Assembly: GCA_018650465.1 (NCBI GenBank)
Contig: JABIFY010000151.1
Location: forward strand, 1-37,962
DNA from: Alphaproteobacteria bacterium
GTDB taxonomy: Bacteria; Pseudomonadota; Alphaproteobacteria; UBA2966
DNA length: 37,962 nucleotides
Reading direction: 5' to 3'
The translations under genes were made by a program, and so were the position numbers. Under the pieces are notes generated by a model. It was not told the origin of the DNA, ran no database searches, and worked only from the letters and a program-made list of their open reading frames with translations. Numbering within the stretch: the stretch's first letter is position 1; each line of letters starts with the position of its first letter. Positions 1 to 37,962 of this stretch are shown piece by piece.

Positions 1-165
1 CAACTTCGTAAATACGACGATACTTCACACACCCCCATTTTCGCCCTGAGCGCCGCTGCGACCGAAACCGATATTGAGAAGGGCATGGATGCAGGTTTCG
101 ATAAGTACCTCACCAAGCCCCTGGTTATTTCCGAGATCGTGACTGCCATCGAAGCATCGCTTTGA
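1..165 (+). CDS. Response regulator receiver domain, C-terminal end (partial)
   Basis: The first frame is open from base 1 to the TGA at 163-165 and gives 54 residues ending a CheY-like receiver domain. Visible are the beta4 stretch PIFALSAAA, the acidic helix after it, and the GFDKYLTKPL motif containing the conserved Lys-Pro of receiver domains. The phosphoacceptor Asp lies upstream, outside the window. The protein ends just after the receiver, so this is either a single-domain regulator or the C-terminal receiver of a hybrid histidine kinase; the visible part cannot decide. Its stop overlaps the TTG start of the MFS gene, suggesting translational coupling and perhaps regulation of that transporter. 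Confidence 0.85.
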   Translation, partial: QLRKYDDTSHTPIFALSAAATETDIEKGMDAGFDKYLTKPLVISEIVTAIEASL

Positions 166-1340
166 CCGTACGACTATCAATTTTTTATGGCTTTTTGTTT
201 CTGTCCATCGGGGTGTTTGTGCCCTTTTGGCCGGTCTGGTTGCAAAGTCAGGATTTAAGCGCCGGGGACATTGGCCTGTTACTGGGCAGCGGCACCGTGT
301 TGAAAATCATTGGCAGCCCGATCATTGCCCGCCTGGTGGATCGCAGTGGGGCGCGGCGCAAGGCGATCATTATTTTGTCCTTGCTCAGTCTGGCAGCGGT
401 GGCGTTGTTTTTTGTGGCCGAAGGGTATCTCGCCCTGTTTGCGGCAACCGTCATATTGGCCTTTTTCTTCAGCCCGCTTGTGCCGCTCAGTGACAATTTG
501 ACCCTCATGGCGGCGGCCAGTGGCAAGGTTGATTATGGCCGGGTGCGTTTGTGGGGCTCGGTCGCCTATGCCGTGGCGGCGATATTGGGTGGTATTTGGT
601 TGCAGGGCAAAAGCGAAGACTGGATTCTCTGGCTGGTCTTTGGCACCACAGCGCTGATATTTGCGTCGTCGCTATTGTTGCCCAAGGTTGCCACGTCTGC
701 CGTCAAAGCAACGTCACAGTCCCAAATGTCTCCGGTGCCCCCCATGCCAATCCTGCCGCTGTTGCGTAGCCGCATTTTCTGGATGTTTTTGCTGGGGGCG
801 GGCCTGGCTCAAGGCTCACATGTGATGTTTTACGGCTTCAGCACCATTCACTGGCAATCGGTCGGTATCAGCCGTGAGGTTATCGGCTATCTCTGGGCCA
901 TCGGTGTTGTGGCGGAAATTATCCTCTTTGCCTATGCCACCGCGACCATGAAAAAGGTTGATCCTCTCACCCTGATCCTGATCGGGGCGGCGGCGGGTGT
1001 TGTGCGCTGGGCGCTGACAGGTTGGACGGATGATCTGACTTTTCTGTTTGTCTTGCAGGCCCTGCACGGCATCACTTTTGGCGCAGCTCATTTGGGGGCC
1101 ATGTATTTTCTCGCCAGGGCCATCCCGCCTGGTTTGTCGGCCAGCGCACAAAGCCTTTATTCGTCGGTATCGCTTGGTTTGATTTTTGCCGTGGCCATGC
1201 CAACGGCCGGTTTGTTGTATGCTGAATTATCCGGCCAGGCCTTCTATGCCATGGCGATCATGTCGGGTCTTGGCTTTGTGATTATCGCCGGCCTGTCACG
1301 CTTTTGGAACCGGGGCGAACTGGAAGTTTCACAAACCTGA
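162..1340 (+). CDS. MFS transporter of the HcaT-like (MFS_1_like) type
   Basis: This 392-residue inner-membrane protein has about 12 hydrophobic segments and the MFS pattern. An early loop carries RLVDRSGARRKAII, the motif A-like D-R-x-G-x-R-R between TM2 and TM3. The N-terminal FYGFLFLSIGVFVPFWPVWL and the middle VDYGRVRLWGSVAY resemble the 3-phenylpropionate transporter HcaT/nucleoside symporter group. The start is TTG at 162, overlapping the upstream TGA; no in-frame ATG lies near, so the TTG start is the best choice and implies coupling. The substrate cannot be read from sequence. The stop is 9 bases from the stop of the convergent YeeE/YedE gene. Confidence 0.85.
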   Translation: MTVRLSIFYGFLFLSIGVFVPFWPVWLQSQDLSAGDIGLLLGSGTVLKIIGSPIIARLVDRSGARRKAIIILSLLSLAAVALFFVAEGYLALFAATVILAFFFSPLVPLSDNLTLMAAASGKVDYGRVRLWGSVAYAVAAILGGIWLQGKSEDWILWLVFGTTALIFASSLLLPKVATSAVKATSQSQMSPVPPMPILPLLRSRIFWMFLLGAGLAQGSHVMFYGFSTIHWQSVGISREVIGYLWAIGVVAEIILFAYATATMKKVDPLTLILIGAAAGVVRWALTGWTDDLTFLFVLQALHGITFGAAHLGAMYFLARAIPPGLSASAQSLYSSVSLGLIFAVAMPTAGLLYAELSGQAFYAMAIMSGLGFVIIAGLSRFWNRGELEVSQT

Positions 1341-1349
1341 ATTTGATCG

Positions 1350-2528
1350 TCAATTCCGTAAATCAAACAGGGGCCGCAAACGCACGCCGATCCAGGTTCC
1401 GCCCAAGGCAAACACGGCCCACATCCAGCCATGCAAACTGGTCGATGCGATGCCGGAGAAAAATGCACCAATGTTGCAGCCAAAACCGATGCGACCCCCA
1501 TAACCCATCATCAAGCCGCCGATGACAGCCGCTGCCAGACTGGGCATCGAAATTTTGAAGGTTGGTGCGAACCGTCCGGCCAGACCGGCGGCCAGCAACG
1601 CCCCGATCACGATGCCGATATTCATCACCGACGTTTCATCTGCCGCCACAGGCTGCACCAGGGCATTCTCCGTGAAGCCACCGGACCAGAACCAGCTGCC
1701 CACAGGCGACCATCCCGCCAGGGTGGCGGCCTTGGCACCCCACAGGGTAAAGCCCCAGGTGATTGTCCAGGGGTGACCAGAGAGGCCCAGGGTGAGCCAG
1801 TTCAACAAGGCCAGGGCAATGGCACCCCAGGCCAAAGCCCAGGGCCCGCGATACAAACTTCTCCACGACCAGGCTTGTGCAATTTGGGATTCTGGTCGAC
1901 GTCGCCATTTCTTAAGCAACAAATAGATCGTGCATAAGACTAAAATTTGCGCCAGTGCGGCCAGCGGCCAGCCCCAGATATTGCCGAGAGCGATGCCCGG
2001 CAGGCGCGGTGTGTTGACCCACCATTGCATGTCCAGGGAGGCCCAAAATGATCCGGCGCAAAATGCGATCAATGTCACGATCATACGCGGGTTGCCGCCA
2101 CCGACTGTAAACAAGGTGCCGGACCCGCAGCCGCCGCCCAGTTGCATCCCCAGACCAAAGAGAAATGCACCCACGGCGACTTGTGTGCCCAGGGGGGCGA
2201 TGGCACCGCCAACCCGTGTCCCCCACAACTCACCATCTGCCAGGGCAGGGGCAAACAGCAACGTGGCGACCGCCAGCATTAACAATTGGGCTTCAACACC
2301 TGCCGTTTGTCGGCTGATCAAGGCCCGTCGCCAGGCACCGGTAAAGCCAAAAGCCGCATGATATAGCACCAGCCCCAGGGCCAGACCCAAAGCATAGAGG
2401 CGTGCCTGGTGCCAGCCCTGAAACTGAACCATCCAAAGGCCGCCAGCAGATAAGGCACCCGCTGCCAGAACGACAATCAATTGCGTGGAGTTCGGCCGGG
2501 TGTCAGATGACGCGGAAAGTAATGTCAT
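1350..2528 (-). CDS. YeeE/YedE family (TsuA-like) sulfur compound transporter
   Basis: This 392-residue polytopic membrane protein belongs to the Sulf_transp (YeeE/YedE) family, whose studied member TsuA imports thiosulfate. It shows the two family signatures, each with a conserved cysteine: GGGCGSGTLFTVGGG with Cys134, and RIGFGCNIGAFFSG with Cys351 near the C-terminus. These cysteines are believed to relay thiosulfate through the pore in TsuA. It lies 29 bases downstream of the DUF302 gene on the same strand, probably one operon, and opposite an exported rhodanese. Import of thiosulfate or sulfane sulfur for the nearby Dsr pathway is an inference from context; the actual substrate is not shown. 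Confidence 0.85.
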   Translation of the reverse strand: MTLLSASSDTRPNSTQLIVVLAAGALSAGGLWMVQFQGWHQARLYALGLALGLVLYHAAFGFTGAWRRALISRQTAGVEAQLLMLAVATLLFAPALADGELWGTRVGGAIAPLGTQVAVGAFLFGLGMQLGGGCGSGTLFTVGGGNPRMIVTLIAFCAGSFWASLDMQWWVNTPRLPGIALGNIWGWPLAALAQILVLCTIYLLLKKWRRRPESQIAQAWSWRSLYRGPWALAWGAIALALLNWLTLGLSGHPWTITWGFTLWGAKAATLAGWSPVGSWFWSGGFTENALVQPVAADETSVMNIGIVIGALLAAGLAGRFAPTFKISMPSLAAAVIGGLMMGYGGRIGFGCNIGAFFSGIASTSLHGWMWAVFALGGTWIGVRLRPLFDLRN

Positions 2529-2557
2529 CGATAATTAGCCTTGATAATCTGGGCCAC

Positions 2558-3028
2558 CTATTTCACTGCGTCCCGGGCGATGTCGGAAAATATTCTGTCC
2601 AGTTCACCGGCCAGCCTGGCCAGGTCGTCGCCATCATATGGGGCGAAGGTCGTCCCTGGTTTGCGATAGCTTAAATGAACTTTCCCCGCTGCATCTTCCG
2701 TCAGGTAAAACCGCAAAGGCGCTTCGATCCCGGCATCAACATTGGCGTCCAACATGCGTACCGCGAAGTCATTGCGGAAAACACCGATCACCATATTGCC
2801 CGCAATGGTAACGCCGCGGGACTTGGCCCCGGCACTGGCGCTGGCCCGGGAGACGATACCCATACTGTGATTTTGAATGGCGGCTTTCAGTTTTGTCCAA
2901 GCCTGGCTCCAGGGCACATTCATTTCCAGCCTGATCATGCCAGCTGTGTCGCTTGCCTGCGCAGGTGGTGGCACAAGGACCAGAAATACAAATAAACCAA
3001 GAACCATGAATTTCAGATTTTGACGCAT
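2558..3028 (-). CDS. DUF302 family exported protein
   Basis: About 156 residues. The start is placed at the ATG whose product begins MRQNLKFMVLGLF, because this gives a standard signal peptide ending near PPPAQAS; an in-frame ATG 39 bases further upstream would put 13 polar residues before it. The mature part has the DUF302 signature: FRNDFAVRMLDANVDAGIEAP followed by LRFYLTEDAAGKVHLSYRKPG. DUF302 proteins are small alpha-beta domains often found with sulfur-oxidation and rhodanese genes; no catalytic activity is established. It is predicted periplasmic and is probably cotranscribed with the YeeE/YedE transporter. The gene is divergent from the rhodanese at 3187. Confidence 0.75.
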   Translation of the reverse strand: MRQNLKFMVLGLFVFLVLVPPPAQASDTAGMIRLEMNVPWSQAWTKLKAAIQNHSMGIVSRASASAGAKSRGVTIAGNMVIGVFRNDFAVRMLDANVDAGIEAPLRFYLTEDAAGKVHLSYRKPGTTFAPYDGDDLARLAGELDRIFSDIARDAVK

Positions 3029-3103
3029 GATAGTTTCCGCTGTTGCCGGTTTCAGTTGCTGACGCATTATCCGGCTGATGTGCCCCTTGCGAAACGCCTT
3101 CTC

Positions 3104-3126
3104 ACCCCATTGTGAGCAATGGTGAC
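3104..3126. promoter_or_regulatory. Inverted repeat in the DUF302/rhodanese divergent gap
   Basis: CCATTG at 3107-3112 and CAATGG at 3117-3122 are separated by TGAG and flanked by further partly matching bases (CAC/GTG). It lies between two divergently transcribed sulfur genes, so an operator is possible. No match to a named binding site is recognised. Confidence 0.25.
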
Positions 3127-3186
3127 ATAGCCGGGCAGGGCAGATGTTTGATACTATCGATAAGAAGCAAACCCGTTGGAGGATAT

Positions 3187-4152
3187 ATGTTTTACCGGTC
3201 GGCGCGCACCCTCGCGCAAATTACCGTGCTCGCCTTTATGGCGGCAACAACATCAGTTGTGTCGGCTGAAACGGCTGTCACGCCTTTGGTCAGCGTGCAA
3301 TGGTTGGCGAAAAATCTGGAAGAAAAAGGCCAGGTACTTGTCGACCTCAGGGGGCAGCGCAGTTATGTGGCAGGGCATATTCCGGGGGCGGTGAATACTG
3401 ACTATGGGCTGGATGGCTGGCGTCAGACGATCAATAAAATTCCCGGATTGTTGCCCACCAGTGGTTTGGCCCTTGATGTGCTTGTCAAAAAGATTGGCCA
3501 GTTGGGTGTCGGCAATACGGCCCATGTGGTGTTGATCGCACCTGGCTGGAGCGCCGGTGACATGGGCATGGCAACCCGCCTTTACTGGAGTTTCAAAGTC
3601 CTTGGGCACGACAGGGTGTCTATCCTTGATGGCGGCATGACAGCCTGGCAGGCAGACGTCATGCCAGATGGCAAAACACCACGAAACCCGATCAAATCCG
3701 GGTCTGAATCAAACAAGCCCAAGTCCTTTGTGGTGGCAATACAAAGCCATATGTTAATGGATATGGAGGATGTTGTCGCCGCTGGTGCACGCGGCGAGCT
3801 TATGCTGGATGCCAGACCCACCATGCAATATATGGGACTGCAAAAAAGCAGTGCTGTCCGAAGGCCGGGCACGTTGCCGGGCGCCATAAGCCTGCCGGGA
3901 CAATGGTTGACGGACAATAGTGGCGGCAATTTTCGTGCGCCCGAAGCTTTGAAGAAACTGATGGCAACAGTCGGGCTTCAGGATGGTGCGGACATGTTTG
4001 TCTTTTGCAACACGGGTCATTGGGCGTCGATCACCTGGTTTGTCGCCAGTGAATTACTGGGTCAAAAAAAGGCGCGGCTATATGACGGCTCTCTGGCTGA
4101 CTGGACAGCGCGGAACAATGCGCCGCTGGAGCGCAAGATCAAACTAAACTAG
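3187..4152 (+). CDS. Periplasmic two-domain rhodanese (sulfurtransferase)
   Basis: This 321-residue protein starts at ATG 3187, with GGAGG at 3178-3182 four bases before it; an earlier in-frame start would bury the signal peptide. Residues 1-27 form a signal peptide (cut after VVSA). Two rhodanese domains follow. The first (about 34-160) has the LVDLRGQRSYVAGHIPGA fold motif but no cysteine in its active-site loop (APGWSAGD), so it should be inactive. The second (about 185-312) has the loop FCNTGHWAS with catalytic Cys274. It would move sulfane sulfur, for example from thiosulfate, in the periplasm. The position between a YeeE/YedE gene and the dsr operon supports a role in sulfur supply (inference). 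Confidence 0.88.
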   Translation: MFYRSARTLAQITVLAFMAATTSVVSAETAVTPLVSVQWLAKNLEEKGQVLVDLRGQRSYVAGHIPGAVNTDYGLDGWRQTINKIPGLLPTSGLALDVLVKKIGQLGVGNTAHVVLIAPGWSAGDMGMATRLYWSFKVLGHDRVSILDGGMTAWQADVMPDGKTPRNPIKSGSESNKPKSFVVAIQSHMLMDMEDVVAAGARGELMLDARPTMQYMGLQKSSAVRRPGTLPGAISLPGQWLTDNSGGNFRAPEALKKLMATVGLQDGADMFVFCNTGHWASITWFVASELLGQKKARLYDGSLADWTARNNAPLERKIKLN

Positions 4153-4158
4153 ATTTTC

Positions 4159-4389
4159 TTACTCACCCTGCGGGTTGTTTTTTTCGGCCCACGGCCCCAG
4201 AACATTGGCCCAGTTGGCAGCACTTGGGCCATCCAATTCGATCACGGTGTGGCGTTTGCCTTCGCGAAAGCGCAAGCGCAGCAGTTTCATGCCACCCTCG
4301 AAGACAATTTCTTCCATGCGTACTTCGCGACCATAGGGCAGGTCAAACTTGCCGAGATCGTTGATTTCTTCTTCGAATTCTCCGGCCAT
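4159..4389 (-). CDS. Small conserved-looking hypothetical protein (76 aa)
   Basis: A 76-residue soluble protein, with no signal peptide or membrane segment. It is rich in acidic and basic residues, with an even beta-strand pattern (EEIVFEGGMKLLRLRFREGKRHTVIEL). Its ATG overlaps the TGA of the 63-residue gene upstream as ATGA, which argues that both are real and translated together. Function is not recognised. It is the last gene of a three-gene minus-strand unit headed by a TauD-like dioxygenase and converges on the rhodanese, 6 bases apart. Confidence 0.65.
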   Translation of the reverse strand: MAGEFEEEINDLGKFDLPYGREVRMEEIVFEGGMKLLRLRFREGKRHTVIELDGPSAANWANVLGPWAEKNNPQGE

Positions 4390-4580
4390 CAGTTTTGTCC
4401 GAATGTGAAAGCATTTTCCAGGACAAATTCCCAGTTCGCCGGGGTGTCGGGAAAACCTGGGCGCTCGTCCATGGAGATCAGGATTTCGCCCTGTTCTCCC
4501 AGACCCCGGATAATCGGGACGAAGTCGTCAAAAGACTTAATGTCGGGATGAAACCTTAATATCTGGCTGATCAAAACCAT
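4389..4580 (-). CDS. Small hypothetical protein (63 aa)
   Basis: A 63-residue protein beginning MVLISQILRFHPD. The start at 4580 is preferred because AGGAAAG stands just before it and because the longer frame would run back into the dioxygenase coding sequence. The protein is acidic with hydrophobic spots and no known motif. It begins 40 bases after the dioxygenase stop, and its own stop overlaps the start of the next small gene (ATGA). Function unknown. Confidence 0.6.
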   Translation of the reverse strand: MVLISQILRFHPDIKSFDDFVPIIRGLGEQGEILISMDERPGFPDTPANWEFVLENAFTFGQN

Positions 4581-4620
4581 AATTTGTTCTTTCCTGTAGG
4601 GTCGTGTCATCAACAGGTGG

Positions 4621-5544
4621 TTAATCACCAACCCTGTTGCTGAACCGTCCGCGATACAAAACACGGGTCGGGTCACTAAATTCGCCTCTCTTGTGCAGCA
4701 CATTGTTACATATGATGCCTTCACCTGCTGACAAGCGGCGGCGTAAAATCATCGGATCGCCATGCTTGTCGGACAACAAGGCTTCCAGGGCCGTGCGGGC
4801 GGACAACATCTGCGCGTCATCCGGCCATTCGATGCTGACAGTACGGGCTGTATACCGCATGGACAAATAACCACTGGCGGGGTCGGTCATAAAGACCGGG
4901 CCTGTGCGGGCGGGCCTGATTTCGCTGCCACCCAGGGTGTTGGCCGGGACGGTCATGGCATCGGGCCGCATCAGGGCGCGAACAAAGTCCGGATTCTGAT
5001 CGCGCAGCCGGATATAGATAATGTCTGGATCAATGAAGGCACTTTCGCCGCCGCTGGAAGCTTGCTGCGCACAATAAAGCGTCATGCTTCTGATGGGGTT
5101 GTCTGCCTTGTGATAATATCCATCCGTATGCCAACTCAGGGCCCGGCCGGTATAGGGTATATATTCGCCCTTCATTGTTTTTCGATCTGACGGGTCGACG
5201 GGTGTGATGGTCGAAATATCGTCATCGTCCGCCAGTAAATGGCCGCGTAAATTACGAAAACCCAGCGCGCTCATAAACCGTCGGAAGGCTGCACGATCAG
5301 CCAACTGATTATCGGCGGCACGAAACAAGGCCATATTATGGGTCTCGCAGGCCGCGTAAATTTTTGTGATGGTGACCGGGTTCAGGTTTTCCGGATCGTC
5401 GATCTCGATGATTTGATCCACTGCCGTGTTGGCCAGTTTCCAGCTTCGCCACGTGTCGTAGGCGACAGTATTTTCAATATCAAAAGGGTCGCCTTGCCAA
5501 CGTTTCATGGCGGCTGTTGAACTGTCTGAATCTGAATTTTTCAC
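4621..5544 (-). CDS. TauD/TfdA family Fe(II)/2-oxoglutarate dioxygenase
   Basis: A 307-residue protein of the usual family size. The iron-binding facial triad is visible: H139-x-D141 in LSWHTDGYYH and the distal His284 in CNNVLHKR. The Arg in RVLYRGRF just after it would bind the 2-oxoglutarate carboxylate. Family members oxidise taurine, 2,4-D, butyrobetaine and other substrates; this one cannot be assigned. Because it sits between sulfur genes, a sulfonate or related sulfur compound is possible (inference). The start shown is GTG 5544; the ATG at 5508 is an alternative, and neither has a strong ribosome site. It is divergent from dsrA and leads a unit with two small genes. Confidence 0.85.
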   Translation of the reverse strand: MKNSDSDSSTAAMKRWQGDPFDIENTVAYDTWRSWKLANTAVDQIIEIDDPENLNPVTITKIYAACETHNMALFRAADNQLADRAAFRRFMSALGFRNLRGHLLADDDDISTITPVDPSDRKTMKGEYIPYTGRALSWHTDGYYHKADNPIRSMTLYCAQQASSGGESAFIDPDIIYIRLRDQNPDFVRALMRPDAMTVPANTLGGSEIRPARTGPVFMTDPASGYLSMRYTARTVSIEWPDDAQMLSARTALEALLSDKHGDPMILRRRLSAGEGIICNNVLHKRGEFSDPTRVLYRGRFSNRVGD

Positions 5545-5906
5545 GATATATCCACTGTTAATCCGGTATCCATCGGGTCTCTGGGCAGGAAAATTAAGGT
5601 GAATGGCAAATTTATTGAATCAACTATATAGATTTTTTATATAAGAAAAAGCTGTTATACACATGATGTTACAGGTTTATTCTATTAATTAGAAGAATTC
5701 CAATCTAGAAAAAATGAAAATTCATGTGAGAATCTTCTGGCCATCCGTTTGAATATGAGCATATTATAATGTACGAAAAATGGAAGGTCACCTGCGTGTG
5801 ATATATGCGCCGCTTCCTGAACAGGGGTAAACTCTGTCAGGTCGTGTGCGGTCGGTCGAAATAATAGCGTAGCCCACATGCTGGCGATCCTTTAGGGAGG
5901 GATACA
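5545..5906 (+). promoter_or_regulatory. AT-rich control region in front of dsrA
   Basis: This 362-base gap between divergent genes is much richer in A/T (especially 5600-5780) than its surroundings. A sigma70-like candidate is TTGAAT at 5615-5620, 17 bases, then TATATA at 5638-5643, which would give a leader of about 255 bases. A second perfect -10 hexamer TATAAT at 5765-5770 has no good -35 box. The dsrA ribosome site AGGGAGG is at 5894-5900. A short frame at 5685-5879 on the minus strand has no supporting features. No known regulator site is recognised. Promoter choice is an inference. Confidence 0.45.
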
Positions 5907-7169
5907 ATGACAAAGAAGATTCGCGATACCCCGATGCTGGACGAGCTGGAAAACGGGCCTTGGCCCAGTTTTGTAACTGGCCTGAAGCGTCTGGCGAACG
6001 ACGAAAGCAAACCGCACGCTGACATGATGAAAGATCTGTTAGGCCAGCTGGAGCATTCCTATGAAACCCGCAAGGGCTTCTGGAAAGGTGGCACCGTTGG
6101 TGTTTATGGTTATGGCGGTGGCGTCATTCCGCGTTTTTCCGAAGTCGCCGAGGATTATCCTGACTCCAAAGAATTCCACACCCTGCGTATCCAGCCACCA
6201 GCGGGTATGCATTATGACACCGCCACTCTGCGCAAGATGTGCGACATCTGGGAAAAACATGGTTCCGGCTTGATTGCCTTGCATGGCCAAAGTGGCGATA
6301 TCATGTTCCAGGGCTGCTCGACGGAGAACGTACAGCCAGCCTTTGATGAACTGAATGAAAACGGTTTTGATATGGGTGGCGCTGGCCCGGCCCTGCGCAC
6401 CTCCATGAGCTGCGTGGGCCATGCCCGCTGCGAGCAGTCTTGCTATGACGAAGTCCGCGCCCATCGCATGATCATCAATGATCTGATCGATGAGATGCAC
6501 CGCCCGGCTTTGCCCTATAAATTCAAGTTCAAGTTTTCCGGCTGCCCCAACGATTGTGTGAATGCGATCCATCGTGCGGATATGGCCGTTATCGGCACCT
6601 GGGCCGATGAAATCCAGATTGATCAGGATGAAGTCAAACTTTATCTGGAAGACGTTGGCCGCAAGTATTTCACTGAATCCGTTCAGATGAATTGCCCGAC
6701 CAACGCCATTTCCCTGAATGACGATGACACCATGGAAATTGACGATAGCAGCTGTGTGCGTTGCATGCACTGTATCAACGTCATGAACAAGGCTTTGTCC
6801 CCAGGTAAAGACAAGGGTGTTACGATCTGTCTTGGTGGCAAGCGTTCCCTGAAGATCGGTGATCTGATGGGCTCGGTCATTATTCCATTCATGCGCCTGA
6901 ATACAGATGAAGACTATGAGCGTCTGCTGACACTTGCCCAGGATACCGTTGATTTCTTCGCCGAAAATGCACTGGAGCATGAACGCATCGGCGAGACCAT
7001 CGACCGGATCGGTCTGGTGAATTATCTCGATGCCGTGGGCCTCGATATTGATCCAAACATGATCGCCCATCCGCGCACCAACTCTTATGTCAAGACCGAT
7101 GGCTGGGACGAGGAAGCTGCCAAGTGGTTTGCCCGCAAGGATGATCAAGCCACAGAAGCAGCAGAATAA
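5907..7169 (+). CDS. dsrA: Dissimilatory (reverse-type) sulfite reductase alpha subunit DsrA
   Basis: A 420-residue cytoplasmic subunit of the DsrAB sulfite reductase, which in sulfur oxidisers oxidises sulfur delivered by DsrC to sulfite. The siroheme-[4Fe-4S] cysteines are visible as C169-x5-C175 (CVGHARC) and C213-x3-C217 (SGCPNDC). The inserted ferredoxin domain has C263 and C283-x2-C286-x2-C289 for a second [4Fe-4S] cluster. Length is normal for DsrA. ATG 5907 follows AGGGAGG at 5894-5900. It is the first gene of the dsr operon and is separated from dsrB by an unusually long gap of 199 bases holding two hairpins. Assignment to the oxidative type rests on the operon (dsrEFH and dsrL present, no dsrD). 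Confidence 0.98.
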   Translation: MTKKIRDTPMLDELENGPWPSFVTGLKRLANDESKPHADMMKDLLGQLEHSYETRKGFWKGGTVGVYGYGGGVIPRFSEVAEDYPDSKEFHTLRIQPPAGMHYDTATLRKMCDIWEKHGSGLIALHGQSGDIMFQGCSTENVQPAFDELNENGFDMGGAGPALRTSMSCVGHARCEQSCYDEVRAHRMIINDLIDEMHRPALPYKFKFKFSGCPNDCVNAIHRADMAVIGTWADEIQIDQDEVKLYLEDVGRKYFTESVQMNCPTNAISLNDDDTMEIDDSSCVRCMHCINVMNKALSPGKDKGVTICLGGKRSLKIGDLMGSVIIPFMRLNTDEDYERLLTLAQDTVDFFAENALEHERIGETIDRIGLVNYLDAVGLDIDPNMIAHPRTNSYVKTDGWDEEAAKWFARKDDQATEAAE

Positions 7170-7246
7170 TTATTCGCATAAACAAGATGGTTGGAACTGT
7201 TGATCTAACCAAAGGGGATGCCTCGGCACCCCCTCTCAACCAATAA

Positions 7247-7350
7247 GCTAGAGCGTTTCCGAACTTTACGGAAACGCAGCGTTGCATCAAACCAAAGGTG
7301 CGCGCAAATAAACGAAGCAGAAGCGATTCCGTTTAAATCGGAATCGCCCT
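7247..7350. repeat. Double-hairpin (palindromic) element in the dsrA-dsrB gap
   Basis: Two perfect 9-bp stems, each with a 7-base A/T-rich loop, stand 45 bases apart. The first pairs 7253-7261 with 7269-7277 (GCGTTTCCG/CGGAAACGC); the second pairs 7323-7331 with 7339-7347 (GCGATTCCG/CGGAATCGC). The two stems resemble each other in sequence. The look is that of the small interspersed palindromic repeats common in alphaproteobacterial intergenic DNA; it could also work as an mRNA processing or stability element. There is no T-run, so it is not a canonical terminator. The dsrB ribosome site CCGGAGG begins at 7357, 10 bases after the second stem. Confidence 0.75.
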
Positions 7351-7368
7351 ATTTACCCGGAGGCCTGT

Positions 7369-8439
7369 ATGTCCGAAATGCGTGAACCGATTGAAAGTGG
7401 CGTCCCCGATCCCTTTCCGCTGATGCACCCGACCCTGAAAGCCAATTACGGCAACTGGAGTTGGCATGATCGTCCGCGTCCGGGGGTCCTGCATCATGTG
7501 GCTCACAGTGGCGATGAAGTCTGGACAGTTCGCGCCGGAACACCGCGCCAGTTAGATACTTTTGCCATTCGTGAATTATGTGACATCGGTGACAAGTTTG
7601 CCGACGGACATGTGCGTTTCACTACCCGTTCGAACATCGAATATATGGTCTCGGACGAAACCAAAGTCGCGCCCCTGATCGAAGCGCTGGAAGCTGCGAC
7701 TTATCCGGTTGGTGGCACGGGGAACTCTGTTTCAACGATTTCCCACACGCAAGGCTGGCTGCATTGCGATATTCCAGGCACGGATGCCTCGGGTGTTGTT
7801 AAGTCCTTGATGGACGAACTGATGCACGAGTTCAAAAATGAGGAAATGCCAAACCGGGTGCGCCTGACCACGTCTTGCTGTCAGATCAACTGTGGTGGCC
7901 AGGGCGATATCGCCATCAACATTCAGCACACCAAACCGCCTTTGATCAATCACGATCTGGTGGCCAACACCTGCGAGCGGCCTTCTGTTGTGGCCCGTTG
8001 CCCGGTGGCGGCTATCCGTCCGGCCCTGGTTAATGGCAAGCCGTCGCTGGAAGTCGATGAGAAAAAATGCATGTGCTGTGGTGCCTGTTATCCACCTTGT
8101 CCGCCCATGCAGATCAACGATCCGGAATATACCAAGCTGGCCGTCTTTGTCGGCGGCAAACATTCCAACGCCCGTTCAAAACCCACGTTCCACAAACTTG
8201 TCGCCGCTGGCATTCCCAACAACGCACCGCGCTGGCCGGAAGCTGCTGAAGTGGTCAAGACCATCCTGCGTGTCTACAAGGAGGATGCCCGTGACTGGGA
8301 ACGTGTTGGCGAGTGGATCGAACGTGTGGGCTGGCCCCGGTTCTTTGAGCTAACCAATCTGCCCTTCACCAAATATCATATTGACGACTGGCGTGGTGCC
8401 CGGGGTTCTTTCAATGCCTCAACCCACGTTCGCATGTAG
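7369..8439 (+). CDS. dsrB: Dissimilatory (reverse-type) sulfite reductase beta subunit DsrB
   Basis: A 356-residue partner of DsrA; in the alpha2-beta2 enzyme the beta subunit carries the catalytically active siroheme site. The coupled cluster ligands are C133 (GWLHCDIPG) and C170-C171-x3-C175 (TSCCQINCGG), the Cys-Cys-x3-Cys pattern typical of DsrB. The ferredoxin domain has C211 and C234-x2-C237-x2-C240 (KKCMCCGACYPPCPP). ATG 7369 follows CCGGAGG at 7357-7363. Length is normal. It is followed after 26 bases by dsrE. Confidence 0.98.
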   Translation: MSEMREPIESGVPDPFPLMHPTLKANYGNWSWHDRPRPGVLHHVAHSGDEVWTVRAGTPRQLDTFAIRELCDIGDKFADGHVRFTTRSNIEYMVSDETKVAPLIEALEAATYPVGGTGNSVSTISHTQGWLHCDIPGTDASGVVKSLMDELMHEFKNEEMPNRVRLTTSCCQINCGGQGDIAINIQHTKPPLINHDLVANTCERPSVVARCPVAAIRPALVNGKPSLEVDEKKCMCCGACYPPCPPMQINDPEYTKLAVFVGGKHSNARSKPTFHKLVAAGIPNNAPRWPEAAEVVKTILRVYKEDARDWERVGEWIERVGWPRFFELTNLPFTKYHIDDWRGARGSFNASTHVRM

Positions 8440-8465
8440 ATTTTTGTAACCGGAGACCCTGTTCC

Positions 8466-8825
8466 ATGAAGTTCTCTATCCTGGTAAATGAAGGACCGTT
8501 TACCCATCAGTGCTCAGACAGCGCCTACCAGTTTACCAAAGCAGCGCTGGAAAAAGGGCATGAAATATTCCGCGTATTTTTCTATTACGACGGTGTCAAT
8601 AATGCCAACAAGTTGGCCGAACCGCCTACGGATGACCGTAATCTGACGGCCAACTGGTCTGCCTTGGCAGAGGAGCACGGCGTGGACCTGGTGGTCTGTG
8701 TTGCAGCCGCACTGCGTCGCGGTTTGAAAGATGATATCCTGGCCTCCGGATTTCGCATTTCCGGCCTTGGCCAATTGATCGAAGCAGGCATTCAGGCGGA
8801 TCGTCTGGTGACTTTTGGAGACTGA
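8466..8825 (+). CDS. dsrE: Sulfur carrier complex subunit DsrE
   Basis: A 119-residue cytoplasmic protein of the DsrE/YchN fold, large subunit of the DsrE2F2H2 complex, which passes persulfide sulfur to DsrC. The active cysteine is at position 78 (VDLVVCVAAALRRG), the same number as in Allochromatium vinosum DsrE, where it is essential. This cysteine is a marker of the sulfur-oxidising pathway. A second cysteine (C16) is in the N-terminal FTHQCSDSAY motif. The gene is 3 bases before dsrF. Confidence 0.96.
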   Translation: MKFSILVNEGPFTHQCSDSAYQFTKAALEKGHEIFRVFFYYDGVNNANKLAEPPTDDRNLTANWSALAEEHGVDLVVCVAAALRRGLKDDILASGFRISGLGQLIEAGIQADRLVTFGD

Positions 8826-8828
8826 CGA

Positions 8829-9251
8829 ATGTCTGATAATAATGAAGCCCCCCCGCCCATTCCACCCGATGATGACGAAGATGAATTCGGCGTTATTAAA
8901 AAGTTCTGTTACGTCAACCGCAAGGCGCCCTATGGCACGGTTTACGCCCTGGAAAGCCTGGAAATGGTTTTGATTGCGGCAGCCTTTGATCAGGACGTCT
9001 CTGTCGTTTTCATGGATGATGGTGTCTACCAGATCAAGTCGGATCAGGCCCCGGAAGCGGCGGGCATGAAAAACTTTTCCAAAACCTATCGGGCCCTCGA
9101 AGGCTATGATGTGGAAAAGCTTTATGTCTCGAAGGAATCCATGGAAGAACGCGGTTTGACGACCGACGATTTTCTGGTTGATGTTGAAGTTCTGGATGCC
9201 GCGGCCTTGTCGGCTTTGCTGGCGGAACAGGAAGTGGTGATTACCTCATGA
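8829..9251 (+). CDS. dsrF: Sulfur carrier complex subunit DsrF
   Basis: A 140-residue DsrE-family protein, the second subunit of DsrEFH (TusC-like). The typical core begins at about residue 22: IKKFCYVNRKAPYGTVYALE, then AAAFDQDVSVVFMDDGVYQ. Before the core is an N-terminal extension of some 20 residues rich in Pro and Asp/Glu (PPPIPPDDDEDE), not part of the usual fold. The first ATG (8829) lies 3 bases after dsrE, with the only plausible ribosome site at GGAG 8817-8820 inside dsrE; no ATG exists at the core boundary, so the extension is probably real. The stop overlaps the dsrH start by 4 bases. Confidence 0.95.
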   Translation: MSDNNEAPPPIPPDDDEDEFGVIKKFCYVNRKAPYGTVYALESLEMVLIAAAFDQDVSVVFMDDGVYQIKSDQAPEAAGMKNFSKTYRALEGYDVEKLYVSKESMEERGLTTDDFLVDVEVLDAAALSALLAEQEVVITS

Positions 9252-9556
9252 GCAAATTACACACGGTGAACAAATCACCCTTTGACCGCAACAGTTTCGA
9301 CACCTGTTTAACCCATGCGGAAGACGGCAGTGCAGTTCTGTTGATCGAGGATGGCGTCTATGCGGCCGTTGCGGGTGGCCAAACGGCGGCCCGCATTACA
9401 GAGGCCTCAGCCCGATTGAAAGTTTATGTCCTCGGCCCCGATCTGGCGGCCCGTGGCATGGCCGATGATCGCGTCTGCGCAGGTGTCTCGGTTGTTGACT
9501 ATGGTGGATTTGTGGATTTGGCGGCAGAACATGATGCCGTACATTCCTGGCTATAA
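9248..9556 (+). CDS. dsrH: Sulfur carrier complex subunit DsrH
   Basis: A 102-residue TusB-like protein, the smallest subunit of DsrEFH. Cys20 (NSFDTCLTHAEDG) matches the conserved redox-active Cys20 known from DsrH. The VLLIEDGVYAAV strand-loop is the family core. The ATG overlaps the dsrF stop (ATGA), so translation is coupled. The next gene, dsrC, starts 61 bases further on. Confidence 0.93.
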   Translation: MSKLHTVNKSPFDRNSFDTCLTHAEDGSAVLLIEDGVYAAVAGGQTAARITEASARLKVYVLGPDLAARGMADDRVCAGVSVVDYGGFVDLAAEHDAVHSWL

Positions 9557-9617
9557 AATTATCTGAAATTGCGCAATATTTGCGTTAGAGTTGAAAAGAA
9601 CCAAAGGAGCATCAAAA

Positions 9618-9950
9618 ATGGCATATGAAATTAACGGCGAAACTTATGAGGCCGACGAAGAAGGCTACATCACCGATATCGGTTCATGGAGCGAAGGCCT
9701 GGCTGGTCTGATCGCCGAGGACGAAAAGATTGAAATGACCGATGAGCATTGGGAAGTCGTCAATTTCCTGCGGGAATATTATGACGAATACCAAATCGCC
9801 CCGGCCGTTCGTGTTCTGACCAAGGCTGTTGGCAAAAAATTCGGCAAGGAAAAGGGAAACAACAAATATCTCTATTCCCTGTTCCCTTACGGTCCTGCCA
9901 AACAGGCTTGTAAGATTGCCGGTCTGCCCAAGCCTACTGGTTGTATCTAA
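9618..9950 (+). CDS. dsrC: Sulfur-trafficking protein DsrC
   Basis: A 110-residue protein of the DsrC/TusE family, the sulfur substrate carrier for DsrAB and the partner of DsrMKJOP. The flexible C-terminal arm YGPAKQACKIAGLPKPTGCI carries both redox cysteines, Cys98 and the penultimate Cys109, 11 residues apart, so it is a true DsrC and not a single-cysteine TusE or RspA homologue. ATG 9618 is chosen over an upstream TTG (9591) because AAGGAG lies at 9604-9609 and MAYEINGETYE is the usual N-terminus. Gaps on both sides (61 and 83 bases) are wider than elsewhere in the operon, which fits separate control of its level. Confidence 0.97.
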   Translation: MAYEINGETYEADEEGYITDIGSWSEGLAGLIAEDEKIEMTDEHWEVVNFLREYYDEYQIAPAVRVLTKAVGKKFGKEKGNNKYLYSLFPYGPAKQACKIAGLPKPTGCI

Positions 9951-9973
9951 CCCTCGACGAATGTTGAAAATCT

Positions 9974-10015
9974 GACGGGGTCGTTTGGTGTGAGATATCA
10001 CTAAACGGCCCCGTC
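9974..10015 (+). other. Strong 17-bp hairpin between dsrC and dsrM
   Basis: Bases 9974-9990 pair with 9999-10015 along all 17 positions, with only two G-U wobbles and an 8-base loop (TGAGATAT). No T-run follows, so it is not a standard intrinsic terminator. It stands 24 bases after the dsrC stop and ends 4 bases before the dsrM ribosome-site candidate GGGG at 10019-10022. Protection of the dsrC 3' end, or partial attenuation of the genes after it, are likely roles (inference). Confidence 0.8.
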
Positions 10016-10033
10016 CCTGGGGACTTGCGTCTT

Positions 10034-10771
10034 ATGTCGTCTGTAACCGTTGTTTATGCCTTGCTGTTTTATGCCGCGACCGCGATCCTGATCGTTGGTC
10101 TGGGGCTTAAGATTATGCAGTATTGGCAAACGCCACAGCCCCTGAAGATACCTGTCACGCCAGCCCCCATGACCGGGTCCGGCGTGGTCAGCCGCTTGTT
10201 CAGCGAAGTTGTTTTTTTCAAAAGCCTGTTCAAATCCAATAAGTGGATCTGGCTATTTGGCTGGGTTTTTCATGCGGCCCTGGCCGTGGCGTTGTTAAGG
10301 CACTTTCGCTATTTCACCGATCCTGTCTGGGACTGGGTTGTTCTGGTGCAGCCCTTTGGCGTCTATGCAGGTTTTGCCATGATGCTGGGCTTGGCCGGAT
10401 TGCTGCTGCGCCGGTTTGTGGTGCCGCGCGTGCGTTATATTACCAGCCCATCCGACATTCTGTTCTTGGTCTTGCTGTTGGCAATCGGGGCCAGCGGTCT
10501 GTCCATGAAGTATGTTGCCCCCACCGATATCATCGCACTCAAGGCCTTTATTTTGGGGCTGATGTATTTCGACTGGCAACCTTTGCCCGGGGATGCAAAT
10601 CTTCTCATCCATTTGGGCCTGGTGATTACCTTGATGATCGTTTTTCCCTTCAGCAAATTATTGCATGCGCCGGGCCTGTTTTTCAGCCCCGCCCGCAACC
10701 AGCCTGACGATGTGCGCACAAAGCGCCATCCCGGTGCATATGAGGCACAAAATGAAGCGCGGGGATCCTGA
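10034..10771 (+). CDS. dsrM: DsrM, haem b membrane subunit of DsrMKJOP
   Basis: A 245-residue integral membrane protein with about five hydrophobic segments, related to the NarI gamma subunit of respiratory nitrate reductase. Probable haem b ligands are the histidines in GWVFHAALAVALLRHFRYF and in LLIHLGLVITL followed by FSKLLHAPG, arranged as in NarI. It would exchange electrons between the quinone pool and DsrK. ATG 10034 is preferred to TTG 10025; GGGG at 10019-10022 is the likely ribosome site. The last base of the stop is the first base of the dsrK ATG, so the two are coupled. Confidence 0.93.
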   Translation: MSSVTVVYALLFYAATAILIVGLGLKIMQYWQTPQPLKIPVTPAPMTGSGVVSRLFSEVVFFKSLFKSNKWIWLFGWVFHAALAVALLRHFRYFTDPVWDWVVLVQPFGVYAGFAMMLGLAGLLLRRFVVPRVRYITSPSDILFLVLLLAIGASGLSMKYVAPTDIIALKAFILGLMYFDWQPLPGDANLLIHLGLVITLMIVFPFSKLLHAPGLFFSPARNQPDDVRTKRHPGAYEAQNEARGS

Positions 10772-12348
10772 TGGCTGATTTTGACACACCTGAGCTCAAG
10801 GATTTTCTGGAAACCCCGGCGCTTTGTCCGGGTGCCATGGAACATTCAAAACCCTTTGTCGCAGCCCCCAATCACCAGGAAGACCTGGGCTTCCCGGGTG
10901 AGCTGGTCGAGAATTGGCAGGAAAAAGCCATCGACCGTATGGGTGAATTGCTGGACACCAACCGTGCTTTAAGGGTGTATCTGGACAGTTGCGTCAAGTG
11001 CGGGGCTTGCACAGATAAATGTCATTATTTTCTTGGCACAGGCGATCCCAAGAACATGCCCGTTGCCCGCCAAGACCTTTTCCGCAAAGTCTATCGTCGT
11101 AACTTCACCACTGCCGGAAAATATGTGCCGTGGCTGGTCGGGGCCGAAGACCTGACAGAAGAAGTGCTGGACGATTGGTACAGCTATTTCCATCAATGTT
11201 CGCAATGTCGTCGTTGTTCGGTCTATTGCCCCTATGGCATCGACACCGCCGAAATCTCCATGGCGGCGCGCGACATCATGGATCACATCGGCGTCGGCCA
11301 GAAATATTCCAACGAGATCATCGGGAAGTTGCACAAGATTGGCAACAATCTGGGCCTGCCGGAAAAAGCCCTTGCCAACACCCTTGAGGGCCTCGAAGAA
11401 GATATCGAAGATGAAACCGGTGTGGCAGTTAAAATGCCGCTGGATGTACAGGGGGCTGATATTTTGTTGGTCACCCCCAGCGCCGATTTTTTTGCGGAAC
11501 CCCATGTTGATGGCCTGATCGGATATGCCAAGGTTTTTCATGCCGCAGGGGCCAGCTGGACGGTTTCTTCCTATGCCTCCGAAGCCGCAAACTTCGCCAT
11601 GTTCATTGGCAGCCAGGCCCAAATGCGCCAAGTGGCCCAGCGTATTTATGATGCGGCCAGGGACCTGGGTGTGAAACGTATTATCCTTGGCGAATGCGGC
11701 CATGCCTGGCGTGTGGCCTACAGCTTCTGGGATACCCTTGTGGGGCCGTTCGACTTTCTTGATCCGGCCTATCCGCACCCAGTGCATATCTGTGAATATA
11801 CCGACGACCTGATCAACCAGGGCAAGTTGCGCCTCGATAAATCTGCCAATGACGATATGACCTTGACCTTCCATGACAGCTGCAATGTGGCGCGTGCGAC
11901 CAGCATGGGTGGTCGGCCTGGCGGACAGTTTGAAATTCCGCGCAATGTCATCAAGGCCGTGTGCAACAACTTCCATGACATGGCCGACGACACCATTCAT
12001 GAAGCGACTTTCTGCTGCGGCGGTGGCGGTGGTTTGTTGACCGATGATTTGACGGAATTGCGGGTCAAAGGCGCCAAGCCACGCATGCAGGCGTTGAACG
12101 CCGTGGTCGAAGATCATGGTGTAACTCATATGGCGGCGATTTGCGCCATCTGCAAAAGCCAGTTTTCCAAGGTCATGCCTTATTACGGCCTGGAGATGGA
12201 TGCCATCGTCAGTGTGCATCAGCTGGTTAGTAACGCGATTGTTCTGGAAGGCAGTATCCAGGAAGAAGAACTGGACGGTTCAGCAGAAGACGAGGATGGC
12301 GCGGGTGATAGCGCGGCTACAGAGGTCACAGTGGCCAGCGAAGACTAA
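10771..12348 (+). CDS. dsrK: DsrK, HdrD-like iron-sulfur subunit
   Basis: A 525-residue cytoplasmic-side subunit of DsrMKJOP, related to heterodisulfide reductase HdrD; it is thought to act on the DsrC disulfide or trisulfide. Two [4Fe-4S] ferredoxin motifs are visible: C74-x2-C77-x2-C80-x3-C84 and C143-x2-C146-x2-C149-x3-C153. The C-terminal half has cysteine-rich CCG-type motifs (GECGHAW, HDSCNVAR, FCCGGGGG, CAICK) that bind the special catalytic cluster. The last 30 or so residues are a low-complexity acidic tail (EEELDGSAEDEDGAGD) beyond the HdrD core. It overlaps dsrM by one base, and dsrL follows after 16 bases. Confidence 0.96.
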   Translation: MADFDTPELKDFLETPALCPGAMEHSKPFVAAPNHQEDLGFPGELVENWQEKAIDRMGELLDTNRALRVYLDSCVKCGACTDKCHYFLGTGDPKNMPVARQDLFRKVYRRNFTTAGKYVPWLVGAEDLTEEVLDDWYSYFHQCSQCRRCSVYCPYGIDTAEISMAARDIMDHIGVGQKYSNEIIGKLHKIGNNLGLPEKALANTLEGLEEDIEDETGVAVKMPLDVQGADILLVTPSADFFAEPHVDGLIGYAKVFHAAGASWTVSSYASEAANFAMFIGSQAQMRQVAQRIYDAARDLGVKRIILGECGHAWRVAYSFWDTLVGPFDFLDPAYPHPVHICEYTDDLINQGKLRLDKSANDDMTLTFHDSCNVARATSMGGRPGGQFEIPRNVIKAVCNNFHDMADDTIHEATFCCGGGGGLLTDDLTELRVKGAKPRMQALNAVVEDHGVTHMAAICAICKSQFSKVMPYYGLEMDAIVSVHQLVSNAIVLEGSIQEEELDGSAEDEDGAGDSAATEVTVASED

Positions 12349-12364
12349 AAGGCGGACGAATATT

Positions 12365-14335
12365 ATGAGTATTTCCACAGAAGAGACTGACAAAGCCGAG
12401 ACCGACAAAACAAAGCTCACCACCCGACGCTATAAAGATGGCGACGATGCAGCGCTGCCTTTTGTGAAGGAAATATTCGACGCCGACGAAAGTTATAAAT
12501 GTCCGACCTATGTCCACCGCACCCCGCCCTGCCAGGGCAGTTGCCCGGCAGGCGAGGACATTCGCGGCTGGCTGAGTATCGTGCGCGGGATCGAGAAGCC
12601 GGAAGATGCGGAAACACCCTGGGAGGAATATGCCTTTCGCCGCATGACCGATGCCAACCCCCTGCCTGCCATCATGGGTCGCGTCTGCCCGGCCCCGTGT
12701 GAAGACGGCTGCAATCGCAACGAAGTTGAAGAGCATGTGGGCATTAATTCGATTGAACATTTTGTTGGTGATTATGCCCTTGGGCAGAAGCTGACCTTCA
12801 GTGACATTGGTGAAGAGACCGGCAAGAAAATCGCCATCATTGGTGGCGGTCCCGCTGGACTGGCGGCGGCCTATCAGCTGCGCCGTCTTGGCCATGGCGC
12901 CACAATTTTTGACGATCATGACAGTCTTGGTGGCATGATGCGTTATGGTATTCCGGGGTACCGGACACCGCGCGATGTGCTGGATGGCGAAGTCAAACGC
13001 ATCACGGATATGGGTGTTGAAGTTATTCTGGGGACCCGCGTCGGGGTCGACATTCCCATGCAAAAAATTGAAGACGATTACGACGCCATTGTCATCGCCA
13101 TCGGGGCCAAGCAAGGCTCCGCCTTGCCTTATCCGGGCGCTGAGAAGGCCAGCAACTGCATTTCTGGCGTGGCATTCCTGGAAGCATTTAATCAGGGCCG
13201 ATTGCAACATGGCTCGCAACGGGTGTTGGTTATCGGTGGTGGTGACACGGCCATGGATGTGGCCGCTGTGGCCCGTCGCTTGGGCCACATCACTGAAGTA
13301 TCAGAAAAAGACCGGCCTGAAATGGTCGTGCTGGGCCATACGGCCCATGATGTGGCGACCGCCGCCAAGCGCCAGGGCGCGGATGTGACGGTGGTCTATC
13401 GCCGCCCGGTTTCAAAAATGCCGGCCACTAAAATGGAAGTCGAGCATGTCACTCAGGAAGGCGTTGTTATTCGCGACAGCCTGATCCCGATTGAAGTGAT
13501 TCTTGGTGATGACGGCCGCGCCACCGCCCTGCGCGTAAAAGCAGTCAACTGGGAAGGCAACCAGATGACGGAAGTGGAAGACAGTGAGTTTGATATCGAA
13601 TGCGACCTGATTGTCGGCGCCATCGGCCAGCAAGGCGACTTCGCCGGTATGGAAGACCTCGACAATGGCAAGGGCCTGGTAACGGCGGGCAAGCATTATG
13701 AAATTCCCAACAAGCCTGGCTATTTTGTCGCAGGCGATATCATCAAGCCGCATTTGCTGACCACGGCCATCGGGCATGCCGCTGTGGCGGTCGAAAGTAT
13801 TGATCACTTCCTGAAAGGCGAAGACCTGAAGCGTCGACCCAAGGTCGATGTACATCGTTTTAATCTCTTGCAAAAACTTCAGGATAACGGCCAGGCACCA
13901 GAAGACTATAATCACGAACAGGTCCGCGGCACGGACCATGATAATTTTGCTGTTCACAACTACGAAGACCGCTCGGCTCAGGAAATTATACCGTCGGACC
14001 GTTTGTACCTGGGACACTGGGCCTATGAAGCCCGTAACCGCCGCCCGGAAAAACACATTGGACCAGATGCTGTGCTGGGGCATTTTGATGAACGCATCGA
14101 TGTGCTGAATGCAGAACAGGCCAAGGCAGAAGCGGAACGCTGCATGAGCTGCGGCATGTGCTTTGAATGTGATAACTGTGTGGTGTATTGCCCCCAGGAT
14201 GCCGTCTTTCGCAAGCGCAAGGATGAACGCGCCTTTGGTCGCTATGTAGATACGGATTATGGCAAATGCATTGGCTGTCACATTTGTGCCGATGTCTGTC
14301 CGTCCGGCTATATTGAAATGGGCATGGGAGAATAA
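12365..14335 (+). CDS. dsrL: DsrL, NAD(P)H-dependent iron-sulfur flavoprotein
   Basis: A 656-residue protein of the glutamate synthase small-subunit type with ferredoxin domains; in sulfur oxidisers it is the electron acceptor of DsrAB and reduces NAD(P). The N-terminal Fe-S domain has C46, C56, C60 and C108, C112, C116. The FAD site is IAIIGGGPAGLAAAY (about 157-170) and the nucleotide site VLVIGGGDTAMDVA (287-300). Two C-terminal [4Fe-4S] ferredoxin motifs start at C593 and C635 (CIGCHICADVCP). The start ATG 12365 gives normal family length; the open frame upstream runs back inside dsrK. DsrL presence supports the oxidative direction. Confidence 0.95.
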   Translation: MSISTEETDKAETDKTKLTTRRYKDGDDAALPFVKEIFDADESYKCPTYVHRTPPCQGSCPAGEDIRGWLSIVRGIEKPEDAETPWEEYAFRRMTDANPLPAIMGRVCPAPCEDGCNRNEVEEHVGINSIEHFVGDYALGQKLTFSDIGEETGKKIAIIGGGPAGLAAAYQLRRLGHGATIFDDHDSLGGMMRYGIPGYRTPRDVLDGEVKRITDMGVEVILGTRVGVDIPMQKIEDDYDAIVIAIGAKQGSALPYPGAEKASNCISGVAFLEAFNQGRLQHGSQRVLVIGGGDTAMDVAAVARRLGHITEVSEKDRPEMVVLGHTAHDVATAAKRQGADVTVVYRRPVSKMPATKMEVEHVTQEGVVIRDSLIPIEVILGDDGRATALRVKAVNWEGNQMTEVEDSEFDIECDLIVGAIGQQGDFAGMEDLDNGKGLVTAGKHYEIPNKPGYFVAGDIIKPHLLTTAIGHAAVAVESIDHFLKGEDLKRRPKVDVHRFNLLQKLQDNGQAPEDYNHEQVRGTDHDNFAVHNYEDRSAQEIIPSDRLYLGHWAYEARNRRPEKHIGPDAVLGHFDERIDVLNAEQAKAEAERCMSCGMCFECDNCVVYCPQDAVFRKRKDERAFGRYVDTDYGKCIGCHICADVCPSGYIEMGMGE

Positions 14336-14337
14336 GT

Positions 14338-14808
14338 GTGAAGTTGCCTGCTGTTATATCCTTCTTGCTGACAGTCGTTGTGCTGGCCGTGCTGGCCTCA
14401 CCGACATATGCAGCCGGTCGGGTTTCGATTCCTGAACCGGCAAAAGGCAAGGGCGATCAATGCGTTGCTGACAGTGATTACATGCGCAAGAATCATCCCT
14501 CCCTGTTAAAGCACCAGCGCGATGACACGTTGCGCCAGGGCATACGCGGCAATGAATTCAGCTTAAAAGGTTGCGTGGCCTGTCATGCGGTTGAGGGCAA
14601 GGACGCCAAGCCAGTGACCTATGAAGATCCCAAACATTTTTGCCGCACGTGTCATACATATGTGGCTGTCACGCTGGACTGTTTCGAATGTCACGCCTCG
14701 ACGCCGGACAAAAAGCGCAAGGCGGATGATTTGCCAAAGAATCATCCACCAACGAACGCATTATCTGGTTGGCGAAATTCACCCTCTCAAACCTGCCAGG
14801 GAGGATAG
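14338..14808 (+). CDS. dsrJ: DsrJ, periplasmic trihaem cytochrome c
   Basis: A 156-residue exported cytochrome with an N-terminal hydrophobic segment (1-26, ending SPTYAAG) that could be a signal anchor. There are three CXXCH haem motifs: C79-H83 (CVACH), C102-H106 (CRTCH) and C115-H119 (CFECH). Cys42 in GDQCVADSDYMRKNH is placed like the cysteine that gives the unusual His/Cys-ligated haem in A. vinosum DsrJ. The start codon is GTG 14338, 2 bases after the dsrL stop, so expression is probably coupled. DsrO follows after 3 bases. Confidence 0.95.
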   Translation: MKLPAVISFLLTVVVLAVLASPTYAAGRVSIPEPAKGKGDQCVADSDYMRKNHPSLLKHQRDDTLRQGIRGNEFSLKGCVACHAVEGKDAKPVTYEDPKHFCRTCHTYVAVTLDCFECHASTPDKKRKADDLPKNHPPTNALSGWRNSPSQTCQGG

Positions 14809-14811
14809 CCC

Positions 14812-15609
14812 ATGTCTTGCGGAAATAGTTGCAATGGTGATTCGCCATCCCGGCGCGGGTTTTTGACCCGTATGGCCACAGGTGCCGCTGGCGCTGCTGC
14901 CGGGCTGACCCTGGCACCCGGCATTACGCTCATGTCCCCCGCCCTGGCTAAAAACCAGGCACGTGGTAAAGGCGAGGCGGCTTCATCGAAAGTGCGCTGG
15001 GGTATGTTGGTGGATGCCAACAAATGTGACGATGGCTGCACAGCCTGCGTCGATGCCTGTGCAGACGAAAATGGCTGGCGAGAGGGTGAAAGCGCTTCAA
15101 CCGATCCCTTACAGGCAGCCCAGTGGATCCGCCAGGTCAAGGTTACCGATCCCGGCACAGGTCACAGCCAGACCTTGCCCATGATGTGCCAGCATTGTGA
15201 AGAACCGCCTTGTGTTGATGTGTGCCCGACGGGGGCCTCCATGAAGCGGGCGGATGGTATTGTGCTGGTCGATAAACACAGCTGTATTGGTTGTCGCTAT
15301 TGCGTCATGGCGTGTCCCTATCAGGCCAGGTCTTTTGTCCATGAACCTGTTACGGACCAACGCACGCACGCCCCGCGCGGCAAGGGCACGGTGGAAAGTT
15401 GCACCTTCTGTGTTCATCGTGTCGACGAAGGCGAACAACCCGCCTGCGTCGAAGCCTGCGGCGGCACCAAACGCGGCGCCCTGACCTTTGGCGATTTGAA
15501 TGATCCCGACAGTGATATTTCGAAAAAGGTTGCCGAATACCCGACCCAGACAATCCGCTCTGATTTAGGGCTGAAACCTGGTGTACGTTACATGGGGCTG
15601 GACACATGA
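14812..15609 (+). CDS. dsrO: DsrO, Tat-exported ferredoxin-like subunit
   Basis: A 265-residue periplasmic iron-sulfur protein. The Tat signal is SRRGFL at 13-18 followed by an Ala/Gly-rich hydrophobic stretch to about residue 46. Sixteen cysteines stand in four [4Fe-4S] groups: C72-C76-C79-C83, C126-C129-C134-C138, C158-C161-C164-C168 and C197-C200-C212-C216. It resembles NrfC/HybA-type subunits that pair with an NrfD-like membrane protein, here DsrP. The TGA overlaps the dsrP start (ATGA). Three extra cysteine/serine residues before the Tat motif (MSCGNSC) are unusual-looking, though they would be removed with the signal. Confidence 0.95.
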   Translation: MSCGNSCNGDSPSRRGFLTRMATGAAGAAAGLTLAPGITLMSPALAKNQARGKGEAASSKVRWGMLVDANKCDDGCTACVDACADENGWREGESASTDPLQAAQWIRQVKVTDPGTGHSQTLPMMCQHCEEPPCVDVCPTGASMKRADGIVLVDKHSCIGCRYCVMACPYQARSFVHEPVTDQRTHAPRGKGTVESCTFCVHRVDEGEQPACVEACGGTKRGALTFGDLNDPDSDISKKVAEYPTQTIRSDLGLKPGVRYMGLDT

Positions 15610-16817
15610 GCCGGGAAATATTCAAACGCGTTGAAGGTCGCAGCCCGGCTTTTCTGCTGTTGATCGGTGGTTTGGGGCTATTGGTGCTGCTGGGCATGGG
15701 CTCGGCCTGGACCATGGAACATCATGGCCATGTCATTACCGGCATGAACAACCGCATCGTCTGGGGCATGCCGCATGTGTTTGCTGTCTTTTTGATTGTG
15801 GCAGCCTCGGGGGCACTGAATGTCGCTTCCATTTCATCTGTATTTGGCCGTACCGCTTACAAACCCCTGTCGCGTTTGTCGGTCATGTTGGCCATCGCCC
15901 TGCTGGTCGGTGGCTTGAGTGTTCTGGTCCTGGACCTGGGTCGACCCGACCGCCTGATCGTGGCCATGACGACCTACAATTTCCGCTCGATCTTTGCCTG
16001 GAACATTTATCTTTATGTGGGCTTCATTGCCATCGCCGGGGTTTATCTCTGGCTGATGATGGAACGCTCTCTGAATAAATACAGTAAACCCGCTGGACTG
16101 GTTGCCTTTATCTGGCGCCTGGCACTGACAACAGGTACCGGCTCGATCTTCGGGTTTCTGGTCGCGCGCCAGGCCTATGATGCGGCGATTATGGCTCCCT
16201 TGTTCATCGCCATGTCCTTTGCCTTTGGTCTGGCCATTTTTATTCTTGTGATCATGTTTTCTTCCCAAGGCACAGGCCGGGTTCTTGGCGAAGCCATGAT
16301 GCGGCGCCTGAAAAATCTGTTGGGTGTTTTTGTCGCCGCCGTGCTTTATTTCACGGTCGTCCAGCATCTGACGAACCTTTATGCGGCTGAACATCATGCC
16401 GTGGAACGTTTTATCCTGGCGGAAGGTGGCATTTACACCAAACTGTTCTGGGTTGGACAGATTGCCATCGGTGGCGCGCTGCCTCTAGTCCTGTTGTTTA
16501 CACCCATGTTCGCCGACAGCCGGAAAGCGATTGCCCTGGCCGCCCTTTCCGTCATCGTTGGGGGCATGGCGCAACTTTATGTCCTCATTATCGGCGGACA
16601 GGCCTTCCCCCTGGTATTGTTCCCCGGAAAAATTGTCTCCAGCTCTTTTGCTGATGGATCAATTGCGGCTTATAATCCGGGCCTGCCGGAAATTGGTCTT
16701 GGCATTGGCGGCGTTGCTCTCGCCCTGGTGATTGTGGCAATGTCGGTCAAGATACTGGCCCTGCTGCCCCGTACATTAGCTGACACCTTGGCAGACGCTG
16801 ACACAGACCCTACATAA
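15606..16817 (+). CDS. dsrP: DsrP, NrfD-like quinone-interacting membrane subunit
   Basis: A 403-residue protein with about ten membrane spans of the NrfD/PsrC family, the second membrane subunit of DsrMKJOP and partner of DsrO. The family stretch GRPDRLIVAMTTYNFRSIFAWN after the third or fourth span is clear. It should bind quinone near the periplasmic face. The start overlaps the dsrO stop by 4 bases. The coding sequence is followed by a 59-base gap before the next gene. Confidence 0.95.
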   Translation: MSREIFKRVEGRSPAFLLLIGGLGLLVLLGMGSAWTMEHHGHVITGMNNRIVWGMPHVFAVFLIVAASGALNVASISSVFGRTAYKPLSRLSVMLAIALLVGGLSVLVLDLGRPDRLIVAMTTYNFRSIFAWNIYLYVGFIAIAGVYLWLMMERSLNKYSKPAGLVAFIWRLALTTGTGSIFGFLVARQAYDAAIMAPLFIAMSFAFGLAIFILVIMFSSQGTGRVLGEAMMRRLKNLLGVFVAAVLYFTVVQHLTNLYAAEHHAVERFILAEGGIYTKLFWVGQIAIGGALPLVLLFTPMFADSRKAIALAALSVIVGGMAQLYVLIIGGQAFPLVLFPGKIVSSSFADGSIAAYNPGLPEIGLGIGGVALALVIVAMSVKILALLPRTLADTLADADTDPT

Positions 16818-16876
16818 GTCTGACAGGTTCCTGAAATGGGCCGCACAACTTTTTTGATATTTTGCAAGGTTTCAAG

Positions 16877-17887
16877 ATGACGACGTCCCGTGAAGAACAC
16901 CCCTTTGCTGCCTATGTACGTATCCTCGCCCGTGGCCGGACCATTTCGCGTGCTCTGACGCAAGACGAATCCCGCGATGCCATGGCCATGATCCTTGCCG
17001 GTGAGGTTGAAGACGTGCAACTTGGCGCTTTCTTGATGTTGATGCGCTACAAGGAAGAAACCGCCGAAGAAGTCGCCGGGTTTGTTGAAGCCTGTCGTGC
17101 AGCGCTGGATGTTCCGGAAGGGATCAGTGTTGATCTGGACTGGTCGTCTTATGCCGGCAAACGTCGCCAGCTGCCCTGGTTCATTCTGGCCGCCTTGTTG
17201 CTGGCCCAAAGCGGCGTCAAAATTTTCATGCATGGCACCGAAGGTCACACACCGGGCCGGATGTACACCCGCGAAACTCTTGAATTCATGGGCCTGCCGG
17301 TGGCAGAAACCCTGGCCGAGGCCGGAAAGCATATTGCACAAAGCAACTTTGGTTATGTGCCCCTGGAAGGTTTACTGCCGATCTTGCGTCGGATCATTGA
17401 TTTGCGACCCATACTGGGCTTGCGCTCACCCGTTCATACCATCGCGCGCATGATCAATCCTCTGGCTGCGCCTGCCATGATCCAGGGTGTGTTTCACCCG
17501 GGCTATACGGATACTCATCAAGGTGCAGCGGCGCTGATGGGCCAGGCGCACATGTCGGTTTTCAAGGGTGAGGGCGGAGAAATTGAACGTCGCCCCAACA
17601 AGCCACTGGTCGTCAAATCACTGCACGAGGGCGTCACGTCCGAACTGGAATGGCCGCCCTTGCTGTCTGAATCGCGCCAGCCCCATGATAACGATATGGA
17701 TACGTCTCGTCTGGCAGCCGTGTGGCGGGATGAACTTGAAGACGATTATGCCGTTGCTGCTGTCACTGGCACAGTGGCGCTGGCTTTGGCGACCATGGGC
17801 AGGGCCAGTGATCCAGCAGATGCTCAGGCTCAGGCGACAGCCATGTGGCAGGCCCGTGACCGTGGACGGTTTGGAGCCGCTGCCTGA
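16877..17887 (+). CDS. TrpD2/YbiB-like protein (anthranilate phosphoribosyltransferase fold)
   Basis: A 336-residue protein of the nucleoside phosphorylase/phosphoribosyltransferase class III fold. The N-terminal helical domain has the LTQDESRDAMAMILAGEV motif shared with TrpD. The PRPP-binding GTGGD loop of true TrpD is replaced by HGTEGHTPGR (119-128), so tryptophan synthesis is unlikely; this matches the TrpD2 group, whose E. coli member YbiB binds nucleic acid. The later VFKGEGGEIERRPNKP corresponds to the VHG-DGLDE region of TrpD. ATG 16877 follows AAGG. It lies within the dsr operon between dsrP and dsrN; such genes sometimes sit beside sirohaem or sulfite/nitrite reductase genes (from memory). 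Its role here is unknown. Confidence 0.85.
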   Translation: MTTSREEHPFAAYVRILARGRTISRALTQDESRDAMAMILAGEVEDVQLGAFLMLMRYKEETAEEVAGFVEACRAALDVPEGISVDLDWSSYAGKRRQLPWFILAALLLAQSGVKIFMHGTEGHTPGRMYTRETLEFMGLPVAETLAEAGKHIAQSNFGYVPLEGLLPILRRIIDLRPILGLRSPVHTIARMINPLAAPAMIQGVFHPGYTDTHQGAAALMGQAHMSVFKGEGGEIERRPNKPLVVKSLHEGVTSELEWPPLLSESRQPHDNDMDTSRLAAVWRDELEDDYAVAAVTGTVALALATMGRASDPADAQAQATAMWQARDRGRFGAAA

Positions 17888-17895
17888 GATTTGAA

Positions 17896-17921
17896 GAACT
17901 GATTTGACGAACTGATTTGGT
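17896..17921 (+). repeat. 13-base tandem duplication before dsrN
   Basis: GAACTGATTTGAC is followed directly by GAACTGATTTGGT, two copies differing in the last two bases, in the 43-base gap before dsrN. It looks like a simple local duplication. No clear ribosome site is left in front of the dsrN ATG. Confidence 0.7.
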
Positions 17922-17930
17922 GAATCTGGC

Positions 17931-19355
17931 ATGACACATTTCCTGGTTTCCGCGGCTCATAAATCATCGGGCAAGACCACCATATCGCTGGGACTGTGCG
18001 CCGCCTTTGCAGCGCGTGGACGCGTTGTTCAGCCATTCAAAAAGGGACCGGACTATATTGATCCCATGTGGCTGGGGCGGGCCGCCGGGCGGCCTTGTCA
18101 CAATCTTGATTTTTACACCCAGTCCCGTGATGAAATTACGGACGTCTATAGACGCATCTCAGCTGACGCTGACGTGACAGTTGTCGAAGGCAACAAGGGC
18201 CTCCATGACGGTATGGACCCGGCGGGTAGTGATTCTACCGGGGCCTTGGCTAACCATCTTGGTCTGCCCGTTGTGCTGGTCATTGACACACAAGGTATCA
18301 CCCGCGGCGTGGCTCCCTTGATCCTGGGCTACCAGGCTTTTGATCCAGACCTGAAAATCGCCGGGGTGATTCTGAACAAGGTTGCCGGGGATCGTCACGA
18401 AGGCAAACTGCATGCTGCCGTTGGACATTACACAGATATTCCGGTGCTGGGGGCTGTGCACAGGTCGCGGGACCTGGAAATCGAAGAACGCCACATCGGC
18501 CTGACGCCCACCAATGAAGACGTCGAGGCGAACCGCCGGATCAAGTGCATCGCGGATCATATCTCCGAACATGTCGATCTGGGGTTGTTACTGGCCATCA
18601 CGCGCGATCTGAAATCGGACCCGGCACCAGCGGCAACCGTTCGAACGACGGCACCGGTATCAATCCAGTCAAAACGTGTGCGCCTCGGTGTGGCGCGCGA
18701 TGCAGCCTTTGGGTTTTATTACGAAGCCGATCTTCAGGCACTGACCGAAGCCGGTGCCGATCTGATCTTTTTTGATACCCTGAAAGACAACGACCTGCCG
18801 GATGTCGATGGTCTGATCTTCAGTGGCGGATTTCCTGAAACACAAATGGAAAAGCTGGAAGCCAATTCCACCATGCGGGCACAAATCGCGGCGGCAATTG
18901 AAAACGGCATGCCGGCCTATGCGGAATGTGGTGGCCTGATGTATCTGGCCCGGCAAATAACGTGGCGCGGCAAGACCAGCGATATGGTCGGCGTTATCGG
19001 CGCCGACGTCGTGATGGAAGAACGCCCGGTTGGGCGGGGCTATGTGCGCCTGTCTGAGACCGATGGAGGGCTTTGGCCGATCACTGGATCAGCGTCAGAT
19101 GCAGAAATTCCAGCCCATGAATTTCACTATTCCCGCCTCGAAAATCTTGATCCCGGCACCCGTTTCGCCTATGAGGTCAAACGCGGAACAGGTGTAGATG
19201 GCGTGAATGACGGTATTGTTTACCGGAACCTTTTGGCCAGCTATGCTCATTTTCGTGATGTTGAGGATAATCAGTGGACCAGCCGGTTCGTAGATTTTGT
19301 TCGGCAGGTAAAACAGTCGACAACGATATCTTCTGAGAAAAGAGCAAACGCGTGA
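17931..19355 (+). CDS. dsrN: DsrN, sirohaem amidase (cobyrinate a,c-diamide synthase-like)
   Basis: A 474-residue glutamine-dependent amidotransferase of the CobB/CbiA family. In the dsr pathway it is proposed to convert sirohaem to the sirohaem amide of DsrAB. The N-terminal ATPase has the P-loop SAAHKSSGKTT (7-17) and the FKKGPDYIDP motif (36-45). The C-terminal class I glutaminase domain has its catalytic Cys333 in AYAECGGLMYL and a late PAHEFHYS stretch. Length fits CobB-like enzymes. The name rests on its place in the dsr operon; by sequence alone a cobalamin enzyme would be possible. The stop overlaps the cobA GTG start. Confidence 0.93.
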   Translation: MTHFLVSAAHKSSGKTTISLGLCAAFAARGRVVQPFKKGPDYIDPMWLGRAAGRPCHNLDFYTQSRDEITDVYRRISADADVTVVEGNKGLHDGMDPAGSDSTGALANHLGLPVVLVIDTQGITRGVAPLILGYQAFDPDLKIAGVILNKVAGDRHEGKLHAAVGHYTDIPVLGAVHRSRDLEIEERHIGLTPTNEDVEANRRIKCIADHISEHVDLGLLLAITRDLKSDPAPAATVRTTAPVSIQSKRVRLGVARDAAFGFYYEADLQALTEAGADLIFFDTLKDNDLPDVDGLIFSGGFPETQMEKLEANSTMRAQIAAAIENGMPAYAECGGLMYLARQITWRGKTSDMVGVIGADVVMEERPVGRGYVRLSETDGGLWPITGSASDAEIPAHEFHYSRLENLDPGTRFAYEVKRGTGVDGVNDGIVYRNLLASYAHFRDVEDNQWTSRFVDFVRQVKQSTTISSEKRANA

Positions 19356-20152
19356 GTGAAAATCCATCCGCCGATCCATCCCATGATCCCTCCCATGATC
19401 CGTCCGCTTCGGGCACAGTTTATCTGATCGGGGCAGGGCCTGGCGATCCGGACTTGTTAACCGTCAAGGCAGCGCGTTTGTTGTCTTCCGCCGATGTGAT
19501 CGTTTATGACCGGCTGGTGTCTGATGCTGTGATGGACCTGGTGCCCTCAACAGCACCGCGCATCTACGCAGGAAAAGCCTCTAAAAATCATTCCATGCCC
19601 CAACCAGACATCAACGCCTTGCTGGTCACCCTGGCGCAGGAGCACAAAACTGTCGTGCGTTTAAAGGGCGGCGATCCTTTTATCTTTGGCCGGGGCAGCG
19701 AAGAAGCCATTCACCTGGCTGAAAATGATGTGGCTTTTCAAATTGTGCCAGGCATCAGTGCGGCGTCTGGCTGCAGTGCGTACCTTGGTGTGCCGCTCAC
19801 CCATCGTGGTCTGGCCACTGGCGTGCGATATGTCACCGGGCATACCCAGGAAGAAGAACTTGATCTGGATTGGGAAAACCTGGCTGATCCCGATACGACC
19901 CTTGTGGTCTATATGGGTCTGGCCAATCTTGGTGCCATATCAGATCGCCTGATCGCAGCAGGGCTTTCACCGGACACACCCATTGCTGCCGTTGAGCGTG
20001 GCACCACGCCGCAGCAACGCCATTGCATCAGCACTCTGAAAAATGCCGTTGTCGATGTAACAAAAGCCGAGCTGGGACCGCCCTGTCTGATCGTCATAGG
20101 CAAGGTTGCAAGCATTGCCGGAACCTTGCAGTGGTGGCAACCGGGCGACTAA
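19352..20152 (+). CDS. cobA: Uroporphyrinogen-III C-methyltransferase (SUMT)
   Basis: A 266-residue S-adenosylmethionine-dependent enzyme that makes precorrin-2, the first step towards sirohaem. Motifs are GAGPGDPDLLT (27-37), VRLKGGDPFIFGRG (about 107-120), VPGISAASG and YMGLANL. There is no fused dehydrogenase/ferrochelatase domain, so the last steps must be encoded elsewhere. The start is GTG 19352, overlapping the dsrN stop. The first 20 residues contain a small repeat (DPSHDPSHDPS) encoded by near-identical 12-base units, not part of the enzyme fold. It is the last gene of the apparent dsr transcription unit and fits the sirohaem need of DsrAB. Confidence 0.93.
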   Translation: MSENPSADPSHDPSHDPSASGTVYLIGAGPGDPDLLTVKAARLLSSADVIVYDRLVSDAVMDLVPSTAPRIYAGKASKNHSMPQPDINALLVTLAQEHKTVVRLKGGDPFIFGRGSEEAIHLAENDVAFQIVPGISAASGCSAYLGVPLTHRGLATGVRYVTGHTQEEELDLDWENLADPDTTLVVYMGLANLGAISDRLIAAGLSPDTPIAAVERGTTPQQRHCISTLKNAVVDVTKAELGPPCLIVIGKVASIAGTLQWWQPGD

Positions 20153-20289
20153 TCACAAGTGACTAAAACCCTGCGGTTTGCTGTTCACAAATTGTTGCGG
20201 ACGACAGATTTTATTTCAGGGAATCTGCTTTTTGTGCTAAGGTTTTTCTATAGATATCGCTATGGATATCGAACGACTGGGAGGACAGG

Positions 20290-20575
20290 TATCTGCATGG
20301 AACCACCAGACAGTTGGCTTTCTCTTTCTGTTGAAAGAGGACGGTAGGCGATCTAACTCATATATGAATTGTTGTGGAATTTCTGTTGGTTAGCCAACTA
20401 AAAGTCCAAATCGATTCTGGATATTGATCGCCCCGCAGACAATTTAAACGGAACATCGGGCGGCTTTGCTTCGTCCGCTATCAAGTGCCCGGCTTATCAG
20501 TTGGGACAAGGCCTCAGTGCCAGATAAATGCCAGCCCCGCCCGGGGATGAAAACCGGGACGGGGCTTGCTTTTTG
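20290..20575 (+). ncRNA. Candidate structured RNA in the 491-base gap after cobA
   Basis: The gap 20153-20643 has no convincing gene (one 62-residue frame at 20159-20347 has no support). Several helices can be drawn: 20322-20328 with 20333-20339 (4-base loop); 20347-20353 GGCGATC with 20426-20432 GATCGCC, closing over a GTTGG/CCAAC hairpin at 20385-20398; and CGGGC 20457-20461 with GCCCG 20487-20491. The region ends in an intrinsic terminator. It may be a small RNA or the long 3' leader of the dsr transcript. It lacks the marks I know for RNase P RNA, SRP RNA or tmRNA; 6S RNA cannot be excluded. The 5' end is a guess. Confidence 0.3.
20533..20575 (+). terminator. Intrinsic terminator after the dsr operon
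   Basis: Bases 20533-20544 pair with 20554-20566 in a 12-bp G/C-rich stem with one bulged A (20559) and a 9-base loop, followed by TGCTTTTT. It is a likely end of transcripts coming from the dsr operon or from an RNA encoded in the gap. Confidence 0.8.
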
Positions 20576-20643
20576 GCGTTCAGGAAAATGAACTGTAGAT
20601 CAGGGCGGGGAATAACTAATCGCGTAGAGCTATTCAGGAAAGA

Positions 20644-21324
20644 CTATTCGGGAAGGGCCGGGGTCTTCTCCGCAAAGTGAGCCCGCCAGCGTTTGATGAT
20701 AATGGGCAGCAGGCCAACGGCGGCCAACATGCTGGCTGCCGTGACAATTTTCAGGACAAGATCCTGGCCACCTGTCGCCGCTTCTCTGCCAGCATAACCC
20801 ACATAGGTATAGGCCCAGGTGCCAGGCGCCATGCAGATAAAGGATGCGATTAAATAGTGCCGCATGGGAATGGCTGTCAGACCCAGTAAATAATTCAGGA
20901 TGTTAAAGGGGAAGACGGGCACCAGTCTGACAAAGGCCACAAACCGCCAGCCCTCGGCATCGACGCCTTCCTTGATGTGACCAAGCTTGCCACCGATTTT
21001 TGATGTGGTGAGATCGCCTGCGATATACCGGGCGATCAGGAAAGAAATAGAGGCACCAATGGTCGCGCCCGTCAAGGCAAGGAAGCCACCCAGTACAGGA
21101 CCAAACAATGCCCCGGACGCCAAAGTCAGCAATGACCCTGGCAGGCACAAAGGCACAGCAATAATATAAGTCAGAACAAAAACAATGGGTGCCCACATAC
21201 CGAATTCGTTGATGCGGTTTTCCAGAACATCTGAGTCCATCATATCACGCATGGACCACATCCAGATCATGGCGCCCACGAGGCAGGCAAAAACGGCAAT
21301 GCGAATAAGGCCCTTGGCGTTCAT
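20644..21324 (-). CDS. TVP38/TMEM64 (VTT domain) membrane protein
   Basis: A 226-residue inner-membrane protein of the DedA/VTT superfamily. The signature parts are LTLASGALFGPVLGGFLALTG (re-entrant loop region), SFLIARYIAGD and FVRLVPVFPFNILNYLLGL, with MAPGTWAYTYVGYAG near the end. Relatives are linked to lipid flipping or membrane homeostasis; the substrate is unknown. It overlaps the stop-side neighbour: its ATG (21322-21324) overlaps the TGA of the desaturase gene upstream, so the two are probably one operon. Confidence 0.9.
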   Translation of the reverse strand: MNAKGLIRIAVFACLVGAMIWMWSMRDMMDSDVLENRINEFGMWAPIVFVLTYIIAVPLCLPGSLLTLASGALFGPVLGGFLALTGATIGASISFLIARYIAGDLTTSKIGGKLGHIKEGVDAEGWRFVAFVRLVPVFPFNILNYLLGLTAIPMRHYLIASFICMAPGTWAYTYVGYAGREAATGGQDLVLKIVTAASMLAAVGLLPIIIKRWRAHFAEKTPALPE

Positions 21325-22163
21325 TTGCCGCCTCGTTTGAAAAAATCCGGATAGTGGCCGATGCGACTAACCAGTGGCAGCAACAAGGCATGGATGAAGC
21401 CAAGTGGAGGCGAGCTTGAGTAAGGTGTAATGCCGATGGTCATCAGATCGTGTCCGGCCTGAGGTTGCGCCCGATAGGTGCCAAACAGGCGATCCCACCA
21501 GGGCAGGTTAAAGCCGTAATTACTGTTGGTTTCTTCGATGCGGGTGGAGTGATGCACCCGGTGCATATCCGGTGTCACAACAAACAAGCGCAACACCCGA
21601 TCCAGATCCAGGGGCAAGCGGAAGTTGCCATGATTGAACATGGCCGTGGCATTCAAAAGAATTTCGAAAATGATGACAGCCACGACGGCTGGTCCCAGGA
21701 TGGCCACAGCCGCCAGCTTGACGCCCATGGAGAACAGAATTTCCAGGGGATGAAAGCGGGCACCGGTGGTGACATCAATATCCAGGTCAATGTGGTGCAC
21801 CATGTGCAGTCGCCAAAGGATCGGTGCCGCGTGAACCAGCAGATGCTGCAAATAAATCAACAAGTCCAGCACAATCACGGCAATTATAATTTCAATCCAG
21901 CCCGGCAAGTCGATCATATTCAACAGGCCCCAACCATTCAGTTCTGCCCTGGCTGCGAAGCCAGCTGCCAGGACCGGCACGAACAAACGCAAGATCAGGG
22001 AATTGGTCGCGGTAATGCCGATATTGACCAGCCAGCGTCGGGATTTGGAATGAACCAGCGAACGCCTTGGCGCAAGAATCTCACCCAAGGCAACGGCGGC
22101 AAAAATACCGACAAAACAACTCAGGCGGATCAGCGGTTCGTGTTCAACGATGTACGACACCAC
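21321..22163 (-). CDS. Fatty acid hydroxylase/sterol desaturase family protein
   Basis: A membrane-bound di-iron enzyme of about 280 residues. Histidine boxes are visible: HLLVH, HMVHH and HRVHHS, with further His in MFNHGNF, which fits the family's eight-histidine metal site. There are about four to five membrane segments. The start is taken as GTG 22163, with AAAGGAG about 9 bases before it; GTG 22160 is next in frame and the longer frame to 22376 would run through the divergent promoter region and the opposite gene. The substrate (fatty acid, sterol, carotenoid or other lipid) cannot be read. Coupled to the VTT gene by a 4-base overlap. Confidence 0.88.
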   Translation of the reverse strand: MVSYIVEHEPLIRLSCFVGIFAAVALGEILAPRRSLVHSKSRRWLVNIGITATNSLILRLFVPVLAAGFAARAELNGWGLLNMIDLPGWIEIIIAVIVLDLLIYLQHLLVHAAPILWRLHMVHHIDLDIDVTTGARFHPLEILFSMGVKLAAVAILGPAVVAVIIFEILLNATAMFNHGNFRLPLDLDRVLRLFVVTPDMHRVHHSTRIEETNSNYGFNLPWWDRLFGTYRAQPQAGHDLMTIGITPYSSSPPLGFIHALLLPLVSRIGHYPDFFKRGGK

Positions 22164-22275
22164 GCGCGGGCACTCCTTTGGGATTACTATAATGAGTCTG
22201 GCGATTAATATCGACCAGGCAAGTCTTGACCACGACTTTGTGATGATGCATGTGTGCTGGCAACAAGGAGGGGCT

Positions 22276-22914
22276 ATGACGATCCTGTCATCGATGGTGT
22301 TTAACGGTGCGCGTAAACGATCACATACATTGATCCTGGCCCATGGGGCTGGCGCACCTATGGACAGCCCTTTCATGGCGACTTTTGCAGAAGAACTGGC
22401 AGCAGCCGGGCTTTGTGTCGGGCGTTTTGAATTCCCCTATATGCAGCGCCGCCGTGCGGAAGGCAGCAAGCGTCCGCCAGATCGTGCCCCCAAATTGCTG
22501 GATGCCTGGACCGAGGTTATCGACGCGGTTCGGGTCACCATGCCCCAAGGTGGCAAACTGTTCATTGGCGGCAAATCCATGGGCGGGCGTATGGCCAGTC
22601 TGATTGCGGACGAGCAAGGCGTCGACGGCCTGATCTGTCTTGGCTATCCCTTCCACCCGTTTGGGAAGCCTGAAAAAACCCGCACAGAACATTTACTGGA
22701 CTTGAAGACGCCGACCCTGATTGCGCAAGGCACACGCGATACCATGGGTGGGTTGGTCGCCGTGCAAGGTTACAGCCTGTCAAAAGCAATCCGGCTGCAC
22801 TGGCTGGACGACGGTGACCACAGTTTCAAGCCACGCAAAAAATCGGGCCGTACAGAAGATCAGAACTGGTCAGAAGCCATTGCCGAGGTGGCGACATTTG
22901 TGAAGGGGTTTTGA
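22276..22914 (+). CDS. Alpha/beta hydrolase, KANSL3/TEX30-like
   Basis: A 212-residue cytoplasmic protein. The nucleophile elbow is GGKSMGG with Ser101, Asp155 in QGTRDTMGG and His182 in DDGDHSF complete a credible catalytic triad; the oxyanion part is LAHGAGAPMDSPFM. This pattern is that of the bacterial KANSL3/TEX30-type hydrolase group, whose substrates are not known. ATG 22276 has AAGGAGG at 22265-22271. The open frame extends upstream to 22150 but lacks support there. It is divergent from the desaturase with a 112-base gap. Confidence 0.87.
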   Translation: MTILSSMVFNGARKRSHTLILAHGAGAPMDSPFMATFAEELAAAGLCVGRFEFPYMQRRRAEGSKRPPDRAPKLLDAWTEVIDAVRVTMPQGGKLFIGGKSMGGRMASLIADEQGVDGLICLGYPFHPFGKPEKTRTEHLLDLKTPTLIAQGTRDTMGGLVAVQGYSLSKAIRLHWLDDGDHSFKPRKKSGRTEDQNWSEAIAEVATFVKGF

Positions 22915-22933
22915 TAGAATACTAAAGGAATGG

Positions 22934-23026
22934 TCACTCGGGGCTTGACCCGGAGTCTCTGCCGAGCTGCGGTTAGGCAGTGCCGCTTTCGTCGCTACAG
23001 AGATTCCGGATCGGGGTCCGGAGTGA
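22934..23026. repeat. Long imperfect palindromic repeat
   Basis: The arm 22934-22961 (TCACTCGGGGCTTGACCCGG and on to CTCTG) is nearly the reverse complement of 22998-23026 (CAGAGATTCCGGATCGGGGT and on to GTGA). A 36-base middle part separates them. The sequence has the look of the small interspersed palindromes found many times in alphaproteobacterial genomes between genes. It lies between the hydrolase and the convergent TerB-like gene and may also slow or end transcription. Confidence 0.8.
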
Positions 23027-23052
23027 CACCGGGGAAATTGTGTGCGCCCCGT

Positions 23053-23454
23053 TCAATCCGCTTTCTGATTTCGCGCGGCAGCACCGGTTTCAATGGCGGC
23101 GGCATGCAGGCGGTCGACATTCAGGCGATGACGGATCATTTCCAGCAGACGTAATTCTTCTTGCTGCACACTGCCATCCGCGGCGGCAACATCACAGGCC
23201 AAGGCATAGGCGGTCATGCACAGGCGTTCTGGCAAGCTGTCGGCGACGATGCCGATTACTGTGTCCATGCCATTTTCCTGGCCCAAAATTTCAGCGCAGT
23301 TTTCGGCGATTTCCGGCAATAGTTTTTCATCAAAACTTTCAAAAGCAGGCATCGTGCGAACGATATCACCGATCAAAAGCAATTCGCGGTCTGTCATGTC
23401 TGAATCCGCAGCGGACATCAGGACCATGGTGTAGATAAGCGCCGTATGTTGCAT
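23053..23454 (-). CDS. TerB-like (tellurite resistance TerB family) protein
   Basis: A 133-residue all-helical soluble protein. The paired acidic motifs MSAADSDMTDRELLLIGDIV and CDVAAADGSVQQEELRLLE are the duplicated metal-binding-like AaDG-x-x-x-xE pattern of the TerB/DjlA-N fold. Function is unknown; TerB proteins are tied to membrane stress and phage defence in some settings, but nothing nearby supports that here. It reads in the same direction as the helicase, about 70 bases after its... start side, and may be transcribed separately. Confidence 0.85.
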   Translation of the reverse strand: MQHTALIYTMVLMSAADSDMTDRELLLIGDIVRTMPAFESFDEKLLPEIAENCAEILGQENGMDTVIGIVADSLPERLCMTAYALACDVAAADGSVQQEELRLLEMIRHRLNVDRLHAAAIETGAAARNQKAD

Positions 23455-23525
23455 GTTAAATACCTTGTTAGACTCTTGTTGTTGAGCAAAGCGCTCAAAA
23501 ATATTTGTCCCTATTCTCCCACAGG

Positions 23526-26336
23526 TCAGGGATTAAGGAAATGGCGTGTTTGTTGAATGACGTCCGCTAGCCCCAGACGTTGAACCTCGACCCCTTCCGG
23601 GAAGGCGTCCAAAAGTCGCGTTGGCAGTGCAGAATCCAGCATCACAAAAACGCCGCGATCACTGTTGCGTCGGATCAAGCGACCATAAGCCTGTTTCAGC
23701 TTCAGGCGCGTCAGCATGTCATCATATTTGCTGCCACCAAACGAGGATTTGCGGGATTTGTGCAGGATTGATGGCCGCGGCCAGGGCACCCTGTCAAAAA
23801 CAATTAATCGCAAGCTGCGTCCCGGCACATCCACGCCGTCCCGCACAGCATCCGTGCCCAGCAGGCAGGCATCTTCTTCGGCCCGAAAAATGTCGACCAG
23901 GGTACCCGTATCCAGCGCATCCATGTGCTGGGCATAAAGACCCAGACCCGCCTCATCCATGGCCGCGGCAAGGCGTTGGTGAATGGCGCGCAAGCGCGAA
24001 ATGGCAGTGAACAAACCCAGTGCTCCGCCTTTGGCGGCGAAAAATAATTCCCGAAATGCAGCTGCGATCTGATCTGCATTGTTGCGGTTAAGGTCGTTAA
24101 CGACAAAAACCTTCGTGACATTACCATAGTCATAAGGCGACGCCAGGCTGGTGCGACGTGCTGGCAAAGCCAAATGCTGGGCACCGGTGCGGAATTCAGC
24201 GCTGGCCCAGTCGTCTTCACCCATACTGCGATCGCGCAAGCTGGCTGAGGTCATCAGCACCCCATGAGCCCGCCTGAGCACAGCTTCGGAGAGGGGGAAG
24301 GTGGGATCAACCCAGTGGCGGTACATGCCGATATCTGTGGTCCGGCCATCGCTGCGTTCAACACCGAACCAGTCGCAATATTCATCCGGCAAAGGTCGAC
24401 CCAGATTGTCCAACATCATGCGCCACGCCGTGGCACTTTCGGCCCGGCGTTTCAGGCCACGGGCAGCCGCATCCAGGCGGCGGCGGCTGTCGCTGTCCAG
24501 GGTTTCAGCTTCATCTTCCAGGCGCGCCATCATTTGTTTGGCCAGCCGGTGCATGGGTTTGGCTAGGCCTTCAAGGGCTGCCGACAATTCTTCTGCGGCC
24601 GACACCATGGTTTCGGTCGGGTCGTTGGTCGTGGTCTCCAGGCTATAATTGCTATCCGGCCGGCTTTGGCGGGCAATCACAAGTTTGTTCGTCTCGGCCA
24701 GAAATATTTCCGCCGGGCCACTTGGCGCGCCGTCAACCAGGCGTTTGAGCCAACCTTCACCGGGCAAGGCAGCGGCGGCGCGTTTGATGGCGCTGAGGCT
24801 TTTTTCGGCCTTGTCGTCATCACCGATCAAATCACCGATGCGGGTCTCGAGGCCACGGGCGCGGCGGCGGCGATTGCCTTCGGCCCCACGCACCCAGCGA
24901 CGCAATTCCGCAGCTTCCATGCCGCTGAGATGGGCGGCAAAGGCACTGTCGGCGGCATCAAAGACGTGGTGACCTTCATCAAAGACATAGCGTGTTGGCA
25001 GCTCGCTCGTGTCGTCCGCCATGGCGGCCTGGATCATCACCAGGGCGTGGTTGGCAACCACAATTTCGGCCCGGCGTGCTTTGCGCTGCACATGTTCGAT
25101 AAAACATTTACGGTAATGACTACAGGCGGAATAGACACATTCGCCGCGCCGGTCGGCCAAGCCAAGCGTTCTGGCCGTGCCAAACAAATGCACCAGCCAG
25201 GCCGGAAAATCGCCACCGATCATGTCGCCGTCGCGCGTCGCCCCGACCCAGCGTGACATCAAGGCAGCAGAAACTGTCAGCCGGCCTTGTTGGGCGCGAT
25301 TGGCTTCTTCTTCCAGATTCAACAAGCAAAGATAGTTTTCACGACCTTTACGCAGCACTGCTTTTTCCTGGCGGACGGCAGGATCGGGATAAAGTTTTTC
25401 CAGTTCCTGGTCCAACTGACGCTGCAGGTTCTTGGTATAGGTCGATAGCCAGACCGTACCTTCATTTTTTTGCGCCCAGACGCTGGCGGGTGCGATGTAG
25501 CCAAGTGTTTTACCAACGCCGGTACCCGCTTCCGCCAAGACCATGTTGGGTGCGCCGTCGACGTCTCGGGGGGCGAAGGCCTGGGCTGCGGCGGCGGTAT
25601 AGTCACGCTGTTGTTGGCGGGCTTCAGCCGAACTGTCGAGTAATTCATCCAGTCGCGCCAGGGCCTCAACGTCAGACACAGGCTCGTTCCCGGCAGGCGG
25701 CGGGGGGGCTTGTTCTTCGATTTCCGGCAAGCGGTTCCAGATATCCAGGCCTCGCCGGGGGTCGTCAACTTTTGTGGCACCCAGCCAGGCCGCCCAGGGC
25801 CAGCCAGAACTGGCCATGGTACTGACCAGGGCGCTCAGATATTTATCCCGGGATGCATGGTAAAATTCGCTAGCCAGTATTTTTGGAACTTCCCACAGGG
25901 CCAGAACCTGATCTTCCAGGTCATCTGAGCCCTCCACCCCTAAGGACGTGGCTACACCATTGACAGTTGGCAGGCAAAATCGGGCCGGGCGCACAAAAGC
26001 ATAAAGTTCCAACACATCCAGCAAAGCCAGGTTATCCCGCCGTAACCGCCGCATGACAGTCGGTCCATGGCAAACAATGACAGGTGTGTTGGCCGCCCTA
26101 TGGGCGGCTTCCGGCAGATCCAGGTGTTCAATTTCACCATCTGCCGACAACCAGACGGCCCGACGCGGGCCAACGACCATGGCCGGGGCCGACATCGCGG
26201 GCAAAGCAGGGCGTTCCGGCGCGCGGGGAAGGGAAAATGGGTCGTTGTGACTTTCTGGCATGAGCGGCACTATACCGATGCCCTCAAATACCTGCCAGAG
26301 CTGCCCGGAATTATCGGCCTCAGGAAGATCGATCAT
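23526..26336 (-). CDS. DinG/XPD-type Fe-S ATP-dependent DNA helicase
   Basis: A 936-residue superfamily 2 helicase. Walker A is AGTGVGKT (270-277) and the DEAH-box is DEGH (453-456). Between them are four cysteines C337, C400, C405 and C411, spaced as the [4Fe-4S] cluster ligands of XPD/DinG helicases. The C-terminal motor has LLGTDAVRDGVDVPG and QAYGRLIRR (motifs V and VI). The N-terminal 240 residues are extra and contain no nuclease motif that I recognise. Likely role: unwinding of damaged or structured DNA. The start could also be the ATG at 26261; no strong ribosome site is seen at either. Divergent from lysS by 63 bases. Confidence 0.92.
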   Translation of the reverse strand: MIDLPEADNSGQLWQVFEGIGIVPLMPESHNDPFSLPRAPERPALPAMSAPAMVVGPRRAVWLSADGEIEHLDLPEAAHRAANTPVIVCHGPTVMRRLRRDNLALLDVLELYAFVRPARFCLPTVNGVATSLGVEGSDDLEDQVLALWEVPKILASEFYHASRDKYLSALVSTMASSGWPWAAWLGATKVDDPRRGLDIWNRLPEIEEQAPPPPAGNEPVSDVEALARLDELLDSSAEARQQQRDYTAAAAQAFAPRDVDGAPNMVLAEAGTGVGKTLGYIAPASVWAQKNEGTVWLSTYTKNLQRQLDQELEKLYPDPAVRQEKAVLRKGRENYLCLLNLEEEANRAQQGRLTVSAALMSRWVGATRDGDMIGGDFPAWLVHLFGTARTLGLADRRGECVYSACSHYRKCFIEHVQRKARRAEIVVANHALVMIQAAMADDTSELPTRYVFDEGHHVFDAADSAFAAHLSGMEAAELRRWVRGAEGNRRRRARGLETRIGDLIGDDDKAEKSLSAIKRAAAALPGEGWLKRLVDGAPSGPAEIFLAETNKLVIARQSRPDSNYSLETTTNDPTETMVSAAEELSAALEGLAKPMHRLAKQMMARLEDEAETLDSDSRRRLDAAARGLKRRAESATAWRMMLDNLGRPLPDEYCDWFGVERSDGRTTDIGMYRHWVDPTFPLSEAVLRRAHGVLMTSASLRDRSMGEDDWASAEFRTGAQHLALPARRTSLASPYDYGNVTKVFVVNDLNRNNADQIAAAFRELFFAAKGGALGLFTAISRLRAIHQRLAAAMDEAGLGLYAQHMDALDTGTLVDIFRAEEDACLLGTDAVRDGVDVPGRSLRLIVFDRVPWPRPSILHKSRKSSFGGSKYDDMLTRLKLKQAYGRLIRRNSDRGVFVMLDSALPTRLLDAFPEGVEVQRLGLADVIQQTRHFLNP

Positions 26337-26399
26337 TGACGAAAAGCCGCGCAGAGCCTAGTTTCCAGCTTCTTCTTAGCAATCAAAAGATTAAATCAA

Positions 26400-27992
26400 A
26401 TGTCGAACAAGGCAGAGGCCGCCTTGGCCAGCAAAGCATGGCCATTTCTGGAAGCGCAAAGCATTGTCAAACGGATGGCCAAGAAAGCCCCCGGTTCAAA
26501 TGACAAAGGCTATGTGTTGTTTGAAACCGGCTATGGCCCTTCAGGGTTGCCACATATCGGTACCTTTGGCGAAGTCGCACGCACGGCTATGGTCCGTCAC
26601 GCCTTTGCGGAAATTTCTGACCTGCCGACCCGACTGTTTGCCTTTTCGGATGATATGGACGGCCTGCGCAAAGTGCCTGACAACATTCCCAACAAGGAAA
26701 TCCTTGAACCCCATTTGGGTAAGCCGCTGACGCAAGTTCCGGATCCTTTTGGCACCCATGAAAGTTTTGGGCATCATAACAATGCTCGCCTGCGTGCCTT
26801 CCTGGATGAATTTGGCTTTGAGTACGAGTTTGTCTCGTCGACGGATAAATATAAAGCCGGTGATTTTGACGCCACCTTGTTGCAGGTTCTGGAAAGTTAC
26901 GAAGCTGTCATCAGCATCATCCTGCCCACTCTGGGGGCAGAACGCCAGGCGACCTACAGTCCTTTCCTGCCCATATGCCCAGAGACCGGCATTGTTTTGC
27001 AGGTGCCGGTGATTGAGCGTAATGTCGATGCGGGCACTATCGTTTATCAAAATGAAGACGGCTCCAAAGTGGAAACGCTTGTAACCGGCGGTCATTGCAA
27101 GCTGCAATGGAAAGCCGACTGGGCCATGCGCTGGACGGCGCTGGATGTTGATTATGAAATGTCCGGCAAGGATTTGATCGAGTCTGTAAAGCTTTCCAGC
27201 AAAATATGTCGCGTGCTCAAGGCGCAACCGCCGGAAGGCCTGACCTATGAGTTGTTTCTGGATGAAAATGGCGAAAAGATTTCCAAGTCGCGCGGCAATG
27301 GACTGACCATTGAGGAATGGCTGAAATATGCTTCCCCCGAAAGCCTGTCGCTGTACATGTTTAATTCACCGCGTAAAGCCAAGCGTCTGCATTTTGATGT
27401 GATCCCCAAAGCGGTTGACGAATATCTGTCACACCTTGGCAAATATGCTGAACAAGACGACGACAAACAGCTGGCCAATCCCAGCTGGCATATTCATACC
27501 GGTCAGCCACCGGTAGAAGACGTGCCGATCAGTTTTGCCATGCTGTTGAACCTGGCCAGCGTTTGCAATACCGAAGACCCGGCAGTTCTGTGGGGCTTCA
27601 TCAGTCGTTATGTGCCGGGTGCGAAGCCTGAAAACCATCCGATCCTGGACCGTCTGGCGGGCTATGCCATTGCCTATTACCAGGACTTTGTGCGCCCTGA
27701 TAAACACTATCGGGCACCGACAGGTGTTGAAATCACGGCCCTGGGCCAACTTGCCGACAAGCTGGAAGCCCTGGGTGCAGACGCCGAGCATGAAGCCATC
27801 CAGACCGAGGTCTATGCCATCGGCAAGGAAAACGGTTATGAAAACCTGCGCGACTGGTTCAAGGCTTTGTATGAAACCTTGCTCGGCCAGTCACAAGGCC
27901 CGCGCATGGGCTCGTTCCTGGCGCTGTATGGTGTCGACGAATCTGTGACCCTGATCCGGCGTGCCCTGGCAGGCGAAGACCTTGCGAACTAA
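26400..27992 (+). CDS. lysS: Lysyl-tRNA synthetase, class I
   Basis: A 530-residue enzyme that charges tRNA-Lys. It is the class I form (archaeal type, also usual in Alphaproteobacteria): the HIGH motif is HIGT (52-55) in [12 protein letters not shown] and the KMSKS motif is KISKS (293-297). The C-terminal part is helical as expected for anticodon binding. ATG 26400 lacks a clear ribosome site. Followed by an intrinsic terminator at 28026. Confidence 0.96.
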
Positions 27993-28025
27993 GTGGGCTG
28001 GCTGATTGAGCGACATCCAATAAAC

Positions 28026-28061
28026 AGGCCGAAGATGGAGCGATCCACCTTCGGCCTTTTT
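28026..28061 (+). terminator. Intrinsic terminator after lysS
   Basis: A 9-bp stem (28026-28034 with 28049-28057), one mismatch, 3 more pairs and a 6-base loop, then a run of T at 28057-28061. It ends lysS transcripts and may also serve the convergent aminotransferase gene. Confidence 0.88.
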
Positions 28062-28074
28062 GTTGGCGATTAGA

Positions 28075-28923
28075 TCAGGCGAACAAGTCGGACCCCTTCG
28101 CGTAATCCATATATAGATCATAAGCCTTGCGGGCGACGGGACCGGGTTGCAGGTCACGGTCTTCAACCCGGGTGACGGGCTGGACCTTGCCGTAATTTCC
28201 AGTGCTGAAAACTTCGTCGGCGCTCATGACGTCGTCCATGGTCAGGGTTGTCTGTACGACGTCGGTGCCGTCATTTTCCAACAACTCTGCGATGCGCTTG
28301 CGGGTGACGCCAGCCAGGAACGTACCGTTCAAGGCCGGCGTATAAGCCACGCCGTCCTTGACGATCCAGAGATTGGCCGTGGCGAATTCAGCCACATTTC
28401 CGTTGGCATCCTGTATGATGGCATTGTCAAAACCGAGGGCTGCTGCTTCGCGCAAGGCACGGGATGAATTGGGGTAAAGCGCACCAGCCTTGGCTTCGGT
28501 GATGGCCATGTCCTGGGCCGGGCGACGACGTTTGGACAGATGCACCTTGAAGCCTGTGAAGCCAGGCAGGGGCGCGTCATAAACTGATAAACAGAATTTG
28601 GTGCCTTCAGCATCAGGAATAACAAAACCCGTTGTCGCATAATACATGGGACGAATATAAAGTTCGGATTCTTGCGGCATCTTGCGCACGCCTTCGCGGC
28701 AAAGCGCAGCAACTTCCTCAACGGTCTTGGTTGGTACCAGTCCCATGGAAACGGCGGAATTGTGCAGGCGCTGACAGTGGGGGTCGATGTCAGGCGCGCA
28801 GCCATTCATGGACCGGGCACCATCAAAGACGGAGGATCCCAGCCAGAAAGAATGATCTTCCGGGCCAATTAATTTTTGCGGCTCTGTGTGCCAGCTTTCT
28901 TCGGCAAAATATGCGCCTGCCAT
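28075..28923 (-). CDS. ilvE: Branched-chain amino acid aminotransferase (PLP fold type IV)
   Basis: A 282-residue cytosolic aminotransferase. The PLP-binding Lys is in EAKAGALYPNSSRALREA, followed by the class IV signature GFDNAIIQDANGNVAEFATANLWIVKDG and the GTFLAGVTR loop. Probable role: last step of Val, Leu and Ile synthesis; D-amino acid or other class IV transaminases are alternatives. ATG 28923 is chosen, with AAGGA just before it and MAGAYFAEESWH as a sensible N-terminus; the frame extends upstream but across the promoter region. Confidence 0.9.
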   Translation of the reverse strand: MAGAYFAEESWHTEPQKLIGPEDHSFWLGSSVFDGARSMNGCAPDIDPHCQRLHNSAVSMGLVPTKTVEEVAALCREGVRKMPQESELYIRPMYYATTGFVIPDAEGTKFCLSVYDAPLPGFTGFKVHLSKRRRPAQDMAITEAKAGALYPNSSRALREAAALGFDNAIIQDANGNVAEFATANLWIVKDGVAYTPALNGTFLAGVTRKRIAELLENDGTDVVQTTLTMDDVMSADEVFSTGNYGKVQPVTRVEDRDLQPGPVARKAYDLYMDYAKGSDLFA

Positions 28924-29103
28924 TGCTACGTCCTTTTTGAATATTTTGTATTTCCGGGGGTCAGCGAAATGAATTTGGGACAAGAATAACCCTGATTTCA
29001 GTAGGTTCCTAGTCGTCGTTTGCACCCTGACAATGATCTTTAGACACAAAGTTTCCAAAAACAGGCACTTCTTGAAACTATGTGACGAGGTTAGAGTGAT
29101 CCC

Positions 29104-29877
29104 ATGTGTGGACGCTACAGTTTGACGACACCGCCTGAGGCCATGTACCAATTATTTGGCCTGAAGGAACTGGTGAACCTTGCCCCCCGTTACAACATTG
29201 CACCAAGCCAGTCTGTGCCTGTTGTGCGCATCGGCGATGCCGGGCGCGAGATGGCTATGATGCGCTGGGGCTTGATTCCGTCCTGGTCGAAGGATACAAG
29301 TTTCGCCGCCAAAACCATCAATGCGCGAGCCGAAACTGTGGCTGAAAAACCATCCTTTCGCAAAGCCTTCAAATCCAGTCGCTGTCTGATTCCGGCGGAC
29401 GGCTATTACGAATGGGTCAAGGGCCCCGACGGCAAGCAACCCTGGCTGTTCCAGCGGGCCGATAAAGGCGTCATGGCTTTTGCCGGATTGTGGGATCGCT
29501 GGGTCTCAACTGAAGACGGTGAAGTTGTCGATAGTTGCAGCATCATCGTGCGTAGCGCCGGAGAATTCACTCAAGCCTTACATCACCGCATGCCGGTCAT
29601 CACGCCGCCAGATCAATTTTCAACCTGGCTTGGCGAAGGGGCCAACGACATGGAAGCTGTTCAGCGCATCATGGATGACGCCACTGACGAGGGCATGACG
29701 GTGCACGCCGTTTCCAAACTTGTGAATGCGCCACGCAATGATGTGCCCGCCTGTCTTGAGCCCATAGAGTTATCGGGTGAATTGCCTGACGAATTGCTTG
29801 CGAGTGGCAACAATGATACACCCGACGCGGATGAAGGTGGTGAGGACGAACCGCCCGCTCAAGGGAGTTTGTTTTGA
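29104..29877 (+). CDS. SRAP domain protein (HMCES/YedK family)
   Basis: A 257-residue protein that crosslinks to abasic sites in single-stranded DNA to shield them. The catalytic Cys2 (MCGRYSLT) is exposed after Met removal; the other conserved residues are Asn in INARAET, Glu in GYYEW and His in LHHRMPVI. Start ATG 29104 is fixed by Cys2. The C-terminus has an acidic linker and ends in QGSLF, which resembles a beta-clamp binding peptide. The stop overlaps the TTG start of pyrD. Confidence 0.95.
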   Translation: MCGRYSLTTPPEAMYQLFGLKELVNLAPRYNIAPSQSVPVVRIGDAGREMAMMRWGLIPSWSKDTSFAAKTINARAETVAEKPSFRKAFKSSRCLIPADGYYEWVKGPDGKQPWLFQRADKGVMAFAGLWDRWVSTEDGEVVDSCSIIVRSAGEFTQALHHRMPVITPPDQFSTWLGEGANDMEAVQRIMDDATDEGMTVHAVSKLVNAPRNDVPACLEPIELSGELPDELLASGNNDTPDADEGGEDEPPAQGSLF

Positions 29878-30938
29878 TTGATTTGTATCCGCTGGTGGCC
29901 CCTGTTCTGAAGCGTATGGACCCGGAAAATGCCCATCGCCTGACGATCCGGGCATTACGGACAGGGCTTGTGCCCTCGCAGTCTGCCGCCGATCACAAGG
30001 TTCTGGGTATCGATGCTTTTGGCCTGAATTTCCCCAATCCCGTCGGTCTGGCCGCAGGGTTCGATAAAAATGCCGAAGTGCCGGACGCCATGCTGGGGCA
30101 GGGTTTTGGCTTTGTGGAAATCGGCAGCGTGACGCCGCAACCACAATACGGCAATCCCAGACCACGCCTGTTTCGCTTGCCCCAGGACATGGCTGTGATC
30201 AATCGCAATGGTTTCAACAATGAAGGCCTGGACGTCGTCGCCGCACGTCTTGAGGCTCGAAAAGGAAAATCCGGATTGCTGGGGGCCAATGTGGGTGCCA
30301 ACAAGGACAGTGAGGACCGTATTGCTGATTATGTGACCGGCATCGATCGCCTGGCTGGTCTTTCCGACTACATGACCATCAATATTTCCTCGCCCAATAC
30401 GCCAGGCTTGCGTGACCTGCAAGGCAAGGCGGAAATGGATGAATTGCTCACCCGATGTTGTGCAGCGCGGGATGCCCTTGTTGCTGCCGGACAGTCCCGC
30501 AAACCCCTGATCGTCAAGGTGGCACCCGACCTGGATGACCTGGGACGGGAAGTCATCGCCGAGGCCGTTTTGGCCCATGGCATTGATGGTTTGATCGTCA
30601 GTAACACAACCCTTTCACGAGATGGATTACGACACGCCAACAAGTCGGAAGTTGGTGGCATGAGCGGCGCACCGCTCTTTGCCCTGTCGACGGATGTCTT
30701 GCGCGATATGTTTCGTCTTACCAAAGGCCGGATCACCCTGATTGGTGCAGGTGGTATTTCAACTGGTGCCGATGCCTATACCAAAATCAGGGCGGGGGCG
30801 TCATTGGTGCAATTCTATACAGCCCTTGCCTATGCCGGACCGCGTTTGGTGACGACAATCAAAAAAGATCTGGTCGCCTGTCTGAAACGTGACGGGTTCT
30901 CGTCGGTCGCGGACGCCGTTGGCGCTGACCACACCTGA
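29874..30938 (+). CDS. pyrD: Dihydroorotate dehydrogenase, class 2 (quinone)
   Basis: A 354-residue membrane-associated FMN enzyme of pyrimidine synthesis, passing electrons to quinone. The class 2 marks are the N-terminal helical piece (YPLVAPVLKRMDPENAHRL), GLAAGFDKNAEVPDA, VEIGSVTPQPQYGNPRPRLF and the catalytic Ser in NISSPNTPGLRDLQ. The start is TTG 29874, which overlaps the stop of the SRAP gene (TTGA); no ATG lies close by in frame. Confidence 0.96.
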   Translation: MIDLYPLVAPVLKRMDPENAHRLTIRALRTGLVPSQSAADHKVLGIDAFGLNFPNPVGLAAGFDKNAEVPDAMLGQGFGFVEIGSVTPQPQYGNPRPRLFRLPQDMAVINRNGFNNEGLDVVAARLEARKGKSGLLGANVGANKDSEDRIADYVTGIDRLAGLSDYMTINISSPNTPGLRDLQGKAEMDELLTRCCAARDALVAAGQSRKPLIVKVAPDLDDLGREVIAEAVLAHGIDGLIVSNTTLSRDGLRHANKSEVGGMSGAPLFALSTDVLRDMFRLTKGRITLIGAGGISTGADAYTKIRAGASLVQFYTALAYAGPRLVTTIKKDLVACLKRDGFSSVADAVGADHT

Positions 30939-30965
30939 TTCTTCTTCTTCAACTGGAATTCTTCT

Positions 30966-31832
30966 ATGACCTTGCCTTTGATAAACGGCGTCTCGGAAAT
31001 CGCCGAGCAATATGATGCCCTGATCCTTGACCTCTGGGGCGTCGTGCATAACGGGGTTGAACCCTATCCTGGTGTGCTGGATTGCATGTCGAAATTACAC
31101 GAGGCAGGCAAGAAAGTTGTGCTGTTATCGAACGCGCCGCGCACATCAGACAAGGTCAAAGACCAGGTTGCGGGATTTGGTGTGCCGCGCGAAGCCTATG
31201 ATGTGTTGGTCACATCCGGAGACGTCACACGATTGCATGTTGAACGCCGGGATGATGACTGGCATGCGGCCCTGGGCCAGAACTATTTTCATGTGGGCCC
31301 GAAACGAGACCACGGATTGTTGCATGGCACCGGCGTTGACGAAGTTGATGACCTGGCCGATGCCGATTTCGTTCTGACCTCGGGTCTTTATGATGACGAT
31401 GTGGATACACAGGCGGATTACGATGATCTGTTTGCCCAGGCGCGCGCAATGAACCTGCCCATGATCTGCGCCAACCCGGATTTATCGGTTATGCGCGGTG
31501 ACAAGATGGTGTTATGTGCCGGATCGCTGGCGGTACACTATGAAAATATGGGCGGCAACGTGCGCTACAACGGTAAGCCCCATGCACCGGGGTATGAACT
31601 TTGTTTTGAACGCCTTGCTGGCATCGATAAATCCCGGATCATCGGTGTGGGTGACAGTTTTCGCACTGACATTGCAGGTGCCAATAATGTCGGCATCGAC
31701 TCTCTGTTTGTGCTGGGCGGCATCCATTCTGAATTGCTGAATGACAACCAGCCTGATGCGCAGGCCATTGAAGCCGCGGCGGTGGAAGCCGGGCAGATGC
31801 CGACCGCCGCGATTCCCGGATTTTACTGGTAA
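30966..31832 (+). CDS. HAD superfamily hydrolase, class IIA
   Basis: A 288-residue protein with the HAD nucleophile Asp22 in LILDLWGVVHNG; the residue two places on is Trp instead of Asp, as in the alphaproteobacterial TIGR01459-type group. LLSNAPR is motif II and GVGDSFRTDIAGANNVG is motif IV with its Asp pair. Substrate unknown. It runs in the direction of pyrD after a 27-base gap. Its 3' end overlaps the end of the convergent thiolase-like gene by 10 bases. Confidence 0.9.
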   Translation: MTLPLINGVSEIAEQYDALILDLWGVVHNGVEPYPGVLDCMSKLHEAGKKVVLLSNAPRTSDKVKDQVAGFGVPREAYDVLVTSGDVTRLHVERRDDDWHAALGQNYFHVGPKRDHGLLHGTGVDEVDDLADADFVLTSGLYDDDVDTQADYDDLFAQARAMNLPMICANPDLSVMRGDKMVLCAGSLAVHYENMGGNVRYNGKPHAPGYELCFERLAGIDKSRIIGVGDSFRTDIAGANNVGIDSLFVLGGIHSELLNDNQPDAQAIEAAAVEAGQMPTAAIPGFYW

Positions 31833-32890
31833 GCCGGAACTTCTCTCAGAATTGTAAAACCCTGCAGGTAACCCAGCGCCCCAATGCTGTGTACGCCCCC
31901 AATATCCGGGGCTTGGTCTGATTTCAGGGCGTGGAACATGCTGGCCAGGGTTTGCACCGTCGTGTTGTTCCAGGGCGCTTTGGCCAGGTTCAGACCACCC
32001 GTGATTGTGAGTGGGAATTCCTCAGCGAATGCAGGTATGCCCGCAAAGTTTTCGACAAAACCGGTCGCCATCAGAAAACCCATGGGCACAACCGAATAAC
32101 AGGAATAAATGTCCAGTAAGGCCTGGTTGTTGCGGAAAACAGATTTGAAGTCGACGTTGGCTTCAGCGCAGGCAATATTGAAGGATGTCGCCATGTGATC
32201 ATAGCTGACGATTTCTTTAACAAACTCCGGTCCGTCTGGACAAAGCTGCTGCACATCACAGGCGGCAATCTGACTGTAGCTTTTCAGTCCAAAATCAGTT
32301 TTTTGCAGAACCTCGTCACTGACAATGACCAGGCAGCCATCGTAATCGACGGACGGATTGGCGCAATCGACGCCCCGAAACAGTGGCGTCACAGGATTAA
32401 ACCAGGCATCTGCCGGTCGGGGCGCATTGGGATTTTGGGTTTGCCAGACACGCCAATGGTTTTCAAAAATATACTCTGACGTACGTCTGAAATCATCTGC
32501 GCTGATGTCGCGATGCGTAATGAAGGCCTGGGCGAGTTTTTCGTAGCCGTCCAGAATGCCGCATTTACCTTCTCCATAAATCTTCATCAGACGATTGCGC
32601 TCGTCTTTCCGGCCTTGAAAATCAGACTTCATGTGCTCGCGACCCTGAATAACAACGGCATCGATTTCACCTTCCGCCATGCGTTGCCGAGCCTGATTGA
32701 AGGCAACCAGGGGCGCACAGGCACAGCGCAGGCGATGGGGCGGCAAGTCGGTTTGCCAGCCATCGGTACTGCTGGAAATTTCATATTCCGCTACCCGGTA
32801 ATTCTTGTCTTTCAGCTGTTTTCTGGCGGCGTCGGTGCTGGACAGGTCACCAGCACCGTCGACGACAGAGTCTGCGGCAACGATATACAT
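31823..32890 (-). CDS. Thiolase-like protein (acetyl-CoA acetyltransferase/SCP2-thiolase-like)
   Basis: A 355-residue protein with a thiolase-like pattern: IDAVVIQGREHMKSD like the thiolase GGAESMS segment, SVDYDGCLVIVSDEV like the DGAAALVL strand, and GGLNLAKAPWNNTTVQTLASM with GGVHSIGALG near the end, like the C-terminal half of SCP2-type thiolases. The usual N-terminal active-site Cys and the final CGGG motif are not obvious, so catalysis is uncertain. It follows kynU by 5 bases and is probably cotranscribed with it. Start ATG 32890. Confidence 0.65.
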   Translation of the reverse strand: MYIVAADSVVDGAGDLSSTDAARKQLKDKNYRVAEYEISSSTDGWQTDLPPHRLRCACAPLVAFNQARQRMAEGEIDAVVIQGREHMKSDFQGRKDERNRLMKIYGEGKCGILDGYEKLAQAFITHRDISADDFRRTSEYIFENHWRVWQTQNPNAPRPADAWFNPVTPLFRGVDCANPSVDYDGCLVIVSDEVLQKTDFGLKSYSQIAACDVQQLCPDGPEFVKEIVSYDHMATSFNIACAEANVDFKSVFRNNQALLDIYSCYSVVPMGFLMATGFVENFAGIPAFAEEFPLTITGGLNLAKAPWNNTTVQTLASMFHALKSDQAPDIGGVHSIGALGYLQGFTILREVPAYQ

Positions 32891-32895
32891 ACCGG

Positions 32896-34134
32896 TCAGG
32901 TCACCGCGCCGCGCACATTAAACCGGTCTTCTTTCCAGGTGTCGTTGGCCATGATATCGCTGAGGATCTCCACCGCATCCCAGACGTCAGCAAAAGATGT
33001 GTACAGCGGCGTGAAGCCAAACCGCAGAATATCCGGCTCCCGATAATCGCCGATAACGCCTTTGGAAATCAGAGCTTGCATGATCGGGAAGGCATTTTTG
33101 TGCAGGAACGATACCTGACTGCCACGCACCACGCGATCACGCGGGGTTATGGTCTCGAAGCCCAGGCCTTCACATCGGCTTTCGACAAGGTCCATGAACA
33201 GGTCGGTCAGGTCCAGGCTCTTGGCACGGATTTGATCCATGCTGACATCGTCCCAGACATCCAGGGCACTATCCAGCGATGACAAGGCGAGGATGACGTG
33301 CGACCCGGACAGGTGACGCGTAATGCCTTCGGCAGGGACATAGTTGGTGTCAAAATCAAAAGGTTTGGCGTGTCCCATCCAGCCATATAAGGGCTGGCGC
33401 GCCTCTGCCTGTAATCGTTTGGCGACAAAACAAAAGGCAGGGGCACCCGGTCCGCCGTTGAGGTATTTATATGTACAGCCCACGGCCAGATCGACATTTG
33501 CGGCGTTCAGGCCCAGCGGCACCGCACCGGCAGAATGGCACAAGTCCCAGATCATGAGGGCACCCTTGTCATGGGCGGCCTTGGTCAGATCGGCCATGTT
33601 ATGTTGTTGGCCAATTTTGAAATCCACGTGGGTGATCAGCACGGCAGCAGTATCTTCGCCGATGGCGGCCTTGATGTCACCGCCTTCGGGCACCAGGCGC
33701 AACTCATAGCCATCATCCAGCAAATCAATCAGGCCCTGAACCATATAAAGGTCGGTGGGAAAGTTACCTTCTTCCGAGACAATCACCTTGCGACCGGGAC
33801 GCAGTTTAACCGCCGTGGCGACCTGTTTAAAAACATTGACCGACGTGCTGTCGCCGACCACGACTTCACCGTCATCCGCACCGATGAGCTTGGCAATGCG
33901 GTCGCCAATGCGGGTGCCGGAATTAATCCAGTCCGCATCATTCCAGCTGCGGATCAGGCCCTGTGCCCATTCTTCGTGCACCACCTTTTGTACGCGAGCG
34001 GCAGATGCCTTTGTTACCGGACCCAAGGAATTGCCATCCAGGTAGATCACACCTTCTGGCAAGATGAAGGCATCACGGCTTGAGGCAATGGGGTCGGCGG
34101 CGTCACGGGCAACGCAATCGTCACGGCTGGTCAT
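32896..34134 (-). CDS. kynU: Kynureninase
   Basis: A 412-residue PLP enzyme that splits kynurenine to anthranilate and alanine. Seen are YLDGNSLGPV near the N-terminus, GDSTSVNVFK, the Asp in MIWDLCHSAGAVP and the PLP Lys223 in GCTYKYLNGGPGAPAF. Length fits the family. No kynA or kynB is in the window. A thiolase-like gene follows after 5 bases. A perfect 16-base palindrome lies 17-32 bases before the start codon. Confidence 0.95.
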   Translation of the reverse strand: MTSRDDCVARDAADPIASSRDAFILPEGVIYLDGNSLGPVTKASAARVQKVVHEEWAQGLIRSWNDADWINSGTRIGDRIAKLIGADDGEVVVGDSTSVNVFKQVATAVKLRPGRKVIVSEEGNFPTDLYMVQGLIDLLDDGYELRLVPEGGDIKAAIGEDTAAVLITHVDFKIGQQHNMADLTKAAHDKGALMIWDLCHSAGAVPLGLNAANVDLAVGCTYKYLNGGPGAPAFCFVAKRLQAEARQPLYGWMGHAKPFDFDTNYVPAEGITRHLSGSHVILALSSLDSALDVWDDVSMDQIRAKSLDLTDLFMDLVESRCEGLGFETITPRDRVVRGSQVSFLHKNAFPIMQALISKGVIGDYREPDILRFGFTPLYTSFADVWDAVEILSDIMANDTWKEDRFNVRGAVT

Positions 34135-34150
34135 AGGGAAAAATCTTTCA

Positions 34151-34166
34151 TTTTAAGCTTAAAATA
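34151..34166. promoter_or_regulatory. Perfect 16-base palindrome before kynU
   Basis: ATTTTAAGCTTAAAAT is fully self-complementary and lies 17-32 bases upstream of the kynU start, where an operator or promoter element is expected. Kynurenine genes are often controlled by Lrp/AsnC-type regulators such as KynR, but no such match is claimed. Confidence 0.4.
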
Positions 34167-34341
34167 TCTGCGACAAAATGCCGGAAAATGGTCTCCTTTG
34201 CAAGGAATACTGCGGTGGGTTTATGCTGCCTGGTCAAAGGCTGTGCCGGAACCAAATTCCTGGGGGTGGCCCTTTATGCTGGCTCGATCCACATTCAGTA
34301 ACTACATTTGAGCGTAAATATTTTTGCATGGAGTAGGCATA

Positions 34342-35199
34342 GTGACGACCTTTATTGATATCCTGAACCAGCATCCCATGGTGGCAGCACCAGGTGCGTA
34401 CGATGCGCTGAGTGCACGTGTAATTGAGGATGCCGGGTTTCCCTTGGTATATTTTATCGGACTGGGAAACGAAGCGAGTGATCTGGGGTTTCCGGATATC
34501 GGTTTGACAACAGCGACAGAAATGGTGCGCCGTGTTGGCAATGTTACGCAGTGTGTGGACATACCGGTGGTGTGTGATGCCGATACGGGTTTCGGTGGTG
34601 CGATCAATGTGACGCGAACAGTGCGCATGTTTGAAGCCGCCGGTGTTTCCGCCATTCACCTGGAAGACCAGACTTTCCCCAAGCGATGTGGCTTGTTGGC
34701 CGGTAAACAAGTCATTCCACGCGAGGCTTTTGCGAAGGTGATCGATACTGCACTTAGCGCCCGACGCAACGAAGATTTTTGCATCATCGCACGTTCAGAC
34801 GCCAAGGTTGCGGAAGGTGTAGAAGGTGTTATTGAACGACTGAAACTTTACGCTGAACATGGTGCTCATGCCGTTATGGTTGGGGATTTTTACACCCTTG
34901 AGGAGTTCGCACGAATTTCGGCTGCTGTGCCGGTACCGCTAATTTCGGTCGCAGCTGATAAGGATCACTTCGACTTACAGCCGGATTATACCATTGATGA
35001 ATGGCGACAAGTCGGGGTTCGTATGGCGCTTTATTGGCACCTTCCATTATTCGCAGCGCTTCAGGCCGTGCGTGATGCGGTGAACGTATTAAAGAATGAT
35101 GGTTCAACCGAAAAACTGTCAGACAGGATTGCAGGCTACAAGGAATATGCGGAGGTGACCAATTTGGAAGAATGGATGCGGTTGGACGAAAACCAGTGA
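34342..35199 (+). CDS. Isocitrate lyase/PEP mutase family protein
   Basis: A 285-residue TIM-barrel protein of the PEPM/ICL superfamily. The Mg-binding VVCDADTGFGG (Asp79/Asp81) and SAIHLEDQTFPKRCG (Cys116) segments are clear. The usual KRCGH motif reads KRCGLL here, so the His is lost; this suggests activity unlike methylisocitrate or isocitrate lyase, perhaps decarboxylase or carboxyPEP-type. GTG 34342 is chosen because GGAG at 34330-34333 is well placed. Codons look more A/T-ending than in the neighbours, perhaps a transferred gene (impression only). Function not assigned. Confidence 0.85.
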   Translation: MTTFIDILNQHPMVAAPGAYDALSARVIEDAGFPLVYFIGLGNEASDLGFPDIGLTTATEMVRRVGNVTQCVDIPVVCDADTGFGGAINVTRTVRMFEAAGVSAIHLEDQTFPKRCGLLAGKQVIPREAFAKVIDTALSARRNEDFCIIARSDAKVAEGVEGVIERLKLYAEHGAHAVMVGDFYTLEEFARISAAVPVPLISVAADKDHFDLQPDYTIDEWRQVGVRMALYWHLPLFAALQAVRDAVNVLKNDGSTEKLSDRIAGYKEYAEVTNLEEWMRLDENQ

Positions 35200-35227
35200 A
35201 GTGCTCGCCCTCACGAAATAGAATGGA

Positions 35228-36358
35228 TCAGGTTCTGTGGGCTGAGGCCAGATAATGTTCCGACTGCATTTCGATCAGGCGGGATTCGGTGCGGGCAAAT
35301 TCAAACTTGCCGTCACCCTTGGCGTAAATATCTGATGGCCCTGCATCCGCAGTGCAAATCAGATTGACATTGTGGTCATACAGAACGTCGATCAGGTTGA
35401 TCAAGCGCCGGGCTTCGTTGCGCTTCTCCGGGCCAAGTTGCGGAATACCCTCCAGAAACACGGTATGGAATTGCATGGCGATTTCAAGATAATCCGCTGC
35501 GCCCAAGGGCTTCTCACATAAGCCAGCGAAGGTAAACCGGGCTGTGCCGTGGGCCGCGGCAGGCACATCCAGGGTTCGCCCCTGCACTGTGAGGGTTTGC
35601 GCCTCGGCTTTTGCGTCATCTGTCAGGCGGGCAAATGTTTGGGCAAAAGCTGTGTCACTGGCCGACCCCAGGGGCGTGAAGAATACCGGTTTTTCTGTCA
35701 GACGCTGCAGGCGATAATCCTGGCCACCATCCAGTTGCAAAACATCCAGCCTGGATTTCAGCATATCGATAAAAGGCAAAAACAGGCTGCGGTTCAGGCC
35801 GCCCTGATAGAGGTCATCCGGTGCCCGGTTTGACGTGGTCACGACGACAACGCCATTGTCGAACAGGGATAAGAACAATCGCCCCAGGATCATGGCATCG
35901 GCGGCGTCCGAAACCTGAAATTCATCAAAGCATAACAAGGCGGATTCGTCGGCCAAAGCCCGTGCCACCACCGGGATTGGGTCCGTATCATCGCCCTTGT
36001 TTTTGATCTTCTGGCGAAAGGCGTGAATGCGGGCATGCACGTCCAGCATAAACGCATGAAAGTGCGTGCGGCGTTTGCGCGGCACCTCGACGCCCTCAAA
36101 AAAGATATCCATCATGGCCGTCTTGCCGCGACCCACGCCGCCATAAAAATAGATGCCCTGCGGTGGCTCCGCATTACGCTGGCGACTAAAAGGCAGGGTC
36201 CAGCCGCTTTTGGCGCGTGGATCATATCCCTTTAGTTTCAGGTGCAGCAGTTGCAGTTTCTCTGCCGCCAGTTCCTGGGCCTGATCCGGTTGCCACTCAC
36301 CCTTGTGGATGAAATCCCGATAGGCATGGATAGGACCTGCGGCAATATCTTCAGGCAT
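35228..36358 (-). CDS. zapE: Cell division ATPase ZapE (AFG1-like)
   Basis: A 376-residue AAA+ type ATPase. Walker A is YFYGGVGRGKTAMMD and Walker B is LLCFDEFQVSDAADAMIL, both typical of the AFG1/ZapE family; TTSNRAPDDLYQGGLNR is the sensor I region and LINLIDVLYDHNVNL the C-terminal region. ZapE acts on the FtsZ ring in E. coli. The ATG is one base after the PaiB-like stop (36360), so they are likely one unit. Confidence 0.95.
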   Translation of the reverse strand: MPEDIAAGPIHAYRDFIHKGEWQPDQAQELAAEKLQLLHLKLKGYDPRAKSGWTLPFSRQRNAEPPQGIYFYGGVGRGKTAMMDIFFEGVEVPRKRRTHFHAFMLDVHARIHAFRQKIKNKGDDTDPIPVVARALADESALLCFDEFQVSDAADAMILGRLFLSLFDNGVVVVTTSNRAPDDLYQGGLNRSLFLPFIDMLKSRLDVLQLDGGQDYRLQRLTEKPVFFTPLGSASDTAFAQTFARLTDDAKAEAQTLTVQGRTLDVPAAAHGTARFTFAGLCEKPLGAADYLEIAMQFHTVFLEGIPQLGPEKRNEARRLINLIDVLYDHNVNLICTADAGPSDIYAKGDGKFEFARTESRLIEMQSEHYLASAHRT

Positions 36359-36359
36359 A

Positions 36360-36983
36360 TCAGCTGTTAAACTTGTTGCTCAGATCGGCGAGGGCCAGAG
36401 ACATGTCATCGCCCTGGGCACGCAGGCCATCTATGGTACCAGCCTTGTCTCCGTCGGTGCGGTTTTGTCCCAGCTTGGCCTTGGCATCCAGTTTTGTGAT
36501 ATCGATTTCGAAAGCGACGGTTGCGCGGATCATCGCCGACATGAAGTTTTCAGACCCCTGATAGGTCCAGGGTGGCTCGAACTGCGCTTCATTCTCGGCA
36601 ATCAGATTAACCAGCATCTGTCTCTTGGCGGTTTCGTCCTCGATGACGCGGGGAACGCCATAAGCATGTATGGCGACATAGTTCCACGTGGGCACGGCAG
36701 GCTCGTCCGCATACCAGGCCGGAGAAATATACCCATGCGGCCCGGCGAAAATAACCATAAATTCGGCATCGTCTGAAAACCCCATCCAGTGATCGTTGGA
36801 CTTTCCCATATGGGCGATCAGCTGACCATGTTCGCCCACAGACGGGTCATACATAAAAGGCAGATGCGTGCCCGTAATCCTGCCGTCCGCGCCCGGACCC
36901 GTCAGGGCCGCGAAACTGTTTTGCTGGATAATCGCTGTGATCTCATCGCGATCTTCAATTTTCAGAATATCTGGTGTGTACAT
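36360..36983 (-). CDS. FMN-binding, PaiB-like protein
   Basis: A 207-residue protein of the PaiB/FMN-binding negative regulator family (split-barrel flavin fold). Seen are LTGTHLPFMYD-like GRITGTHLPFMYD, LIAHMGKSNDHW, FAGPHGYISPAWYADEPAVPTWNY and the C-terminal KLGQNRTDGDKAG. Start ATG 36983 is used; a longer in-frame start adds six residues without support. It may bind flavin or haem; direct repression is shown only for a few relatives. Immediately upstream of zapE. Confidence 0.92.
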   Translation of the reverse strand: MYTPDILKIEDRDEITAIIQQNSFAALTGPGADGRITGTHLPFMYDPSVGEHGQLIAHMGKSNDHWMGFSDDAEFMVIFAGPHGYISPAWYADEPAVPTWNYVAIHAYGVPRVIEDETAKRQMLVNLIAENEAQFEPPWTYQGSENFMSAMIRATVAFEIDITKLDAKAKLGQNRTDGDKAGTIDGLRAQGDDMSLALADLSNKFNS

Positions 36984-37002
36984 AATGCTCTCTCTTAACA
37001 CA

Positions 37003-37035
37003 AAAAAGGCCGCCGGTTGAACCCGACGGCCTTTT
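37003..37035 (-). terminator. Intrinsic terminator after sdhB
   Basis: A 13-position stem (37004-37016 with 37023-37035, one C-A mismatch) and 6-base loop, with a run of six T on the minus strand. It stands 36 bases after the sdhB stop and separates the sdh operon from the PaiB-zapE unit. Confidence 0.88.
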
Positions 37036-37070
37036 GAATTTTTGCCAAATTGGGTTCAAACGGGACTGGC

Positions 37071-37850
37071 CTAGCGCCGTTCGACCATCATTTGTTTGAT
37101 GCTGGAAATAGCCTCTGCCGGGTTCAGGCTTTTCGGGCAGGTCTTGGCGCAGTTCATGATGGTGTGACAGCGATACAGTTTGAACGGATCTTCGAGATCG
37201 TCCAGGCGCTTGCCGGTATCTTCGTCGCGGCTGTCGATCAGCCAGCGATAGGATTGCAACAAGGCAGCCGGGCCGAGATAGCGGTCCGAATTCCACCAGT
37301 AACTCGGGCAACTGGTTGAACAGCAGGCACACAGGATGCATTCCCAAAGACCGTCGAGCTTGGCGCGGTCCTCGCGGCTTTGCAGACGTTCCGTTGTAGC
37401 CGGGGCCGGGGTCGCGGTTTTCATCCAGGGTTCGATCGAGGCGTACTGGGCATAGAAATTGGTCAGATCAGGGACCAGGTCCTTGATCACCGACGTATGC
37501 GGCAGCGGATAAATGTTGACGTCACCTGAAACAGCTTCGGTTGCCTTGGTGCAGGCCAGTGTGTTGGTGCCGTCGATGTTCATGGCGCATGAGCCACAAA
37601 CGCCTTCGCGGCAGGACCGGCGGAAAGCCAAAGTGGGGTCCAGGTCGTTCTTGATCTTGATCAGACCGTCCAGAACCATGGGGCCACAGGTATCCAGATC
37701 GACTTCATAGGTATCGATCACGGGATTGTTGCCGTCATCCGGGTTCCAACGATAGACGTTGACCTTCTTGATCCGCTGCGCCCCGGCCGGAGCCTTGACG
37801 ACTTTGCCTTTACCGACCTTTGAATTGGCGGGGAGTGCAAATTCAGCCAT
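37071..37850 (-). CDS. sdhB: Succinate dehydrogenase iron-sulfur subunit
   Basis: A 259-residue subunit of complex II. The [2Fe-2S] ligands are C80, C85, C88 and C100 ([13 protein letters not shown]). The [4Fe-4S] cluster has C171-x2-C174-x2-C177 with C238, and the [3Fe-4S] cluster C181, C228 and C234 ([12 protein letters not shown]). It links SdhA to the quinone site of the membrane subunits. ATG 37850 has AAGGAAG just before it and is 43 bases after the sdhA stop. Confidence 0.98.
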
Positions 37851-37893
37851 CTTTTCTTCCTTATCCTCGTGTGCCCTGAGACGTCGTCAGCTT

Positions 37894-37962
37894 TTAATAA
37901 ACGCGCGCCTTGGGTTCGATGTAATCGATCTCGTCAGTCATGGTGTAGGTGTGAACGGGACG
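37894..37962 (-). CDS. sdhA: Succinate dehydrogenase flavoprotein subunit, C-terminal end (partial)
   Basis: The last 22 codons before the TAA read RPVHTYTMTDEIDYIEPKAR then VY, which is the standard SdhA C-terminus. The rest lies beyond the window edge. It precedes sdhB in the sdh operon. Confidence 0.92.
   Translation of the reverse strand, partial: RPVHTYTMTDEIDYIEPKARVY

Follow-up and report, generated by a model that had tools for sequence, protein, structure and literature searches.

The gap at positions 20153-20643 of the window (the whole 37,962-nucleotide stretch of alphaproteobacterial DNA analysed here), about 490 bases long, holds a structured RNA element, probably a small RNA gene, and this conserved element is very likely real. 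Searches with covariance models brought the total to 20 copies, one per genome, spread over 15 genera and 11 families of Alphaproteobacteria; one copy (L076) is only probable. The data are best explained by an unnamed family of alphaproteobacterial small RNA genes endowed with a ribosome-entry module at the 5′ end, a reading that we regard as probable.

The gap follows an operon whose Pfam domains are Nitrate_red_gam, Fer4/CCG, Pyr_redox/Fer4_20, Fer4_11 and NrfD and, further on, a glycosyltransferase-3 family protein, GATase_3/CbiA and a tetrapyrrole methylase. We take these to be Dsr-type proteins, with Nitrate_red_gam as DsrM-like, Fer4/CCG as DsrK-like, Pyr_redox/Fer4_20 as DsrL-like, Fer4_11 as DsrO-like, NrfD as DsrP-like and GATase_3/CbiA as DsrN-like. 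The glycosyltransferase-family-3 gene, presumably TrpD2-like, is flanked in this operon by the DsrP-like and the DsrN-like gene (16862-17887, + strand). Elsewhere in the window, ARAGORN called an 86-nt tRNA-Ala (ggc) at 1672-1757 on the − strand, within a 392-aa ORF of the same strand; this call is possibly a false positive. Inside the gap, a conserved block at about 20231-20576 comprises a promoter-like start, several helices and a terminator. BLAST conservation with a genome of the same genus is restricted to 20231-20572, so that the functional unit stops short of both borders of the gap. The features are as follows:

19352-20152, + strand: tetrapyrrole-methylase (SUMT/cobA-like) gene, the 5′ border of the gap
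20159-20347: nominal 62-codon ORF through the gap, with the frame and stop of the mini-ORF that starts at 20297
20232-20258, + strand: promoter-like start TTTGTGCTA..GTT.TT..ATAGATATC, conserved in the alignment with the same-genus copy L002
20253-20270, + strand: 5′ hairpin GATATC-GCTATG-GATATC just 5′ of the Shine-Dalgarno (sequence; alignment with L002, where both arms are kept and the loop differs)
20279-20284, + strand: Shine-Dalgarno-like GGGAGG (GGAGG in 17 of the 20 copies)
20286-20295, + strand: small hairpin CAG-GTAT-CTG between the Shine-Dalgarno and the AUG (by eye)
20297-20347, + strand: mini-ORF MEPPDSWLSLSVERGR, then stop (19 of the 20 copies begin with M-x-P-P)
20303-20307, + strand: CCACC, nearly invariant, putative partner of GGAGG in stem P1 with an A.A mismatch
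20320-20341, + strand: helix P2 (hairpin A), within the mini-ORF
20342-20435, + strand: helix P3, CGG plus GGCGATC with GATCGCC plus CCG, capped by a long inner hairpin (folds)
20457-20478, + strand: helix P3b, ends approximate (folds; one two-sided pair change against L002)
20488-20505, + strand: helix P4, CCCGGCT-TATC-AGTTGGG (folds)
20510-20521, + strand: helix P5, short, three pairs in the window copy (folds)
20530-20574, + strand: helix P6, the intrinsic terminator with its T-run (sequence and folds)
20644-21324, − strand: VTT-domain (DedA-type) gene, convergent, the 3′ border of the gap

An earlier note on this DNA had described the gap as a structured region with a long-range GGCGATC/GATCGCC helix and a strong terminator. 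This description was borne out. The gap folds with a z-score of −3.45 against 100 dinucleotide shuffles, none of which was as good; in the minimum-energy fold, GGCGATC (20347-20353) is paired to GATCGCC (20426-20432), which forms part of helix P3; the terminator, a GC-rich hairpin followed by TTTTT at 20570-20574, is visible in the sequence and in the folds. The 20530-20574 hairpin was absent from the list of a simple terminator scan, perhaps because the loop range of the scan was only 3-8. This hairpin lies between convergent genes and the minus strand also has a T-rich flank, so that it may end the transcript of the VTT-domain gene as well. Z-scores against shuffles were −3.0 for the RNA of the window, −6.8 for L002 and −2.7 to −5.8 for six other copies. 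Single hairpins located 5′ of the terminator were mostly no better than shuffles (0 to 36 of 100 as good), in a scan that took the wrong hairpin as terminator in L023 and L073.

A BLAST search of 61 genomes, the own genome and relatives, yielded one other copy, in G001 of the same genus, 76% identical over query bases 79-420. In the pair alignment, the conserved block opens at TTTGTGCTA and closes in the terminator. A block conserved from promoter to terminator in a second genome leaves the proposal of the earlier note unrefuted on this point. When 15 genomes of the order were searched with a first model, R1, G004 yielded a third copy. A scan of genome contigs gave four stretches, of which two coincide with the G001 and G004 copies and two are chance. 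Model R2, built on the 5′ domain of three sequences, matched all 15 genomes of the order at E ≤ 10, and four matches were accepted (E 2.5e-7 or better); one of its copies lies outside the training set, in another family (32.5 bits, E 2.5e-7). The next-best R2 match in the order, L034 (E 6.8e-4), was rejected as repeat-like. At E ≤ 0.005, R2 matched 13 of 385 genomes of the class; seven were accepted and six judged to be chance at those places. With model R3, built from eight sequences, 11 of the 385 genomes were matched at E ≤ 0.01 and all were accepted. In the order of G220, R3 matched 2 of 24 genomes; in that of G120 it matched 6 of 36, among them all five of genus g113; and of 386 relatives of G222 it matched 10, three of them new. 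R3 scores of further copies were, among others, 46.7, 40.9, 38.0 and 37.9 bits.

The model searches were carried out within Alphaproteobacteria, and those of more than 40 genomes scored no more than 11 first-look candidates from each genome, so that absence of a copy is weak evidence. Pattern matches L019, L020, L026 and L029 and model matches L034-L049, L062, L065, L066 and L069-L072 were excluded from the counts as chance or repeat-like, for part of them on a reading by eye. L034, L045 and L062 have GC-rich, repeat-like hairpins (CCCCTCTCCCT...AGGGAGAGGGG type) that resemble P2 and account for weak matches to the models. The excluded L034 scores 26.5 bits with R3, above the retained L076 at 25.7 bits; L076 was kept because of its CATGACTCCACCGG and ACGG letters, and it is therefore only probable. 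The copy of G458 (L082) is seemingly cut after P2, past about 1590, by insertion-element-like sequence (by eye).

Identity with 6S or another known RNA, a point that the earlier note had advised checking, found no support: none of the 20 copies reached any gathering threshold of Rfam 15, including those for 6S, tmRNA, RNase P and SRP (the window and 19 other loci), and permissive scans of two copies gave sub-threshold matches only. The ORF of tmRNA ends in an ALAA-type tag; the mini-ORFs of the copies have no such tag at their end, and ARAGORN found no tmRNA in the window. A phage or plasmid origin was rejected as well. An exact 22-mer had no match in viral contigs; a viral match to a looser pattern lies within an ORF of a phage-like contig, is unmatched by R3 and was rejected. 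Comparison by blastn of the window, L068 and L067 RNAs and of the L068 flank with plasmids gave no match. No description of the RNA was found in the accessible text of the open-access literature searched.

Covarying pairs among relatives, looked for as the earlier note had advised, were found in helix P2. Two-sided changes were observed in 8 of the 9 P2 pairs in the 20 R3-aligned sequences. P1 and P2 together contain 41 double-change cells, all in P2, as compared with 11.5 ± 3.5 after shuffling (0 of 500 shuffles reach this value), and 91.9% of their cells pair versus 75.3% in shuffles and 42-58% in slid versions; the alignment had been made to fit this structure and is to that extent biased towards it. 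The number of double-change pairs is less striking (8 versus 5.3 shuffled; 19 of 500 shuffles do as well). In 14 of the 20 copies the outermost P2 pair is broken. In an earlier MAFFT alignment of three sequences, 4 of the 9 P2 pairs were changed on both sides, which 16 of 500 shuffles reach. The window and L002 RNAs fold alike, and RNAalifold on the two gave 81 pairs, seven of them changed on both sides. P1 (GGAGG/CCACC) displays no two-sided pair change among the 20 copies, and one of its pairs is broken in each of L023, L079 and L080; since P1 is nearly invariant, covariation lends it no support.

The helices downstream of P2 recur in the folds of the 17 full-length copies. P3 begins at the conserved CGG after P2, and a helix is found there in 16 of 17 folds (not L078); in L083 it is made by CGGUCCGG with CCGGACCG, in L084 by CGGC with GCCG. 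The GGCGATC/GATCGCC pairing of the window corresponds to this helix. P4 is formed in 15 folds (not L077 or L073) and P5 in about 11. The final GC-rich hairpin is present in all 17, which it was used to delimit, and several of the T-runs are short. P3 to P6 are based on single folds with limits set by hand, and are less secure than P2.

Most copies are preceded by promoter-like sequences. The pattern TTGAC-N17-CAnnnT was found upstream of 14 of the 20 copies, as compared with a mean of 1.9 and a maximum of 6 in 300 rounds of single-base shuffles of the same 200-base regions (TTGAC with up to one mismatch, 16-18 bases, CAnnnT). This comparison is partly post hoc, as the sequences used for the count were those in which the pattern had been spotted by eye, and a single genus supplies five of the 14 copies. 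The spacing is 17 in 13 of the 14, the distance to the Shine-Dalgarno varies from 63 to 150 bases, and the matches at L033 and L084 may be chance. The pattern is absent upstream of the window, L002, L081, L074, L076 and L082 copies, and a promoter scan of the gap listed no sigma-70-like site. Taken with the conservation and the covarying pairs, the promoter-like sequences back the small RNA that the earlier note had suspected. In most hosts the element is quite likely a stand-alone small RNA gene. Transcription would probably start at its own promoter and end at its own terminator and, if the promoter pattern is right, would give an RNA of about 310 nt in the window and about 230-390 nt elsewhere.

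The genomic surroundings vary widely. Within about 1.5 kb, neighbours were identified from Pfam domains or by visual inspection for 16 of the 18 copies outside the genus of the window, and none beside L076 and L084. The two copies of the window's genus (g1) have the same position, 3′ of dsr-type genes and cobA; the G001 copy follows cobA and a DsrN-like ORF and has an OMP-decarboxylase gene on its other flank. No dsr gene is found among the neighbours of the other 16. The tie to sulfur metabolism put forward in the earlier note was consequently rejected, since dsr-type neighbours occur only in the window's genus among copies with identified neighbours; L033 adjoins a sufS-like gene (by eye). 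The remaining neighbours include lipB and fliN; GNAT; TauD (two genera, differing arrangements); MFS with a 3-hydroxyisobutyrate-dehydrogenase-like gene; EamA with a BPD permease; an ion channel; D-Ala-D-Ala carboxypeptidase; aconitase X; and a vanillate demethylase-like gene. In genus g113 (L068 and L077-L080), the RNA lies just upstream of a same-strand RNase_T exonuclease gene in 5 of 5 genomes (Pfam on L068; by eye for L077-L080). No neighbour is common to several families, which makes cis control unlikely.

These data bear on three alternative explanations. That the gap is no more than a 3′ UTR of the dsr operon with its terminator appears highly improbable: read-through from the operon is possible, as no + strand terminator is listed between cobA and the RNA, and two copies do lie 3′ of dsr-type genes, but at least 16 of the 20 copies adjoin other genes, and neither the promoter pattern at 14 copies nor the covariation of P2 fits such a UTR. 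A leader-peptide attenuator of the downstream gene is also very unlikely. Its hallmarks, a mini-ORF with an internal hairpin and then a terminator as in classical attenuators, are there, and the same-strand exonuclease gene comes next in all five g113 genomes; the next gene of the window is, however, convergent, and the identified neighbours vary among genera and are consistent only within g113. Attenuation through pairing of P2 with the terminator was not favoured: read by eye, the arms lack complementarity in both the window and L068, but it looks possible in the GC-rich copies. The patchy distribution (2 of 24 genomes in one order) and the changing neighbours would be compatible with a repeat or a mobile element of the REP or MITE type, yet we give this origin hardly any weight: R3 gave a single match in each of the 11 class genomes that it matched, the next R2 match in the window's own genome reaches only 14.7 bits, the position is identical in both g1 genomes, and no transposase occurs among the Pfam-scanned neighbours.

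The more serious alternative to the small RNA with a ribosome-entry module concerns the 5′ module itself, which consists of a Shine-Dalgarno, usually a small hairpin, and an AUG opening an M-x-P-P mini-ORF. In a purely non-coding structured RNA, the GGGAGG, AUG and CCACC would be kept for folding or protein binding, without translation. The peptide past M-x-P-P is not conserved while P2 inside the ORF covaries, and the small hairpin, whose letters vary among copies, re-forms in most of them (by eye), as expected of such an RNA. We rejected a conserved peptide: past M-x-P-P, close pairs differ mainly by non-synonymous changes (three synonymous and four non-synonymous between the window and L002; one and three between L068 and L078), and the mini-ORF varies from 7 to 36 codons, being open at the contig end in L074. 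However, every one of the 20 copies has an AUG in frame with CC.CC (M-x-P-P in 19, MQELPP in L075), and the Shine-Dalgarno departs from GGAGG only in L023 (AGAGG) and in L079 and L080 (GGAGA). L075 has lost the aligned AUG but has another in-frame AUG 12 nt before CCACC, instead of 6 nt in the others, and L076 lacks the small hairpin but keeps the Shine-Dalgarno and the AUG. We therefore consider a purely non-coding RNA rather unlikely, and the AUG is probably used by ribosomes. The start being conserved and the peptide not, translation may be incidental to the RNA.

The Pro-Pro motif was also considered in terms of EF-P. It is followed by D, G or N in 15 of the 20 copies (D in six, G in six, N in three; M in three and K in two); as background, D, N and G follow CCNCCN in 13-15% of cases, and the 20 copies are related and not independent draws. 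As far as the accessible text of PMC4140641 goes, in E. coli lacking EF-P the motifs PPD and PPN were found only among pausing motifs, hydrophobic residues after PP gave no pausing, and PPK does not pause when preceded by Asn. EPPM is present in three g113 copies, which speaks against a universal pause, and NPPK in one copy. EF-P pausing was not chosen as the main reading on account of these copies, and because RNA conservation alone could yield the same letters. It is unlikely that the RNA is a ribosome-capture sensor, in which initiation at the hairpin-spaced Shine-Dalgarno would lead immediately to a Pro-Pro pause at codons 3-5. The dwell time would then be a readout of EF-P activity or of translation capacity and would govern how the RNA folds, how stable it is or how it acts in trans, and the peptide would be irrelevant.

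Among the closest known systems are dual-function or leader-peptide small RNAs such as rnTrpL/peTrpL of Sinorhizobium (PMC7298713). RNAs of this kind are short and, like the predicted window RNA, combine a Shine-Dalgarno and a very small ORF with strong hairpins and a terminator, but the family of the window RNA has no amino-acid enrichment, no fixed downstream operon and no conserved peptide past M-x-P-P. The window RNA also resembles the GC-IGR uORF motifs, which, in the available parts of PMC8632094 and PMC11109978, have a conserved start codon and Shine-Dalgarno within a terminator-ended structured RNA; those motifs have a consistent downstream gene, whereas this family has none across genera, and none of the motifs matches the window RNA by the text descriptions given there. 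The short ORF of the mgtQ type is similar in that a few codons overlap alternative hairpins, but mgtQ acts in cis on mgtB, according to the accessible portion of PMC8092293, unlike the trans role proposed here.

Under the preferred reading of a small RNA with a ribosome-entry module, the transcript would fold into P1 (Shine-Dalgarno with CCACC), P2, P3, P3b, P4, P5 and P6, and its 5′ end would serve for ribosome entry through the GGGAGG, usually the small hairpin, and the AUG of the M-x-P-P mini-ORF. Closed P1 would hide the Shine-Dalgarno, and a bound ribosome would open P1 and run into P2. The RNA would most likely be a trans-acting regulator whose folding or stability is set by ribosome engagement of the 5′ module; that it works as a ribosome-dependent switch is a tentative proposal. 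It is uncommon for a multi-helix RNA a few hundred bases long to occur in 11 alphaproteobacterial families and have no match in Rfam, and it is unusual for a Shine-Dalgarno-AUG-Pro-Pro start to be conserved when the peptide is not. With the sequences and models, the RNA can be tested directly in culturable relatives, and annotators would have a means to mark loci that are otherwise taken for empty gaps.
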